From the NCBI GenBank assembly GCA_000508305.1, contig CP006977.1, forward strand, positions 1,334,621 through 1,398,620: a DNA stretch of 64,000 nt. The letters are read 5' to 3'. Every line of letters starts with the position of its first letter. The stretch's first letter is position 1. Shown piece after piece: positions 1 to 64,000 of the stretch. Both the position numbers and the translations under genes were made by a program. Source of the stretch: Sulfolobus acidocaldarius SUSAZ (lineage in GTDB: Archaea; Thermoproteota; Thermoprotei_A; Sulfolobales; Sulfolobaceae). The notes under the pieces are model-generated. The model saw only the letters and a list, made by a program, of their open reading frames with translations. It did not search any database and was not told the origin of the DNA.

Positions 1-786
1 GTGGATAAGAGCCCAGAAGAGTACATGCAATTCATAACTCCCACGACAGATTTTAATGACGTTATGAAGGGGGATTTCATAATCGAGGCAGTTATTGAAG
101 ATTATGGAGTTAAGAAGAAAGTTTTCGGTGAATTGGATGAGAGGCTTGACAAAGATGTAATCATAGCCAGTAGCACCTCAGGGTTATTAATCTCAGAAAT
201 CCAAAAGTCCATGTCAAGGCATCCAGAAAGAGCTATTATTGCACATCCTTGGAACCCTCCCCATCTTCTCCCTCTTGTAGAAATAGTGCCTGGTGAAAAG
301 ACTTCAGAGGAAGTAATACAATCTACAAGAGAATTGATGGAGGACAAACTGAATAGGGTAGTTGTTGTTCTTAAAAAAGAAGTTCCTGGATTTATAGGAA
401 ATAGGCTTGCATTTGCTCTATTTAGAGAAGCTGTGCATCTTATTGACGAGGGAGTCGCAACTGTAGAGGACATCGATAAAGTTGTAACTGCTGCTATAGG
501 GCTTAGATGGGTATTCATGGGACCCTTCCTAACATATCATTTAGGTGGAGGAGAGGGTGGGTTGGAGTACTTTTTCAGTAGAGGCTTCGGATATGGTGCG
601 AATGAATGGATGTATACCCTTGCAAAATATGATAAGTTCCCGTACACAGGTGTTATAAAAGCTGTAAATCAAATGAAAGAGTACCAGTTCATAAAAGGCA
701 AAAGTTTTCAGGAACTATCAAAATGGAGAGATGAAAACTTAATAAATGTCTTAAGATTCTTAAAGGAGAAAGGAGCAAAAAAATAG
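1..786 (+). CDS. 3-hydroxyacyl-CoA dehydrogenase, 5' end cut by the window
   Basis: The frame is open from base 1 and gives 261 residues of an NAD-dependent 3-hydroxyacyl-CoA dehydrogenase. The N-terminal GxGxxG dinucleotide-binding loop of the family is absent, so the GTG at base 1 is probably an internal codon and the gene starts upstream. Visible signatures are [18 protein letters not shown] (residues 81-98, containing the catalytic His of the family) and [10 protein letters not shown], which leads into the helical C-terminal dimerisation domain. The [13 protein letters not shown] spelling and the long C-terminus resemble the lambda-crystallin/L-gulonate 3-dehydrogenase branch as much as the beta-oxidation branch, so the substrate is open. 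An enoyl-CoA hydratase gene lies 4.3 kb away, which fits fatty-acid or hydroxybutyrate metabolism. Confidence 0.85.
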
Positions 787-843
787 AATAATACAGAAAT
801 TTCTTAATATATATGAATTTTTATCTAAGGAATTGGCTGTGGA

Positions 844-1410
844 TTACGTGTTATTTTCGCTCTCTTCTCTGAACTCTAATATACCTAAACTCTCTAATAA
901 TCCTGAGTCTGTTACATCAAATAATATTGACTCGGTATCTGATGTATTGACATGGTAATGAGGTAGGTTTGCTGGTACTACAAATACATCTCCATTTTCC
1001 CATTCTACCTTCTTTCCACCTATTATACTGTAACCTTTTCCTCTCACCACCAAATAAATTGACGCCATATTGTGTGAATGCGGTTGTGTTTTTGAACCTG
1101 GTTTTAGATACTGAAATCCTGCCATCATTGTTGGAGTTAATCCTTTTGCCCTCCCAGTGGTAGGGGATTGGAACATAACTTTTGCTACACCTTTTTCTAT
1201 CGGATTATCATCAGCCAGTAGTCTTAGTAGTTCAAGAACTTTATGAAACTTTATTATTTTGGGTTTAATAGTTTCTGGTGGGCTCGTATGTTCCATAAAG
1301 GCGACTACTTTAAGATCCTCATCACTTTGTTCTATTTCCCTTATTACATTCTTAATCTTATCAGTTATAATTTCAGACTGTTTATCGATTCGTTGCATAT
1401 CTTTAGTCAT
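844..1410 (-). CDS. Cupin-domain protein (gentisate-dioxygenase-like fold)
   Basis: This 188-residue protein has a helical N-terminus and a single C-terminal cupin barrel. Cupin motif 1 is visible as [18 protein letters not shown] with a metal-binding His pair, followed by GKGY and then motif 2 in [16 protein letters not shown] with another His. The arrangement suggests a metal-binding dioxygenase-like or sugar-binding cupin, but the substrate cannot be inferred. The start is ATG at 1410, preceded on the minus strand by an AT-rich TATA-like stretch (TTTAAACTATTTATAC) that it would share with the divergent Cys-rich gene at 1451. It is convergent with the dehydrogenase gene upstream of it in the window. 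The fold is clear and the function unknown. Confidence 0.8.
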
Positions 1411-1439
1411 ATGCTTATATTGTATAAATAGTTTAAAAA

Positions 1440-1444
1440 GGTGA
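1440..1444 (+). promoter_or_regulatory. Shine-Dalgarno GGTGA deciding the GTG start at 1451
   Basis: GGTGA is complementary to the 3' end of crenarchaeal 16S rRNA. It sits exactly six bases before the GTG at 1451. The same six-base spacing is seen before the TTG at 42934 and before the ATT at 8550. Confidence 0.6.
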
Positions 1445-1450
1445 CTATAA

Positions 1451-1636
1451 GTGGATTGTTACATATATTACGAAAATAGGAAGTGTGTGGAAATTTGCGG
1501 TAAGGTTGTTTGCGATAAAGCTACAGTAGAAGATTACGGGGCTATTTGTGAAAAGTGTGCGAATGGGGACAAGAAGAGTTGTATAGAGTTATATAATAGA
1601 TTTGGTTGTTGGAGCATAACAGGTTGGTGGCTTTAG
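1451..1636 (+). CDS. Small cysteine-rich protein
   Basis: The product is 61 residues with eight cysteines (positions about 3, 12, 16, 21, 33, 36, 43 and 53), including a CxxC in ICEKCANG. This suggests a small zinc- or disulfide-stabilised domain, perhaps Sel1-like at the C-terminus ([14 protein letters not shown]), but no family is recognised. The GTG start is supported by GGTGA six bases upstream. Its last four bases overlap the end of the convergent VIT-like gene. There is no signal peptide or membrane segment, so it is probably cytosolic. The cysteine pattern and the ribosome-binding site argue that it is real despite its size. Confidence 0.6.
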
Positions 1637-2205
1637 TGGACTGGAGATCCCAAAGTTTTTGTTAGAAGTATGGAAAGTGCTGCAGTTACTAAACCTGCGA
1701 TTAGCATTATTATTGCAGTGTTTATTCTTTCCTTAATTTCTCCGCTGTAAATGGATCCTAAAATGGATAAAATTAGAGAAGACAGAAATATGGTTACCCA
1801 CATATTCTCAGAGAAGTAGTAAAATACTATTATTACGACACCGATGAAAGGAGATAAACCATGTACTAATGTGTTCAGAAATATACCTATTTTTTGCGAA
1901 TAATCTATAATAGTTCCCTTAAGGCTTTTCAGTATTTGTCTCTCTAGGTTTCTCAGCTCTAATTCTTTCTCCTTGATTTCTACAACTAAGGTATTGCATA
2001 AAGACGACATGGCTACACCTATTAGCCCTGACATTATACCCAATAGTATAGTGTTGAAATTAGCCTCAACTATGACAGTTGATACTAGTATACTCAAACC
2101 AACAAGAATACCGTCAAATGCACCAAGAATTAGGTACCTCCTGAGTAGTGGTAGGTTATCTCGAATAGCAATCTTAAAGGCTTCAAGTAAAAGCTTACTT
2201 GACAC
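1633..2205 (-). CDS. VIT1/CCC1-family membrane protein
   Basis: The 190-residue protein has about five membrane segments. The first reads YLILGAFDGILVGLSIL, which matches the GxxDGxxxxL signature of the VIT1/CCC1 iron or manganese vacuolar-transporter family. A charged linker (VEIKEKELELRNLERQILK) separates the first two helices from the rest, as in the family's cytoplasmic metal-binding hairpin, although that region has few of the usual Met and Glu ligands. It lacks the N-terminal ferritin-like domain of its larger relative at 15976-17040. It is a plausible divalent-metal exporter, but substrate and direction are inference. The start is ATG at 2205. Confidence 0.65.
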   Translation of the reverse strand: MSSKLLLEAFKIAIRDNLPLLRRYLILGAFDGILVGLSILVSTVIVEANFNTILLGIMSGLIGVAMSSLCNTLVVEIKEKELELRNLERQILKSLKGTIIDYSQKIGIFLNTLVHGLSPFIGVVIIVFYYFSENMWVTIFLSSLILSILGSIYSGEIKERINTAIIMLIAGLVTAALSILLTKTLGSPVH

Positions 2206-2250
2206 AGGGTATTTTAGAGTGAACTTATATATTACTGTTATTATAATAAC

Positions 2251-2646
2251 GTGGCTATGAATAAGAGGCTTTATCTAGTCCTAGCGATAATTGTTATACT
2301 TATAACTGCAGTTGGTGTATACGCTTCGGAAAGTTCATACAAGACAACAATTCAAGTTAACAATTTAGGTGGTTCTACTGTTGATGGAAAATACATGCTT
2401 GAAGTCCAGGTTATAGTTAATTATGGTCCCTTTGGTGGGTCTCAGCCATTGGCATCTGCACCTATATGGTTATACTACAATGGAAAATATCTAAATCAGA
2501 CCTCCACAAATAATCAGGGAATAGCTATATTCTATGTTCAGCCAGGCAACTATACAATATTCTTCACAACATTTAAACTCACAAAGAGTATAACTGTTAA
2601 TGGGAACACTGAGGTCACTTTAAATTATGCTTATCTAAAGGTATAA
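2251..2646 (+). CDS. Secreted or membrane-anchored beta-sandwich protein
   Basis: The 131-residue protein begins with a short basic stretch and one hydrophobic helix (LYLVLAIIVILITAVGVYA), which is either a signal peptide or an uncleaved anchor. The rest looks like a single extracellular beta-sandwich: PIWLYYNGKYLNQTSTNNQG, IAIFYVQPGNYTIFF and TVNGNTEVTLNY follow the pattern of Ig-like or carboxypeptidase-regulatory domains. Several N-x-S/T sequons fit surface N-glycosylation. The frame opens at GTG 2251, but ATG 2257 (MNKRLYL) is an equally good start. The stop codon overlaps the first base of the C/D-box RNA that follows. No specific function is recognised. Confidence 0.6.
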   Translation: MAMNKRLYLVLAIIVILITAVGVYASESSYKTTIQVNNLGGSTVDGKYMLEVQVIVNYGPFGGSQPLASAPIWLYYNGKYLNQTSTNNQGIAIFYVQPGNYTIFFTTFKLTKSITVNGNTEVTLNYAYLKV

Positions 2647-2699
2647 TGATGAACGCGGAGTACGACTGAGGTATGATGTAGTGGTCCTCGGCTGAGAAA
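2642..2699 (+). ncRNA. C/D-box guide sRNA
   Basis: The order is box C ATGATGA (2646-2652), guide ACGCGGAGTACGA (2653-2665), box D' CTGA (2666-2669), box C' ATGATGT (2673-2679), guide AGTGGTCCTCGG (2680-2691) and box D CTGA (2692-2695). Box order, the 12-13 base guide lengths and the total of about 55 bases are those of archaeal 2'-O-methylation guide RNAs. By the box-plus-five rule, the nucleotides paired with T2661 and C2687 would be methylated; the targets would read TCGTACTCCGCGT and CCGAGGACCACT. These targets were not checked against rRNA or tRNA. Confidence 0.75.
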
Positions 2700-2729
2700 A
2701 TTTTTACCCCCGATAGAGAATTTAATATT

Positions 2730-3218
2730 ATGAGTGTCAAAATTGATGTTGTAAGGGTGGAAATACCTGAGGGAACTAACGTAATAATAGGGCAATCTCA
2801 TTTTATAAAGACAGTAGAAGACCTATATGAGGCACTAGCGTCGTCCAGCACTTCAATAAAATTTGGAATCGCTTTCTGCGAAGCCAGTGGAAAAAGATTA
2901 GTGAGATGGGATGGCAATGACGAAGAGCTGATAAAAATAGCACAAAAAACTGCCCTGGCAATTGGAGCAGGTCATACTTTTGTGGTCTACTTGAAAAATG
3001 GTTTTCCCATAAACGTGCTTAATAGAATAAAGAGTGTCGAAGAAATTGTGAGAATATTTGCGGCAACTGCTAATCCTTTACAAGTTTTAGTAGCCCAAAC
3101 AGACCAGGGAAGGGGTATAATAGGTGTCGTGGATGGGTTTACTCCGTTAGGAGTTGAGGGTGATGCTGAAATAAAAGAGAGGAAGGAGTTCCTTAGGAAG
3201 ATCGGATATAAGAGATAA
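2730..3218 (+). CDS. Adenosine-specific kinase-like protein (DUF355)
   Basis: The 162-residue protein matches the DUF355 or adenosine-specific kinase family in length and content: an N-terminal [19 protein letters not shown], the central [20 protein letters not shown], then [19 protein letters not shown] and [13 protein letters not shown]. The family is named from a nucleoside-binding structure; the physiological reaction is not well established, so the kinase label is family knowledge rather than evidence here. The start is ATG at 2730, just after the C/D sRNA and an AT-rich stretch. Its last 72 bases overlap the 3' end of the convergent DUF309-like gene. Confidence 0.85.
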
Positions 3219-3605
3219 TGCCTTATTCATAAGGTCATCAGAGACCTGAATTTGCCCCTTGCAGTATTTAACCATTGAGGCGGAGATCAAAATTAAGGCT
3301 TGTAGGTATTTTTTCCTCTGTGGGTCTGTCTCGACTTTCCATAATTTCTCTAGATTTTCATGTGTTTCCCAAAACTTAAAATCATAGAATAGATCTTGAA
3401 ATTTACAGTTATCACAATCTGTAGAGAGTGGTGAACCTAACGTCTCTACAACCTTTTCACTATAAAAGAAATCAATCTCAAGGTATTTGCATACTCTTAC
3501 ATCTACTACATTCACTCCCTTTTCTCGGAGTTCTTCCTTCAAATTTTCTCTATATAAAGATTTTGGATAGTAATAAATTACCCTTTTCGTAGATATTAAT
3601 TGAAT
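3147..3605 (-). CDS. DUF309-like protein, start uncertain
   Basis: The protein has about 150 residues. The C-terminal half carries the helical DUF309 pattern ([15 protein letters not shown], then [20 protein letters not shown]), with a preceding Cys pair (TDCDNC). No function is known for this family. The frame opens at TTG 3644, but that start would overlap the next gene's beginning, and no ATG or GTG occurs near the N-terminus; ATT at 3605 is one candidate, so the start given is a guess. The 3' end overlaps the convergent adenosine-kinase-like gene by 72 bases, so the last residues (about [12 protein letters not shown]) may be unconserved. Confidence 0.55.
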
Positions 3606-3620
3606 TTTGAGGTTTAAAAA

Positions 3621-3968
3621 ATGTTTAGGAAGTTTTATGAGCAATCGAAGGAGACTGAGTATGAAGTGGAACAGCCTGTATCATCCAATGAGATTTCAAA
3701 ACTTGCGTTAAAGGTCTTAAACGAGAAAGCTGAAGCTGTTGACGTTTACCTTGAGATAGTGGAGGTACAAGACAAGGGCAAAGAATATTCAACGGTCGTT
3801 GTTGACCAATATTTAGATGACGGATCAAACTTAGTGTATCTAATATACAGTGCGGACTACATTGACGAGATGAAATGGAGTATTCTAAAGGATGAAATTA
3901 AGAAGTCCTACATGAAGAAGTATAATGTTTGTGATGAAGATATTTTTTACATCTCGTTTTGTAGATGA
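3621..3968 (+). CDS. Hypothetical acidic protein
   Basis: The 115-residue protein has no recognised domain. It is rich in Glu, Asp and Lys, has a predicted helix (SSNEISKLALKVLNEKAEAV) followed by beta strands (VDVYLEIVEVQ, YSTVVVDQY, SNLVYLIYS) and a C-terminal amphipathic helix, and shows no membrane segment. It is probably a small cytosolic alpha/beta protein. The ATG at 3621 lies divergently to the DUF309-like gene. The reading frame is codon-typical for the window and the adjacent frames are shadows. A function cannot be proposed. Confidence 0.55.
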   Translation: MFRKFYEQSKETEYEVEQPVSSNEISKLALKVLNEKAEAVDVYLEIVEVQDKGKEYSTVVVDQYLDDGSNLVYLIYSADYIDEMKWSILKDEIKKSYMKKYNVCDEDIFYISFCR

Positions 3969-4000
3969 GGTTTTTTACTTCAGTGACTAATAATTAAATT

Positions 4001-5056
4001 GTGATAAAGGAGGCAAGTTTATATAAATTTGAGAATGGTAGAGTAAGATGCCTAGCATGTGCTAGGAAGTGCCTGATTGGAGAAAATCAGGTGGGTTTTT
4101 GCGGTATTAGATCTGTGAAAGGAGGAAAATTGTATTTAGATGTCTATGGAAAAGTGGCAGCAGCCCATATAGATCCCATAGAAAAAAAGCCTTTAGTTCA
4201 TTTCTATCCTGGGTCAAAAGTATTTTCATTCTCCACGTTTGGTTGTAATTGGATGTGTATGTATTGTCAGAACTATGATATAAGCCAGAGGAGAAGAGCA
4301 GAGGGAACAGAGATCTCCCCTGAAGAAATAGTTGAGATGGCACTAGCTTATGAAAGTGAGGGGATTACATATACCTACAATGAACCAGCAATATTTGCAG
4401 AGTTTGCTCATGATACAGGTGTTGTAGCTAGAAAGCATGGACTATTTAACACAATGGTTACTAATGGTTATTGGAGTATTGAATTAGTGGATTACGTTAA
4501 AGATTTCCTTAATGCAGTTACTGTTGACTTTAAGGGTAATGGCGAGGAAAAGTTTATGAAGAGGTACACTGGTGCTACAGGTCCTGAGCCCATACTCGAA
4601 ACCATTAGAGAGCTTAGTAAAAGAGGAATACACGTGGAGATAACTGATCTAATAATCCCTGAGATAGGAGACAACCTTGAATCTGCTAAAATTCTACTGA
4701 AAAAGATCTATGATATTTTAGGTCCAGATATACCTGTTCATTTTCTTAGGTTTCATCCCGATTACAAACTAGATTATCTACCCTGGACTCCTGTAAAGAC
4801 ATTGGAGGCTCATTACAAAGTTGCAAAAGAGTTTGGGTTTAACTTTGCTTACCTAGGAAATATTCCAGGTCATCCTTATGAGAATACCTATTGCCCAAAT
4901 TGCGGTAAGATGGTTATTAGGAGATACGGTTTCAGGATATTAGAGTGGCATTTGAAGGAAGATATGAGATGTAAGTATTGTGGATATAAGTTACCAATAG
5001 AAGGGAAACTATCTAAGCATGCATTTGACGAGAGATTTGAGTCAGTTTTCCTGTAA
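4001..5056 (+). CDS. amrS: AmmeMemoRadiSam radical-SAM enzyme (AmrS-type)
   Basis: The 351-residue protein has the radical-SAM cluster motif [12 protein letters not shown] (CxxxCxxC, near residue 80) inside a TIM barrel, preceded by an N-terminal [19 protein letters not shown] cysteine segment and followed by a C-terminal zinc-ribbon-like part (CPNCG ... CKYCG). This architecture and the N-terminus ([17 protein letters not shown]) match the radical-SAM member of the AmmeMemoRadiSam system, related to pyruvate-formate-lyase activases. The Memo and AMMECR1 partners are not in this window. The start is GTG at 4001 without an obvious ribosome-binding site, so it may be leaderless. The substrate is unknown. 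Confidence 0.85.
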
Positions 5057-5058
5057 TT

Positions 5059-5841
<783 letters not shown>

Positions 5842-5916
5842 CTATAACTTCTAATTAAAAAACCCTCACTACAACTTTTGATAATACTTTTTAGGTGGAA
5901 AAAGTAAAAGATATGT

Positions 5917-6468
5917 ATGGACCGGAAGGCTATTTACTATACGCTGATAAGTGCTTTACCCTTTGGCGGTAGCAGTATATCATCATTTATGGTATCAAGA
6001 TATCTAAGGGATTTTACGGAAACCTTGAGATATCTACCATTAACAATAGGTATCTGTTTACTTACCACATTCTTAATTACTTATAACTATCTGCAGTCCT
6101 ACGTTGCTGAGATACTAGTAGCTGTTGCCGTGGCTCCACTTATAATAGGGTATGTGTTTAGTAGCGTATACGAAAATATCAAAGTGAATGTAAGTGAATA
6201 TTACATTGAAGTCATATTTAAAGTCCCTGTGGGAGAGTTGAAATTTGACAACCCATCAGAGATGTTTAATTACCTATTCTCTAGATCGTTGAAAAAGATC
6301 AGACCTCCTTACTACCAAAAATTGAAAGTATTAAATAATTGTGGTAATCTCAGAGTTGTACCTAGGGAAAATGAGATACTACTGAGGAAAAAATGCGGTG
6401 ATACACAGATCGAGATTATTGTAAGAGGGAAAAGAAATGTTGATATGAAAGTTACAATGAGCTATTAA
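5917..6468 (+). CDS. Hypothetical membrane protein
   Basis: The 183-residue protein has about three membrane segments in its first half (ISALPFGGSSISSFMV, LPLTIGICLLTTFLITYNYL and EILVAVAVAPLIIGYVFSSV), followed by a soluble C-terminal domain of about 95 residues with mixed alpha/beta content and two Cys (NNCGN and KKCGD). No family is recognised. It lies just upstream of the protoheme farnesyltransferase gene, separated by about 75 bases that hold an AT-rich promoter-like stretch, so the two are probably not one operon. The ATG at 5917 is the first in the frame. Confidence 0.55.
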   Translation: MDRKAIYYTLISALPFGGSSISSFMVSRYLRDFTETLRYLPLTIGICLLTTFLITYNYLQSYVAEILVAVAVAPLIIGYVFSSVYENIKVNVSEYYIEVIFKVPVGELKFDNPSEMFNYLFSRSLKKIRPPYYQKLKVLNNCGNLRVVPRENEILLRKKCGDTQIEIIVRGKRNVDMKVTMSY

Positions 6469-6542
6469 AAATTCCATATTAGTATTCTTGTTGTATATTT
6501 TTAGTAAAAACTTTATAAACTACAAATCGTCATGATATATTA

Positions 6543-7400
6543 ATGTCAGTTACGTTATCGAGGAAACTAATTGACTATGTTAAATTGGCGAAACCTAAGG
6601 TCGTTAGTCTGCTAGATGTTGTAGCCATTGCCTCATATATTCTTGCATTTAAGGGGAATTGGTATAACCTAATTCCCGTTTTAATAGGGGGAAGTATTGC
6701 AGCAGGTGGTTCAATGATAATAAATGGCGGGCTTGAAATAGAAAAGGATAAACTGATGAAGAGAACATCTTGGAGACCCACAGTGAAAGGAGAGATTGGA
6801 AGAAAAGAGGCATATATGGTAGGCGGTATAGCCTGTGCTTTAGGGTCATTGATTGGATTGTTAGCAAATCCCCTTACAGCCTTTTTCATTCTATTGGGTT
6901 CTCTAGTATACGTATTTGTATATTCTTACTACCTGAAGCCGCGAACCTGGCTGAACATAGTTATAGGGGGATTTGCAGGAAGTGCAGCTGCATGGGCTGG
7001 TTATGCTGCTGCGTCAAACTCATTTAATCTTGAATCACTACTTTTAGGACTACTAGTGTTTGCTTGGACACCCGGACACTTTTGGGCTTTAGCACTGAGG
7101 TATAAAGGAGATTATGCCAACGCAGAAATACCAATGCTTCCAGCTATAGTTGATGATAAAACCGCAGCAAGAGCAATAGCAATTTCAAATATTCTAATGA
7201 TTCCATTTGCCTTAGGTCTCATGTTATATCTTAACTTGATTTACGTAATAATCACGCTTGCTGCAACTGCGGTCTTGTTGTACTTCAATGTTAGGCTTAT
7301 GAGGAATCCCACTCCAGAGGAATCATGGATATCATACAAGTTCTCTGCACCATACTTGGCTATAGTTATGATAGCTGCTGTCATATCATTCATTTTGTAA
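6543..7400 (+). CDS. ctaB: Protoheme IX farnesyltransferase (heme O synthase)
   Basis: The 285-residue UbiA-superfamily prenyltransferase transfers a farnesyl-type group to protoheme, making heme O for terminal oxidases; Sulfolobales oxidases use modified A-type hemes. It starts with [20 protein letters not shown], the typical CtaB opening. The prenyl-diphosphate and heme region [19 protein letters not shown] follows, and the later loop [26 protein letters not shown] is characteristic of heme O synthases. About nine membrane helices are visible. The start is ATG at 6543. The convergent neighbour is homoserine dehydrogenase, after a 229-base gap with a short imperfect palindrome. Confidence 0.92.
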
Positions 7401-7629
7401 CATTATTCAGTTAAGGTTTGAGTGGCTCGATTCTATAAATTATTAAGTACTCTAGTCTTCATAGACTTTTGTGAGTATTAATTGTGTCAAATATGTTACT
7501 AGAGATGTTCTAGAACTCACACCAATTTTTACTGTCACAGAGGTTAAGCGTAATTAAAGAGAATATACTGAGAAGTTTTTCAGCTGAGAAAATGTTAAAG
7601 ACTTATTTCTCTTACCATTAGTCTAAAAT

Positions 7630-8550
7630 CTAATACCATCCCCTCGTCATTAAAATCAGATCTGATAGTAATCCATAAGCTGCATTCTTTGGTCCTGCCC
7701 CTGGTCCTCTAATTACTATGGTCTGAATATCTGTAGATATCTCTAATCCATTCTCGACTCCATCCACACTGAATAGCGGATCCTCAGGCGATAATGGAAC
7801 CGGTCTTACCTGGACAGTTTTTTCGTCTGCATAAGCTATTAGTTTGATTTTTTTATTATCTCTGTTTGCAGAATCTAAATTCTGTATACCTTCTATTTTC
7901 ACATCCCTTATGGTTATGTCCAAGTTAAGCATTAAATTGGCTAATATGGTGAGTTTTGCACCTGCATCAAATCCACTTATATCATTTGTTGGGTCTGACT
8001 CTGCATAACCTAGTGACTGGGCCTCCTTAAGGGCTTCCTTAAAACTAAGACCATTGTACATTTTGGTGAGTATGTAATTTGTTGTTCCGTTCAAAATACC
8101 TCTAATTCTCTTGACTTCACTTCCTGGTAACACTCTGAATAGATTTATACTAGGTGTTCCACTCATAACAGTTGCCTGAAATCCAACTCTTCCTTTTCCT
8201 ACTATGTCTTTAAATGCCAACGCAAGAGGTGCCTTGTTTGCGGTTATCACAATTCTATTATCTTTAAGCACCATCATGTACAGTTGTAATGATGGAGACC
8301 CATCCTTGTAATTAGCTGGTAAAGTATCTATTACAGCATCAGGATTTACTTTCTCATAAGCTAAGAATATATCGCCCTTATAGTCTACCGTAAAATCCTG
8401 TTTATCACCTAACATGATACCTTTACTTGTCACTACTCCAGCTATCTGAATATCCTTTAATTCCCTTATCTTACTCTTTTTTTCATGAATTAAACTCCTA
8501 AAGGCTTTACCAACATTTCCGTAACCTAAGAGAAGTATTTTTATGCTAAT
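7630..8550 (-). CDS. hom: Homoserine dehydrogenase with a non-canonical start
   Basis: The enzyme reduces aspartate semialdehyde to homoserine for Thr and Met synthesis. The catalytic core is complete (RGILNGTTNYILTKM, GYAESDPTNDISGFDAGAKL, GPGAGPKNAAYGLLSDLI). The first ATG/GTG/TTG in frame is GTG 8433, but the NAD-binding loop KILLLGYGNVGKAF lies upstream of it in the same open frame, so translation must begin earlier. Upstream of the loop only ATA 8538, ATA 8544 or ATT 8550 are available before a TGA. ATT 8550 has GGTGA exactly six bases before it, so I place the start there (306 residues). The start overlaps the stop of the B3/B4 gene, which suggests an operon. Confidence 0.85.
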   Translation of the reverse strand: MSIKILLLGYGNVGKAFRSLIHEKKSKIRELKDIQIAGVVTSKGIMLGDKQDFTVDYKGDIFLAYEKVNPDAVIDTLPANYKDGSPSLQLYMMVLKDNRIVITANKAPLALAFKDIVGKGRVGFQATVMSGTPSINLFRVLPGSEVKRIRGILNGTTNYILTKMYNGLSFKEALKEAQSLGYAESDPTNDISGFDAGAKLTILANLMLNLDITIRDVKIEGIQNLDSANRDNKKIKLIAYADEKTVQVRPVPLSPEDPLFSVDGVENGLEISTDIQTIVIRGPGAGPKNAAYGLLSDLILMTRGWY

Positions 8551-9209
8551 TTTACATCACCATTCCACTTACCATTTGCGTATTTTACTAAAAGTTCAGC
8601 TGTTCTTTTAGAAGCTAAAATCACTAGGTCCTCATTCACTCCTTTTACACCTGCTGAGACTATTAGGACATCTTTCGTTGTCTCAATTACATTCGTTAAT
8701 GTGGAATCTCGATGAGGATAGATATGCATAACCACTCCTTTACTGTCCACTAGTATTGGTATGTTTGGATCTATTTTTTCAGGCTCTGATCTGCCGATGG
8801 CATAGAATAGTTCTCCCCCACTACTTAGTTTAAGGTATATTGGATACTGAAACCTAGCTTTATCATAAATTCCTATAGGAACTAATGTATCTGCACTCAC
8901 TAAATTTCCAATGTCCACTATATTGTTTATTCTTGGAATACTACCATTCCTACTAATTCTCCTTCTTAAGGCTTCACCACTGGGTCTAGTTTTTGTCGGA
9001 TCTATTCCAATTTTCCAGTAAAAGTCTCTATAGGCTCTGATTATGGTGTTTTCCTTTAACTTCTCTGGGTTCTCGTTTTTGTACTTTTCTTCTACCATCT
9101 TTATCTCAGTTTCTAACTCCCCTGTACTTTTCCCAAATTTAATGTCTTCAACCTCAGTATAAGCTACGAAGATTCCCAAAGCCTTAGCCTTATCCTCAAT
9201 CAGAAGCAT
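8541..9209 (-). CDS. B3/B4 domain protein (PheT tRNA-binding-like)
   Basis: The 222-residue protein belongs to the stand-alone B3/B4 family, named for the substrate-editing-related domain of phenylalanyl-tRNA synthetase beta. Visible markers are IIRAYRDFYWKIGIDPTKTRPSGEAL, here spanning the conserved Tyr-Arg-x-Phe and D-P-T-K-x-R-P signature in two halves, then NNIVDIGNLVSADTLVPIG and YPHRDSTLTNVI. Family members are often suggested to bind or edit aminoacyl-tRNA, but this is not established. Its stop codon overlaps the start region of homoserine dehydrogenase, so the two are cotranscribed. The start is ATG at 9209, divergent from tldD. Confidence 0.8.
   Translation of the reverse strand: MLLIEDKAKALGIFVAYTEVEDIKFGKSTGELETEIKMVEEKYKNENPEKLKENTIIRAYRDFYWKIGIDPTKTRPSGEALRRRISRNGSIPRINNIVDIGNLVSADTLVPIGIYDKARFQYPIYLKLSSGGELFYAIGRSEPEKIDPNIPILVDSKGVVMHIYPHRDSTLTNVIETTKDVLIVSAGVKGVNEDLVILASKRTAELLVKYANGKWNGDVKLA
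8557..8561 (-). promoter_or_regulatory. Shine-Dalgarno GGTGA before the ATT start of hom
   Basis: On the minus strand GGTGA (8561 to 8557) is followed by TGTAAA and then ATT (8550-8548). The spacing of six bases equals that seen before the GTG at 1451 and the TTG at 42934. The site lies inside the end of the upstream gene. Confidence 0.55.
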
Positions 9210-9286
9210 AGTAGACTTATGAGTGTTAAGTTTTTAAAGATTATATGGAAGATTAACTTTTACCCAAGTGTTACAAATAATTATTC

Positions 9287-10633
9287 ATGGATGTTTTAGC
9301 TAAAGCTGAATCATATGGTGCAATATTTGCGGATTTGCGTTACTTTAAAGCTAAGGGATTATCATTGGTTGTTACTGAAGATAGAGAGCAAGTGAGTAGT
9401 TATGGAACTGAAAGAGGTTATTCCTTGAGAGTGTTGTATAGAAATAATTGGGGATATTTTTCATCTTCCAAGGAAATTGAGGAGGAAAATGTAAAGCAAG
9501 CCATAAATAGCTCAGTAGGTAACGAGAATGTAAACATAATACTTCTCCCTTCTAAGCATGACGAAGTTGTGTTGAAACCCAGATATGAGGTTGGTAAATC
9601 TGTCCATGAGAAAATGGAGGATCTTAAGAGACTAAGGCAAAAGATATTTGATCTTGATTCGAGAATTAAGAGCGTTACCATAAGGTACGCAGAAGAGGAA
9701 ATTAGGAAGGAGTACTATAGCACAGAAGGTAGAGAAATAAAACAATCATACTACCTATCTGGAATTTCTATAAATGTAATAGCTAGGGAAGGAGACACTA
9801 TATCTTCTGCCTATCATCGTCATTTTTCCTACCAAGGTTATCCATTTGAAGTGTTCAATGAAGAGGAGATATTAGATACTGTGAAAAGGAGAATAAATAA
9901 TCAATTTGTTGGCTTGACACCTAAAGCTGGTCTTTACACTGTTATATTATCTCCAGACGTTTCAGGAGTTTTCGCTCATGAGGCAATAGGTCATTTGGCA
10001 GAGGCAGACCTTTCAACTAACGGTATATTATTTCCTTTAAGAGGCAAGAAAATAGCCCCTGACTCTGTGACAATAATGGATTCACCATTGGTTCAATATC
10101 CTGAAGGAATAGGAGTGACTTTGTATGACGATGAAGGGGTAGAAGGCAGAGATGTGAAGATTATTGACAAAGGCGTGGTAAAGGAATCTCTCACAGACAG
10201 GTTTTACTCATTATATTTAGGTCAAAAACCTACTGGTAATGCCAGGTCGGAGGACTTTAAGAGCCCTGTTCTTATTAGAATGAGAAATACTTATTTCGCT
10301 CCTGGAGATATTTCGTATCAAGAGATATTAAGGGAAACAAAAAACGGTATTTTACTTGTGTCTCCAAGTGGAGGACAGACTAGTCCAGACGGAACTTTCC
10401 AATTTGGTATCCAGGAGTCATACTTGATAGAAAACGGGGAACTAAGTAAACCTTTAAAGACCGTGGGAATATCTGGATACACTTTAGAGACACTAAAAAG
10501 TGTGGTAAGTGTATCTAAGGAGTTTAATATTTTTCCAGGTTTTTGCGGTAAAGACGGTCAATCTGTTCCTGTAGGTACAGGAGGTTCATATGTGAAGGTT
10601 GAAAAGGTTAAGGTGGGTGGTGTAGTTGGTTAA
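9287..10633 (+). CDS. tldD: TldD-family metalloprotease
   Basis: The 448-residue protein has the TldD zinc-binding motif HEAIGH in DVSGVFAHEAIGHLAEAD (about residue 230), which is the HExxxH signature of the catalytic subunit. TldD and TldE form a heterodimeric protease that degrades unfolded peptides and, in bacteria, matures some ribosomally made peptides. The C-terminal region has the family pattern SPSGGQTSPDGTFQFG and GKDGQSVPVGTGG. The start is ATG at 9287. The next gene, tldE, overlaps its last eight bases, so the complex is encoded as one operon. The enzyme is expected to be cytosolic. Confidence 0.92.
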   Translation: MDVLAKAESYGAIFADLRYFKAKGLSLVVTEDREQVSSYGTERGYSLRVLYRNNWGYFSSSKEIEEENVKQAINSSVGNENVNIILLPSKHDEVVLKPRYEVGKSVHEKMEDLKRLRQKIFDLDSRIKSVTIRYAEEEIRKEYYSTEGREIKQSYYLSGISINVIAREGDTISSAYHRHFSYQGYPFEVFNEEEILDTVKRRINNQFVGLTPKAGLYTVILSPDVSGVFAHEAIGHLAEADLSTNGILFPLRGKKIAPDSVTIMDSPLVQYPEGIGVTLYDDEGVEGRDVKIIDKGVVKESLTDRFYSLYLGQKPTGNARSEDFKSPVLIRMRNTYFAPGDISYQEILRETKNGILLVSPSGGQTSPDGTFQFGIQESYLIENGELSKPLKTVGISGYTLETLKSVVSVSKEFNIFPGFCGKDGQSVPVGTGGSYVKVEKVKVGGVVG

Positions 10634-11873
10634 GGACGAGTATTCATTGATTAGTAGAGCTAAGGATATGGGTGTAACCGCTGAAATATATTCTGTAGAA
10701 GTCTCCTCAATACAATATAAGAAAGACAGACAAGCTCACTTTTTTAATCTAAGAGATTCAGGCTATGGTCTTAGAGTAATTAAGGATGGAAAAGTAGGTT
10801 TTGCGCACTCAAACTTATTAGAAGAGAGTTTATTGGAGATGGCAATAGAAACGATGAAGTTATCTAAAGAAGATAAATTTAACGTCTTACCTTATTCAAA
10901 GCCTGTAAGTAAGATCAACTTGAAGTTCTTTGACATAGAAGATGCAAGAGAAAAATTACTTGAGTTTTCTAAGCAAACTGAGGAAGCTAAGGATTATGCA
11001 AATGTGGTCAATGAGTACTATGAGGCTGTGAATAGTAAAATTAAGATCATAAGCACAGAGGGTATAGATGTAGAAGAGGAAAGGAGTCTTATAGGTATGT
11101 CAATAGTTTATAATTTCAAAATCGGAGATTACGTATCTCCTGAAATTTACGAGGGGATTTCCAGTAGAGATATAGGGAAGTTAGACGTCAAGAGGGGTAT
11201 TATGGATAAAATAGTGATGAAGAGAAATTTATATAAAAATATGAGCAAAGAGAGGTTAAAATTCAATAGTGTCATATTAACCCCTAAAGCTGTGTCCTCA
11301 TTATTTATTCCCCTCCTTATGCACTCTTTATCCTTAGAGAATAAATTTAGAGGCAAAAGTATTTTGAAGGACGAGGAGATTTTGAATGAGTCTCTAACAC
11401 TAATTGATAACCCATTACTCTCCCATGCTCCTGGTAGTAGATCTTTTGATGGGGAGGGTCTACCCTCAAAAATTGTGCAGCTCATAGAGAGAGGAATGGT
11501 GAGGAATTTCCTATCTAACACATATTGGTCATTAAGGGCTAACAGAGAGAATACACATTCAGCAGGGAGGAGTTATTCAACTTTGCCTTCTATTTCGCCA
11601 TCAGTGATTGATATTCAAGTCTCCAGCTCTGCAGATGAGGAGACAATAGTCGTTGATGAAGTTCAAGGAGTCCATACGAGTAATTTCGATACAGGAGATT
11701 TTTCGTTAGTAGCTTCAGTCTCATGGTATAAGGATAGTGCTCTAAGAGAGCTAACTATCAGTGGTAATATCAAAGATCTTGCGAAGAATATTATAGGAGC
11801 CCTAGGTGAAAAGGAAATGGTGTGGAATGTTCATACTAAATCCTTGTTTTTTAACGGCGTTAATCTAGTATGA
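10626..11873 (+). CDS. tldE: TldE/PmbA-family protease partner
   Basis: The 415-residue protein is homologous to TldD over its whole length but has no HExxxH motif. The corresponding region reads SSLFIPLLMHSLSLENKFRG, as expected for the non-catalytic TldE/PmbA subunit that completes the protease barrel. The start is TTG at 10626, overlapping tldD by eight bases, with a purine-rich GGTGG a few bases upstream. The T-rich run directly after the stop (11876-11895) probably terminates the tldDE transcript. Its function depends on TldD. Confidence 0.9.
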   Translation: MVKDEYSLISRAKDMGVTAEIYSVEVSSIQYKKDRQAHFFNLRDSGYGLRVIKDGKVGFAHSNLLEESLLEMAIETMKLSKEDKFNVLPYSKPVSKINLKFFDIEDAREKLLEFSKQTEEAKDYANVVNEYYEAVNSKIKIISTEGIDVEEERSLIGMSIVYNFKIGDYVSPEIYEGISSRDIGKLDVKRGIMDKIVMKRNLYKNMSKERLKFNSVILTPKAVSSLFIPLLMHSLSLENKFRGKSILKDEEILNESLTLIDNPLLSHAPGSRSFDGEGLPSKIVQLIERGMVRNFLSNTYWSLRANRENTHSAGRSYSTLPSISPSVIDIQVSSSADEETIVVDEVQGVHTSNFDTGDFSLVASVSWYKDSALRELTISGNIKDLAKNIIGALGEKEMVWNVHTKSLFFNGVNLV

Positions 11874-11874
11874 A

Positions 11875-11895
11875 AGTTTTTATTTTTTCTCTATC
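11875..11895 (+). terminator. Poly-T terminator after tldDE
   Basis: The bases after the tldE stop read as two close T-runs (TTTTT and TTTTTT), the usual form of an archaeal intrinsic terminator. It lies just before the universal stress protein gene. Confidence 0.45.
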
Positions 11896-11915
11896 ATAAT
11901 AATGTGTGGATGGGC

Positions 11916-12329
11916 ATGTTTAAAAAAATAGTTGTAGCATATGATGGTTCTGATAACGCTAATAGGGCATTAGATGTTGCCATAGATTTAGCAAAGAAGT
12001 ATGACGCTAAGTTAGATGTTGTTCAAGTGGTAGATACTTCAGCATTACTTGGAATGGGTCTTGCACCTGTACCAAATGACTTGATCCAACAAGTTTACTC
12101 TAAGGCTAAGAGTGATGTGGAGAACGCTAAGAATAAAGCCACAAATCAAGGCGTTAAAGAGGTTGATGGTATAGTACTCGAGGGAGATCCAGCATCTTCT
12201 ATTGTAGAGTACTCAAGTAAAAGTGGTGCCAGTCTAATTGTGACAGGAAGTAGAGGTCTATCTACTTTCAAGCGTCTCCTTTTAGGGAGTGTATCCACAA
12301 AAATTGCTCAAGAATCAAGAATTCCGGTG

Positions 12330-12344
<15 letters not shown>
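11916..12344 (+). CDS. Universal stress protein (UspA family)
   Basis: A single UspA domain is present. The N-terminal strand FKKIVVAYDGSDNANRAL carries the conserved Asp after the first beta strand. The C-terminal nucleotide-binding motif is GSRGLSTFKRLLLGSVS, close to the G-2x-G-9x-GS pattern of ATP-binding members. The frame is open from GTG 11904 with an intermediate ATG at 11910, but the ATG at 11916 (MFKKIVVAYDGS) matches the family's usual N-terminus and is chosen here. The protein is cytosolic and probably dimeric. It is convergent with birA, overlapping it by 15 bases. Confidence 0.88.
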
Positions 12345-14160
<1,816 letters not shown>

Positions 14161-14272
14161 CTATGAAAGGTGATTAGTGAGGTGATCGCTGATAAATGAT
14201 GAAAGTGTTAAAACTCTTTAATGCAAAGGTATTTTAGTAACTGTTAGAATATAGCTTATTGATGATGTTAAG

Positions 14273-14788
14273 ATGACAGAAGAGTTATTATTAACAGGAA
14301 ACCTTGAAGAAGTATCAAAAAAAGTTGTTAATTGGTTACTGAATAGGAAACCAATAAAGAGTTTGAAAGACTGGGGTACATCATTCTCGTTATGGCCTCC
14401 TCATCTAACAACAAGTTGCTGTGGGACAGAGTTTGGCGCATTTGCAGCGGCAAGGTTTGATGCAGAAAGATATGGTGTTTTACCATTTTCCTCAGCGAGA
14501 CAGACTAACTTACTAGTAATTGAAGGTACATTAACTAGAAAGATGGGTAGAGCTGCGAAGATTGTATATGATCAGATGCCAGAGCCCAAATTCGTAATAG
14601 CTATGGGCGCATGTGCATTAGAGGGTGGTATTTTCTGGAACTCTTACAATACTGTTTTACCCTCAGATTTAGGAATTCCTGTAGATATCTACGCGCCAGG
14701 TTGCCCAACAAGACCTGAGGCATTAGCAAGAGCCGTATTGCTACTTCAGAAGAGGATTAGATCTAATAACGGAACTCTTAATAAATAG
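14273..14788 (+). CDS. nuoB: NADH:quinone oxidoreductase subunit B (NuoB-like)
   Basis: The 171-residue protein carries the ligands of the N2 [4Fe-4S] cluster: the tandem Cys in TTSCCGTEFGAFAAARFD, one Cys in VIAMGACALEGGIFW, and one in YAPGCPTRPEAL. This is the full set expected of NuoB, the subunit that passes electrons to quinone in complex I-like enzymes. No other complex I gene is nearby, so its partners must be encoded elsewhere; the downstream gene is an M20 peptidase. The start is ATG at 14273. [NiFe]-hydrogenase small subunits are related but would show additional cluster motifs. Confidence 0.9.
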   Translation: MTEELLLTGNLEEVSKKVVNWLLNRKPIKSLKDWGTSFSLWPPHLTTSCCGTEFGAFAAARFDAERYGVLPFSSARQTNLLVIEGTLTRKMGRAAKIVYDQMPEPKFVIAMGACALEGGIFWNSYNTVLPSDLGIPVDIYAPGCPTRPEALARAVLLLQKRIRSNNGTLNK

Positions 14789-14806
14789 AGTTTCCTCATT
14801 TTTAAT

Positions 14807-15955
14807 ATGGACGACCTATTAAAACTGGTATCTGCACTAGTGAAAATTCCTAGTGTAAACCCACCTCATGGAGAAGGTTTAAGAGACTGTGCGAATTTTA
14901 TAAGAGGGTATTTCTCTGACCACGGTTATAATGCTGAAGTAGTAGAATTTGATAAGGGATGGCCAAACATTATTGTTAGTAATGGTAAGAAGAGTGATAA
15001 GTCTATAATGCTGAATGGACATTATGATGTTGTTCCTACAGGAGATTTAAAAAGCTGGACTTATGATCCCTTCTCAGGTCTAATACTTGAAGACAAGATT
15101 TACGGAAGAGGCTCTTCTGATATGAAGAGCGGTTTAGCAGCCCAAATGAAAGTCTTCGTTGAGTTAGCGGACAAATTAGACTATAACCTGGTGTTTACTG
15201 CAGTCCCTGATGAGGAAAGTGGTGGTTTTCATGGCGCTAAGCATCTTGCAGAGAAATATAAGCCTAATTTAGTATTGGTTTCAGAACCCTCAGGGTCTGA
15301 ATGGATAAATATAGGAGAGAAAGGACTTCTTCAGGTTAAGTTAAAGTCTAAGGGTAAAGTTGCTCACGGTAGCCTTCCTTCTCTTGGTGATAACGCTATT
15401 ATGAAAATTGTTAGGGATCTAATGAATTTGGAGAAGATAAGGGATGTGAAAATACCTATACCTAGCGAACTAAGGGATGCGATTTCAGCTAGAGCTTCAT
15501 CTGAAGTGGAGAGGGATTACGTATCTATATCTTTCAATCCTGGAGTAATTAAAGGTGGCGTAAAGGTAAATGTAGTCCCTGATTACGCTGAGGCTGAAGT
15601 GGATATGAGAATTCCACCTGGTATCAAAAATTCAGAGGCTTTATCACTAGTTAAGAGGTTGGTAAGTGAGAGTGAGGTGGAACCAATTGACCTATCTGAA
15701 CCTAACTATACGAACCCTGAAAATCCTTATGTTAAAAAGCTTGAAGTAACGATAAGTAAGACCTTAGGAATAAGACCTAAGAATTATATCATAACCGGCG
15801 CTACAGACGGACGCTATTTTAGGAACAAAGGAATTCCTGCAATAGTTTACGGACCCGGAGAGTTAGGCGTTGCACACACTTACAACGAGTTTGTGAGTTT
15901 CAAGGAGGTAATAAACGCATATAAAGTTATAAGGGAATATTTACTTTCAATTTAA
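14807..15955 (+). CDS. M20-family metallohydrolase (ArgE/DapE/ACY1 type)
   Basis: The 382-residue protein is a dinuclear-zinc amidohydrolase. The ligands and catalytic residues are visible in order: NGHYDVVPTGD (His plus catalytic Asp), GRGSSDMKSGLAA (bridging Asp), PDEESGGFHGA (catalytic Glu and ligand Glu), SEPSGSEW, and the C-terminal His in GVAHTYNEFV. A dimerisation domain interrupts the catalytic domain around KGKVAHGSLPSLGDNA. The family includes acetylornithine deacetylase, succinyl-diaminopimelate desuccinylase and carboxypeptidases; sequence alone does not choose between them. It lies 18 bases after nuoB and could be cotranscribed with it. The start is ATG at 14807. Confidence 0.85.
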   Translation: MDDLLKLVSALVKIPSVNPPHGEGLRDCANFIRGYFSDHGYNAEVVEFDKGWPNIIVSNGKKSDKSIMLNGHYDVVPTGDLKSWTYDPFSGLILEDKIYGRGSSDMKSGLAAQMKVFVELADKLDYNLVFTAVPDEESGGFHGAKHLAEKYKPNLVLVSEPSGSEWINIGEKGLLQVKLKSKGKVAHGSLPSLGDNAIMKIVRDLMNLEKIRDVKIPIPSELRDAISARASSEVERDYVSISFNPGVIKGGVKVNVVPDYAEAEVDMRIPPGIKNSEALSLVKRLVSESEVEPIDLSEPNYTNPENPYVKKLEVTISKTLGIRPKNYIITGATDGRYFRNKGIPAIVYGPGELGVAHTYNEFVSFKEVINAYKVIREYLLSI

Positions 15956-15975
15956 TTTTTTAAAGAAAAAACTAT

Positions 15976-17040
15976 TTAAGATGGTAGTATTCCTGGGGGT
16001 AGGAAATGAGCTGCTAGGACTCCTAGCAGATGTGTAGCTATAGCAGCTCCTATGCCTAATACCATCATTTCTGCTCCTTTTTTGACTGGGTTCACTTCAC
16101 TTATCAAGCCTATCAACGATCCCACTGTAAATATTGCCAATCCTGATACCAAGTAGGAGGATATTAACCCTGCTAGTCCGCTTAACCCTAAAAGGTATGT
16201 TATAACAGGGATCACTGCACCTACAATATAAGACAACCCTGTTATCAAGGCACTCTTTCTAGGACTTTCGTCAGTCTCTGGAGATATGATATCCTCTGCA
16301 ACATCCACCAGTCTAGGCGATAGCTTTTCTGCCACCTCTTCTTTTACACCCATATCCACTAATACCTCAGACAATCTGTCCATAACTTCATTCTTGTCTA
16401 TTGCTTTAGCTTCCTCTATCCTTTTCCTCTTTATTTGGTTAATCTCTTTACTTGACTTGGTTGACAGATAAGCACCTATGCTCATTGATAATGTGCCAGA
16501 GGCTCCCACAATTAGTCCCGAAACAGCCACAAAGAGAGGGTTTCCTACTGCACCTGCAATACCGGAGGTTGCCGCTAGAACCTCAACTAAACCATCACTT
16601 ATACCGTATATGAAATCTCCAACATCTTTGGCTTTAAGTCTACCCAATAACTCCTCATGAACAGCTTCATCTATTGCAATTTCCCTGATTTTTTGCCTTT
16701 CCTGTTGAGTGAACTCCTCAGTTCTAGCTAATGACAGATATTTGTTGATACTCTCATTCTCCCTGGATTCAAGTAACTTTATTGTGAGCTGTAAACCAAA
16801 TATTTTCCTGAAAGCTTTGTAAAATTTTATTCTTAATCTATCAATTTTTCTTAACTGTTCTAAGCCTAGTCCCTTCCTATCGGCAATCTCCCTCCATACT
16901 TCTGCATGTTTTTCCTCCATCTCAGCCAATTTCAAAAGGCACTCCTTGGCGTAATTGTCCTTCTCATCCTTTGCTAATTCTCTGTAAACTTCTCTATCGA
17001 AGAGTTCATCTTTGTAGTTCTTCGATAGGTTACTACTCAT
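15976..17040 (-). CDS. Erythrin-VIT1 fusion: ferritin-like domain plus VIT1/CCC1 transporter
   Basis: The 354-residue protein has two parts. Residues about 8-140 form a ferritin/rubrerythrin-like four-helix domain with the metal ligands EMEEKHAEVWREI and AIDEAVHEELLG. The rest is a VIT1/CCC1 membrane domain of about five helices, beginning YGISDGLVEVLAATSGIAGA, with a charged cytoplasmic hairpin (EEAKAIDKNEVMDRLSEVL). Related erythrin-VIT1 (MbfA-type) proteins export iron. The ferritin-like part would sense or oxidise Fe(II) before export, which is family knowledge. The start is ATG at 17040. It is convergent with the M20 gene and follows the exporter gene on the same strand. Confidence 0.85.
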   Translation of the reverse strand: MSSNLSKNYKDELFDREVYRELAKDEKDNYAKECLLKLAEMEEKHAEVWREIADRKGLGLEQLRKIDRLRIKFYKAFRKIFGLQLTIKLLESRENESINKYLSLARTEEFTQQERQKIREIAIDEAVHEELLGRLKAKDVGDFIYGISDGLVEVLAATSGIAGAVGNPLFVAVSGLIVGASGTLSMSIGAYLSTKSSKEINQIKRKRIEEAKAIDKNEVMDRLSEVLVDMGVKEEVAEKLSPRLVDVAEDIISPETDESPRKSALITGLSYIVGAVIPVITYLLGLSGLAGLISSYLVSGLAIFTVGSLIGLISEVNPVKKGAEMMVLGIGAAIATHLLGVLAAHFLPPGILPS

Positions 17041-17073
17041 AAAGTAAAAATAGATATCAGAAACTAAAATATC

Positions 17074-18486
17074 TTATTCCACTACCTTACGAGATGTCTT
17101 ACCTTCTCCTAAAATCGACAGGATTGCGGCAACTACAACTATAACTGAAGATATTAAAAATGCCAAGTGGAGACCATCCACAAATACTGAACTTACCCCT
17201 CCATTCAGCACATTAGTTCCCAGAAATATCTCGAAGGCAACATTTCTAGGTATACTGAGTGTAGATACTGTAATTGTGAGCACATAACTCAATATTGTAC
17301 CGATATTTCCTAAGGTTCTTGATACACCTGAAACAGCACCGTAATATTCTCTAGGAGCGTTAAACATTATTGCTGTTTGGTTTGACGGCCAAAACATACC
17401 TGAGCCGATGCCGGTTATAAAGGTAATCGCTAAAATTATTTCTATAGGTGTTATTGGTGTTAAAAATAGGTAGTAAGCCATTAATGAGATAAAAGTGAAA
17501 ATTAGCCCTATTCCAGCAATTACTCCAGGTTTTCCTCTGTCAGCAACTCTACCCATAATTGGTGCTAAAATACTAGCTATAATATAACCTGGTGAAAGTA
17601 TTATTGACGAGTAAAATGGACTATACCCCCTAACACCTTGTAAGTACATGATCAAGAGGAAACTTACCGCTAATGCGCCTAGACCCTGTAAGAAATTCGC
17701 GAATACAGAATACGAAAGCTTCTTCTCTCGGAAGACCCTCATATTCACAATCGGTGCACTGACCTTTCTTTCCACAAGTATAAATGCAGGAATAAGTAAG
17801 ATGCCCACTATGATCATTAAGACACTTGATATTGATACACCCTCACCTGCAATTAGCACTGAACCGAAGGAAATTAAAAATAACAGTAAACCTAATACGA
17901 GTGAACCTGGAATATCTAACTTATTCTTTGTTTTGTTAACATCTTTTATCTCTCTGAAGCCCAGGATTACAGCGATTATTCCTATAGGTACATTAATGTA
18001 AAATATGTATCTCCATCCTACAAAAGTAGTCAACACGCCTCCTAAAATTATTCCCAAAAGTGCACCTACATTCCATCCTAAAGTGGTCAACCCATACGCA
18101 CCACCCCTTCTGTTGGGTGGAAGGATATCAGCAACTATTGCCCCACTGTTTGATGCAAGCATTGCACCTCCAGCTGCTTGTAGGATCCTGAAACCTATGA
18201 GAAATTCTACATTATTTGAAATTCCACATAATCCAGAGGCTAAAGTGAAAAACAGGAACCCCATGTTATAAATTCTAGACCTTCCTACTATGTCTCCGAT
18301 TCTACCAGCCTGAGTTGATAGTATAGCTAATACCAATAGGTAAGCTAGTAGAACCCATATTGATGTGTAGAGGTCTGTGTGTAAATCGGTTGTGATTGTG
18401 GGTAGGGCTAGTAATACTATAGTGGTGTCTACTGCTGCCATCAGAGTTCCAAGGACTAGGACAAAGATAATTATACCAATTTTCAT
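17074..18486 (-). CDS. MFS transporter, DHA2 (EmrB/QacA) drug-exporter type
   Basis: The 470-residue protein has about 14 membrane helices. The first helix holds LMAAVDTTIVLLALPTI, the DHA2 motif D1, and the loop after helix 2 has QAGRIGDIVGRSRIYNMG, a version of MFS motif A. It is expected to export drugs or organic ions driven by protons. A second DHA2 exporter lies at 40658-42325 beside a MarR gene, and both carry a similar palindrome just before their start codons. The ATG at 18486 is chosen. The gene precedes the erythrin-VIT1 gene by 33 bases and may be cotranscribed with it. Confidence 0.88.
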   Translation of the reverse strand: MKIGIIIFVLVLGTLMAAVDTTIVLLALPTITTDLHTDLYTSIWVLLAYLLVLAILSTQAGRIGDIVGRSRIYNMGFLFFTLASGLCGISNNVEFLIGFRILQAAGGAMLASNSGAIVADILPPNRRGGAYGLTTLGWNVGALLGIILGGVLTTFVGWRYIFYINVPIGIIAVILGFREIKDVNKTKNKLDIPGSLVLGLLLFLISFGSVLIAGEGVSISSVLMIIVGILLIPAFILVERKVSAPIVNMRVFREKKLSYSVFANFLQGLGALAVSFLLIMYLQGVRGYSPFYSSIILSPGYIIASILAPIMGRVADRGKPGVIAGIGLIFTFISLMAYYLFLTPITPIEIILAITFITGIGSGMFWPSNQTAIMFNAPREYYGAVSGVSRTLGNIGTILSYVLTITVSTLSIPRNVAFEIFLGTNVLNGGVSSVFVDGLHLAFLISSVIVVVAAILSILGEGKTSRKVVE

Positions 18487-18497
18487 AAATTATTTTT

Positions 18498-18511
18498 GTT
18501 CGGTTCCGAAT
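18498..18511 (-). promoter_or_regulatory. Operator-like palindrome before the DHA2 exporter
   Basis: TTCGG-TT-CCGAA is a perfect inverted repeat at 18499-18510, beginning 12 bases upstream of the ATG and next to a TTTTTAA promoter element. On the coding strand it reads ATTCGGAACCGAAC. The end ACCGAAC is identical to the site before the other DHA2 exporter at 40640-40653. It probably binds a MarR-type repressor. Confidence 0.45.
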
Positions 18512-18770
18512 TAAAAAGTTATGCTCTCTAACTTCGTTCAAAAGTCCAGGTAAACTGAGACTAGATTGTATTTAGAGCCTATTAAATGTTTTTATCCTTA
18601 CATTAGAAGGTTAACGGCTAAGGGTATTCCGTGAGTTTCGCCTTATCGTACTGGGGAATGGTCAAATATCATGTATTTAAATAATTGCTTTGCTTCTACA
18701 CTGACTATTCAGATAGGTTAATTGGTCATTAAGAAAAATGTTTTTTCTGTTAAAAATTAATTTTTGTTTT

Positions 18771-20096
18771 TCAGTTTATTTCTTCAATTCTTACAAATCT
18801 AGTGGTACCCTTCTGGTCTGGTCTTGCTGCACCTACCACTACAATGTTTCCATTTAATCCTAAGTTTAAAGCCGTCTCTTTTGCCTTTCTTGTAATGTCG
18901 TCTAATGTCTCTAATTTATCTGTCATTACTGGATAAATGCCGTAACACATTGACAATTTTTTAGCAACGTTCTTGTCGAAGGTTAAGGTTATTATTGGAC
19001 ATGTCGGTCTTAGCCTAGAGATCCTTAGTGCAGTAGAGCCACTCCTTGTGTACACGAATATTGCGGGCGAGTTTGACAATATTGAGGATACCACAGCAGA
19101 GTAAGCTATAGCTTCGTCTACGTTCTTATATATGTGGATTCTTTTTGGTTTAAACGTCTTCTCTACGCTAATTATTAAACTATCAAGAGTTTTAACCACG
19201 TCGAGTGGATACAATCCTATGGCTGTTTCATCGCTTAGCATTATCGCATCTACTCCTTGAGATATTGAGTTGGCTACATCAGTTACTTCTGCTCTTGTCG
19301 GCAACGGAGATTCAACCATAGATTCTAGTACTTGAGTTGCTAGGATAACGGGTTTACCATAGTTTCTAGCGACCTTCACTATTCTCCTCTGTATCTGTGG
19401 TAAACTAGGTAATCCTACTTCAACCCCTAAGTCCCCACGGGCGACCATTACTCCATCAGACGCCTTACAAATCTCCTTCAAATTGGATAGGGCTTTCTTC
19501 TTCTCTATCTTTGATATAAGCCAAACCTTATTTCCTACAATCTCTCTTACTTTCTTGACATCGTCTGCATTTATCACAAAGGAGAGACCTATGAATGTTG
19601 CCCCTAAATCTATTGCAAGCTTTAATAACTCATAATCCCTTTTTGTTAAACCTACAGGTGTGTCAGCATCAGGTAAATTTATTCCCTTTCGTGATGTGAT
19701 TGTCCCTCCCTCAATCACAGTCGCAATTGCTTTTTCCCCTTCAACTTCCTCAATTTTCAGCTTTATACGACCATCAGCTATTAAAACGTTAGAATCTTTC
19801 TTTATTAGTTTAAAGAAAATTTCATTATCCACTGGTATATCTTGACCGAATGTGACTTTATCTCCACGCTTCAGATCTATAGGATTTTTTAAGTCGCCAA
19901 TTCTCAGTTTAGGTCCAGGTAGGTCAGCCAGGATAGGTACTTTATCCCTCACCATATCAAAGTATCTTCTATGCTGTTCCTCATCTCCATGGGCTAGATT
20001 GATTCTAATTATATCAACTGCTCTAGCGAGTTCATCTATAATCTTCTCGCTGTTAGGTCCCATTGTGGCTATTATCTTGGTTTTTCTCCTATACAT
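18771..20096 (-). CDS. pyk: Pyruvate kinase
   Basis: The 441-residue enzyme converts phosphoenolpyruvate and ADP to pyruvate and ATP. The opening RRKTKIIATMGPNSEK, the catalytic WLISKIEKKKALSNL (Lys and Glu), the metal and substrate region DGVMVARGDLGVEVGLP, and MVESPLPTRAEVTDVANSI are all intact. The C-terminal domain is about as short as in other archaeal enzymes, with VYTRSGSTALRISRLRPTCP. The start is ATG at 20096, overlapping the DUF2299-like gene upstream by eight bases, so the two form an operon. Confidence 0.95.
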   Translation of the reverse strand: MYRRKTKIIATMGPNSEKIIDELARAVDIIRINLAHGDEEQHRRYFDMVRDKVPILADLPGPKLRIGDLKNPIDLKRGDKVTFGQDIPVDNEIFFKLIKKDSNVLIADGRIKLKIEEVEGEKAIATVIEGGTITSRKGINLPDADTPVGLTKRDYELLKLAIDLGATFIGLSFVINADDVKKVREIVGNKVWLISKIEKKKALSNLKEICKASDGVMVARGDLGVEVGLPSLPQIQRRIVKVARNYGKPVILATQVLESMVESPLPTRAEVTDVANSISQGVDAIMLSDETAIGLYPLDVVKTLDSLIISVEKTFKPKRIHIYKNVDEAIAYSAVVSSILSNSPAIFVYTRSGSTALRISRLRPTCPIITLTFDKNVAKKLSMCYGIYPVMTDKLETLDDITRKAKETALNLGLNGNIVVVGAARPDQKGTTRFVRIEEIN

Positions 20097-20568
20097 ATCT
20101 CGTTATCCCTTGTTTTCCTTCATCCGCTACACCAAATTTATTATTAATTCTGTTTATCACCAGCATACCTGCATTTCTGACAACGTAATAAGCACTTAAT
20201 AGCTCATTTGGGGTCATCCCATCTGCAAATATAATTCTTATGATCTGTATTGCATCTGGTACATCTGTGCCTGGTGGTAGAAAGGCAAAATCTACACCCA
20301 TCTTAAGAAGGTCCTCTGCTAGGTTGTTAAGGAATTCTTTTCTTTCCTCTAGTTTCAAGCCTCCAATGGCTTTCTTGTGAACAGGATGGATTGCGACGCC
20401 CATAGTTATTAGATAAAACCTAGATTTATCTGTAAGGCGTATTATATCAACTACGGGGAAACCTTGTGGCGGAGTGGTTACAATGTGGAACTTCTCTTGT
20501 GCCTGTGGTGGTCTACTAACACTTAATCCTAATTCTTTCATCACATCTTCTATTTCTTTATCATTCAT
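20089..20568 (-). CDS. DUF2299-like conserved protein
   Basis: The 159-residue soluble protein has no catalytic motif that I recognise. Its pattern (FHIVTTPPQGFPVVDIIRL, ITMGVAIHPVHKKAIGGL, and a helical C-terminus with NELLSAYYVVRNAGMLVI) resembles the archaeal DUF2299 family, whose fold recalls secretion-chaperone-like proteins. It is translationally coupled to pyruvate kinase through an eight-base overlap, but no role in glycolysis is implied by the sequence. The start is ATG at 20568. The family assignment is from memory and moderately secure. Confidence 0.6.
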   Translation of the reverse strand: MNDKEIEDVMKELGLSVSRPPQAQEKFHIVTTPPQGFPVVDIIRLTDKSRFYLITMGVAIHPVHKKAIGGLKLEERKEFLNNLAEDLLKMGVDFAFLPPGTDVPDAIQIIRIIFADGMTPNELLSAYYVVRNAGMLVINRINNKFGVADEGKQGITRYV

Positions 20569-20617
20569 AGTGGTTTAGTAGACTCTGGTAAGATATTAGA
20601 CTTTCGCTCAACTTATC

Positions 20618-20935
20618 CTATCTAGCTATGTGGAGGAATATGTAATTCATGAAAATTGCATAAAACGACAGGTATACGATGGTCAAGATTAGAGATCTCA
20701 TCCAAGTAATCGAGAATGCTCCTCTATAAACTAATACTAATAATGGAATTACGAGAAGGAAAATGTAATCTAACGTAGAAAATAGTGACATAAATAGTAG
20801 GCTGAACAAGGATGCTATGAGGGATTTCTTGAGATCAAGTCTCTTTGAAATAACTCCGTAAGAAATTGTGAGTACAAGGAAAGAGAGAAGGAAAAGCGTT
20901 ACATACTCTATTAAAAATAGTTCGATGAAATTCAT
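20618..20935 (-). CDS. Small hypothetical membrane protein
   Basis: The product is about 105 residues with four hydrophobic helices (FLIEYVTLFLLSFLVLTIS, SLIASLFSLLFMSLF, YIFLLVIPLLVLVYRGAF, LILTIVYLSFYAIFMNYIF). No family is recognised. The frame opens at TTG 20959, but the ATG at 20935 (MNFIELFLIEY) is preferred because the extra eight residues are not hydrophobic and contain no ribosome-binding signal. It sits alone between the DUF2299-like gene and a methyltransferase gene on the same strand. Confidence 0.45.
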   Translation of the reverse strand: MNFIELFLIEYVTLFLLSFLVLTISYGVISKRLDLKKSLIASLFSLLFMSLFSTLDYIFLLVIPLLVLVYRGAFSITWMRSLILTIVYLSFYAIFMNYIFLHIAR

Positions 20936-21010
20936 CCCAAAGATTTTTGAGCAATTCAAGCTAATATAGTTTTAGAGAAAAATTTCCATTTTTTAAATGA
21001 TTTTTAATTA

Positions 21011-21592
21011 TTAGTCCTTAACCCCTATATATAGCCCGTTATTAGGAATTATAGAATTTTGTCTGAAATTAATGTATTTTAAGGTCCTGAAACCCTCCTT
21101 CTCTACTACTTTTTTTATCTCACCGGGACAATACAATCTGTAGAATCTATAGACCTCTTTTCCATTAATAACTGATCTTATAACGACTTTTCTTCTAAAA
21201 AGAAACCTCGGTTGAACAAGCCACACAGTGAGAAGTATGTTACCGTGTTTCTTTAGGACACGATAAGCCTCTTTTAAGGAATTATCGGGAGTTTCTAAAT
21301 GATGTATCGATGCTATAAATACTGCTCCATCTAGGCAACCGTCTCTTAGGGGTAAATACTCCATATCAGCCTCCAAAAGATGTTCACACCCCTTTTTTCT
21401 AGCTTCATAAAGTTGTTTACGGGAGAAATCTATACAGAGTCTTACCTTTGCCTTCAAAATCATACAGTTTTGCCCTGAACCACAACCTATATCAGCTATC
21501 ACTCTTCCCTCAATTACTTGTACAAACTTCAGCGGTCTTCTCCTATGTACAATGTAGTTATAAGCCTCTCTGGTAAGTTCTTTCTCGTCCAC
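21011..21592 (-). CDS. Class I SAM methyltransferase, Trm9-like
   Basis: The 193-residue protein has SAM-binding motif I in VIADIGCGSGQNCMIL, the acidic end of strand 2 in RLCIDFSRKQL, and motif IV to V as GAVFIASIHHLETPDNSLKE followed by AYRVLKKHGNILLTVW. The IHH-LETPDNSLKEAYRVLK segment is typical of the Trm9/ABH8 group that methylates wobble-uridine side chains in tRNA. The GTG start at 21592 is divergent from the ubiquitin-like gene with 38 bases between, so promoters are shared. The tRNA-modification role is inferred from the family. Confidence 0.72.
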   Translation of the reverse strand: MDEKELTREAYNYIVHRRRPLKFVQVIEGRVIADIGCGSGQNCMILKAKVRLCIDFSRKQLYEARKKGCEHLLEADMEYLPLRDGCLDGAVFIASIHHLETPDNSLKEAYRVLKKHGNILLTVWLVQPRFLFRRKVVIRSVINGKEVYRFYRLYCPGEIKKVVEKEGFRTLKYINFRQNSIIPNNGLYIGVKD

Positions 21593-21630
21593 TGTTAAAC
21601 TTTTGAGTTATGATTATAAATTAGTTATTT

Positions 21631-21837
21631 GTGAAGGTAACAGTTGAGCTGGTTAGAGAAAATAAGATCATTGAGGTTGAATTGCCAGAAAGGGCAAGGG
21701 TAAGAGATTTGTTGAAAAAAATAGGTTACAGAGTCCAGGGTAGTGTTGTGGTTAAGAACTCATTACCGATAATTGAAGATGAAGAGCTGAAAGATGGTGA
21801 CAAGCTGAGAGTATTCTTAGCGGCTTCTGGTGGATAA
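21631..21837 (+). CDS. MoaD/ThiS-like ubiquitin-like protein
   Basis: The 68-residue protein has the beta-grasp pattern of MoaD, ThiS and Urm1: VTVELVRENKIIEVELPE, VRDLLKKIGY, then KDGDKLRVFLAASGG, ending in the diglycine that is adenylated and thiocarboxylated or conjugated. It could donate sulfur (tRNA 2-thiouridine or molybdopterin) or act as an archaeal protein modifier of the Urm1 or SAMP kind. The GTG start at 21631 is divergent from a Trm9-like gene, and both activities meet at the tRNA wobble uridine. It overlaps the next gene by eight bases. Confidence 0.85.
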   Translation: MKVTVELVRENKIIEVELPERARVRDLLKKIGYRVQGSVVVKNSLPIIEDEELKDGDKLRVFLAASGG

Positions 21838-22510
21838 ATTGGAGTACAAGGAGATAAATGAAATTATAAGACATAAGGACGAAATTCTATCAGATCTGAA
21901 AAGTAAGGATAGAGAGAAGAGAAAGACAGCTTGGGACAAAATAAAGTCCCTTGTAGATACAGGAAATGTCGAGGTTCTTGAAGGCGAAAAGAATTACCTT
22001 AGGTCTCTATTGTGGAATAGAATTCAGGGAGTCAGGGAAGACGCGTGGTCTCACCTAGATATTTACAAGGAACTATCAGTTGAAGGTATTGAGAGAGGGC
22101 TAAGAGCAAACTCAGACAGAATAAAGTGGACTGCTTGGTCACATATTTTCGAATTAATGGATATGGGAATTGTAACCAGGAAAAAAGTGATTGAGGATAA
22201 GTACTCGTTTTGGAGATTATTGAGGAGTAGATGGTCGACCATTAGAAAGAAAGCATGGAGATTATTTGTTGACTTGGTTAAAGCTAAAATTTTTGACAGA
22301 AGAGACGTTGGTAGATATGTAGAGTTTTTAAGACATAATAAACCAAGTGTAAGGATATATGCTTGGGAAATAGCATTACAGTTGTTAAACCTGGGTTTTA
22401 TTGATGCGAACACGCTTAAATCTAATCAGATGTATCTTGAAGATTTAACAAAAATAGAAAGTAGGATTAAAAAAAGAGCCTTAAGAATTTTATTAAGGTT
22501 GAAAAGTTGA
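21830..22510 (+). CDS. Helical-repeat protein with tryptophan-centred repeats
   Basis: The 226-residue protein is almost entirely helical. It contains about five units of roughly 35 residues, each with a basic-AW core: KRKTAWDKIKSLVDTG, VREDAWSHLDIYKE, IKWTAWSHIFELMDMG, IRKKAWRLFVDLVKA and VRIYAWEIALQLLNLG. This resembles HEAT/ARM-type solenoids used for protein or nucleic-acid binding; it is strongly basic. It begins at GTG 21830, with the codon overlapping the diglycine end of the ubiquitin-like gene, and ends in a TTGA overlap with the oxidoreductase gene. A role as a scaffold for those two proteins is inference only. Confidence 0.65.
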   Translation: MDKLEYKEINEIIRHKDEILSDLKSKDREKRKTAWDKIKSLVDTGNVEVLEGEKNYLRSLLWNRIQGVREDAWSHLDIYKELSVEGIERGLRANSDRIKWTAWSHIFELMDMGIVTRKKVIEDKYSFWRLLRSRWSTIRKKAWRLFVDLVKAKIFDRRDVGRYVEFLRHNKPSVRIYAWEIALQLLNLGFIDANTLKSNQMYLEDLTKIESRIKKRALRILLRLKS

Positions 22511-23610
22511 AGGTTGCCATAGTCGGTGGGGGTATAGTAGGCTCGTTCATAGCCTATTACTTAAGTAGAGAGGGAGTAGATGTTACAATTTATGAAAAAT
22601 CGAGCCTCGGTAGTGGGTCAGTGCACGCTGCGGGATTAATTGAGCCTTACAGATTTGATAAGATTAACACAACAGGAATGATAAAAAAGATGTTATCTTA
22701 TGTGGGTAAGAAAGTTACTATTGTAAAACAGTTAAACCCAGAGTGGATTAAATCACTTTTATCCATTTTAAATAAAGAACCACCACAGGATGCATGGGAC
22801 ATAATTAGGAGTATGGCTACATTTTCTCTTAAGGAGTATAAGAGAATGGCAGAGGAGGTAAATGACTTTGATTATGAAGAGAATGGTTTATTGGAAATTT
22901 ATCAAGATAGATTAGATCTAGAGCATGGCGTAGAAGAGGAAAAACGTAATCCGTTTAATCCGAAATTTGAGGTTATAGACGTCAAAGGATTTTCTGGTGC
23001 TATATATTTTCCTGAGTTATCCAAATTGAACACCTATAAGTTTATGGAGAGGATGAAGAGGGAACTTAAAGGAGTTAAAATTGAAATAAGAGAGATAGTT
23101 AACCTAGACGAAATTTCAAAGGATTATGACACTGTAGTACTTTCTGCTGGTGTGTGGTTAAGTAAACTGGGTATGCCTATAACATCTTTCAAAGGTTATG
23201 GTTATAGGGTTTCAGGGGAAATGTTAGTGAAATATCCTAGTGTTATATCAGAGCTCGGTGTAGCGGTGGTTAAGAATTCAGATCACATAAAGATTACTGG
23301 AGGGTTCGATGCAGACTTTAGTGCTGATATAGAGAGAGCTAAAATGTTCTTGGATGCTGGGAATTGTTTAGCTAAAATTGATAAAGTCTATGACCTATCT
23401 ATGGGCTACAGACCATGTTCCCCAGATGGCTTTCCCATTATAGGTAGAATCGGAAAGTTTGTTATTTCCACTGGTGCCTGCAGGTTAGGTTGGAGTTTTG
23501 GTCCATCCATGGGCAAATTTACCGCTGATCTCGTTCTTGATAGGGTAAAATCTTATGGCTATTTGTCACGTCTTTTAAATGGAAGAAATTTAAGTGTGCC
23601 AAAATTATAG
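22507..23610 (+). CDS. FAD-dependent oxidoreductase (DAO family)
   Basis: The 367-residue protein starts with the Rossmann loop KVAIVGGGIVGSFIAYYLSR (GxGxxG plus an acidic strand end VTIYEKSSLGSG), followed by HAAGLIEPYRF, and near the C-terminus the FAD-binding YRPCSPDGFPIIGR and CRLGWSFGPSMGK. This is the layout of the D-amino-acid oxidase, glycine oxidase and sarcosine oxidase superfamily. The substrate is unclear; ThiO-like or DadA-like activities are possible, and proline or hydroxyproline catabolism cannot be excluded. It overlaps the helical-repeat gene by four bases, so cotranscription with the ubiquitin-like protein is very likely. Confidence 0.8.
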   Translation: MKVAIVGGGIVGSFIAYYLSREGVDVTIYEKSSLGSGSVHAAGLIEPYRFDKINTTGMIKKMLSYVGKKVTIVKQLNPEWIKSLLSILNKEPPQDAWDIIRSMATFSLKEYKRMAEEVNDFDYEENGLLEIYQDRLDLEHGVEEEKRNPFNPKFEVIDVKGFSGAIYFPELSKLNTYKFMERMKRELKGVKIEIREIVNLDEISKDYDTVVLSAGVWLSKLGMPITSFKGYGYRVSGEMLVKYPSVISELGVAVVKNSDHIKITGGFDADFSADIERAKMFLDAGNCLAKIDKVYDLSMGYRPCSPDGFPIIGRIGKFVISTGACRLGWSFGPSMGKFTADLVLDRVKSYGYLSRLLNGRNLSVPKL

Positions 23611-23616
23611 TATATT

Positions 23617-24138
23617 ATGACAACCATTAAGGCTAATACCCTAAAGAAATTAATGGATGCTAAGAAACTTTTATCTGATGGGATTGTAGAAGAAGGTGAT
23701 AAAATCATAAAGGAGCTAGCAAAAACCTCTCCTAGAGATGAATATAATTGGTTTATATGCAATATAGTTGACACAATTAGTTGCGATACTCTGTTTGTAG
23801 TTTTGGAGGACATAGGGTCAAATTTTGATCTTTCCAAATGCCAAAATCTCAGAACTATCATAAATTGTGGTATTAAGTTAAACATAAATAGCAAATACTT
23901 TGATATGGCACTAGACTATTTAACTGCTCAAGGTAAGAAAGAGCAACTGGAAGATATCTCTAAAGACCTATTCAAATTGAATGAGCAACCTAAACCTGAG
24001 ATTGTCATTAAGATAGTAAATGCTTTGAAGAAAATAGGTAGTACAAGGGAGGCTAATGATCTGATGAATGAGGCATGTAAAAGGGGTATCAAAGACGCCT
24101 GTGCAAGTGTGTTAGTGGGAACCACAAAGTGGACATGA
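23617..24138 (+). CDS. Hypothetical helical protein
   Basis: The 173-residue protein consists of paired helices of the TPR-like type (NTLKKLMDAKKLLSDGIVEE, YFDMALDYLTAQGKKEQLE, IVIKIVNALKKIGSTREAND), ending in a Cys-containing segment (NEACKRGIKDACASVL) that looks like a Sel1 or TPR cap. No enzymatic motif is present. It starts at ATG 23617, six bases after the oxidoreductase gene, and so is probably the last gene of the operon that begins with the ubiquitin-like protein. Its function is unknown. Confidence 0.5.
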   Translation: MTTIKANTLKKLMDAKKLLSDGIVEEGDKIIKELAKTSPRDEYNWFICNIVDTISCDTLFVVLEDIGSNFDLSKCQNLRTIINCGIKLNINSKYFDMALDYLTAQGKKEQLEDISKDLFKLNEQPKPEIVIKIVNALKKIGSTREANDLMNEACKRGIKDACASVLVGTTKWT

Positions 24139-24142
24139 ATTT

Positions 24143-25579
24143 TTATTTCTTTACTACAACAGCGTCAGTTAAACCCCTCCACATTAACTTATAACCTAAG
24201 TAATCTATTACGTCAACAATGTAATCCCCATATTCCTTTTTTAGGTCTGATAATTTCCTTCCCTCTAGTTGATAGCTCTTTATCTTGTTTATTAAATCCT
24301 CTTTTACGTAGTAATTTTTTAAGAGGATATAACCTGGGAAGTTTTTCAAATTCTTCCTCAAATGCTCTAGCGGAAGGGAGAGTTTATTGGCTATCTCACT
24401 TACACTTACTACGTCACCCTCAATGGTATAATCTATGTTATTCGGCAAGTTTTGTAGAAATTGTTTATCATAATCTCTTAACCATTTGTACACTTTAATT
24501 ACATCTATTTTTTTCCTATATAGAATAATATTGGGTAGATTAATTTTACCATCAATTGAGAGCTCCTCATTTACCAGTAAAAGTAAAGGATTCTCAACTT
24601 CACTGACTTTCTCTAGTTTATTTTGAAGATACTTCTTAGTCCAAAATCCTACTATCTCTATGTAGACCTTTAACTTTCCCTTCTCGACCACGAAATCAGG
24701 TAAGAAAATCTTATCCTTTACTACCAGTGGTTCAGGTTCTCTAGTTATTTTCCAGTCCTTAAGTATACTAGTGAAGTCGTTGTAAAATTTTTCTTCAACA
24801 CTACTATCGAATTTCTTCTCATCTATTTTAATCTCGCGGAGATTCTTCAGATTACTGGCTTCTAGCTTATATATCCTCTTCTTTAATTTACCTAACACTA
24901 TTTCAGCTCTTATACTCCAATCTGATGAAGAGACCACATATGGTAATAGAACAGCAAAGTTCCTGCCGTACTTTTCATTCATTTTAACTAAAGTTGCAGG
25001 TCCAATAAATTCCAGCTCCAATGGTTTCTTGTATGCGTAATACATTAGACCTAGGAGTTTTGCTCTCCATATGATTTCCTTCCAATTTGAAGATACTCTA
25101 ATTGATAATCTGTATCCCTTGAATAGAAGAGTTTGTAATAGGGAGAGGTTGTACCATTTTATTAGCTCATCTGCTGAGATATTTGGTTTCTCTATTATCC
25201 TTTTCTCCTCATCGAGGTCTGAAAACATGTATCTAATTGGTTCTACATTATACTTTTTCTTAATCTCCTCAATTACGTTTTCCCTTGCCTTTTCATCAAA
25301 GACTGGTCCTCTACTGAATAATTCTCTCCTCAATATTGAAGGGTCAACCGGCGAGTCTTCCTCTAGACTTGTAACCCTAGTTATGAGCCTTACAAGTCCC
25401 CTTACTAGCTTATAATCGTATATTTTTTCCAGGTATTTAGCCTGTTCAATTACATTTCCTAACCTTTCTCCTTTTTGGAATAAATCTAATACCTCTTGTG
25501 CTATTTCAGAGTTATCAATGAATAAAGGAATAATTCTGCTTCCTTGAATTTTAAATCTCGCTAATTCCCACGGTAACAC
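24143..25579 (-). CDS. bax1: Bax1 nuclease (DUF790), XPB partner
   Basis: The protein of about 478 residues corresponds to Bax1, an archaeal XPB-binding structure-specific nuclease of the NucS/PD-(D/E)xK-like type. It has the DUF790 N-terminus (LPWELARFKI), a long helical middle, and the nuclease-like core LPDFVVEKGKLKVYIEIVGF followed by WTKKYLQNKL, which gives the Asp, Glu and Lys of the active site. The divergent neighbour is XPB itself. The frame opens at TTG 25597, but GTG 25579 (MLPWELARFKI) matches the usual family start and lies at the transcription start predicted from the TTTATTAA box at 25601-25608, so a leaderless mRNA is likely. Confidence 0.85.
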   Translation of the reverse strand: MLPWELARFKIQGSRIIPLFIDNSEIAQEVLDLFQKGERLGNVIEQAKYLEKIYDYKLVRGLVRLITRVTSLEEDSPVDPSILRRELFSRGPVFDEKARENVIEEIKKKYNVEPIRYMFSDLDEEKRIIEKPNISADELIKWYNLSLLQTLLFKGYRLSIRVSSNWKEIIWRAKLLGLMYYAYKKPLELEFIGPATLVKMNEKYGRNFAVLLPYVVSSSDWSIRAEIVLGKLKKRIYKLEASNLKNLREIKIDEKKFDSSVEEKFYNDFTSILKDWKITREPEPLVVKDKIFLPDFVVEKGKLKVYIEIVGFWTKKYLQNKLEKVSEVENPLLLLVNEELSIDGKINLPNIILYRKKIDVIKVYKWLRDYDKQFLQNLPNNIDYTIEGDVVSVSEIANKLSLPLEHLRKNLKNFPGYILLKNYYVKEDLINKIKSYQLEGRKLSDLKKEYGDYIVDVIDYLGYKLMWRGLTDAVVVKK

Positions 25580-25600
25580 ATTTATTCTTTGATACAATAT

Positions 25601-25608
25601 TAATAAAT
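25601..25608 (-). promoter_or_regulatory. TATA box of bax1
   Basis: TTTATTAA on the minus strand is centred about 26 bases upstream of GTG 25579, the spacing expected for a leaderless archaeal transcript starting at that codon. It lies in the short divergent region shared with the XPB gene. Confidence 0.5.
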
Positions 25609-25612
25609 TGTC

Positions 25613-26944
25613 TTGGTTTATCTGAGGTATTACAAAGGTCTACTAATATCCGATGCTTATGCCCCAGGCTTAAAATGGGATGAGAAGTTACAAGGCTATA
25701 TAAATTTCGCTTATAAATATAGAGATGTAAAGGAATATTTTCTAACTGAGGGTGTAGAAGTTGTTGAAAACGTACTTGATCCGTTGCCATTTCCATTGAT
25801 AAGGGAGAAGTCGTTAGAGCTCAGAGACTATCAGATGGAAGCAGTCAAGTCTTGGCTTAAGAACGGAAAAAGGGGAATAGTGATCTTTCCAACAGGTGCA
25901 GGTAAAACTATGGTAGGGGTAAAAGCTATTGCGCTTTTGAAGGTGTCTACCCTGGTTGTAGTTCCAACAATAGACTTAATGAACCAATGGGTTAGCGTTA
26001 TAGAGAAGTATCTAGATACTGAGGTAGGATCAATAGGCGGAGGAAAAGATGACTTAAAGGGGATTACTGTAATAACCTATGATTCAGCATACACCAGGGC
26101 AGAGGAACTCGGTAATAAGTTTCTTCTAATAATCTTTGATGAAGTTCATCACTTACCTTCAGAAGGGTATTCATTAATGGCTAGGATGTTTGCTTCACAA
26201 TACAGGATGGGTTTGACTGCAACTCCAGAAAGGGGGGATGGTAAGGAAGTCTTGTACCCAGAATTAGTAGGACCAATAGTTTACAAGAAGTCCTTAAAGG
26301 AGCTTTCAGGTAAGTATATAGCGGATTTTGAGATCATAAAAGAATATGTAGAGATGACCAGTGAGGAGAAAGAGAGGTACAAGGAGTTAAGAGGAAAATT
26401 AAAAGAATTTCTGAGTAGCAGAGGGATGAGGTTGAACAGTTTAAACGACTTTTATAAATTAATCAAGTTAGCAAGTAAGGATAAGAAGGCTAGAGAGGCT
26501 TTATTGGCTTGGCATGAGTCCTTAAGATTAGCTGTGAATAGTAGGGCTAAAATAGAGAGATTGAGAGGACTCCTAAGGGAATTCCACGATAGGAAAATTA
26601 TAGTTTTTACACGAGATACGGAATTAGCTTATGATATTAGCAAGGAATTTCTCATTCCTGTAGTGACATATAAGACTTCCAAGGATGAAAGGTCTGAAAT
26701 ATTAAGTAAATTTAGGGAGGGCAATTATAGGGTGATCGTGGCATCCACTGTCTTTGATGAGGGGGTTGACATTCCAGATGCTGAAATTGCGATAATTATG
26801 GGCGGATATGGTACAAAAAGGCAGTTTATCCAGAGGCTCGGTAGGATATTAAGAGGTAGAGATAAGAAGGCGTTACTGATAGAGATAGTTACCAAAGGTA
26901 CTGCGGACTATAGGTTAAGTAAAAGGAGAGAGTATAAATACTAA
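25613..26944 (+). CDS. xpb: XPB-family DNA helicase
   Basis: The 443-residue superfamily 2 helicase has an N-terminal damage-recognition-like segment (YAPGLKWDEKLQGYINFAYK), then the Q-motif region LRDYQMEAVKSWL, Walker A in IFPTGAGKTMVG, the DEVHH box in LIIFDEVHHLPSE, TATPERGDG around the RED motif, a thumb-like helical insert, and motif VI as QRLGRILRGR. It would unwind DNA in nucleotide excision repair together with Bax1, whose gene is divergent and begins within 35 bases. TTG 25613 (MVYLRYYKGLL) is the first start in frame; the TATA signal on this strand is weak. Confidence 0.92.
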   Translation: MVYLRYYKGLLISDAYAPGLKWDEKLQGYINFAYKYRDVKEYFLTEGVEVVENVLDPLPFPLIREKSLELRDYQMEAVKSWLKNGKRGIVIFPTGAGKTMVGVKAIALLKVSTLVVVPTIDLMNQWVSVIEKYLDTEVGSIGGGKDDLKGITVITYDSAYTRAEELGNKFLLIIFDEVHHLPSEGYSLMARMFASQYRMGLTATPERGDGKEVLYPELVGPIVYKKSLKELSGKYIADFEIIKEYVEMTSEEKERYKELRGKLKEFLSSRGMRLNSLNDFYKLIKLASKDKKAREALLAWHESLRLAVNSRAKIERLRGLLREFHDRKIIVFTRDTELAYDISKEFLIPVVTYKTSKDERSEILSKFREGNYRVIVASTVFDEGVDIPDAEIAIIMGGYGTKRQFIQRLGRILRGRDKKALLIEIVTKGTADYRLSKRREYKY

Positions 26945-27043
26945 TAACCTGTAATACTTTTCTTTGATGGACGTAAATAGTAGAGAAATTCTCTTTTAAG
27001 CAGTGTATCAAAAATTTGTAATAAAAAATATAAATATCATAGG

Positions 27044-27886
27044 ATGAATAATATAATGATGGATTCAATAGATAAGAAGATATTGATTTACTTATTTAGA
27101 GACGGTAGGATTTCGCAACGAAAGATTGCTGAAGAAGTGAAATTATCCGCCACCTCTCTTAATTATAGATTCAATAAGTTAATGGAAGATGGAGTAATAA
27201 AAAGCTTTAAAGTCCAGATAAATCCGAATCTTTACGGAAAATATTACGGTTTTGTATCTTTCAAGAATTACAAAGACTTAGATTTTCAGTTTATCGATCT
27301 TAAAGTAAATTGCCTTGAAGATCTTAATGTCTATAGGTTGATAGGAGATTCAACAGAGGATATTGAGGATAAGATATCTGTAATGAGCAAAGACCTGGGA
27401 GAGCCCCAAATGTCTTACATTCCTCCACAGAACCCAATTATTCCTTCAGGTATAGACATAAAGATTATCAAATCTGTCATAAAGAATCCTAGAATTGAAA
27501 TAAGTGAAATAGCAAAAGACCTTAACCTACCTAGTAAGTCAGTCAATAGGAGAATAAACGTATTGACCAATAAAAATATGATAAGAATATATCCAATAGT
27601 TGACCTATCAAAGGCAGACCTAATAATGTTTGCCATATTTTCTAGTCACATAGATAGCCTAGATTTTCTAAAAACATGTAGCTTTACTTCTTTCAAAGAT
27701 AATGGGAGGGGAATAGTGGTCTGTATTACTGAAAACATAAGGATAGCTGAGAATTACTTCAAGAACGTGAGAGATATAGATAGAGAAGCGGAAATAATGG
27801 TTACAACCAGCTATGACATCAGGAATGAAGGTGCTCTGAGGGAATTAGAGAGGATTGAGTTTCAAACTTACTCTAAAGCCTTTTGA
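27044..27886 (+). CDS. AsnC/Lrp-like regulator with two winged-helix domains
   Basis: The 280-residue protein contains two AsnC-type helix-turn-helix units: DKKILIYLFRDGRISQRKIA followed by EEVKLSATSLNYRFNKL near the N-terminus, and IIKSVIKNPRIEISEIAKDL followed by NLPSKSVNRRINVLTNK near residue 155. Each is followed by a region like a degenerate Lrp effector domain. Such duplicated HTH proteins occur in Crenarchaeota, but the target genes are unknown. The start is ATG 27044 (ATG 27059 is also possible). It is monocistronic and overlaps the convergent membrane-protein gene by 14 bases. It is most likely a DNA-binding transcription factor. Confidence 0.75.
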   Translation: MNNIMMDSIDKKILIYLFRDGRISQRKIAEEVKLSATSLNYRFNKLMEDGVIKSFKVQINPNLYGKYYGFVSFKNYKDLDFQFIDLKVNCLEDLNVYRLIGDSTEDIEDKISVMSKDLGEPQMSYIPPQNPIIPSGIDIKIIKSVIKNPRIEISEIAKDLNLPSKSVNRRINVLTNKNMIRIYPIVDLSKADLIMFAIFSSHIDSLDFLKTCSFTSFKDNGRGIVVCITENIRIAENYFKNVRDIDREAEIMVTTSYDIRNEGALRELERIEFQTYSKAF

Positions 27887-28388
27887 TAATCAAGTATGCT
27901 ACATAAGCAATTGTAGGGATAAAAGATATCCAAAATGCAATTGTAGGTTCTGACACAATTAGTAGTGATGCAGTTGTGTTACCTTGATGTATTGTAAACG
28001 TTTCTTGACCGAAAATTATGAAAGGATAATTAGCGTAGTTGGGTAGTGCAAACTTTAAGACTAAATATGTGAGTATTGGATCAATTATGTAAAGTACGGG
28101 TAGCCATGCCATAGTTGTGTATTTATACTCCTGCTTCTTTCTAAAAATGTATATTAGGGCATACACTATGTTAACTATGACGTAAATTCTAAATGCAGTA
28201 AGTAAAATATTTACTATATTTACAATTATTACGTAAGAACCTAAGAACTCAACTCTTAAAAGGAATGGTGAATCATAGATGTTTGCAATTCCCCCAGCAC
28301 TATAATACCACCAAGACGTGGGAATAAGGGCAATTATCAATGAAGAGATGTAGAACACAATTAGAGTCTTAAATCCCTTGAACATCAT
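27873..28388 (-). CDS. Hypothetical polytopic membrane protein
   Basis: The 171-residue protein has about five membrane helices (TLIVFYISSLIIALIPT, YVIIVNIVNILLTAFRIYVIV, IVYALIYIF, WLPVLYIIDPILTYLVL, FWISFIPTIAYVAYLII). A loop between the last two (FIIFGQETFTIHQGNTTASL) may face outward. No transporter family is recognised. Its ATG overlaps the stop of the upstream single-span gene by four bases, so the two proteins are probably made together and may form one membrane complex. The 3' end overlaps the regulator gene at 27044 by 14 bases. Confidence 0.5.
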   Translation of the reverse strand: MMFKGFKTLIVFYISSLIIALIPTSWWYYSAGGIANIYDSPFLLRVEFLGSYVIIVNIVNILLTAFRIYVIVNIVYALIYIFRKKQEYKYTTMAWLPVLYIIDPILTYLVLKFALPNYANYPFIIFGQETFTIHQGNTTASLLIVSEPTIAFWISFIPTIAYVAYLIIKRL

Positions 28389-28789
28389 ATTTTCACCGTG
28401 GAAGTGAAGGTAGTGTTTGCTAGTCTCATATAAATAGTGACGTTTTCATTTTGATTTTCAACGTTATTTAAGAACCCTTCAGAATTTGTTATGTATATAC
28501 TGAATGTCCCATTAGTATTGGGCATTATTGTAACCTCATGTTCAAATTTTATATATTGTCCTGTAACATTCTGTATTATCATTGTTAAATTGAAGGGGTT
28601 ATGAACTGTTAGATCCAGTTGATTATCGCTGACAATTTTTATGCTATAACTCAGTGAAGATGAACTTAACATATTTCGATATTCTTCAATTTGAGCTATA
28701 CCATTATTTACAGATCCTTGTATCTGAAAAAACATTGCAATAATGAAAATGATAGCTGCAATTAGTCCTGCTATTTTTCCATAATTCAT
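28385..28789 (-). CDS. Membrane-anchored extracellular protein
   Basis: The 134-residue protein has one N-terminal helix (IAGLIAAIIFIIAMFFQIQG) and an exported domain of about 105 residues with strands (YSIKIVSDNQLDLTVHNPF, FEHEVTIMPNTNGTFSIYI) and several N-x-S/T sequons, suggesting an N-glycosylated Ig-like domain outside the cell. The stop overlaps the start of the polytopic membrane-protein gene that follows, so they form a two-gene unit. No family is recognised. The start is ATG at 28789. Confidence 0.5.
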   Translation of the reverse strand: MNYGKIAGLIAAIIFIIAMFFQIQGSVNNGIAQIEEYRNMLSSSSLSYSIKIVSDNQLDLTVHNPFNLTMIIQNVTGQYIKFEHEVTIMPNTNGTFSIYITNSEGFLNNVENQNENVTIYMRLANTTFTSTVKI

Positions 28790-28826
28790 TAAAATACTAA
28801 AAAGAAATTTAGAAATAAAAATCTTA

Positions 28827-30299
28827 TTAGCTTTTTAAGTATTTATGTCTCAAATATTGTATCAACCCTTCTGGGTTATATTCTTCTCCAAAGGACTTTC
28901 TTAGTAAATCTTTAGGTGAGTAAGTGGCACCATATTTATAGATTTTATCTGTCATAATAGCTTTCATTTCCCCAATTTTTCCTTCTCTAAGTAGATTATA
29001 TAGGTTGGCAGTTTTTGAGTACACAATTCCTGAGACTACATTTCCTAGTGTGTAAGCTGGGAAATAGCCAAATCCACTGGTCCAATGAATGTCCTGTAGT
29101 ACTCCTTCAGCGTCATTCTTTGGTTTTATTCCGAGATACTTTTCCATCAACTCATTCCATAATGATGGTATTTCATCCACTTTTATTTCCCCACCGATCA
29201 ACATCTTTTCGATCTCATACCTGACTGCAATATGGAAATTATATGTAACCTCATCAGCGTCAACCCTAATGAAGCTTGGTCTGACTATGTTAAAGTATCT
29301 GTATATGTCGTCCTCCTCATATTTAGATATAAAATCAAGGTTCTGCTTAAGTTTTGGATAAATTAGGCTTACGAAATCTCTGCTCCTTCCTATTATGTTT
29401 TCCCAAAACCTGGACTGAGCCTCATGAATACCCATTGATACTCCGCCTCCTATAGGTGTCCCCTCAAGTTCTCTGTCTATACCTAGTTCATAGATTGCAT
29501 GTCCACATTCATGAACTACTGAGAATAAAGTGGATCTAAAATCCTTACCCTCATATCTAGTAGTTATTCTAACGTCATCAGCAGATATTCTAACTGTAAA
29601 TGGGTGAGCTGAAATATCTAATCTAAACTTTCTTCCGGGCATTTCTAGTATTTTTATTACCTCTTCATTAACGACTTTCATCCTACCTATATCGTATGAG
29701 ACTTCTTCAAGTTCATGTGATTTAGGGAAGTAACCTTTTTCGCTTACTTTCTTCATAATATCGCTTAACTCAGGCAGTAGCCTGGAGAAGATTCTGTCCC
29801 CGTCCCTTATTGAAAATCCCTCTTCGTTTAAATCCAATAGCGCATTGTAAGGGTGGTCTTCATACCCCCAATATTCAGCTATCTTAATTTGTAGATCTTT
29901 TATTTTCTCGAGGTAAGGTTTAAACATTGAATAGTCGGACTTAGCTTTAGCCTGTCTCCACACTACTGTAGCTTCACTTCTAACTCTTTCAATTTGCTGA
30001 ATTATTTCTAAGGGTATCTTTGAATAATACTTATAATCTCTTCCAAGAACTCTTAATATTCCTCTTTCCTCGTCGTTAAGCCCCTCTTTTCCTTCATATC
30101 TCTCTATTATTTTACCTAATTTTTGGTATATTTCCCTTTTAATCTCACTAAAAGTTGATATGACTTCGCCTCTAATCATGGCATCGTCTTCTGGCATATA
30201 AGTCTCAATATCCCATCCCATCAGGGACTCAGCATATTGTATAGACCATAATTTCTTATACTCTGCCAAAAGCTCCTTTAGGTTTTCGAATCGTTTCAT
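28827..30299 (-). CDS. M32-family metallocarboxypeptidase (Taq type)
   Basis: The 490-residue protein is a thermostable carboxypeptidase of family M32. The zinc motif is visible as VVHECGHAIYELG (HExxH), with the third ligand Glu in GIHEAQSRFWEN, and the family's HPF and RITTRY segments precede it (DISAHPFTVRISADDVRITT). The C-terminus has DIHWTSGFGYFPAYTLGN, also characteristic of the family. It releases C-terminal residues from peptides in the cytosol. The start is ATG at 30299, divergent from the MMPL transporter gene. All active-site segments look intact. Confidence 0.92.
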   Translation of the reverse strand: MKRFENLKELLAEYKKLWSIQYAESLMGWDIETYMPEDDAMIRGEVISTFSEIKREIYQKLGKIIERYEGKEGLNDEERGILRVLGRDYKYYSKIPLEIIQQIERVRSEATVVWRQAKAKSDYSMFKPYLEKIKDLQIKIAEYWGYEDHPYNALLDLNEEGFSIRDGDRIFSRLLPELSDIMKKVSEKGYFPKSHELEEVSYDIGRMKVVNEEVIKILEMPGRKFRLDISAHPFTVRISADDVRITTRYEGKDFRSTLFSVVHECGHAIYELGIDRELEGTPIGGGVSMGIHEAQSRFWENIIGRSRDFVSLIYPKLKQNLDFISKYEEDDIYRYFNIVRPSFIRVDADEVTYNFHIAVRYEIEKMLIGGEIKVDEIPSLWNELMEKYLGIKPKNDAEGVLQDIHWTSGFGYFPAYTLGNVVSGIVYSKTANLYNLLREGKIGEMKAIMTDKIYKYGATYSPKDLLRKSFGEEYNPEGLIQYLRHKYLKS

Positions 30300-30393
30300 A
30301 CAAAAGCACCTTCTCTATATAAATTGAAGTTTCGCTTATTATATACTCCTTATAAATGACAAATTTTTTAACGAAATCGATATATCTCATTAT

Positions 30394-33300
30394 ATGTTTC
30401 CTGGCTTAGCTAAGTTTATCGTAAACAAATGGTATGTTATCTTAGCTTTATGGATAGTTGTCATACTTATCTCTGCTCCATTCTCTTCACTCTTTTTCAA
30501 GTCAGTATCATATCAAGTATCTATATCAGTACCTGGTAGCACAGCTGAAAAGGCTGAAAATGTAATTTCCCAGGATTTTAACATATCCGGTGCAGCAGGA
30601 TCTAACGGAGTGCTAATAGTTGAGGGCAACTATTCTCAATACTCTGGATTTTTTGCAAATTTGACCAGCTATAAGAATATTTCAGTGATTTCTTTCTACA
30701 CTATAGAAAAAGATCTACTGAACACAACTTTCTCCCAGCTAAGCCCTAAAGTAAACAATTTAACTAAAATTTTGCAAAACATCTCCTCTTCAGAGACGTC
30801 TTTAGAGAACAAACTGCAGTCACAGAGGCAGAATATAACAGGTGATATAAATAAATTAATGCTTCTTAGAAACGCTACAATAAAAATAGAGAACTCTTTC
30901 ATTAACATTTTATACACTTTAAACTCAACTAGGGAGAAACTTGCTTTATTACACAAATCTATGATAGAAAACTATACCACATTCGAAAATCTTAGAAAAG
31001 AGGAGCTAAACGTAAACTCCTCTGCTACGAATATATCATATTTTCTTTATTATCCTGTGAGTTACTTTCTCGTTGCCTGGGAAGGTATATATAATCAGAC
31101 TCATAATGCACAGTTAGCTAACCAGTATGCCTATAACCGAGTATATAATTCTTTATCAAACCAGCAGGAAAAAGAGTACTTTAACTTATTTTTCAGCTAC
31201 TGGTCTTCAATACCTAATCCACTTCCAAGTTTACAGTATAATGCCCAAAAGTCTATTGAAAACGCAAGTGCTAAAATATTCAATTCAACCGAGTACCAAT
31301 TTATTTCCTTCATGTTTAATTACATCAATATATCTAACTTTCTCAACAAATCCTCTTATCAAACCTTCACAATAACCTATTTTGTTGAACTTTATCATGT
31401 TCCCTATCAATTAGCCTACAGCCTGCTTAATTATCAAGCTCTCCAAGTGTTGATTGATATATATAATCAAAATACAGGCTTAAATGATTCGTTCCTGTTT
31501 GAGGTATTTAATTCTACTAACTTTAGTGAACTTGCATATCAGCTTATAACCTCAAATTTGAACACTTCAGAAAAAGAATTCGTCACGCAGGTTTACTTAA
31601 ATCAAACTAAATCTCCAAACGAGTTTGCTATTTCCTATATTTCTCAAGCCTATAATATATCTCAAACAACCATAAGTGATATTCTTAATTTCAACTCTAC
31701 AGAGGATTACCTAAATTACATTGCCCAACAAGCTTCAAATGAGAGCAAGATTCCTCAGTGGTTTTTCATTTCGCTCTACAAGTTTGGAAATATAACAAAC
31801 CTAACCGCATACCTGATATCCACAAATCTAGGAAAGCTACAGCCCTTAATATCAAGTAGTAACCTAACTACAAACGAGTTTGCCATCCTACTACAACAAA
31901 AAGATGTAAATTACAGGTTACTTGCATCACAGCTTATAGTAAATTACGCTAATTTCTCACCAATACTTACGGTCAACAGAACACTATTAGTAAATGATAT
32001 TGTAAGTAATGTAAGTTATTATGATGTCATAAAGTCTGGCAATTATCCCATTTATCCGATACAGAACATAACAAAGAGCATTATAGGCAATAACTTACTG
32101 TTACTGTTCCTAAAGTCAGATGTAAAGAAAGGAAACGTTACTTACAACCAGTTAGTACAGTTTCAACAGTATGTGAATAACAATACCCACTTACATACTG
32201 TTCTTACAGGCGGTGAACCAATTTCCCATCAGCTTAGTGGGATAGCTTCAACTGCATATTCAGTAGCAATTCCAGTTGGAATCGCCTTAGCTATTATTCT
32301 TGCAGGAGTTTACTTCAGATCTGTAATAGCCGCTTTCATGCCGCTTACGATATTTCTCTCAGCCTATCTTGTAGCGTCGGTACTTCTGTATCTGGTCGCA
32401 ATAAAACTTTTAGGTCTTCAGCTAAGTTTTCTGACCCCTAGCGAAGTCTTACTACTAGCACTTGGTTTGGGTACAGACTATGTCGTGTTTATATCTAGTA
32501 GATATGTTGAAGAGAGAAAGAATGGTAGAGATCAACGTGATGCAGTTTATGATGCAGTGAGATGGGGAGGAAGAGCTGTTACCATAACTGCGTTTATTGT
32601 AATCTTGTCTTTCCTGTTTATATATATCTACAGAATACCATTCTTTTCTGACACTGCGATATCAAATATGGTTGGTGTTGTAGTAGTATGGTTAGTCTCA
32701 ATAACACTTTATCCTTCCATACTCAGAATTGCGGGAGATAGGTTATTTTACCCAAGGAAATTTGGTAATAGCCTAAATGGCGGTAACAGACAAGGAAAAG
32801 AGAAACCACTAATAGTGAGTAAGAAGCCCCTCATTATTGTTTGCGTTATAGCAGCTATAGTTTTAATCTCTGCAATATATGCTGCCTCTACACCACTAAC
32901 CTTAGATGTATTATCATTGTTGCCAAGTTCACAAGCCACTTCAGGAGTTAGAATATTAAGTACTCAGTTCACATCTGCTAATATCTTCCCAATATATGTG
33001 GTTATACCGTATAATAATACATTTGATCAAAACGCCTACAACTTTACAGTGAGCTTATATCATAAATTTATGAGTATTCCGGGAGTTACTAGTGTTAATT
33101 CACCTGCATCTCCATACGGATATATTGTTAATTATAACCAGTTGAATAATTACAACTATACCCAGTATTTTTCAAATAACTACATATTATTTGAGATTAA
33201 TCAGAAATATGATCCTTTCTCCACTCAGGCATTCAATGTGGTAAAACAGGTTGATAAAATAGTTGGAAATTCAGGTTATGTTGGTGGTGGACCTGTCGAT

Positions 33301-33852
33301 GATTATAACATTTACAGTTTCGTAGAGGGTAATTTTGGACTAGTAGTTGTGGAAATTTCTGTGACTATGTTCGTCATATTATGGATAATAACAAGAAGCC
33401 TTTCTGTTTCAGCTACAATAATATTTGTAATTTTATCAGCAGTAGCAATAACGTTAGCCATTCAAAGGCTAATCTTCTCATCCATCTTAGGTTTCTCCAT
33501 ATTTGCAGTAGTTCCAATGTTCTTAGTAGCCATAATAATAGGTATCGGTATGGACTATAACATATTCCTCGTAGCGAGAATTCATGAAGAACTCGAAAAA
33601 GGTAATGACATGGGGTCTGCGGTGGAAGTTGCCGTAAGGAGACTATGGCTTACCATAGCGTTTCTTGGACTAATATTTGCGGGAACACTAGGATCACTAA
33701 TGTTAGTTAATGCACCAATACTTCAAGAACTAGGATTCGCATTTGCTATAGCGGCAATATTGGAGACAACTGTTTTATGGAGTCTGTTAGCTCCCTCGCT
33801 GTTACTATTGCTATATAGGAAATTCAAGATAAGACCTAAGATGATTGTTTAG
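30394..33852 (+). CDS. Very large MMPL/RND-family transporter
   Basis: The 1152-residue protein has the RND/MMPL plan. One N-terminal helix ([18 protein letters not shown]) is followed by a very long exported region (residues about 35-620), then helices 2-6 with the motif [20 protein letters not shown], a second exported domain (about 840-965), and helices 8-12 with [18 protein letters not shown]. The two GxxxDY motifs with conserved Asp fit proton-driven export. The first ectodomain is several times longer than the usual 130-150 residues and is rich in Asn, Tyr and sequons, so it is probably heavily glycosylated. Substrates in Sulfolobales are unknown; lipids or polyisoprenoids are possible by family analogy. 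Confidence 0.82.
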
Positions 33853-34441
33853 AAACCTCTACGCATACATAAGAGCCCGAATCGTCATATCTTATTTCAT
33901 GAGTTTTTTCCTTTTCATTCAACAACGTACTTCTAACGCTTACTATATTATAATTGGATAAAAGTGCGTAAAGTTCCTTTTTGCTAATGAACCTAGCCTT
34001 AGAGTAATATCTGTGTCCCCTTTTTCCTAACTCTTCATAATACTTACCCAATTCTGAGTCACTGGGTATAAAACATGCCACAAGCCTTTCTTTAGTAACT
34101 CTCATTGCCTCATTTATGAATTTTCTTACGTTGTCAACAAAACAAATTGTTAATGATATAAAAACACATTCAGTAGCGTTATCCCTTAGCGGAATATTTG
34201 AAACGTCAGCCAGAATTCTATCTTCACTTTTATCCACTTCATTAAGCATTAGTAGTGAAATATCAATAGATATCTTTCTCCCATTAATTACTTCGTGGAA
34301 TGTTCCAGGACCAGATCCAAGATCAATACAGTTTTTTAACTTAAAGGACTGCACTAGTTTCCTTTCACTTTCATACAAGTCATTATGTTTAACGTACCAG
34401 TTCTTGTAACCTATAGGGTCTGTAAATATGCTATCATCCAT
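33836..34441 (-). CDS. Class I SAM-dependent methyltransferase
   Basis: The 201-residue protein has SAM motif I as [16 protein letters not shown], strand-2 acidic residue in [14 protein letters not shown], motif II-like [20 protein letters not shown] and motif IV-like [20 protein letters not shown]. The N-terminus ([20 protein letters not shown]) resembles small-molecule or quinone methyltransferases of the UbiE-like group, but the acceptor is unknown. The start is ATG at 34441. Its 3' end overlaps the MMPL gene by 17 bases, and it is divergent from the UbiB kinase gene with about 41 bases between. A link to lipid or quinone chemistry would be inference. Confidence 0.75.
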
Positions 34442-34482
34442 ATCATTATTATTTAAAATACCCTTAACTAAATATTTTTAAA

Positions 34483-35961
34483 GTGTTTAGAACACTAAGT
34501 GTCATTATCAAGTTATTACCAAGAGTTATAAAGATAAGGAATTATAGAAATGCAATTCTTAATAACGAACAAGTGGACGAGAAAGAGATGGAGAAAGAAG
34601 CTGAAAAACTTGTGGACACACTGATATCTCTTGGTCCTATATTCATAAAGTTTGGTCAATTATTGTCAGTTCACTCAGATATTTTACCACAACCTTATCT
34701 TAAGGCTCTCAGCAGACTTCAGGACGACGTGGACCCTCCACCATGGGAGGAAATTAAGAAAATTCTTGAGGAAGATTTAGGTAATAAACTAAATGAATAT
34801 GAGATAGACCTGACACCTATATCCTCTGCAAGTATAGGTGTAGTCTACATAGCTAAGAGGAAGAAAGACGGAAAGTTAGTTGTGATAAAAGTAAATAGAC
34901 CTAACATAAAGGAGATGGCTAATCAAGATGTAAATGTTCTGAAATCATTAGCACCACTTACGAAATATGTATTTGACGAGTCTTTCTATGAAAGTTTCAA
35001 AGTTCTTGTGGATAATTTCGGAAAGAAAATATATGAGGAGATGGACTTCACGATCGAGGAGTTTCACATGAAAAAGATAAAGGAGGAGATGTCCGACTAC
35101 CCCTGGATTAGAATTCCAGAACCCTACTTGGCTACAAAGAGAGTGTTGATTATGGAATACGTCAAGGGATACAAAGTGACTTCTGAAGAGGCTAAGAGAA
35201 TTATGAGAGCACCTGATTTGTCATATATGGTTTTCAGGACTTTTATGGTAATGCTCTTGACAAAGGAGTATTTTCACGCTGATCCTCATCCGGGAAATAT
35301 AGCATTAGACGAAAAAGGGAATCTAATTCTATACGATTTTGGAATAGTGGGTAGGATGGACAGAGATACGAGACTTAGACTATTGAGGGCTTACGGAGCT
35401 TTACTTGGATTCGATAGTATAGGGCTCGTAAAGGTTTTAGAGGAATTAGGGGCAATACAGCCAGAGGCTGATAGGGAAATACTAGCCAAAGGGATAGGGT
35501 TATTTTTGGAGCAATTTCAAGGTATAACACCTGAGACTCTGGAGGTCGAACAATTTCTCGAGGCTGCAAATGAGGTATTCTACAGGTTTCCACTGAAGAT
35601 ACCTGATAAACTGGCAATCTACATTAGGATGACCTCTATTTTAGGCGGAACGTGTACAAGAATTGATCCTGAGTTTAATTTCTTTCTAAACTTACAGAAG
35701 CTTGTTGAAGAGGAGGGATTACTATTTGAGGCTATGATTAATGACATGAGGAGTACTATAAGCTCAGCCATTCAGAAGTTTAGGTTATCCTTGCTAGAGA
35801 AACCTATACTGTTAAACAAAAAGAGTACGAGTGAAAAAATATCTAGATACTTGTCATTCTCCTTTATAGTCATAGCACTTTTAACGTATCTCTACGACAG
35901 AAACTCAATTCTTCCTCTTCTCATAGCCATAATTGCACTGGTAATAATCATGAATAAGTAA
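34483..35961 (+). CDS. ABC1/UbiB-family atypical kinase
   Basis: The 492-residue protein has the family's KxGQ signature (IFIKFGQLLSVHSDILPQ) and LQDDVDPPPWEEIKKILEED. The invariant ATP-site residues follow: an Ala-rich SSASIGVVYIAKRK in place of a Gly loop, a catalytic Lys in VVIKVNRPN, then HADPHPGNIALDEKGN and LYDFGIVGRMD (the DFG equivalent). Two hydrophobic helices at the C-terminus anchor it in the membrane. UbiB proteins are ATPases needed for isoprenoid-lipid and quinone metabolism. The GTG at 34483 is the first start. The gene is divergent from a methyltransferase gene. Confidence 0.9.
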   Translation: MFRTLSVIIKLLPRVIKIRNYRNAILNNEQVDEKEMEKEAEKLVDTLISLGPIFIKFGQLLSVHSDILPQPYLKALSRLQDDVDPPPWEEIKKILEEDLGNKLNEYEIDLTPISSASIGVVYIAKRKKDGKLVVIKVNRPNIKEMANQDVNVLKSLAPLTKYVFDESFYESFKVLVDNFGKKIYEEMDFTIEEFHMKKIKEEMSDYPWIRIPEPYLATKRVLIMEYVKGYKVTSEEAKRIMRAPDLSYMVFRTFMVMLLTKEYFHADPHPGNIALDEKGNLILYDFGIVGRMDRDTRLRLLRAYGALLGFDSIGLVKVLEELGAIQPEADREILAKGIGLFLEQFQGITPETLEVEQFLEAANEVFYRFPLKIPDKLAIYIRMTSILGGTCTRIDPEFNFFLNLQKLVEEEGLLFEAMINDMRSTISSAIQKFRLSLLEKPILLNKKSTSEKISRYLSFSFIVIALLTYLYDRNSILPLLIAIIALVIIMNK

Positions 35962-35988
35962 TAAAATTGGATTATTATTTTTTCTAAA

Positions 35989-36369
35989 TTATTCGATCTT
36001 AATTGCTGATACGCCTGCTATAGGTATTCTTATTGTGAGAACTCCATTCTCGTATTTACCTGAGACTTCCGCGTCCTTAGCGACATTAATGGGTAGTTTT
36101 ATTGTCCTCCTTATGTATTTTGGTCTCTGCGTTAGATACTTTATACCAGGTTCACTTATCTCCCTTTCTGCCTCTATTATCAGCTCATTCTGTCCAGATA
36201 TTCTAGCTTTAATCTTGTCTTTATTGAAACCAGCTAAGTCAGCTACAACTATCAGATATCCCCCTTCCTCGTACATATCTACAGGAGGATATACTAACTC
36301 ATAGAATCCCCTGTTTAATTGTTCTATCCTTCTTCCCAATTCCTTTTCAATCACGTATGTGAAGCTCAT
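35989..36369 (-). CDS. Small heat-shock protein (Hsp20/alpha-crystallin)
   Basis: The 126-residue chaperone has an alpha-crystallin domain (PPVDMYEEGGYLIVVADLAG through KYENGVLTIRIPIAG) and a short N-terminal arm (EKELGRRIEQLNRGFYEL). The GVLTI motif and the C-terminal IRIPI resemble the conserved core and IxI segments that drive oligomer assembly. It holds unfolding proteins in the cytosol without ATP. The start is ATG at 36369, with a T- and A-rich promoter region upstream. It is convergent with the UbiB-type kinase gene. Confidence 0.92.
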   Translation of the reverse strand: MSFTYVIEKELGRRIEQLNRGFYELVYPPVDMYEEGGYLIVVADLAGFNKDKIKARISGQNELIIEAEREISEPGIKYLTQRPKYIRRTIKLPINVAKDAEVSGKYENGVLTIRIPIAGVSAIKIE

Positions 36370-36493
36370 CTCCTACCCCTCCTTCTCCTTAATAGTGCTA
36401 CTAAAAGTCTATAAAACATGTACCACCTAATTAGCCTTCTCATAACTATTAATACTATTACTAGTTTTTATACCTTGTTTCTAAATATTTAAT

Positions 36494-37354
36494 GTGTTAG
36501 GGAAAATTATTTTACAAAACCTTGAGAAACACGATTTTCCCTATAATATAGATAAAAAAATATGTTCTGGCTGGGCTAATGATCTACCAAAGGGTGGGGA
36601 AACTATCCTGTTTACCTCATGTATGCACCAGACAGCTAGCTTAAGTGATACATTTTCAAGAACCATACCTTTAGCTGAAAAAGTGCCCTCACTATCTGTT
36701 TTTGCAAAGCTTATTAAGCCAAATAAGGAGCAGTTAGAGAGGTCATATAAAGTTCTCAGGAATATAGCAAGTCTGCTGAAAAAGAATGGAGTGAATTTTG
36801 GATATCTTTATGAAGAGGAACCTTATAGTGGGGCAATCCTTTTAGAGTTAGGGTACCTCAATGAATTTGGCATCCATGCAGAGAGGGTAACCAAATTCCT
36901 TAAGGAGAAAGGAGTTAAGAGAATAATAACTGTCGATCCCCACACTCATAATGCACTAAATAGGTACAATGAGTTCACCAAGTTTGATATAGAGGTTGTA
37001 AATTACTTAGAGCTTGTTAAGGATGCCAAGATAAAAACAGATGTCAGTTTTGTGATTCATGACTCATGCTTGTATTCCAGGTTCTTAGGTTTGAGAGATG
37101 TTTACAGGCAAATTCTAACCAATGCTGGAGGAAAGATTGTTGAGGATTTAATGGTAACCAGTAAGGAGGTCTCCTATTGTTGTGGTAGTCCAATAAAACC
37201 AGTAAACCATGAATTGGGGGAGAAAGTTGCTAAATCAAGAGTGGAGCAATTGAAGAAATTAAGTGAGAACATACTTGTAGTATGTCCCATGTGTTACGCT
37301 AATTTATCGAAATATCACAATAAGATATATGATTTAGCTGAGGTGGTGGAGTGA
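36494..37354 (+). CDS. LutA-like (Fe-S) oxidoreductase subunit with CCG domain
   Basis: The 286-residue protein belongs to the CCG-domain family found in LutA, GlpC and heterodisulfide reductase B. The second CCG motif is clear as [13 protein letters not shown] followed by [13 protein letters not shown]; the first half only keeps a single-Cys segment ([14 protein letters not shown]) plus [10 protein letters not shown]. It probably binds an iron-sulfur cluster and works with the LUD-domain protein encoded immediately downstream with a GTGA overlap. Together they resemble LutAB of lactate utilisation. No LutC is seen beside them. The start is GTG at 36494; the substrate is inferred from family context. 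Confidence 0.72.
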
Positions 37355-38520
37355 TGAGTGAATGGGAAATAGCAGTGAATAGGGCAATAAACAATAATGT
37401 TCCTAAAGTCTTCCAGATTCTAAACAAATATCCTTACATATTAGAGCTTGCGAAGAAATTAAGGGAGGCTAAACTTCAGGTTCTGTCTAATCCTGAAAAA
37501 TATATTGAGGAGACAATAAATTCAGTAAAGAGGATAGGTGGAAACGCGTATTTTGTAAGGGACGCAAATGAGGCTAGAGAAGTGATTTCTAAGATAGTTG
37601 GCTCTGGCAAAAAGGTGGTAATGGGTAAGTCAATGGTCGCTTATGAGATAGGATTAAGGAAGTATCTTCAATCAATAGGTAATGAAGTGTGGGAGACAGA
37701 CCTAGGTGAGTTTCTAATTCAACTTGCTGATGAACCACCCTCTCATATACTTGCTCCAGCAGTCCACATGACAAAGGAGAGAATTGCTAAACTAATAAGG
37801 GAAAAGTTACATGTAGATGTGGACGTGAATTCCTCCCACGAAGAATTAGTTGCTAAAGTTAGGGAGTTCCTAAGGGAGAAATTTATAAAGGCTGATGTGG
37901 GGATAACTGGAGCCAATGCTGTAGCCGCTGACACAGGCTCAGTTATCTTGGTTGAAAATGAGGGGAACATAAGAATGAGTAGTGTTTTACCGACTGTTCA
38001 CATAGCTGTTGCAGGTGTAGAGAAGATAGTTCCTACATTCTATGACGCGCTTACTGAAGCCACAGTTCAGGCAGCTTTTGCGGGTCTCTATCCTCCTACG
38101 TATATCAATGTGTCCTCTGGTCCGAGTTCTACAGGGGATATAGAGATGAAGAGAGTTAGTCCAGCCCATGGTCCAAAGGAATTCCATTTAGTTATCGTAG
38201 ACAACGGCAGGATAGAAATTTCTAGGGACGAAGTTTTGAAGGAAACTCTGTTGTGCATTAGATGTGGTCGGTGTCATATGCATTGCCCCGTGTATAGGGT
38301 GGAAGGAGTTGACTGGGGAGATCCACCATACACTGGACCAATGGGTGCAATGTGGTCTTACGCAGTTTATAGGGATACTAAGCCAGCTATGTATTGTATG
38401 CATTCAGGTAATTGTAAGGAAGTATGCCCAATGAAAATTAACATCCCCAGAGTTCTAGAGAGGATAAAAGCAATAGGAAATGGAAGTATTAGAGATGGTG
38501 ACGGATATGGAAAGAAATAG
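37351..38520 (+). CDS. LutB-like LUD-domain iron-sulfur protein
   Basis: The 389-residue protein has a LUD domain ([54 protein letters not shown]) followed by a ferredoxin-like double cluster: [18 protein letters not shown] and [18 protein letters not shown]. This is the layout of LutB/YkgF, a subunit of L-lactate dehydrogenase-type complexes. It is translationally coupled to the CCG-domain gene; GTG 37351 and ATG 37354 are both possible starts. The pair likely oxidises a 2-hydroxy acid at the membrane face and passes electrons on. The third Lut component is not visible here. Confidence 0.85.
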
Positions 38521-38565
38521 GAAATATTATATTTATCTTTGAAAAACTAGGTAGAAAAAAATTAA

Positions 38566-40341
38566 TTATTTTCTTCTTAAGAGTAGAACAACTACTCCTA
38601 TCACTATGATTATCAGTATAACAGCTAACACAATGTAGAATGTATTGTTAGATGACTGAGAAGAGCTCTGGGGTGGCGTACTATTGGATCCAGAGTTAAG
38701 TGGAACTCCTGTACCGCTAGGTATTGATTGAGTACTTGGGCTACTTGAGGTATTTGAAGTACTTGATGATGAAGTAGTTTGAGAAGTACTTGAAGATGAG
38801 GTTTGTGTGTTAGATTGCGTTGTTGTCCCTGTTGAGGTCTGTTGAGGCTGACCGTAAACTACATAGTAAGTTGTAGCAGGATCATCGAATACTACAATAC
38901 TACCGTTAACCATGAAGTAATTCTCTGAATTTAGTTTTACTAAACTTCCATTAACTTCCTTATATACAGTCACATTACCTTGTCCCCTTACAGTAACGTT
39001 AAATATTATGTATCCTGTCTTGTTTTGAATATCGACCTTTTCAGCAGAATATTGAGCTCCATTAATGTTAACGAAAGTCTGTTGGACTGTCTTATTTACC
39101 ACAGGTTCGACGCCTAAAGTTGAGTTTGTCGATGTTAGTACTATGACTTTTTCGGTATTATTTATATATAGAGAAGCTAAAATTCCTTGAGTTTGTTGAT
39201 TTAATATAACCATATGTGACAAGTGTACGTTTGCAGTTGAAGAAACTTGTCCACTTGCATTTGCGACTACAACCACTGTGTTATTTCCAATTTCAGTTTC
39301 ACCTATGTATTGTGGATGTTGGAGAGAACTGGCTCCTTTCACTGTAACTATCTTTAATTCTGTCAGATAGAGATTAAGGCTATTTCTGGACAAGCCTAGA
39401 GACGAATAAGCAGTACCGTTTATGCTACCTAAGTGTACATAACCTATTACTGTGCCATTGACACCATAAAACTCTATGGACTCGAAGTTAGTGTTCGCGT
39501 TAATAACTGAAGATAGTTTAGCATTTAACAAGTTGATTCCAAATTTAATATTTCCTAATCCTTCTCCCTTCCACACTAATGCTGGTACGTATGTTCCATT
39601 GAAGTAGGCAATCGATGCATTAATACCATTACTTTTAGCAGTCATAGATGTGTTTTCGTCATAACTCATGTTAAATTGGACAGGACTATATCTTCTAGGT
39701 AAGTTGAATTGAACAGTTATTTTTCCTTGGCTCTCCTGTTGTATTGACGTGTTTATTAATTCCCTCAAAACTACACTTACATGTTGTGTTACAGTTTCAT
39801 TTGCCTTTACATTAAAGGTCAATTGCGATATTGATGTACCGTTGGTGAATTCTAGTATCACATTTCCAGAGCCATTTATGTATGCATGTGTGTCAATAGT
39901 AGCAGTTCCATTAGTTATTCCTGACCACACCAGTTCAGAATGAGATGAGGAGTTCACTATTACTCTTATGAGGTATGGTATCTGGCTATTTACGATAAGT
40001 TCCATATCTGGTTTTGCTGTAATGCTTATGTTACCTGAATACGTCTCGTAGGTATCTGAAAACTCTAATAAATAAGCGGTTTCATTGTAAGTGATCCTCG
40101 TTGCGCCATTGGTTTGGTTACTTAAAGTTGTGTTATATAGGGCGGAGGTTGCTATTAGAGATGTATAAGTTGCGTTGGTGAGTAAACCGGTGTAGTTAGT
40201 GTTTATGTAAATACTTCCATATCTTTGATAGATTATATTTAATGTTGTGTTATTAGTTGAAGGTGTTGCGTTTACACTCAGGGCTATTAAACCTGCCAAT
40301 GAAAAAAACAATAGGGTTAGATATATTATGGCATTTTTCAT
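38566..40341 (-). CDS. Large stalked surface protein with C-terminal anchor
   Basis: The 591-residue protein has an N-terminal signal peptide (AIIYLTLLFFSLAGLIALSVN), an Asn/Ser/Thr-rich beta ectodomain of about 490 residues with many N-x-S/T sequons, a low-complexity Ser/Thr/Gln linker (residues about 500-560, probably O-glycosylated), and a C-terminal membrane helix ending in Lys/Arg (FYIVLAVILIIIVIGVVVLL). This is the architecture of a membrane-tethered, glycosylated surface protein that projects through the S-layer. No enzymatic motif is seen. The start is ATG at 40341. Sugar-binding or S-layer accessory roles are possible but not supported. Confidence 0.7.
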   Translation of the reverse strand: MKNAIIYLTLLFFSLAGLIALSVNATPSTNNTTLNIIYQRYGSIYINTNYTGLLTNATYTSLIATSALYNTTLSNQTNGATRITYNETAYLLEFSDTYETYSGNISITAKPDMELIVNSQIPYLIRVIVNSSSHSELVWSGITNGTATIDTHAYINGSGNVILEFTNGTSISQLTFNVKANETVTQHVSVVLRELINTSIQQESQGKITVQFNLPRRYSPVQFNMSYDENTSMTAKSNGINASIAYFNGTYVPALVWKGEGLGNIKFGINLLNAKLSSVINANTNFESIEFYGVNGTVIGYVHLGSINGTAYSSLGLSRNSLNLYLTELKIVTVKGASSLQHPQYIGETEIGNNTVVVVANASGQVSSTANVHLSHMVILNQQTQGILASLYINNTEKVIVLTSTNSTLGVEPVVNKTVQQTFVNINGAQYSAEKVDIQNKTGYIIFNVTVRGQGNVTVYKEVNGSLVKLNSENYFMVNGSIVVFDDPATTYYVVYGQPQQTSTGTTTQSNTQTSSSSTSQTTSSSSTSNTSSSPSTQSIPSGTGVPLNSGSNSTPPQSSSQSSNNTFYIVLAVILIIIVIGVVVLLLRRK

Positions 40342-40511
40342 GAGGTGCTCGTAAGGGCTCTACATGAAAATTACTTTTAAGCTTTTTCGGTATAGTAAGT
40401 CCTTATATATTTAAAGTCATTTAATTCTATGTAAAAGACCGTATTTAAAGATCGAAACATCACCATTTATTCTAAAAGCCTTTTCAAGATAAATGAAATA
40501 TTTTCATACAC

Positions 40512-40560
40512 CTGACCTCCTCCCCACCCTAAAGGGCGAGGCTTTCGTCATTTTGTAAAA
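40512..40560 (+). mobile_element. Solo left-end relic of an IS200/IS605-type element
   Basis: Thirty-five bases (40512-40546), followed by a further AT-rich match to 40560, are 32/35 identical to 52030-52064, where they precede a decayed tnpB. The core folds as a hairpin, CCCTAAAGGG flanked by CCTC and GAGG, as the subterminal hairpin of IS200/IS605 ends does. No transposase sequence was found beside this copy. It lies in the intergenic space between the stalked surface-protein gene and the MFS exporter. Confidence 0.6.
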
Positions 40561-40639
40561 ATTTATAATGATCAAATTCACGAGTATGATAGAATTTAAG
40601 TCATTATATGAAATAGATTTAAATTAGTTTTGAGAAAAT

Positions 40640-40653
40640 GTTCATTACCGAAC
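40640..40653 (+). promoter_or_regulatory. Operator-like palindrome before the MFS-MarR operon
   Basis: GTTC-ATTACC-GAAC has perfect four-base arms and ends four bases before the ATG of the exporter. Seven bases (ACCGAAC) are identical to the site before the other DHA2 exporter (18498-18511), and 10 of 14 positions match overall. It is a candidate binding site of the MarR protein encoded in this operon. Confidence 0.45.
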
Positions 40654-40657
40654 GAGA

Positions 40658-42325
40658 ATGGAGAAAAAGTGGATTGCTTTAACAAACACTAGTATAGGAA
40701 TTTTCCTAGCCTTTGCTAACTATAATATGATAATATTAGCTCTACCAACCATATTCTCGTCCTTGAACTTCAATCCAACATCACCGGGTGCATTGGATTA
40801 CCTCCTTTGGGTGATATTGGGTTACATGATTGTTACTTCATCATTGGTAGTAACCATGGGTAGGATCTCAGATATGAAGGGTAGAGCAAGACTATACATG
40901 ATAGGATTTCTAATATTCTCCATCTCCTCAGGTCTCTTGGCAAGTGTTGTAAGTCCCGGCGAGGAGGGCATAATGGAGATCATTTTGTTGAGAATTATTC
41001 AGGGAATAGGTGGTGGTTTCCTCATGGTAAACAGTGCTGCAGTATTAACTGATTATTTTCCAAAAAGTGAACTAGGAAAAGCTCTAGGATTAAATCAGGT
41101 CTCAGGATTAGTTGGTAATGTAGTGGGTTTAATACTGGGAGGAATTCTAGCCACAGTAAACTGGCGTTACATTTTCATCTTCGATCTAGTAGTTGGTGTA
41201 GCTGGTACATTATGGAGTTATAGGTCACTGAAGGATGTACAGAAGCCCATCTCACAATCTTTAGATATTATAGGTACTACGTTATTTGGAGTTGGTATAA
41301 CTGTTCTCTTAGTCTCGGTTACTTATGGTATAACGCCTTATGGCAATCAGGAATTAGGTTGGGGAAATCCTTTTGTAATTGCAGGAGTAATTTCATCGCT
41401 TGTTCTGATAGGAATCTTCCTGTTTATCGAGAGTAAAATTAAGAATCCAATGTTTGATTTATCCCTATTTAAAATAAGGGACTTTTCAATAGGTAATTTT
41501 ACTAATTTTGTGGTATCTTTAACTAGACAAGGTATACTGTTAGTGCTTCTGGTCCTATTACAAGGCATTTGGCTTCCTCTACACGGTATAGCATATGCCG
41601 ATACTCCGTTTTGGGCAGGGATATATCTTATTCCAAACGTACTAGGTTTCGCAGTGTTTGGTCCAATAAGTGGAATACTATCGGACAAATATGGTTCTAA
41701 ACTTTTCACCAGTCTAGGTCTATTTCTTAGTGCTATAGGTTTCTTCTTGTTGTCAGAATTACCATATAATTTTAACCCATTGGAATTCTTTGCAGTAACC
41801 TTTATTATGGGTGCAGGTATGGGTCTGTTCTCTTCACCTAACATGGCGGATATTATGGCTTCAGCACCTGTGGAAAAGAGAGGTATAGCTTCTGGTATGA
41901 GAGCTTCATTGCAGAATACAGGATCTGCATTAAGTGTGGGTGTATACTTCAGTGTGATTATTACAGGAATGGCAGGAAGTTTAGATAACTCTTTGTCATC
42001 TGCTCTTCTTGCCCATGGTATTAATCTGAGTATCAACATACCAGCATCTGTTGCAATATTCTCTGCCCTACTGGGTTACGACCCATTGGCTTCGGTAGCC
42101 TCAAACCTATCTCCTTCACTAGCTCATGTAATAGATAGTCCCCAATTCTTTGTCTCTGCAATAGCTCCTTCCTTCATGTCAGCTTTTAGGTTAATGCTAT
42201 ATATTTCTACTGCATTACTAATACTGTCAGGAATATTATCACTTATCAGAAAGGGTGTAAGAGTTGGAACAGTGGGAAGTAATATTAAGAGGACACAAGA
42301 AACTGAGGAAGTTACTTCAGAATGA
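40658..42325 (+). CDS. MFS transporter, DHA2 type, in operon with a MarR regulator
   Basis: The 555-residue protein has about 14 helices with an N-terminal FLAFANYNMIILALPTIFSS and MFS motif A as MGRISDMKGRARLYMIGFL. LRIIQGIGGGFLMVNSAAVL is motif B-like (RxxQGxGga) and the next segment LGLNQVSGLVGNVVGLILGG is motif C-like, both typical of proton-driven drug antiporters. Its last 62 bases overlap a MarR-family gene, the same order as the exporter and bldR genes known from other Sulfolobus. It is likely to pump out aromatic or hydrophobic compounds. The ATG at 40658 is preceded by an operator-like palindrome rather than a ribosome-binding site. Confidence 0.88.
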   Translation: MEKKWIALTNTSIGIFLAFANYNMIILALPTIFSSLNFNPTSPGALDYLLWVILGYMIVTSSLVVTMGRISDMKGRARLYMIGFLIFSISSGLLASVVSPGEEGIMEIILLRIIQGIGGGFLMVNSAAVLTDYFPKSELGKALGLNQVSGLVGNVVGLILGGILATVNWRYIFIFDLVVGVAGTLWSYRSLKDVQKPISQSLDIIGTTLFGVGITVLLVSVTYGITPYGNQELGWGNPFVIAGVISSLVLIGIFLFIESKIKNPMFDLSLFKIRDFSIGNFTNFVVSLTRQGILLVLLVLLQGIWLPLHGIAYADTPFWAGIYLIPNVLGFAVFGPISGILSDKYGSKLFTSLGLFLSAIGFFLLSELPYNFNPLEFFAVTFIMGAGMGLFSSPNMADIMASAPVEKRGIASGMRASLQNTGSALSVGVYFSVIITGMAGSLDNSLSSALLAHGINLSINIPASVAIFSALLGYDPLASVASNLSPSLAHVIDSPQFFVSAIAPSFMSAFRLMLYISTALLILSGILSLIRKGVRVGTVGSNIKRTQETEEVTSE

Positions 42326-42686
42326 AGCAGAGAAGCTCGGTTTAACTTACACTGACGTTCAAGTATTGCATTCTCTAAGCACTGGTGAGAAGAATGTTTC
42401 CACACTAGCTAAACTAGTGGATGTGAATAAGTCTACTATGGTAGAGGTCTTAGACAAATTAGAGAAGATGGGCTACATAAAAAAGAGTAAGAATGAAGAA
42501 GATAAGAGAGTGGTTATAATTAAAGTTACAGAGGAGGGGCTGAACATCCTGACTCAGGTGAGGACAAGGTATAAGGATATCATTTTAACATTGCTCAATA
42601 AGGTAGAAAATAAGGATTGTGTATTGGCATTCTTTAATGCTATAATTGATGAAGCAGAAAAACAAAGCTTGTCTACTCTTGCTTAA
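42264..42686 (+). CDS. MarR-family transcription regulator (BldR-like)
   Basis: The 140-residue winged-helix protein has LTYTDVQVLHSLSTGEKNVS followed by TLAKLVDVNKSTMVEVLDKL (recognition helix) and the wing KKSKNEEDKRVVIIKVTEEG, the classical MarR pattern with the DxR at the wing. It probably represses, or in the BldR manner activates, the adjacent exporter in response to aromatic ligands. The frame opens at TTG 42264, overlapping the exporter by 62 bases; a later start is possible but no ATG occurs before the HTH. Palindromes at 40640 and 18498 are candidate operators. Confidence 0.85.
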   Translation: MEQWEVILRGHKKLRKLLQNEAEKLGLTYTDVQVLHSLSTGEKNVSTLAKLVDVNKSTMVEVLDKLEKMGYIKKSKNEEDKRVVIIKVTEEGLNILTQVRTRYKDIILTLLNKVENKDCVLAFFNAIIDEAEKQSLSTLA

Positions 42687-42861
42687 CTAAATCCTGAATT
42701 TTATGGTAAATTTCTTCAAGTGAACTTACAGTTATACCTTCGATCTTTTAGTCCACATTTTTTATCTCGCATACTATAATTGGAGTTTATTTACTTAAGT
42801 TATAAGCAGATTTTAGTATAGTTAATATGGTTTTGCTTATAGTATCCTGCACCCAACTCAA
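42673..42861 (-). pseudogene. Decayed short coding sequence with two in-frame stops
   Basis: On the minus strand from TTG 42861 one frame reads as protein-like throughout: WVQDTISKTILTILKSAYNL, then a TAA, TPIIVCEIKNVD, then a TAA, KIEGITVSSLEEIYHKIQDL and VKQE before TAG at 42673. The coherent amphipathic content on both sides of each stop suggests an old gene of about 62 codons inactivated by point mutations, but chance cannot be excluded. It lies between the MarR gene and the next membrane-protein gene, so the intergenic space is otherwise unexplained. Confidence 0.3.
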
Positions 42862-42922
42862 AAGTAAATTTTTAAATCATTTGGACTAAATATAATATAG
42901 AGAGTGGAATGACCAAAGTTGA

Positions 42923-42927
42923 GGTGA
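42923..42927 (+). promoter_or_regulatory. Shine-Dalgarno GGTGA before the TTG start at 42934
   Basis: GGTGA is followed by TCGAAA and then TTG, a six-base spacing that supports the TTG as the true start of the membrane protein. An AT-rich promoter-like stretch (TTTTTAAATCATTT) lies about 50 bases upstream. Confidence 0.5.
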
Positions 42928-42933
42928 TCGAAA

Positions 42934-44022
42934 TTGAGATCAGTGAGTTATGCCGTCATAAGCTGGACTCTCTGGAGTCTAGCGTTGTACCTCACACTTC
43001 CGTATCTTTCTCCCGCTATCGAACACTCAATTAATAATACGCTTTTTGTGGGTCCACTTTACATAATCTCTTCGGGTATTGGTAGTCTAAGTTTATTGGC
43101 TCTTGAACGTCACGTGAAATTGCTATCAACTTTAGGGTTAACACTTTCAGGATTAGGACTATTAATGATAGGGGTAGACGCTAATCAACTCCTGACTGTA
43201 ATTGGCTTTATCTTTTATAACCTATACTGGCTTTCAGTTCCAATTTTCTACCATTTGCTATCTGAAGAGGAGGGCTCTCTCGCTAAAGTGTGGTCTTTAT
43301 CCATGGTTCCTGCAATAATAATGCCAATAATTGCTGGTATACTGATAAGATGGGGCGAAATCGTTATATTTGTACTAGGCGGTTTGCTTCAACTAAGTTC
43401 CTCAGTGATCTTAATCTTTGCTAGTCCTCGAATACATGAAGACTACACGGTCGATTATGACGTAGGTATCCCTAAAAATGTGATCTTCGTAGTCCTTCCG
43501 CTCTCTATAGTACTACCATTCCTTTACTTGGATGTGAGACAGTCGTTGATATGGTTAATTTACTCCTCAGGGCAAATCCTGGGTATTTTAATTTCGTGGT
43601 TCCTGTGGAAGTCTAAAAATGCCATAATGTTATCTTTGATAATATTTTCAGGGATAATACTCTCGTTACTTTCACCTATAGGTATGTTGTTCTACGGATC
43701 CTCAGAAGCCTTAGTTGCATTAGGAATAGAGAAGTCAAGACCAAGTCTAATGAAGCAAGCGATAAAAGTTGCTTTCACTGAAGCCATGGTTTGGACTTTT
43801 GGATTTACAATAGGTTCATTATTATACTACATATCAAGTTTCTTACCATTTGTATACTCCTCTCTGGTCTCGTTGATACTAGCAATCATAATTGGCTTAT
43901 TCAGTGGATTGACCTTTGACGATAAGATCAGCTACAATGTGTTAAAGAATGTAGCTCACCTTGAAATTAGAAGATATCTTACACTACTTGAGGGAATATT
44001 TCCATACTTCAAAATATCGTAG
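42934..44022 (+). CDS. Polytopic membrane protein, MFS-like
   Basis: The 362-residue protein has about ten or eleven hydrophobic helices, starting with VSYAVISWTLWSLALYLTLP. The length and helix spacing fit a reduced MFS-type permease, but no motif A is present and no substrate can be named. Unusually, its last about 30 residues (YNVLKNVAHLEIRRYLTLLE) are soluble and helical. The start is TTG at 42934, with GGTGA six bases upstream. It follows the MFS-MarR operon at 247 bases and has its own signals, so it is probably separate. Confidence 0.55.
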   Translation: MRSVSYAVISWTLWSLALYLTLPYLSPAIEHSINNTLFVGPLYIISSGIGSLSLLALERHVKLLSTLGLTLSGLGLLMIGVDANQLLTVIGFIFYNLYWLSVPIFYHLLSEEEGSLAKVWSLSMVPAIIMPIIAGILIRWGEIVIFVLGGLLQLSSSVILIFASPRIHEDYTVDYDVGIPKNVIFVVLPLSIVLPFLYLDVRQSLIWLIYSSGQILGILISWFLWKSKNAIMLSLIIFSGIILSLLSPIGMLFYGSSEALVALGIEKSRPSLMKQAIKVAFTEAMVWTFGFTIGSLLYYISSFLPFVYSSLVSLILAIIIGLFSGLTFDDKISYNVLKNVAHLEIRRYLTLLEGIFPYFKIS

Positions 44023-44091
44023 TTTTTACAATCCTGGACTTCCGCATAAGGTAAAAAGTCTTTTTTCTCTTTCCAATTAATCTTATAATTT

Positions 44092-44568
44092 ATGCTTCCT
44101 CATCAACATATAAAGCAACTACTTGATAAGGTCTTACGAAATTATTCTATTGATAACATTAGGGAAAATGGTTATGATCTTAGAATATGTGGTGATAAAT
44201 ATTATGAAGTTTTAGGAGACGCAGAGCTTCCCAGTAAGAAAAGTAGTTTGAAAGAATATAGATTTGATGAGTTTGCAGAATTGAAACCACTTAAAACTTA
44301 TTTATTTGAGTCTTGCGAAGAGTTCGAGATGCCATGTGACCTAGCTGTTCTAATAACATTAAAGAGTACTATGGCTAGAAACGGGTTCTTAGCACCTCCT
44401 ACTGTTATTGATGCCGGATATAAGGGGAAAATAGCAGTGGCGTTGACTCCAGTTTACAGTACAAAACTAAAAAAGGGAATGTCAACCCATCATCTCATCT
44501 TTCTCAGATTAGACGAACCATCCTCAAAAACCTATTCAGGAAAATACCAGGGTGGTGTAATACTATAA
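44092..44568 (+). CDS. dCTP deaminase/dUTPase-family protein
   Basis: The 158-residue protein has the trimeric dUTPase-fold motifs: [14 protein letters not shown] near the N-terminus, [20 protein letters not shown] (the SxxARxG phosphate loop), [14 protein letters not shown], and a C-terminal [11 protein letters not shown] that closes over the active site. At the place where dCTP deaminases carry the catalytic Glu (TLE) this protein has AVA, so dUTP diphosphatase activity is more likely than deamination. It keeps dUTP low for DNA replication. The start is ATG at 44092. Confidence 0.8.
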
Positions 44569-44589
44569 GAAAATATTGGTACGTTAACG

Positions 44590-45126
44590 TTAAGCTACTT
44601 TTACGGTAAGCTTCACTTTATACTTTCGTCCAGGCTTGGTTATTTCATATTCAACTCTTATGTTATTGCAGTTGTAGACGTTCTTTATCATATCATATCC
44701 TAGGCTTGTGTTGTCTTTGGTGCAATATTCTCTATTTATCCCTATGTTCAAGAGAAATCTATCCACCTTTTCTTCTACTTCATTTAATGAGGATGCGTAA
44801 AACTCAGTATTTATTGTATTTCCAGATACAGTAGTAGTCGTCATATTGTTTGTAAAAAACATGAGGGACAATACGGATATCGCTACACCAGCTATGGTAA
44901 ATATAATAATGAGTAAAGTGAAGATGTTCCCAAAGAGTGATATACGTAGAAAATAAACAAGTGAGAGATACAATAGCGATGATATAACATCACAAATTGC
45001 TAAGGATATTAGCCCTCTCTTAAACTCCCTTTCCAGCATGGCAGTGACGAAACCCAGAATAAAAGGTCCTAATAATGGTATCCACCACACTGCAACAGCT
45101 AAGGGTAATTCATACTTTAACTTCAT
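44590..45126 (-). CDS. Hypothetical membrane protein
   Basis: The 178-residue protein has about four helices in its first half (ELPLAVAVWWIPLLGPFILG, LISLAICDVISSLLYLSLVY, FGNIFTLLIIIFTIAGVAIS, LSLMFFTNNM) and a soluble C-terminal domain of about 75 residues with a Cys pair (REYCTKDN, NVYNCNNI) followed by beta strands. No known family is recognised. The start is ATG at 45126. It is convergent with the dUTPase-family gene and divergent from the SMP-30 gene. It might be a small membrane sensor or anchor, but nothing supports this. Confidence 0.5.
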   Translation of the reverse strand: MKLKYELPLAVAVWWIPLLGPFILGFVTAMLEREFKRGLISLAICDVISSLLYLSLVYFLRISLFGNIFTLLIIIFTIAGVAISVLSLMFFTNNMTTTTVSGNTINTEFYASSLNEVEEKVDRFLLNIGINREYCTKDNTSLGYDMIKNVYNCNNIRVEYEITKPGRKYKVKLTVKVA

Positions 45127-45257
45127 ATGGATTCTTAGTAGTAACTCCCACTTTTTTAAATGTGGGTATAAATTTTTCTTGGTAAGTTCTATTAATGTAA
45201 CGTAGTTAAAGAATTACTTATAAATGGAGAAAACTAAAATTAACAAGGCGATAATTA

Positions 45258-46085
45258 ATGATGAAAATATTTAATCAGAAGGGAAAACTGTATGAAGGTC
45301 CTATATGGGCATATAACTCATTGTACTTTGTTGACATACCCAAGGGGGAATTACACACTCTGAAAGATGACGGTTCACACAGGGTCGTAAAATTTCCAAC
45401 ATACGTTAGTTCCTTACAACCTAATGGGAGAGGTGGTATAATTGTTACTGCAGGAAAGGGCTTCTACTTGGTACAGGATAAGGATCAAATATCGTTATTA
45501 TACGAGGTTAAAGACTGGGATTCTAGGAACAGGTTTAACGATGGAAAATGTGATCAGATGGGAAGGTATTGGATAGGGACAATGAATTTGGAGGAGAAGT
45601 ATCCTACAGGTGGTCTATTTGTACTTGACTTCAACATGAAGTTTAGGAGAGTTTTAACAGATGTTACCATATCAAACGGATTAGCATGGAGCCTAGATAA
45701 TAGGTACCTATATTATATCGACTCTCCGACTAGAAAAATATTCAGGTTTAAATTTGACTTGGAGAAAGGAGAGATCTCGCAGAGGGAAGTCCTTATAGAT
45801 CTTAGGGAGTACGAAGGAGTTCCAGACGGTATGACTATTGATAGTGAGGGAAACCTGTGGGTTGCCTTATATGGTGGAGGAGCCGTTTTGAGAGTTGATA
45901 CGGAGAAGAGAAAGGTAATCCAACAGCTGAAATTACCTGCTCCAAGGGTTACTTCAGTTACATTTGGCGGGAATAATTTGAAAACCCTGTTCATAACAAC
46001 TGCTAATGACCATCCTGATGGGGGATTTGTCTATTCTGAAGAGGTTGATGTAAGGGGAGTAGAGACTTATTATTGTGGGTTCTAA
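45258..46085 (+). CDS. SMP-30/gluconolactonase-family protein
   Basis: The 275-residue six-bladed beta-propeller hydrolyses sugar lactones in the non-phosphorylative pathways of Sulfolobales. The metal ligands of the family are visible: Glu in GKLYEGPIWAYNSLYFVDI, Asn in RNRFNDGKCDQMGRYWIGTM, Asn in ISNGLAWSLDNRYLYYID and Asp in GVPDGMTIDSEGNLWVALYG. With these present it is probably an active metal-dependent lactonase, although the sugar is not identifiable. The start is ATG at 45258 (or 45261); the terminator-like hairpin at 46089-46110 follows the stop directly. Confidence 0.88.
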   Translation: MMKIFNQKGKLYEGPIWAYNSLYFVDIPKGELHTLKDDGSHRVVKFPTYVSSLQPNGRGGIIVTAGKGFYLVQDKDQISLLYEVKDWDSRNRFNDGKCDQMGRYWIGTMNLEEKYPTGGLFVLDFNMKFRRVLTDVTISNGLAWSLDNRYLYYIDSPTRKIFRFKFDLEKGEISQREVLIDLREYEGVPDGMTIDSEGNLWVALYGGGAVLRVDTEKRKVIQQLKLPAPRVTSVTFGGNNLKTLFITTANDHPDGGFVYSEEVDVRGVETYYCGF

Positions 46086-46088
46086 GAG

Positions 46089-46111
46089 TACCTAAAGACT
46101 CTAGGTATTTT
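46089..46111 (+). terminator. Hairpin-type terminator after the SMP-30 gene
   Basis: TACCTA (46089-46094) and TAGGTA (46102-46107) form a six-base stem around a seven-base loop and are followed by TTTT. It starts four bases after the stop codon. Confidence 0.45.
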
Positions 46112-46196
46112 CACTTGGATTTCTGTTAATATAACTTTGTGGAGAGATGATGGTATCTAACCGTGTTTTAAAGAGATTATAGACTAGACTTATCAT

Positions 46197-46985
46197 CTAA
46201 ATGGTTCTTATAAACTTAGAGATATACCTCAACCTTTCAGATAGTGCAGGATGGGTAGAGAAAATGAAACCTTTTTTCTCATCCCTCAATATTGTCTCCT
46301 TAGCTAACGCTAAGTCTAATTCAGAGTAGTCCTTGATTATTTCATGGGGTAGAAATCTACTCAGATAACCTATCTTCACTAGTGCATTAGCTAGGTTTAA
46401 TGGTATCCAGTTAGTTGTCCTACATGCCTTAATGTCAGCGTTCTTTTCCAATAACCTGTGTATAGGGAATAGTAAAATTACACCTATTATTAGTTCAGAA
46501 AGTCCTAGTAGCGGGTTGTAGTTTGCTATGTAAATGTAGAATGTGTTAACAATTAAAACATATATTAGCTGTATCTCAATGTCTCTGTTTTTGATGTGAT
46601 GTAACTCATGAAGTAAAACAGAGATTAACTCCCTTTCATTAAGCGATTCTATTAAGCCTCTTGTGACTATGACGTTATAAGAGGTAAGGTTACCTAAAAC
46701 GAAAGCATTAGGCTTGTTAGAGTTGACCTCTTGTATTTTTACGTTTTTCATTTGTGCTAATGCTAAAGCGTATTCAAATTCTCTCAATATATCTGCATTT
46801 TCCACTCTTTTTGACTTTATTATCCTGAGTAGTATTTCAGGAGAGATCAAATACCATAGGAAGAGAATTAATACAACTCCTATAATCTCTATGTAGAAAA
46901 GTGGAGGAACTAGAAAATAAATAGTCAAGATGAGTGCAAAGAGAATTATTATTGTTGCTAGATGATATCTCCACCATAGGTGCAT
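46197..46985 (-). CDS. M48-family membrane metalloprotease (HtpX-like)
   Basis: The 262-residue protein has two N-terminal helices (ATIIILFALILTIYFLVPPL and IEIIGVVLILFLWYLISPEI), a cytosolic catalytic domain with the zinc motif VLLHELHHIKNRDIEI (HExxH), a further membrane region (LIYVLIVNTFYIYIAN, LSELIIGVILLFPI), and the third-ligand region EKNADIKACR with Glu. This is the arrangement of HtpX, which degrades damaged membrane proteins. The C-terminus has FSTHPALSERLRYI, the family's usual ending. The start is ATG at 46985. Confidence 0.88.
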   Translation of the reverse strand: MHLWWRYHLATIIILFALILTIYFLVPPLFYIEIIGVVLILFLWYLISPEILLRIIKSKRVENADILREFEYALALAQMKNVKIQEVNSNKPNAFVLGNLTSYNVIVTRGLIESLNERELISVLLHELHHIKNRDIEIQLIYVLIVNTFYIYIANYNPLLGLSELIIGVILLFPIHRLLEKNADIKACRTTNWIPLNLANALVKIGYLSRFLPHEIIKDYSELDLALAKETILRDEKKGFIFSTHPALSERLRYISKFIRTI

Positions 46986-47440
46986 TGTAATGTTTTACCA
47001 CTCATAAACTTATAAGAGTTAATAAAAGAAAGTATGTATAATCTAGTTCGCAAGGAGTTACTTGAAACCAGCTAGGGAAATAAGTACACCAACCTTATTT
47101 TGCTCCTTGATAAAAGGTTTTGTCGTATATTCGTATAAGCCTCATACTACCTCTATGATTTAACTTAACTGTTCTATAGAAATCATAAATTAACTTAGTT
47201 AGGACATGAAGTATTTATGTCCAACTATTCATAACTTTTCAGCAGAGAAATATTTAAAGAAAATATTTATGTCTATGTTTATAAGAACAATATTAATCTT
47301 TTAAAAATACACAATCTGAAAAAGTTCATTAGTTTAAGTTTTTAGTAAAAACTGTGAATTTCGGTGTAAAAATAATTTTGCATAATGTTTATTAATATTC
47401 TCTGCATTATCCACTAGAATTGAGGGATCTCGACATTAGA
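46986..47440. other. Gene-free stretch before the trm10 cluster
   Basis: About 455 bases without a convincing open frame. The sequence is AT-rich, with several TATA-like stretches (for example around 47260-47300) and a TTTTCAGCAGAGAAA segment. No tRNA, C/D-box or repeat structure was recognised here. It could hold a leader or an undetected small RNA. Confidence 0.35.
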
Positions 47441-47452
47441 GAGGTATCAGTA

Positions 47453-48097
47453 ATGATGAATGTGAAGAGAGTAGACCTAACTAAGGTTAGTGGTGAAGTT
47501 AGGTTCTTGATTATGAAAACTTTGTTGACAGCAAAACCCATAATTATATTCAGGACCCATGAGAGAGGAAAAAAAATTATAATAGAACTTTGTGAAATTT
47601 TAGACTACCCTTACAGAGAGGAGTTAGAAGATGAAAAGGGGATATCTTTAATAGAGATTAGGAGGGAGAAAGAGATCACTGACGCTATAACTGGTACAGT
47701 TAACGAGATAGTAAATTTTAATCCCTCGGGAATAGCTAACAGACTAACTAATCCTTCTACACTACTCTCTTTCATACCGGAAATTCAAGGTATAGAGGAC
47801 GTAAATCCTAGTTATTACTTCTTTACCGTGAACTGGCCTAATAAAATAAGAGTTCCCCTTGTTTTACATAAGATTAAGAGCTATGGACCTAAGTATATTA
47901 TTAGATATTTAGGGTTCACCAGGTCGTTTACACAAACATTTCTGCTAAAAATAGACTTCATAGTATCTAGAAACTTAAATGGAAGTAAAATAGAGATGAT
48001 CGAGAGTTACAAAGGTTCCTTCAAATTTTTGGCTGATAATAAAATAAAGGAACACTTATCCCTATTCAAGGAGAAAATTAAATTCATTTTGTTTTAG
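47453..48097 (+). CDS. Uncharacterised protein, paralogue of the one at 49215
   Basis: The 214-residue protein has two parts. Residues about 1-75 form an alpha/beta unit starting MNVKRVDLTKVSGEVRFLIM, and the remainder (about 95-214) has the alternating strands and the final amphipathic helix (HLSLFKEKIKFILF) typical of START/SRPBCC-like folds. That fold suggestion is inference; the function is unknown. ATG 47453 with GAGGT seven bases upstream is preferred over the frame opening at TTG 47420, and it aligns with the paralogue's start. It lies 34 bases before trm10. Confidence 0.6.
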   Translation: MMNVKRVDLTKVSGEVRFLIMKTLLTAKPIIIFRTHERGKKIIIELCEILDYPYREELEDEKGISLIEIRREKEITDAITGTVNEIVNFNPSGIANRLTNPSTLLSFIPEIQGIEDVNPSYYFFTVNWPNKIRVPLVLHKIKSYGPKYIIRYLGFTRSFTQTFLLKIDFIVSRNLNGSKIEMIESYKGSFKFLADNKIKEHLSLFKEKIKFILF

Positions 48098-48131
48098 CTT
48101 TTTATTTGTGCGAACTCCTATCTAACTAGAA

Positions 48132-49010
48132 TTGACACTGGCAAAGGTTTTCTCCCAAAAATTAAATGAACTTGGCATAGACACTATCTACATTGGTCAT
48201 GAGAAACCATCATTACAGTCATTGGCTATAAAGATGATCCTTAAGAATTATGGGCTTGTTGAGGAAAATAGGGAAGGTAAGTTAATAGCTCAGGACTATG
48301 GTATTAAGTTGATAAGTCAAAAAGGAGAAGAGGTTTCACGGTATACCTTTCGTAAGGGTGGTAAGAAAATAGATCTCCATTTACCTGAGTATCCGAAGAT
48401 GGTAGTTGATTTGGGCTTGTTTGATTTTTTGGATGAGGAGGAAAGGGAGAAGACTTTATTTCAAGTAAGTTTGTGTTTGAGCGTAATGAGGAGATTCCTA
48501 TGGGACGGTAATTTAACTATAGTGGGAAAAACTGATTATGTGTTAGGTAGAGCTAAGATTGTCTCAAATTTGAGTTTAAGTAATGGAGATAAACCAATTG
48601 TACTTGATCCTTATGGTGATATTGTAGCTACTGACCAGTTGCTGAGGGATCATAACGTCTTCATAATAGGCGGTATTGTGGATAAGGGTAGAAGGTTGGA
48701 CAGGGCTACGGAGAGGTTAGCTATGCAGAGGGGTTATGACTTTCCGAGGGTAAAGATTCAACTGAAAGGTAGTATAATAGGAGTCCCTGATGAGATAAAC
48801 AAGATACTTGAAATAGTATTGAGAGTAAAGGAATTAGGTCAAAGTTTAGAAGAGGCTATAATTTCTCTTCAATCCAAGTCAGATAAAATATCAAGGCTAT
48901 TGCATGACATTAAACAATATGGAATAGAGGTTTTTGAGGAAGAGGTAAGATGGTTAAATGCTGATATTAGGGTTATTGAAATAGTTAGAAGTAGACTAGG
49001 TAGGAAATGA
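48132..49010 (+). CDS. trm10: tRNA (purine-9-N1)-methyltransferase Trm10
   Basis: The 292-residue protein resembles the SPOUT-class Trm10 characterised from Sulfolobus acidocaldarius, which methylates N1 of adenine 9 in tRNA. The SPOUT core is visible as VLDPYGDIVATDQLLRDHNV followed by FIIGGIVDKGRRLDRATERL with the GxxDKG loop, and RGYDFPRVKIQLKGSIIGVP. An N-terminal helical domain precedes it and a helical tail follows. TTG 48132 is the only reasonable start. It lies between two paralogous genes of unknown function, the first 34 bases upstream. Confidence 0.92.
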   Translation: MTLAKVFSQKLNELGIDTIYIGHEKPSLQSLAIKMILKNYGLVEENREGKLIAQDYGIKLISQKGEEVSRYTFRKGGKKIDLHLPEYPKMVVDLGLFDFLDEEEREKTLFQVSLCLSVMRRFLWDGNLTIVGKTDYVLGRAKIVSNLSLSNGDKPIVLDPYGDIVATDQLLRDHNVFIIGGIVDKGRRLDRATERLAMQRGYDFPRVKIQLKGSIIGVPDEINKILEIVLRVKELGQSLEEAIISLQSKSDKISRLLHDIKQYGIEVFEEEVRWLNADIRVIEIVRSRLGRK

Positions 49011-49146
49011 AAAGAACCTTTAGATAGGCATCATGAGCACTTTTTAAAATAATTTTGGTTTATGTTGTTTTTTATTAAATTATGAGTTAATAAGAAATAC
49101 TCCTAAAGGCTAATGAAGTAGGAAATATCTTTAAAAATTAGCAAAA

Positions 49147-49155
49147 CTTATATAT
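49147..49155 (+). promoter_or_regulatory. TATA box of the second paralogue
   Basis: CTTATATAT is centred about 26 bases before position 49177, the predicted transcription start. This leaves a short leader of about 38 bases up to ATG 49215. AGGTG eight bases before that ATG fits a leadered mRNA. Confidence 0.45.
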
Positions 49156-49214
49156 CGTCCAATGTATACACTAATTACATAAGTATCTTCATGAGATTGA
49201 AAGGTGTCCCATTT

Positions 49215-49850
49215 ATGCTGAATGTGAAAGAGGTTGATCTGACAAAAGTTGAAGGTGATAAGAGATTTGCTATACTTTCAGCTTTTTTGACCGTGAGACC
49301 TATTATTCAGCTTAAAGCTGATGATGACGATAGTATTGTTAGGATATTTGAGTTGTGTCAGCTATTAAGCTATCCTTTTAAAGAGAGTGTAGGTGAGGAC
49401 GGTGTGACCACTTTTGAGATTAGAAGAAAGAAAGATTTACCTAAAGACTTGCCCAGTTCCATGGCAGATGTTAATGTGCCTTTCAAACCTGAGAAGATTG
49501 CCTCTAAACTGGGAACTCCAACTATTCTGACCAGTTTTATACCTGAGTTAGTAAGTGTTAGAAGAGTAGCACCAAAATCATATATGTTTAAGATAAAGAC
49601 TTATGGAGAAATTCCATTCGTTGTTTATAAGGTAAAGACTCCAACTCCACGTTATATTATACGCTACTTTGGTTATGACACTAAGTTGTTTGGTCAGTTC
49701 ATGTTAAGAATTGAGTTCATCATTACTAAGGCTAAAGGTGGAAGTAGGGTTATAATGACCGAGACCTATAAGAGAGCGTTTGGAGCTGAGGGAGCAATAA
49801 GGAAACATTTATCACTATTTAGAGATAAAATGAGCTCCGTTCTTTTCTGA
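49215..49850 (+). CDS. Uncharacterised protein, paralogue of the one at 47453
   Basis: The 211-residue protein aligns end to end with the gene upstream of trm10: MLNVKEVDLTKVEGDKRFAI against MNVKRVDLTKVSGEVRFLIM, TPTILTSFIPELVSVRRV against NPSTLLSFIPEIQGIEDV, PRYIIRYFGY against PKYIIRYLGF, and HLSLFRDKMSSVLF against HLSLFKEKIKFILF. The second half suggests a START/SRPBCC-like fold. The frame opens at ATG 49191, but ATG 49215 matches the paralogue and has AGGTG upstream. Function is unknown. Location next to trm10 hints at a tRNA- or ribosome-linked role, which is only inference. Confidence 0.65.
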   Translation: MLNVKEVDLTKVEGDKRFAILSAFLTVRPIIQLKADDDDSIVRIFELCQLLSYPFKESVGEDGVTTFEIRRKKDLPKDLPSSMADVNVPFKPEKIASKLGTPTILTSFIPELVSVRRVAPKSYMFKIKTYGEIPFVVYKVKTPTPRYIIRYFGYDTKLFGQFMLRIEFIITKAKGGSRVIMTETYKRAFGAEGAIRKHLSLFRDKMSSVLF

Positions 49851-49996
49851 GAGATTTCTACGGATATTCTATTCCGTGATCATTACTAAAACTGAAAATT
49901 TGCTTTCGAAAGATATTTATTAATTTTCATATAACCAAATCACTTTGATAAATTTTTGAAAAAAGCCTTTATAGACTTTATTAACACTTTTAATTT

Positions 49997-51754
49997 ATGC
50001 AAAAACCTGAAGAAGCGTATTCCATAAGAGTAATACCAGATGTAAAGATAGTAAGTAAAGGTATTCTACACACGGAAAATAAAATAGAGGGGGATGAATA
50101 TAGGAGCTACATTTTCTTAAACCTAGAAAGGATAACCAATAGAGGATATGAGGCATCACCCTCCATTAGGGAAAACATATTATACTACGTTAATACTAAG
50201 AGGAACTCTCTAATCATGCAGAGGGAGTTTGGTCAACCTGAGGAACTCTTTAGATTAGGTAAGGTTTCCAAGTACACTTTCCATGAGAAGGGAATTCTAG
50301 TTATAGGTGAAGACAAAGCAGACAAAAAATCACCGTTTGTAGCATCAAAGCTCAAGTACAGATTTGATAGTAGGGGTCTGCTAAGAAGTAGACTCTCACT
50401 GTATCTGTTCTCTCATAACGAATTAAGAAAAGTAGTGTCAGGTGATTTTGACGTAACTGATGTCGCTACAAACGGAAAGAGGGTCGTTATCTCAGCAACT
50501 AAAGAGGGAGACGATTACGGTCTAGGAGACCTATATGAGGTAGATATTGAAACTGGTGAGCTAAAAAGGATCACGAAAAGTGAGGGGACTGTAGTTACAA
50601 TTGCCATGAACGAGAAGGGCGATGTTGCATATCTTGGTCATAGAGAGGGTAAGACACCATGGTCCACCTCAAAAGTCATTCTACCTGAGCTTGGAATTAC
50701 ATATGAATGTGGTAAAACTTGTGGTAATCACGTGTTGTCTGATCTATTTGATGGCGTAAAGGATAGACTAGTTTTCGAAAAGGATGTTATTATATCTCCA
50801 GGTCAGGAGGGCGGGGAGGCTCACCTCTATCTGTTATCTGATGGTAAGAGTCAGAGGATGACAGATGGTAAAATAGTAGTGAGGTCCTTTGACTATAAGG
50901 AAGGCAAACTAGTCTACACTTACTCTACACCCGAGAAACCGGTTGTGTTATACTATGAGGGGCAAATTTATGACCCTAACCCTGATGTCAAGGGATTTTC
51001 TCCCCAGAGAGTTGAAGTAAATGGGATTGAGGGATGGGCAATAATCACTGGAGAAAATAATCCCACAATCCTGTTCGTCCATGGTGGTCCTCATACAGCC
51101 TATGGATATGCATATTTCATAGAGTTTCAGTACTTTGCTAGGAATGGGTATAATGTAATTTACTCTAATCCTAGGGGAAGTCAAGGTTATGGAGAGGAAT
51201 TTGCAAAAGCCTGTGTAGGCGACTGGGGTGGGAAAGACATGAACGATTTACTACTTTTTGTTGAGGAAGTTAAAAGGAAGTATACTCTCAAGGGCAAGAT
51301 AGGGGTCACCGGAGGGTCTTATGGAGGTTTTATGACAAATTGGCTTGTAACACAAACCAACGTCTTCTCAGCTGCAATTAGTGAAAGAGGAATATCAAAC
51401 CTAATAAGTATGAGTGGTACTAGTGACATAGGTTTTTGGTTCAATGCTATTGAATCTGGTGTGACTGACCCATGGACTGAGGAATCCCAAATGAAGTTAA
51501 TGAGAATGTCACCGATATTTTACGTGAAGAATGTTAAGACCCCAACAATGCTAATACATGGTGAAGAAGATTACAGATGCCCTATAGAGCAATCTGAGCA
51601 ATTCTTTGTTGCGCTTAAGATGAATGATGTTGATACAATACTAGTGAGGTACCAACAGGACAGCCATGAACACGCTAGGAGAGGAAAGCCTAAAAACATG
51701 AGGGATAGGTTAACAAGAAAGCTGGAATGGTTCGATAAATATCTGAAGACATAA
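49997..51754 (+). CDS. S9-family serine peptidase (acylaminoacyl-peptidase type)
   Basis: The 585-residue protein has an N-terminal beta-propeller (for example SVEL-like blades around residues 60-320) and a C-terminal alpha/beta-hydrolase domain. The nucleophile elbow is GVTGGSYGGFMTNWL (GxSxGG), the oxyanion region PTILFVHGGPHTAYGY, the Asp in HGEEDYRCPIEQSEQF, and the His in QDSHEHARRGKP. This is the full triad of the prolyl oligopeptidase family, most like acylaminoacyl peptidase or dipeptidyl peptidase. It probably trims peptides in the cytosol, since no signal peptide is present. The start is ATG at 49997. Confidence 0.9.
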   Translation: MQKPEEAYSIRVIPDVKIVSKGILHTENKIEGDEYRSYIFLNLERITNRGYEASPSIRENILYYVNTKRNSLIMQREFGQPEELFRLGKVSKYTFHEKGILVIGEDKADKKSPFVASKLKYRFDSRGLLRSRLSLYLFSHNELRKVVSGDFDVTDVATNGKRVVISATKEGDDYGLGDLYEVDIETGELKRITKSEGTVVTIAMNEKGDVAYLGHREGKTPWSTSKVILPELGITYECGKTCGNHVLSDLFDGVKDRLVFEKDVIISPGQEGGEAHLYLLSDGKSQRMTDGKIVVRSFDYKEGKLVYTYSTPEKPVVLYYEGQIYDPNPDVKGFSPQRVEVNGIEGWAIITGENNPTILFVHGGPHTAYGYAYFIEFQYFARNGYNVIYSNPRGSQGYGEEFAKACVGDWGGKDMNDLLLFVEEVKRKYTLKGKIGVTGGSYGGFMTNWLVTQTNVFSAAISERGISNLISMSGTSDIGFWFNAIESGVTDPWTEESQMKLMRMSPIFYVKNVKTPTMLIHGEEDYRCPIEQSEQFFVALKMNDVDTILVRYQQDSHEHARRGKPKNMRDRLTRKLEWFDKYLKT

Positions 51755-51786
51755 TTTTTATATTTTGCACTTATCTCAGCAAGTAA

Positions 51787-52534
<748 letters not shown>

Positions 52535-52616
52535 TTTTTAAACAAACAAACTATTTTTCTTTTTCCCTTCTCTTCTCCATTCCTATTAATTCTCTCCTTG
52601 TTTTTCCTGTTAACGT

Positions 52617-53180
52617 TTAGCTACTAGGTACTGTCGTATAAGTATATACTATTCTAAACCAATAGTTGTTTACTTTGTATATAATCCATACTACCAAATC
52701 TTGGTTACTATTTACTCCATTATATTTTATCGTAAAAGGAGAATTGAAGGAGACCGTGTAGACCTGTAAGTTAGAAGGGGAGTAAATTACTGACCCTCCT
52801 ACGTCATATATACTCCCTGATATAGTGGTGGTCTTGGCTAGTTGATTGTTTGTCAAGTAAACTTGATAATTTAGTGAAGATGTAGACGGTGTAACTACTC
52901 CTACACTGGGCTGTAGTGATGCAGGTATTGTAAACGCTACTACCTCAATACTACCGTTAACACTGGGGTTATAAACTTCTGCCACTACACTTCCTACAGT
53001 GTTATTAACAAGGAGAGGTCCTACAGATAGGGAAGTGGAACCAGCAATTTGGTTAGCTTGTTGCTGAGATATGGAAAATACCTCTTTTGGTAAGAAGTAA
53101 GCGAATGAGAATGCTAGAAGAGCAATCCCAATTCCTACTACAGCTATAATTAATATTAATTGAGGAACTACTGACTCCAT
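52617..53180 (-). CDS. Pilin-like surface protein
   Basis: The 187-residue protein has an N-terminal 30-residue hydrophobic helix directly after MESVVP (QLILIIAVVGIGIALLAFSF), as in archaeal type IV pilins and flagellins, followed by a beta-rich ectodomain. The end contains VVWIIYKVNNYWFRIVYTYT, very similar in pattern to IIVLWFLLYYSGKWYRLGYG in the divergent neighbour. There is no K/R-G/A cleavage site before the helix, so processing by PibD is doubtful. The start is ATG at 53180, 81 bases from the divergent start at 53262. It may belong to the surface cluster to its right. Confidence 0.55.
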   Translation of the reverse strand: MESVVPQLILIIAVVGIGIALLAFSFAYFLPKEVFSISQQQANQIAGSTSLSVGPLLVNNTVGSVVAEVYNPSVNGSIEVVAFTIPASLQPSVGVVTPSTSSLNYQVYLTNNQLAKTTTISGSIYDVGGSVIYSPSNLQVYTVSFNSPFTIKYNGVNSNQDLVVWIIYKVNNYWFRIVYTYTTVPSS

Positions 53181-53261
53181 TGTTTAACAACTATAATCGA
53201 CAATATATAAGTTTTTCAGAAGAATCGAAAGATATAAAACTGTCTTATACAATTTTAGAAT

Positions 53262-54587
53262 GTGCCTACTGTAGTAGCTACATTTATACTTGTCATAGCT
53301 GTATTCTTGATATCTATCATAGTCTTCTTCTATTACGCAGGATATTTGGGTTTACTTTCTCCATCAATCATTAACCAGGAGTATCTTATAGGTCTATCTA
53401 AATCTATACAGATAAGTGTCTCTAATGTTGCATTCAAAGGAGTTTCACCAAATCTGATTAGCTTTAACGTTAGTTATTTAATCACAGTTAGCTCTCCTGC
53501 AAAAGTCCTCACAGTCATCCCCTTTGTGACTGTGAATTCGCCTAGCATATTTTACTCTCAACCCTCAACAAATCAGAATGTAATAATTACAAAAGCCAAC
53601 TCAACTGCTTACATTCCGCTTAAAAATTTCAGAATAAATGGACCAGTATATATACCTCAACAGAATATGCTTTTAGGAAATTTGGTCAATATTTATGCGT
53701 ATAACATGTCTTCCAACTCCTCTTATGTAATTTATGCGAATGTGAAGCCTGGTCAAATAATAGTTCTTTGGTTCCTGTTATATTATAGTGGGAAGTGGTA
53801 TAGACTAGGTTATGGTTATTTGGACCCTAATCCTTCATTAGCTGTAAATACCATTTCAGGAACAGGTAAATATAATGTAACTTCACAATCAGCTCCTCAG
53901 CCTTTAATAAGCGTAAATAACCAGGGGTTTCAATTTGGCATGTGGTTTTCTCCCATAATAAACTCATCGATTCCAGTCCCACTACTTAATATATCATTTA
54001 ACTCTGTGAGTCATGGTGGTTCCAACTATACGTTAACATTTTATGTGAAGAATAGTAATTTGTATTTATCAGGAACTCAAATTCCAAATACCTTAATTGC
54101 ACAGCTTAATGTTAGGCAATACTATTTCCTCAATTTTAGTTTTGGTTCTTTCCTTAATCTGGTTAATAATGTTAATGTAAATTTATACAATTCGACAACC
54201 CAAATAAATAAAACATTAATTTCCCTTAATATAGGTTCACATAACGGTTACAACTTTAGCGTAACTTTTGGATCTACTAAGTACTCAGAGTTTGCTATCT
54301 TTCAAGCATTTTTTGTTACTGTCCAAGACAAAACAGGTCTACCGGCGTTCTACAATGTCTCTAATCAGGTTCTAAATAATGGTTATCTATACAATAATAC
54401 TAATAATTTGTTCAATATAATTAATAATAATAATAATCTTTACGCTGTGGGCTATTGGTATTTTGTATACCCCTCTTTCCCAATTCCTAAACAAATTTCA
54501 GGTTTATTGTGGTATTATTGGAAGTCTAACAATCTGTATAACTTAACTATACCTGAGACCTCACCTAATACTTATGTTGCGGTATGA
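53262..54587 (+). CDS. Large pilin-like surface protein
   Basis: The 441-residue protein has an N-terminal helix right after the start (TVVATFILVIAVFLISIIVF), then an Asn-, Ser- and Tyr-rich ectodomain with many sequons. Its first half (residues about 30-190) shares with the divergent 187-residue protein the segment PGQIIVLWFLLYYSGKWYRL; the second half (about 210-441) contains FQFGMWFSPIINSS and PVPLLNISFNSV, which resemble a lectin-like jelly-roll, but this is only an impression. Low-complexity Asn runs occur near the end. The start is GTG at 53262. It looks like a glycosylated surface appendage or adhesin. Confidence 0.55.
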   Translation: MPTVVATFILVIAVFLISIIVFFYYAGYLGLLSPSIINQEYLIGLSKSIQISVSNVAFKGVSPNLISFNVSYLITVSSPAKVLTVIPFVTVNSPSIFYSQPSTNQNVIITKANSTAYIPLKNFRINGPVYIPQQNMLLGNLVNIYAYNMSSNSSYVIYANVKPGQIIVLWFLLYYSGKWYRLGYGYLDPNPSLAVNTISGTGKYNVTSQSAPQPLISVNNQGFQFGMWFSPIINSSIPVPLLNISFNSVSHGGSNYTLTFYVKNSNLYLSGTQIPNTLIAQLNVRQYYFLNFSFGSFLNLVNNVNVNLYNSTTQINKTLISLNIGSHNGYNFSVTFGSTKYSEFAIFQAFFVTVQDKTGLPAFYNVSNQVLNNGYLYNNTNNLFNIINNNNNLYAVGYWYFVYPSFPIPKQISGLLWYYWKSNNLYNLTIPETSPNTYVAV

Positions 54588-54677
54588 TTGAAATACCTCT
54601 TAAATCTATCAACAATATTTTTAAGAGTCTTCGCTCTTCCCCTATAATCTGAGTTTTGCTTTTAAAAATCTTTAAAT

Positions 54678-54703
54678 AAAGTCAAAGAGTAAAGTCAAAG
54701 AGT
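54678..54703 (+). repeat. Tandem 13-base direct repeat upstream of the PibD-substrate operon
   Basis: AAAGTCAAAGAGT occurs twice without a gap (54678-54690 and 54691-54703), ending 75 bases before the ATG at 54779. A TATA-like GATATATTAGA follows at about 54726. The position upstream of the promoter suits an activator or repressor site. Confidence 0.5.
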
Positions 54704-54778
54704 TGAGTAATACTACCTTCGATAAGATATATTAGATTTTTCACCATAAGTGAGTAAAAAGATACATTTATTAAATAG

Positions 54779-56461
54779 ATGTCTATAATAATGTATAGGA
54801 GAATGAAAAGGCAAAAATTACGTATTGGTTTATCAATCCCTATAGGTCTCTTGATATTTCTTGTTATATTAGCACTGGTTCTCGTACCCGCTATAATTAT
54901 ATTTAATTCTTCTTCTTCATATCTTTCCCAATCAAATATAGCTAATTCCGGTCAACAACAATTGAAGGAAAAAGAACAACAACAGATATTTAGAGGAAAT
55001 CCTAATATCTTTTACAACTCAACAAAAAATCCTCCCCCAACACTGGTTTTCATTTATAACAACATACCTGTTCCCTTCAATATTTCAACAGTGTATTACT
55101 TTAATGGAACCATGTGGTTGCCTGTCACAAAGAATATAGTAGTGGGGTACAACGTGACATTGCCATTGCCCAATTACGTCTTTAACAAACCTCTTTTAAT
55201 AGTAAGTGCATTATCTAATTTCTATTTCTTATACCCTAATACTTCTGTCACGGCAATTATGGTATCAGGACCTGTTGGTAAAATACCGGTTTACATTACT
55301 GCATTTGCCATAAATGGGTCAAGGTATTTACCATTAAACGTTAACATGAGACTTGGGCAGGAAAATAACTTTTCCTCTCCTAAGATATTCTACCTAACAC
55401 CAGGTACATATCAGTTAACAGACAATAATATTAAAGTATTTTTACAGCAATATGGTCTCACAGCACAATTTATGAACTGGTCTTATGTGGGTAATGGTCA
55501 GTTAACAAGTGCTACATCCCCATCAACTACATTCACCGTAACTGGTCCACTCGTAATAACTGCTGTATATAAGACATTTACACAGACCTATAAAGTGCTC
55601 ATAATGCCAAACAACATACCACTTGGGACAAGTTTGACATATAACATTAAAGGAAATTGTAACGGTAATGGTAAAGGAGGCTGTATAAGCACTACAGTCA
55701 CTTTGACTTCTCTAAACACTACTATTCCAGTTTTTGTAGACAACAGATTATATCAGGTCGGACAAAACGGCATAACATTAAGTTTATCTTATGGTTACCA
55801 TATTATTCAGTTCCCCTCAAGTTACAATATAACCTTCAATTACACTGGTGGATATTTCACAAAACCAGTATTGGGTGGTCAAATTACTACGTACACATTT
55901 ACTAATCTACTATCTAGCTCTAGCAATATATCAGTACTTGGTAACACTGAGATATTTCTAAATGGTAGCGGTACAGTCAAGGGCGTGTTTAGTAATACCT
56001 CCACATATTACTTAGTTACAGTTTATAACAATTTTGCATTTCCTAATAACGTTTATTATTATACTAATAATACACCCGTTTTAGGTAATATAGCAGCACA
56101 ACTACTTGGCGTAACAGTGTCTACCACAGGTCAAAATATCGTATTGGGTCCAACTCAGAACTATGTGCCTGAGAAAATTTATTTTAAGGCGAACACTAAT
56201 CTTAATATATATATTGACTACTTAAATACTATCAATGGTACATTTACTATATTTAGTAATTATGGAAAAGGAAGTTACATAGGGCTATTATCATATCCAA
56301 ACGGTGTTCAGGTCTACAATGTTTTTAGTTATTCAGGAGGACGACCTCAAACCTATAATCCTCAGGCAAATAATGGAAATTATGGGACAATTCAAGTCAT
56401 TTCTCCACTTATAATAATTAACAATCAGGTGTGGGAATACGGTGGTGTGGAAAATGGCTAA
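54779..56461 (+). CDS. Class III signal-peptide surface protein 1 (putative PibD substrate)
   Basis: The 560-residue protein has a basic leader MKRQKLRIG followed by LSIPIGLLIFLVILALVLVP, which fits the archaeal prepilin-peptidase rule (K/R shortly before G/A, then L/I-S and a hydrophobic helix). A coiled linker rich in Gln (NSGQQQLKEKEQQQ) follows, then a module containing NIFYNSTKNPPPTLVFIYNN, YYFNGTMWLPVTKNI and a YPNTS end, and a second module FMNWSYVGNGQLTSATSP. Both modules recur in the next gene. Starts at ATG 54779, 54791 or 54803 are possible. It overlaps the next gene by eight bases. Confidence 0.6.
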   Translation: MSIIMYRRMKRQKLRIGLSIPIGLLIFLVILALVLVPAIIIFNSSSSYLSQSNIANSGQQQLKEKEQQQIFRGNPNIFYNSTKNPPPTLVFIYNNIPVPFNISTVYYFNGTMWLPVTKNIVVGYNVTLPLPNYVFNKPLLIVSALSNFYFLYPNTSVTAIMVSGPVGKIPVYITAFAINGSRYLPLNVNMRLGQENNFSSPKIFYLTPGTYQLTDNNIKVFLQQYGLTAQFMNWSYVGNGQLTSATSPSTTFTVTGPLVITAVYKTFTQTYKVLIMPNNIPLGTSLTYNIKGNCNGNGKGGCISTTVTLTSLNTTIPVFVDNRLYQVGQNGITLSLSYGYHIIQFPSSYNITFNYTGGYFTKPVLGGQITTYTFTNLLSSSSNISVLGNTEIFLNGSGTVKGVFSNTSTYYLVTVYNNFAFPNNVYYYTNNTPVLGNIAAQLLGVTVSTTGQNIVLGPTQNYVPEKIYFKANTNLNIYIDYLNTINGTFTIFSNYGKGSYIGLLSYPNGVQVYNVFSYSGGRPQTYNPQANNGNYGTIQVISPLIIINNQVWEYGGVENG

Positions 56462-57857
56462 AGCCATATCTGCTCCCATTACTTTTGCCATAATTTTAGT
56501 CATTGGTATATTGCTCCTAATTCCTTTCCTTACTTACGTAACGTACTTATCTCAAAGTAACCAGATTTCTCAAGCTCAATTCAATAATTATGTTTACCTG
56601 AAGAACTTGGAACAACAGAGGGCGGTATCAGGCAGACCAGGCGTATACTATAATGGTAGCTCTCTATTTATCTTATATTCCAACGGAACTTTCGTACCCA
56701 ATTCGAGCATAATAGTTGTAGGAATTCTCTACCTTAACAATTTGGGTGTTTGGCAGAACATAACAAGCCTGAAGTATCCTATAATTCTCAATAAGACTGC
56801 TTCAATTAATCTACCATCAAATGTGGCTGGCAAACCTATAATACTGGTGACTTCACTGGGTAATATATTCTTTTTACAACCTGGGTCAAGTATTGGTCCC
56901 TACTCCAACTCCATTAGTAAAGGGGGAGTAACTATAATATCCCAGATTTACACTTCATCTCAAATATATTCAACCTCAATTAATATTACAAGTAACATAA
57001 ATGGAAAATTTAGCAATTACACTACTCCAATAACTTTTTCCAACCAGACAGGAACATTTCAAGTAAGGGCACCAAAGTATATCTACTATATTAACAGTAA
57101 GACGGGTAGAGTAATTACGGGAGTATTTAGTAATTGGCAAATCCTAGGTTCGGGAACAGTAAATAGTACAACAACTCAGGGGATTACAGTTACATTACAA
57201 GGGAAGCCTGCTATTTTAATAGCTAACTATTCCCAACTTATTCAGAACGTATCTCTTTCCATTACGACTAATGCCAAATTTAGTGTAGTGGTTAATATAA
57301 ATGGTGTGAGCTATACGGTAAATAATGGTGTATTATTAGTTACTGTACCAGCAGGATATGTCAACTTTACAGTTTATACACTCCAGGGAAACGATACTAG
57401 TTTAAAGTCGAGCGGAATTATTAAACATTACAAGTTTAACACAATTAATTACAACGGAAATAGTTATGTAACTAACTCTCAGCTGCTATTCCTTCCACCT
57501 AATTCTAATTTATTGCCTTATGTACAAATAAACTATATCAACGATTATAACTATTATCAAGTGACTTTTAATAGCTATTACGACTCCCCACCTCCTGGTG
57601 GAGTAGATGTCTATTTAAATGGCACTGAATATAACTATGGAGAAACTTATTGGATAATAGGGGGTAACTATAGTTTTGGTCCCACTGGGATATTTACGGG
57701 TTATCAAACATACCAAGCAAAAGAAGTGACTATTGCTGAAAATAACGTGATAGTCAAATACTATTATTTTCCTGACATACCAAGTTATATACTTATTAAT
57801 CAACCAATGACAATAACAGTCTATTACGACTATGTAATAAATTGGGTGCCGATATGA
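56454..57857 (+). CDS. Class III signal-peptide surface protein 2 (putative PibD substrate)
   Basis: The protein has about 467 residues. The N-terminus MAKAISAPITFAIILVIGIL has K-A before I-S, the classical PibD cleavage context, followed by a long hydrophobic helix and the linker LSQSNQISQAQFNNYVYL. Module 1 (GVYYNGSSLFILYSNGTF to GNIFFLQPGSS) and module 2 (FSNWQILGSGTVNSTTTQ) match those of the preceding protein, and a third part (NGVSYTVNNGVLLVTVPA onward) ends with a C-terminal beta domain. ATG 56454 is preferred over the frame opening at GTG 56442. It overlaps genes on both sides, so one transcript is certain to cover all three. Confidence 0.6.
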   Translation: MAKAISAPITFAIILVIGILLLIPFLTYVTYLSQSNQISQAQFNNYVYLKNLEQQRAVSGRPGVYYNGSSLFILYSNGTFVPNSSIIVVGILYLNNLGVWQNITSLKYPIILNKTASINLPSNVAGKPIILVTSLGNIFFLQPGSSIGPYSNSISKGGVTIISQIYTSSQIYSTSINITSNINGKFSNYTTPITFSNQTGTFQVRAPKYIYYINSKTGRVITGVFSNWQILGSGTVNSTTTQGITVTLQGKPAILIANYSQLIQNVSLSITTNAKFSVVVNINGVSYTVNNGVLLVTVPAGYVNFTVYTLQGNDTSLKSSGIIKHYKFNTINYNGNSYVTNSQLLFLPPNSNLLPYVQINYINDYNYYQVTFNSYYDSPPPGGVDVYLNGTEYNYGETYWIIGGNYSFGPTGIFTGYQTYQAKEVTIAENNVIVKYYYFPDIPSYILINQPMTITVYYDYVINWVPI

Positions 57858-58324
57858 GGGCGATCTCAGACTACATAGGGTTTGTAATAGCTCTAGTTAT
57901 ACTTGTGGTATTGTTAATACCATTATTTCTTGTCCTTACAAACTATTCTTCACCGTCAACTCAACAGATCAACTACTATCCTATAATAAGTAATCAGGTT
58001 AATGGTGGTAGTGTACCCATTTATTATAACGCAACTCCTAATGGTCCTACCATAATAGTGTTTAAACAAAGCGGAAATTACACGCTATTTGGTGTCTATT
58101 ATCTAAATGGTGGTAAAATTTACAATATAACTCAAGAAGTGAATGTGATTATAATAAGTTCAAGCGGTAAAGTGACCAATACTGGTAAGACTCTTCCAGT
58201 GGCTCTAGTATATAACTTTACCATTCCGAAACAGTACTGGAACTATACTTTAATTTTACAGCTTCAGGCGTATCAGACAACTGTGTACGCGACGTTATAT
58301 CCTAACACCACAGCATTAGTCTAG
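57854..58324 (+). CDS. Class III signal-peptide surface protein 3 (putative PibD substrate)
   Basis: The 156-residue protein begins MRAISDYIGFVIALVILVVL, with R-A before I-S and the hydrophobic helix of a type IV pilin-like protein. Its ectodomain is only module 1 of the two larger neighbours (VPIYYNATPNGPTIIVFK, FGVYYLNGGKIYNITQEV, ending ATLYPNT). Starting at ATG 57854 gives an ATGA overlap with the preceding stop; the frame is open from TTG 57842. In size and layout it is the most pilin-like of the three and may be the main structural subunit, which is inference. Confidence 0.62.
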   Translation: MRAISDYIGFVIALVILVVLLIPLFLVLTNYSSPSTQQINYYPIISNQVNGGSVPIYYNATPNGPTIIVFKQSGNYTLFGVYYLNGGKIYNITQEVNVIIISSSGKVTNTGKTLPVALVYNFTIPKQYWNYTLILQLQAYQTTVYATLYPNTTALV

Positions 58325-58440
58325 AATGGCTACCACATTACCATAAGTGTCCGTTGATTAAATAAGTAATTGTAGGGACAGAAGAAAAAGAAGAGAAGGA
58401 GAGAAAAAATTCTCTTTCTTTAAATATACCTTTTCTGAAC

Positions 58441-58977
58441 TCACTCTTTGAGTTCTATTAGGTATGTCCCTAGGCTTATACCCCAAACCAACTCAGGGTA
58501 TACTATTAGCCTCTCTAAACCGCCATTACCTAGAGGTCCATACATTTTTCCCATATACAGGAACAGTGAAATCAGTGTTATTACTCCTAATACAGTCCAA
58601 AAGTAATTTCTTCTAATTGACGTAAATATTGCAGCTAGACCGCCGAAAAAGAAAGCTAATAGTGCGCCAATAAGGTGTGGGAGTCCGGTGGTCTCGGGAA
58701 AGAGACCGACTATTAGGGCTCCTATCCCGTTCAAGAGGACTAGGTATGACGCGTAGGAGAACACTTTCCTCATTAAGATCGACGCCACAATTACTAATAC
58801 TCCAAGAAGGGCTACCGATACGTTAAATATTATGGCAGTACTCCCAACACCTAGATCACTTATGTAGTTGTTTTTCACTGAGTACCCAGGGTATAAGGCT
58901 TCCGCTACTATCATCAGGATTAAAAACTGGGCTGTTCCGATTAAGGCTAAGTATCCTGCAACTTTACTTTCTTTCAT
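58441..58977 (-). CDS. DUF998-like membrane protein
   Basis: The 178-residue protein has about six helices. The first (VAGYLALIGTAQFLILMIVA) is followed by EALYPGYSVKNNYISDLGVG, which is close to the conserved loop of DUF998 membrane proteins (xxPGYxxxxxxISDLG), and the third loop has VGLFPETTGLPHLIGALLAF, also typical. Family function is unknown. The start is ATG at 58977, and an upstream AT-rich region is shared with the divergent membrane-protein gene at 59088. It is convergent with the pilin-like operon. Confidence 0.72.
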   Translation of the reverse strand: MKESKVAGYLALIGTAQFLILMIVAEALYPGYSVKNNYISDLGVGSTAIIFNVSVALLGVLVIVASILMRKVFSYASYLVLLNGIGALIVGLFPETTGLPHLIGALLAFFFGGLAAIFTSIRRNYFWTVLGVITLISLFLYMGKMYGPLGNGGLERLIVYPELVWGISLGTYLIELKE

Positions 58978-59087
58978 ATACTATTTTCTTTTGTTAGCTT
59001 ATATAACTGAAAAGCGGAGTGTTGTTGGTATAATCATGATGGATTATTGGAAAAGTATTAATTAGTATATAAACACAGGAAAATAAT

Positions 59088-59855
59088 GTGAATTGGAAAA
59101 AGAGGGCAAGTATAATATCAGTGCTTCTCCTTGTAAGCTTCTTAGCTTATGCCTTAGCTAAGAGTACGAGTTATCCTGTCTTAATCCTCTCTACAATCTC
59201 GGCTTTATCCTTCTGGTTCGCAATACTACTGTTAATCCCTGAGCGGTTTTATGACTCCACATTCTCTAGTGTAAAAAAGGGAAAGGCATACTGGATTACT
59301 TTCTCCTCTTATTTGATATTTCACTCCATCCTCTACGGGACTTTCCTCACAGTACTCCTAGGTTATATTGGCTTTTATCCCTATTTCAGCTGGGGTGTGG
59401 GATTTGCTGTTCCTCCTTCACCTATATATTTTATTTACTGGGTAGCCTCGAGTCCGGCTTTTTGGATGTTTATAGGTCCCTATGAGAGTGATATTCTCCC
59501 ATTCACTATGGTAATTGGTCTCATACTCGGTCTGCTCCTCAGTGCAAATGTTCAAAGCATAGTGGAATTGACTAAAAATGTGAGCGTGTCGAGGAGTAGA
59601 ATCTCCTCCTCTATTGTTGCCATACCCACACTTGGTATGATATCAGGTACAGCATGTTGCATTTCTCTACCGACAGTCATCCTCTTGTATGTCTCGCTCT
59701 CAATAGGTGCAGTTACCTCAGTCCTACCTGTGCTCTCATCTCCAGTTTACTTTAATTTTGTGTATTTTGGTCTACCTATTTTTTCCAGTGTAATTCTGTA
59801 TTATAACCTTGTGGAACTAAGGAGGATAAACAGAAAGGTATGTGAATTGAAGTGA
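59088..59855 (+). CDS. Hypothetical polytopic membrane protein
   Basis: The 255-residue protein has about seven hydrophobic helices (IISVLLLVSFLAYALAKS, LILSTISALSFWFAILLLIP, FSSYLIFHSILYGTFLTVLL, VGFAVPPSPIYFIYWVASSP, ILPFTMVIGLILGLLLSA, IPTLGMISGTACCISLPTVI, LYVSLSIGAVTSVLPVLS). A Cys pair in SGTACCISLPT lies in a helix, unusual for a generic membrane protein and reminiscent of metal or thiol transport. No family is recognised. The start is GTG at 59088. It is followed by about 110 bases before the convergent MDR gene. Confidence 0.5.
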   Translation: MNWKKRASIISVLLLVSFLAYALAKSTSYPVLILSTISALSFWFAILLLIPERFYDSTFSSVKKGKAYWITFSSYLIFHSILYGTFLTVLLGYIGFYPYFSWGVGFAVPPSPIYFIYWVASSPAFWMFIGPYESDILPFTMVIGLILGLLLSANVQSIVELTKNVSVSRSRISSSIVAIPTLGMISGTACCISLPTVILLYVSLSIGAVTSVLPVLSSPVYFNFVYFGLPIFSSVILYYNLVELRRINRKVCELK

Positions 59856-59965
59856 AACTCAAGTTGTATGATGGAAGGGATATCTGTAAAGATATGGGGA
59901 AAAAGTAGTTGTATCGAGGACAGACTCAATCACAGGGGAGATAAGAAAGTTAAAAACAGTTTCAG

Positions 59966-60961
59966 TCATTGGTTTCCTATGAATATCCTTCCGTCCCTCT
60001 CCTCATTAAATAATGACTTTACTGCTTCTACACCGTCTTTCAGATCGAATATCTTCCAAGTCTTGACCTTACAGTCCTTACACAAATCCAGTAATTCCAC
60101 AAAGTCTTTTCTGTTACCTCTGTTAACTCCCAAAATGCTTATGTGCTTTGAATAGAGCTGAGACAGGTTTACTTTTACCTCAGCTCCCAGGAGTGTCCCA
60201 AAGGTCACTAATTTCCCCCTTATCCCCACAACTGAGAAACTCTTCTCCCAGAATTTTTCTCCCAGTGAGTTAACCACCACATCACCCATTTTTCCGTTTG
60301 TGACCTCCTTTACTTTCTCCTCGACTTCATTATAGTCTACTACTAGGTCAGCCCCAAAGTCCCCGAGCCATTTCTTCCTACTAACTGCAACCACTTTGGC
60401 TCCAAATTTCTTAGCTAACTGTACTATAAACATTCCTGTATTTCCAGAGGCACCAAAAACAATTACCGTTTCACCTGGTCTCAGGTTAGCTTCCTTCAGA
60501 GAGTGGTATGCAGTAAGCCCTGCTACTGTTAGGCTAGCACCAAGTTCCCATGAATAACTCTCCGGAAGTTTGAACACATACTTCTCATCTAGTGATATGT
60601 ATTCAGCAAATCCTCCATTAGCGTCTACTCCCACTCTTCCTCCACTTCTACATACAGTCTCATAGCCTGACATACACATATCACAGGTACCGTCGAATAT
60701 CCTTCCATATATCGTGACCCTGTCCCCAGGTTTTACACTTCTGACATGTTCTCCGACTTTAACCACTTCTCCTGCAAATTCTACTCCAGGTATATGGGGT
60801 ATTGGATTTACCTTTAATGCCTCTATTGTGTAGTAATCTACCGGATTAACCCCTGCCAACTTAACTTTTATTAGGACGTCATGTTGCCCTACTGAGGGAT
60901 CTTTGTAGTCAACATACTTTAGGTTATTTAAACCGTTCTTATCAAAGGCCAGAGCCTTCAA
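59966..60961 (-). CDS. Medium-chain dehydrogenase/reductase (alcohol dehydrogenase-like)
   Basis: The 331-residue protein is a zinc-type MDR enzyme. The opening MKALAFDKNGLNNLKYVD, the GVEFAGEVVKVGEHVRSVKP region and the NAD(P)-binding VIVFGASGNTGMFIVQLAKK are clear. A structural-zinc-like cluster DMCMSGYETVCRSGG is kept. The first catalytic-zinc ligand, usually Cys at the start of the alcohol site, is replaced (GVNPVDYYTIEAL), so it may act like a quinone reductase or a non-zinc enoyl reductase. The start is ATG at 60961. It follows an M19 dipeptidase gene 20 bases upstream on the same strand. Confidence 0.82.
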   Translation of the reverse strand: MKALAFDKNGLNNLKYVDYKDPSVGQHDVLIKVKLAGVNPVDYYTIEALKVNPIPHIPGVEFAGEVVKVGEHVRSVKPGDRVTIYGRIFDGTCDMCMSGYETVCRSGGRVGVDANGGFAEYISLDEKYVFKLPESYSWELGASLTVAGLTAYHSLKEANLRPGETVIVFGASGNTGMFIVQLAKKFGAKVVAVSRKKWLGDFGADLVVDYNEVEEKVKEVTNGKMGDVVVNSLGEKFWEKSFSVVGIRGKLVTFGTLLGAEVKVNLSQLYSKHISILGVNRGNRKDFVELLDLCKDCKVKTWKIFDLKDGVEAVKSLFNEERDGRIFIGNQ

Positions 60962-60981
60962 ATTTGTTCTCCTCTAAACTA

Positions 60982-61920
60982 TTAGTTTTCAAAGTGTTTA
61001 AGAATTACTCTCATTGCGTTTTTCCATAATACTTCCTCGCTATGTCCATCTAGCATTTCAGACAATTCTTTCAATTTTAGGACGTTCTCAAATCCCTCAG
61101 GGACTTTTTGAATTCCCAGGAAGTCTGTCCCTATGGCTACGTATTCCCATCCAAAAGACTCACCAATGTACCTTATGTTTTCCACTAGACCACTAATTGT
61201 CGGTTCCTTAAGTGTCTCAACTATTGCTGTGACTCCTATAACTCCATTGGTCTTCACTATAGCCTCTATTTCCTCGTCGTCTAAGTTTCTTTTATGTTCC
61301 TTTAGCTTTCTAGCATTGCCGTGTGACACAATTATTGGTCTTTTACTTATTGAGGCTACGTCTAGTAGGGTCCTTTTACCGGCATGGGCTAAGTCAATTA
61401 TTATTCCAAGTGAGTTAGCTATCTTAACTAATTCTTCTCCCTCATCAGTTAACCCATAGTCTTTGTTAGACATGCATGCTGAGGCAAACTTGTTATCATA
61501 ATTCCATGTCAACCCTAGGTTATATACGTGCATTTCCTTAAGTAGGTAAATATCCTCGTAGTCCCTAAGTACGTCAGCTCCCTCTAAGGATAAAAGTACC
61601 TTTATTCCTGGCTTCTCTAAGTCCTCCTTTCTTCTCACAAGTGTGATGTAACCTCTCCTGTCGAGATAGTAGTAGAATTTGACTTGGTCAAGAAATAGGG
61701 AAAAGGAGAACGATGTTCCCCTGGTGGGTCTACCGTAGAGGTTACTCAGTTTGTAGCTCTTATCGTTGAGGGTGTCAATATGGGGGAATATTGAGCCAAA
61801 AATTAAACTGTCGAAATTACGTAGCATCTTTATACTTGATTGCTTTTGTTCCTCTTCAATTACATCTCTTCCCATTTGGTTTGAATATGCAAGGTCTTGG
61901 TGTAGATCTACTATCTTCAT
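60982..61920 (-). CDS. M19-family membrane dipeptidase-like protein
   Basis: The 312-residue protein has the metal-site motifs of renal/membrane dipeptidase: IVDLHQDLAYS (a HxD-type ligand pair), the bridging Glu in LLSLEGADVL, His in IIDLAHAGKRTLLDV and IIVSHGNARKLKEH, and the C-terminal Asp in YVAIGTDFLGIQ. It is a TIM-barrel hydrolase of dipeptides or beta-lactam-like bonds. Lacking a signal peptide, it probably acts in the cytosol despite the family name. The start is ATG at 61920. The MDR gene lies immediately downstream and is probably cotranscribed. Confidence 0.85.
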   Translation of the reverse strand: MKIVDLHQDLAYSNQMGRDVIEEEQKQSSIKMLRNFDSLIFGSIFPHIDTLNDKSYKLSNLYGRPTRGTSFSFSLFLDQVKFYYYLDRRGYITLVRRKEDLEKPGIKVLLSLEGADVLRDYEDIYLLKEMHVYNLGLTWNYDNKFASACMSNKDYGLTDEGEELVKIANSLGIIIDLAHAGKRTLLDVASISKRPIIVSHGNARKLKEHKRNLDDEEIEAIVKTNGVIGVTAIVETLKEPTISGLVENIRYIGESFGWEYVAIGTDFLGIQKVPEGFENVLKLKELSEMLDGHSEEVLWKNAMRVILKHFEN

Positions 61921-62007
61921 ATTTATATGAACTCTGAAAGGAATATATTTTTTCAGCCAAGTTTATGGAGTAAAATGTTTATAAGTTTTAATTAATTAAT
62001 TTATCAT

Positions 62008-62289
62008 ATGGACGAATTCAACAAAAAAGAAATTAATAATGAGCTTAGGGTCATGAAATTTCAGGTATTTGATGTGGAGTGTGGTAATTGTGTGTATAAA
62101 ATTAAGAGAGCCTTGGCTACCCTACCTAATGTCGTGGATATAAATATTACTCCAGATTTTGACAATTCCAAGGCTGTTGTTATTTTAAGGTATAAAGGTA
62201 ACCTTGACAAAAGAGAAATAGAGGAAATTCTGAAGGAAATTTCAGAGGAGTCGCCATATCATGAGTATAAGGCAGTGTGGGAGAGTTAG
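62008..62289 (+). CDS. Heavy-metal-associated (HMA) domain protein
   Basis: The 93-residue protein is a single HMA domain of the ferredoxin-like fold. The metal motif is FDVECGNCVYKIKRAL (CxxC), followed by VVDINITPDFDNSKAVVILR and a second helix KREIEEILKEISEE. It lacks the usual Met before the first Cys, and a short charged tail replaces extra domains. It could chaperone copper or another soft metal. The frame from ATG 62008 has a charged 16-residue extension before the domain; ATG 62053 is a possible shorter start. No transporter gene is adjacent. Confidence 0.75.
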   Translation: MDEFNKKEINNELRVMKFQVFDVECGNCVYKIKRALATLPNVVDINITPDFDNSKAVVILRYKGNLDKREIEEILKEISEESPYHEYKAVWES

Positions 62290-62629
62290 CCTGAGGGACA
62301 TAGTCCAGTAGAAGTATTTACAAAGGATGTTAGAAGTTCAGCGAGAGTGTTTTCATCAAACTTCATTTTACTTTTTATGCCCTTCTAACGAAATAGAGAT
62401 TTGTATATTACCCATAACTTAGTGAAAGATACGTACTTATGCTATTCAGTCGGCTTGTCATGGGTAAAGCCGATCCATAAGTTTTCTTTTGTGACTAAAA
62501 ATGTCTAAGCATTTCACGTTGGTTTTCTATTTTTAATATCAATATAGATTAGTGTAATCACTCGATGATCAGTTAGACTATACTCCGTTAGTTGAAAGTA
62601 GATTTAAAATTCTTCCTGAGTAAGATATT
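62290..62629. other. Gene-free stretch between the HMA and exchanger genes
   Basis: No convincing gene is seen in these 340 bases. A 26-codon minus-strand frame near 62288-62368 (MKFDENTLAELLTSFVNTST) has protein-like composition but is too short to call. A TTGATGA...CTGA pair on the minus strand lacks the second half of a C/D sRNA. Confidence 0.35.
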
Positions 62630-63562
62630 TTGAAAATGTTATTATTCTGGATCGAATTCATAGGTACTTTTATTGGTCTCTTTATCTCAGCAGAGCTGAT
62701 CGCTAAAGTTGCTGATGAATTAGAGGAAGTATTGGGTCAAGGGATTACGGGTGGTATACTTTTAGGGTTTATAACCGCACTTCCTGAAACAATATTTGTT
62801 ATAATAGCCTCTCTTGGGGGTAGTCTTGACGTAGCCTTTGGTTCAGCCATAGGGGGCAATATATTGTTGTTCACTGTGGGAGCAGGTCTGGTGGGAATTG
62901 TTTATTTTTGGAAGTGGAAAAACAACTTGGTAATGGACCAGGAGTACCAGGTGGAAAATAAATTTTTGATAATTAGTACGATAGCTCTAGTTTTAATCAC
63001 TCTTTATTCTAAGCTAAACGTGATATCTGGGGTCTGTCTCATTCTGATCTATGTTTACTACGTAATATATAGGCTGAGGAAATTCAAGAGGGATAAACTA
63101 GTTGCAAAAAAGGAGGTTGACTACGTTAAAATCTCAATTTTCATGGTTGTTGGGGCTATATTACTCATCATACTATCGCATTATTTCGTGGAACAGTTAG
63201 ACCAGATTTCCCTCAGTTTTGGAATTCCCGCTGTCTGGATATCTCTAGTTTTGTCACCTATAGCAGGTGAATTGGAGGAGAAGATCTCTGCATTTAGGCT
63301 TATAACACTCTCAAAGAAAGGTGGTTCCTTGTCCCTTTTGAGCTTCGTGGGTAGTAAGATAGAAAATAACACGGTTCTTTTAGGTATCATAGGATTATTT
63401 GGAGACTACGGTTTACGCCCAGTCATTCCAGAGATGGTATCATTAATTCTAGTTAATGTTTCTGTCTTGCGTGTGCTCTTTGATAGGAAATTAACTGTTT
63501 TGGAGTCATCATTACTAATAATTGCATATGTTGTTATAATTATTGCACTTTATTACATATGA
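62630..63562 (+). CDS. Sodium/calcium exchanger-family (CaCA) membrane protein
   Basis: The 310-residue protein has two inverted halves with alpha-repeat-like segments. The first is TGGILLGFITALPETIFVII followed by FGSAIGGNILLFTVGAGL. The second is SLVLSPIAGELEEKISAFRL followed by GSLSLLSFVGSKIENNTVLL. The ALPE and AGELEE acidic residues take the place of the cation-binding residues of CaCA antiporters. It probably exchanges Ca2+ or another cation for Na+ or H+ across the cytoplasmic membrane. TTG 62630 and ATG 62636 are both possible starts. About nine helices are predicted. Confidence 0.78.
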   Translation: MKMLLFWIEFIGTFIGLFISAELIAKVADELEEVLGQGITGGILLGFITALPETIFVIIASLGGSLDVAFGSAIGGNILLFTVGAGLVGIVYFWKWKNNLVMDQEYQVENKFLIISTIALVLITLYSKLNVISGVCLILIYVYYVIYRLRKFKRDKLVAKKEVDYVKISIFMVVGAILLIILSHYFVEQLDQISLSFGIPAVWISLVLSPIAGELEEKISAFRLITLSKKGGSLSLLSFVGSKIENNTVLLGIIGLFGDYGLRPVIPEMVSLILVNVSVLRVLFDRKLTVLESSLLIIAYVVIIIALYYI

Positions 63563-63658
63563 CAGAAAAATATTCTAAATAGTAGGATTCTCCTTAGTCT
63601 GGTTAAAGGTAATATGATATCTCTTACCTAAAACATTATATATAAAAGTATATAAGAT

Positions 63659-64000
63659 ATGGAAAGTAATAGTGTATTAAAAATGAGTATAATTGGCGCG
63701 CCAAGATCTTCCAGAAAGGTTCTTACACTCACTGTGAAGGGTCTCCCTCCTGATGTTTTGACTAAGGTTGTAGTAAACGGATTACCATACTACCTTTCAA
63801 ATGAGACTGTCACCTTTATAGAACCTATAATTTGGAAAGCCTCAAAGGTCATAAAGAAGAACAAGGTTTATGAACCTATCCAAAGCGAGGGTAGTGCTTC
63901 CCCTCCTGATAATGCCGAAATAGTTTATAGGGAGACTAGCACTATACCTGAGTACTGGTTAGAGAAGAAAATTGGTGGGAAATATAAAGTAAGCAAGATT
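63659..64000 (+). CDS. N-terminal part of a possible Hanks-type Ser/Thr kinase, runs off the window
   Basis: An open frame without stop continues to the last base (114 codons). It reads MESNSVLKMSIIGAPRSSRK, then a small beta-rich region VLTLTVKGLPPDVLTKVVVN (residues about 20-60), a linker, and finally IGGKYKVSKI at the window edge. That last segment is what the first strand of a eukaryotic-type kinase lobe looks like, just before the Gly-rich loop. In Sulfolobus such kinases include the archaellum-regulating ArnC and ArnD. The TATA-like run at 63636-63648 would place transcription start near 63668, so ATG 63683 may be the real start. Confidence 0.45.
   Translation, partial: MESNSVLKMSIIGAPRSSRKVLTLTVKGLPPDVLTKVVVNGLPYYLSNETVTFIEPIIWKASKVIKKNKVYEPIQSEGSASPPDNAEIVYRETSTIPEYWLEKKIGGKYKVSKI

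What the first reader, a model, noticed from the sequence alone, without database searches (positions are those of the whole stretch)
54678..58324. Three-gene overlapping operon of large PibD-type (class III signal peptide) surface proteins with shared modules
The three N-termini (…KLRIG/LSIPIG, MAKA/ISAPIT, MRA/ISDYIGF, slash marking the inferred cleavage) fit the archaeal prepilin-peptidase rule. Gene ends overlap by 8 bases and by an ATGA. The ectodomains share module 1 (xYYN…VYYLNG…NIT…YPNT-like) in all three proteins and module 2 (FxNWxxxGxGxxxSxT) in the two large ones, with sizes of about 560, 467 and 156 residues. No assembly ATPase or platform protein is adjacent, so the operon is not the ups, aap or archaellum cluster as I know them. 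It could encode a filament or adhesin complex that borrows the assembly machine of another pilus, or a bindosome-like envelope structure.
Basis: partly seen in the sequence, partly recalled or inferred. Interest (0 to 1): 0.8.

Follow-up and report, generated by a model that had tools for sequence, protein, structure and literature searches.

The report
Sulfolobaceae modular minor-pilin adhesion cluster
A set of surface-protein genes kept together across one archaeal family seems to build the sticky, pilus-related outer parts of the cell, and a published deletion that happens to remove the same genes in a laboratory strain makes the cells overproduce their swimming filaments.

Summary
The three overlapping genes are real. 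They are paralogues that share an N-terminal pilin module, and the two long ones carry large beta-rich extensions. They are only part of a conserved FIVE-gene module. In most Sulfolobaceae the order is <-P0004 | P0005->P0001->P0002->P0003.

P0001-P0003 orthologues carry the PibD-type motif (48 of 49; the window's P0001 is the exception, with Ile at -2). P0004 and P0005 mostly do not (5 of 35). The pilin module is distantly homologous to UpsB. P0004 ends in a probable ConA/LamG lectin-like domain.

The genome has no bindosome ATPase and no archaellum. AapE is the only assembly ATPase found in all 18 genomes with the cluster.

Primers published for strain MW2106 (deletion saci_1676-saci_1686, hyper-archaellated) map so that the deletion ends exactly at the stop codon of the P0003 orthologue. 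It therefore removes this cluster plus upstream genes. Deletion of aapF is also reported to give hyper-archaellated cells.

Best reading: modular minor pilins and membrane partners of an adhesion pilus, most likely Aap, with Ups as the main pilus rival. No function has been published in the papers I could search.

The parts
54779..56461 (+). P0001, 560 aa: pilin module (about residues 1-160) plus a large beta-rich extension; N-terminus ...KLRIG/LSIPIG
   Evidence: -2 position off the class III rule only in genus Sulfolobus
56454..57857 (+). P0002, 467 aa: class III pilin-like protein (MAKA/ISAPI), pilin module plus extension with module 2
   Evidence: pilin module homologous to UpsB
57854..58324 (+). 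P0003, 156 aa: class III pilin-like protein (MRA/ISDYIGF), pilin module only
53262..54587 (+). P0004, 441 aa: N-terminal membrane helix, P0005-like beta domain, C-terminal ConA/LamG-like jelly roll (about 222-354)
   Evidence: conserved partner in 16 loci; P0005-like domain 98.9%, E 1.5e-17; AF2 plus Foldseek; PF13385 in one orthologue, E 4.5e-4
52617..53180 (-). P0005, 187 aa: single N-terminal membrane helix plus beta domain, no class III motif; first gene of the operon in most other genera
53181..53261 (.). Intergenic region between the divergent P0005 and P0004 genes (shared promoter region, inferred)
   Evidence: the divergent pair is conserved but inverted relative to P0001 in genus Sulfolobus; sequence
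54678..54703 (.). Two tandem copies of AAAGTCAAAGAGT upstream of P0001
   Evidence: the G032 strain carries one copy
51787..52050 (+). 87-aa ORF: decayed remnant of a 601-aa class III-type gene that is intact in G032 (L086:4567-6372)
   Evidence: blastn 77% over 240 bp plus an inverted fragment

Best explanation
The five-gene module encodes the minor, non-repeating outer parts of an adhesion filament. P0001, P0002 and P0003 are minor pilins processed by PibD. P0003 is a bare pilin module; P0001 and P0002 are modular pilins carrying large beta-rich extensions. P0005 and P0004 are unprocessed, membrane-anchored beta-sandwich partners, and P0004 carries a lectin-like domain that could bind glycans on the S-layer, another cell or a surface. 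The three pilins have no ATPase of their own and are inserted in trans by a resident type IV pilus machine, most likely Aap (AapE/AapF), where they would start or cap the pilus and present the adhesive domains. Loss of the complex would be read by the cell like loss of Aap and would de-repress the archaellum where one exists. Shown here: homology, gene order, class III motifs, ATPase census and the position of the published deletion. Inferred: PibD cleavage, assembly in trans, tip location, glycan binding and the reason for hyper-archaellation.
For: Pilin module shared by all three and related to UpsB: hhalign 94.6%, E 7e-8 over 114 columns. A UpsB query hits a P0002 orthologue (6.8e-4), and the P0002 profile hits UpsB in G000 and G032 (7.8e-5, 1.4e-4). 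Class III rule met in 48/49 P0001-P0003 orthologues, against 5/35 for P0004/P0005. Large extensions on a shared pilin module match the modular-pilin design (PMC8179133, PMC9934059). Five-gene order conserved across genera, with P0005/P0001 usually overlapping by ATGA. AapE in 22/22 genomes and the only assembly ATPase present in all 18 cluster genomes; G011 has AapE alone, and the window's genome has AapE plus UpsE only. Published strain MW2106 (PMC11607397) is hyper-archaellated; its primers map to 1433709 and to the stop codon of the P0003 orthologue in G032. Deletion of aapF is also reported to give hyper-archaellated cells (Henche 2012, cited in PMC6396743). ConA-like domain in P0004.
Against: AapE is in every Sulfolobaceae genome examined, so co-occurrence cannot separate Aap from other hosts. 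The pilin module resembles UpsB more than AapB beyond the first helix. MW2106 also lacks four unrelated genes and another 176/601-aa pair, and the paper gives no reason for the deletion; whether Aap pili are missing in MW2106 is unclear. The only genus-g2 genome with the cluster, G011, lacks Ups and has P0002 broken in both copies, which fits Ups better. P0001 of the window departs from the PibD rule. AF2 models are weak (mean pLDDT 55.9 and 44.7).
Confidence: 0.4

Rival explanations
1. A stand-alone envelope complex that is never part of a pilus: PibD trims P0001-P0003, which stay in the membrane under the S-layer with P0004 and P0005 and act as a surface adhesin, glycan receptor or S-layer linker.
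For: No ATPase or platform gene in any cluster locus. Subunits of about 470-560 aa are very large for a filament shaft. P0004 and P0005 lack the class III motif and should stay anchored. Pairs of a P0005-like gene next to a large P0001-like gene recur on their own in many genomes.
Against: The class III motif and hydrophobic helix are strictly kept in 48/49 orthologues and the module is homologous to a true pilus subunit, UpsB. Deletion of the block alters another type IV filament (PMC11607397).
Confidence: 0.3
2. Additional minor pilins of the UV-induced Ups pilus, like the unlinked UpsC, giving it glycan-recognising tips for species-specific aggregation.
For: Pilin module homologous to UpsB. 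A pilin-like UpsC encoded away from the ups operon is known (PMC11868833). UpsE in 17/18 cluster genomes; of the two genomes without ups, G050 lacks the cluster and G011 has P0002 broken twice.
Against: G011 keeps the other four genes without ups. The hyper-archaellated phenotype of the deletion is reported without UV treatment (PMC11607397). UpsC is reported absent from Acidianus, whereas the cluster is in genus g7 (probably Acidianus, judged only from genome size), so the cluster is probably not UpsC itself.
Confidence: 0.18
3. P0005 and P0004 are a second ArlG/ArlF-type stator-like pair, so the cluster anchors a filament to the S-layer.
For: Short N-terminus without positive charge, uncleaved helix followed by a beta domain; hhalign P0005/ArlG 57% over 22 N-terminal residues. 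Partner domains related to each other, as ArlF and ArlG are.
Against: No similarity outside the helix; P0005/ArlF and P0004/ArlF below 1%. Foldseek gives no ArlF/ArlG match among the listed hits. Cluster present in 10 genomes without ArlI.
Confidence: 0.08
4. The cluster mainly regulates motility or surface sensing, with archaellum repression as its real task.
For: The MW2106 deletion is hyper-archaellated (PMC11607397).
Against: The window's own genome has no ArlI or ArlG, and 10 of 18 cluster genomes lack ArlI.
Confidence: 0.04

Closest known systems
Modular minor pilins PilB/PilC (with PilA) of Streptococcus sanguinis type IV pili (PMC8179133, PMC9934059)
   Same: Several class III pilin-like proteins encoded together, some with a short pilin module plus a bulky extension; a ConA-like lectin module is in the set; predicted tip-located adhesive complex.
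   Different: Archaeal; no sequence homology shown; the lectin-like domain here sits on P0004, which lacks the class III motif; no ATPase in the locus.
UpsA/UpsB (and UpsC) of the Ups pilus
   Same: N-terminal pilin module homologous to UpsB; UpsC is also an unlinked pilin-like protein.
   Different: Cluster not in the ups operon; two proteins 3-4 times larger; accompanied by P0004/P0005; persists in one genome without ups.
Aap adhesion pilus (AapB, AapA, AapE, AapF)
   Same: Class III pilins of the same genomes; AapE always present; loss of aapF and loss of the saci_1676-1686 block both reported hyper-archaellated.
   Different: Only helix-level similarity to AapB; separate locus; the Aap shaft is AapB alone (PMC11178815).
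Archaellum stator proteins ArlF/ArlG
   Same: Uncleaved N-terminal helix plus a beta domain; two related partners.
   Different: No homology beyond the helix; present where the archaellum is absent.
Bindosome (Bas) system
   Same: Class III surface proteins with a proposed envelope role.
   Different: No BasE-type ATPase in this genome; no sugar-binding-protein domain detected.

Membership tests
PibD-processed class III signal peptide proteins | [charged/polar][G/A]/hydrophobic cleavage motif before a hydrophobic helix | tested here: met
   P0002 15/15, P0003 19/19, P0001 14/15 orthologues; the window's P0001 itself fails at -2
PibD-processed class III signal peptide proteins | Prepilin peptidase in the genome | tested here: met
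   PF01478 in 22/22 genomes including G000
PibD-processed class III signal peptide proteins | Cleavage by PibD observed | not testable with these tools
   needs a cleavage assay or mass spectrometry
Modular pilins | N-terminal pilin module fused to an extra module | tested here: met
   P0001 and P0002 share the P0003/UpsB-like module and add about 300-400 aa
Modular pilins | Identifiable functional domain on the pilin itself | tested here: not met
   no family above cut-off in P0001/P0002 orthologues; the lectin-like domain is on P0004, which lacks the class III motif
Modular pilins | Presence in a pilus, at its tip | not testable with these tools
   needs filament proteomics or imaging
Ups pilus | Subunit homologous to UpsA/UpsB | tested here: met
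   hhalign P0002/UpsB 94.6%, E 7e-8; hits in both directions
Ups pilus | Linked to or always found with upsE/upsF | tested here: inconclusive
   not linked; UpsE in 17/18 cluster genomes
Ups pilus | Induced by UV | not testable with these tools
   no expression data held
Aap pilus | aapE present in all genomes with the cluster | tested here: met
   18/18, but also 4/4 without the cluster, so not discriminating
Aap pilus | Homology to AapB/AapA beyond the first helix | tested here: not met
   P0001/AapB 81% over 56 columns at the N-terminus only; P0002 26%, P0003 7%
Bindosome (Bas) | BasE/BasF machine in the genome | tested here: not met
   BasE-type ATPase in 5/22 genomes, not in G000
Archaellum stator ArlF/ArlG | ArlF/ArlG domain homology | tested here: not met
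   P0005/ArlG limited to 22 helix residues
ConA-like lectin (P0004 C-terminus) | Jelly-roll fold or LamG profile | tested here: inconclusive
   Foldseek probability 0.9-1.0 to LNS/galectin domains but E 0.004-0.05; PF13385 E 4.5e-4, below the gathering score, in one of 16 orthologues
S-layer or thread proteins | Sequence match to solved structures | tested here: not met
   no relevant PDB hit for P0001-P0003

The most novel reading that the evidence does not exclude
An undescribed Sulfolobaceae-specific filament tip or surface-sensing complex: modular archaeal pilins plus an unprocessed lectin-like partner that ride on a shared pilus machine, and whose state sets the Aap-to-archaellum switch. 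A reduced two-gene form (P0005-like plus P0001-like) recurs across the family; P0005-like and P0002-profile matches occur in all 31 Sulfolobaceae genomes listed, while P0005-like matches occur nowhere else in the class sampled.
Probability: 0.3. Interest if true: 0.8.

Novelty: new variant of a known kind. Interest (0 to 1): 0.6.

Why it matters
Cryo-EM structures of Aap show only AapB, and the tip, adhesin and priming subunits of Sulfolobales pili are unknown; how cells couple loss of adhesion pili to more archaella is also open (PMC11178785, PMC6396743). This cluster is a concrete candidate for both, and an existing strain (MW2106) already lacks it, so simple follow-up deletions can decide.

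Tried and rejected
Pfam, NCBIfam and PDB sequence searches: no usable family for the three proteins. AF2 of P0002: mean pLDDT 44.7, not used for fold search. Module 2 resembles InlB-type 'F-x-W' repeats from memory, but no Pfam repeat matched any orthologue, so it was dropped. Identity with UpsC was considered and judged unlikely but not formally excluded (REY15A sequence not in hand). Genomic linkage to Aap-type pilins: found near 2 cluster loci (L107, L105), about what chance would give. The search for related loci returned only four loci. A paper listing Saci_1682 in a target table for an AbfR1 homologue could not be matched securely to P0005 and was not used.
Full report
OBSERVATION. The three ORFs, their overlaps (8 bases and ATGA) and sizes are as described. 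They are paralogues: P0001/P0002 BLASTP E 1e-14, P0001/P0003 1e-5, P0002/P0003 4e-5. With orthologue alignments the relation is certain: P0001/P0002 99.95%, E 1.6e-37; P0002/P0003 97%, E 1e-10. P0003 is essentially the shared N-terminal module alone; P0001 and P0002 add 300-400 residues containing module 2.

A LARGER UNIT. The window's genome (G000) is a single 2,061,920-bp contig, genus Sulfolobus by its nearest relative G032, which has the exact length I recall for S. acidocaldarius DSM 639 (2,225,959 bp). Orthologues of P0002 and P0003 occur in 18 of 22 genomes of the family and in none outside it among 147 genomes of the order. Their neighbourhoods show a constant five-gene module: P0004 facing away from P0005, then P0001, P0002, P0003, with P0005 usually overlapping P0001 by ATGA. 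In the window and G032 the P0004/P0005 pair is inverted as a block, so P0004 now precedes P0001 and P0005 points away. G042 and G059 have a diverged version of the cluster. Two-gene versions, a P0005-like gene next to a large P0001-like gene, recur elsewhere (for example G136, G114, G125, G108, G050; coordinates). With profiles, all 31 family genomes listed have matches to the P0002 and P0005 families; outside the family P0005 has none, and P0002 only seven weak N-terminal matches.

SIGNAL PEPTIDES. Using a class III rule (polar or charged at -2, G/A at -1, hydrophobic stretch), 48 of 49 P0001-P0003 orthologue sequences pass; the failure is the window's own P0001, Ile at -2 (G032's split copy, not in that set, reads SIG/LSIP). 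Of P0004/P0005 only 5 of 35 pass. In the whole window one other gene passes. The rule is as I recall it from Szabo et al. 2007.

RELATION TO KNOWN PILINS. Profiles built from the arl, ups and aap loci show that the P0002 pilin module matches UpsB (94.6%, E 7e-8, 114 columns); P0001 and P0003 match at about 89%. The UpsB sequence finds a P0002 orthologue directly and the P0002 profile finds UpsB. AapB similarity is limited to the helix region. P0005 and P0004 are related to each other (98.9%) but to ArlG only over 22 N-terminal residues.

P0004. The AF2 model is weak (mean pLDDT 55.9) but shows one N-terminal helix, a beta domain and a jelly roll at 222-354, parts at pLDDT 70-88. Foldseek lists neurexin LNS, galectin and CBM folds with probability up to 1.00, though E-values are only 0.004-0.05. 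One orthologue hits Laminin_G_3 at 4.5e-4, below the gathering score. I call it probable ConA-like, not proven.

WHICH MACHINE. I classified the secretion ATPases of 22 family genomes. AapE: 22/22. UpsE: 20/22 (absent in G011, G050). ArlI: 11/22. BasE-like: 5/22. The five-gene cluster is with AapE 18/18, UpsE 17/18, ArlI 8/18, BasE 4/18. G000 has AapE and UpsE but no ArlI, ArlG or BasE. This excludes a need for the archaellum or the bindosome. It cannot separate Aap from Ups, since AapE is universal, and G011, without ups, keeps the cluster but with P0002 broken in both copies.

A PUBLISHED PHENOTYPE. PMC11607397 reports strain MW2106, an in-frame deletion of saci_1676-saci_1686, as hyper-archaellated, and prints the primers. 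I placed them: the upstream primer at G032:1433709-1433738, at the start of a 225-aa gene; the downstream primer at the stop codon of the P0003 orthologue (P0003 ends 1446705, the primer match starts 1446707); the sequencing primer at 1446941. The deletion therefore removes the whole cluster, a 176/601-aa P0005-like/class III pair, and four upstream genes. Counting genes gives P0003 = Saci_1686 and, by inference, P0005 = Saci_1682; the numbering of the inner genes is not verified. Deletion of aapF is also reported to cause hyper-archaellation (Henche 2012, cited in PMC6396743). The paper describes the MW2106 sample as archaella and some threads, but a methods sentence about Aap templates is ambiguous, so I do not claim that Aap are absent. 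I found no other paper in the library that names these genes except one unclear table entry.

EVOLUTION. In G032 P0001 is split by a one-base deletion near codon 82, yet dN/dS between G000 and G032 downstream of it is 0.19, so the break is recent or a sequencing error. Cluster genes evolve faster (dN/dS about 0.12-0.35) than neighbouring controls (0.04-0.06), as expected for surface proteins. The window's 87-aa ORF at 51787-52050 is a remnant of the 601-aa gene.

CONCLUSION. Secure: a conserved five-gene module of three pilin-like class III proteins and two uncleaved partners. Likely: surface adhesion. Less certain: that the pilins are tip or priming subunits of Aap (0.4), against a stand-alone envelope complex (0.3) or Ups (0.18). 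The working model follows the bacterial modular pilins (PMC8179133, PMC9934059) by analogy, not by shown homology.

Noticed in passing
L086:8656-10340 (G032:1443155-1444839): The P0001 orthologue of the DSM 639-size genome is split by a one-base deletion while the rest stays under purifying selection (dN/dS 0.19).
   Followed up: yes
window 51787-52158: Decayed remnants, one inverted, of a 601-aa class III-type gene that is intact in G032 next to a P0005-like 176-aa gene.
   Followed up: partly
G000 whole genome: No archaellum ATPase (ArlI) and no ArlG were found, so this Sulfolobus appears to lack an archaellum, unlike G032.
   Followed up: partly
window 54678-54703: Tandem 13-bp repeat AAAGTCAAAGAGT upstream of P0001; G032 has one copy.
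   Followed up: no
L103:5952-15731 and L104:5138-13137: Diverged versions of the cluster with 730-820-aa class III proteins, a 500-aa secreted protein with a C-terminal membrane helix, and a 760-800-aa P0004-like protein.
   Followed up: partly
L091:8761-10158 and L092:17162-18328: Both G011 copies of P0002 carry in-frame stops in a genome that lacks upsE; this may mean decay after loss of Ups.
   Followed up: partly
L107:280-852 and L105:17378-17902: Aap-type major pilin genes lie within 2-8 kb of two cluster copies; about what chance gives.
   Followed up: yes
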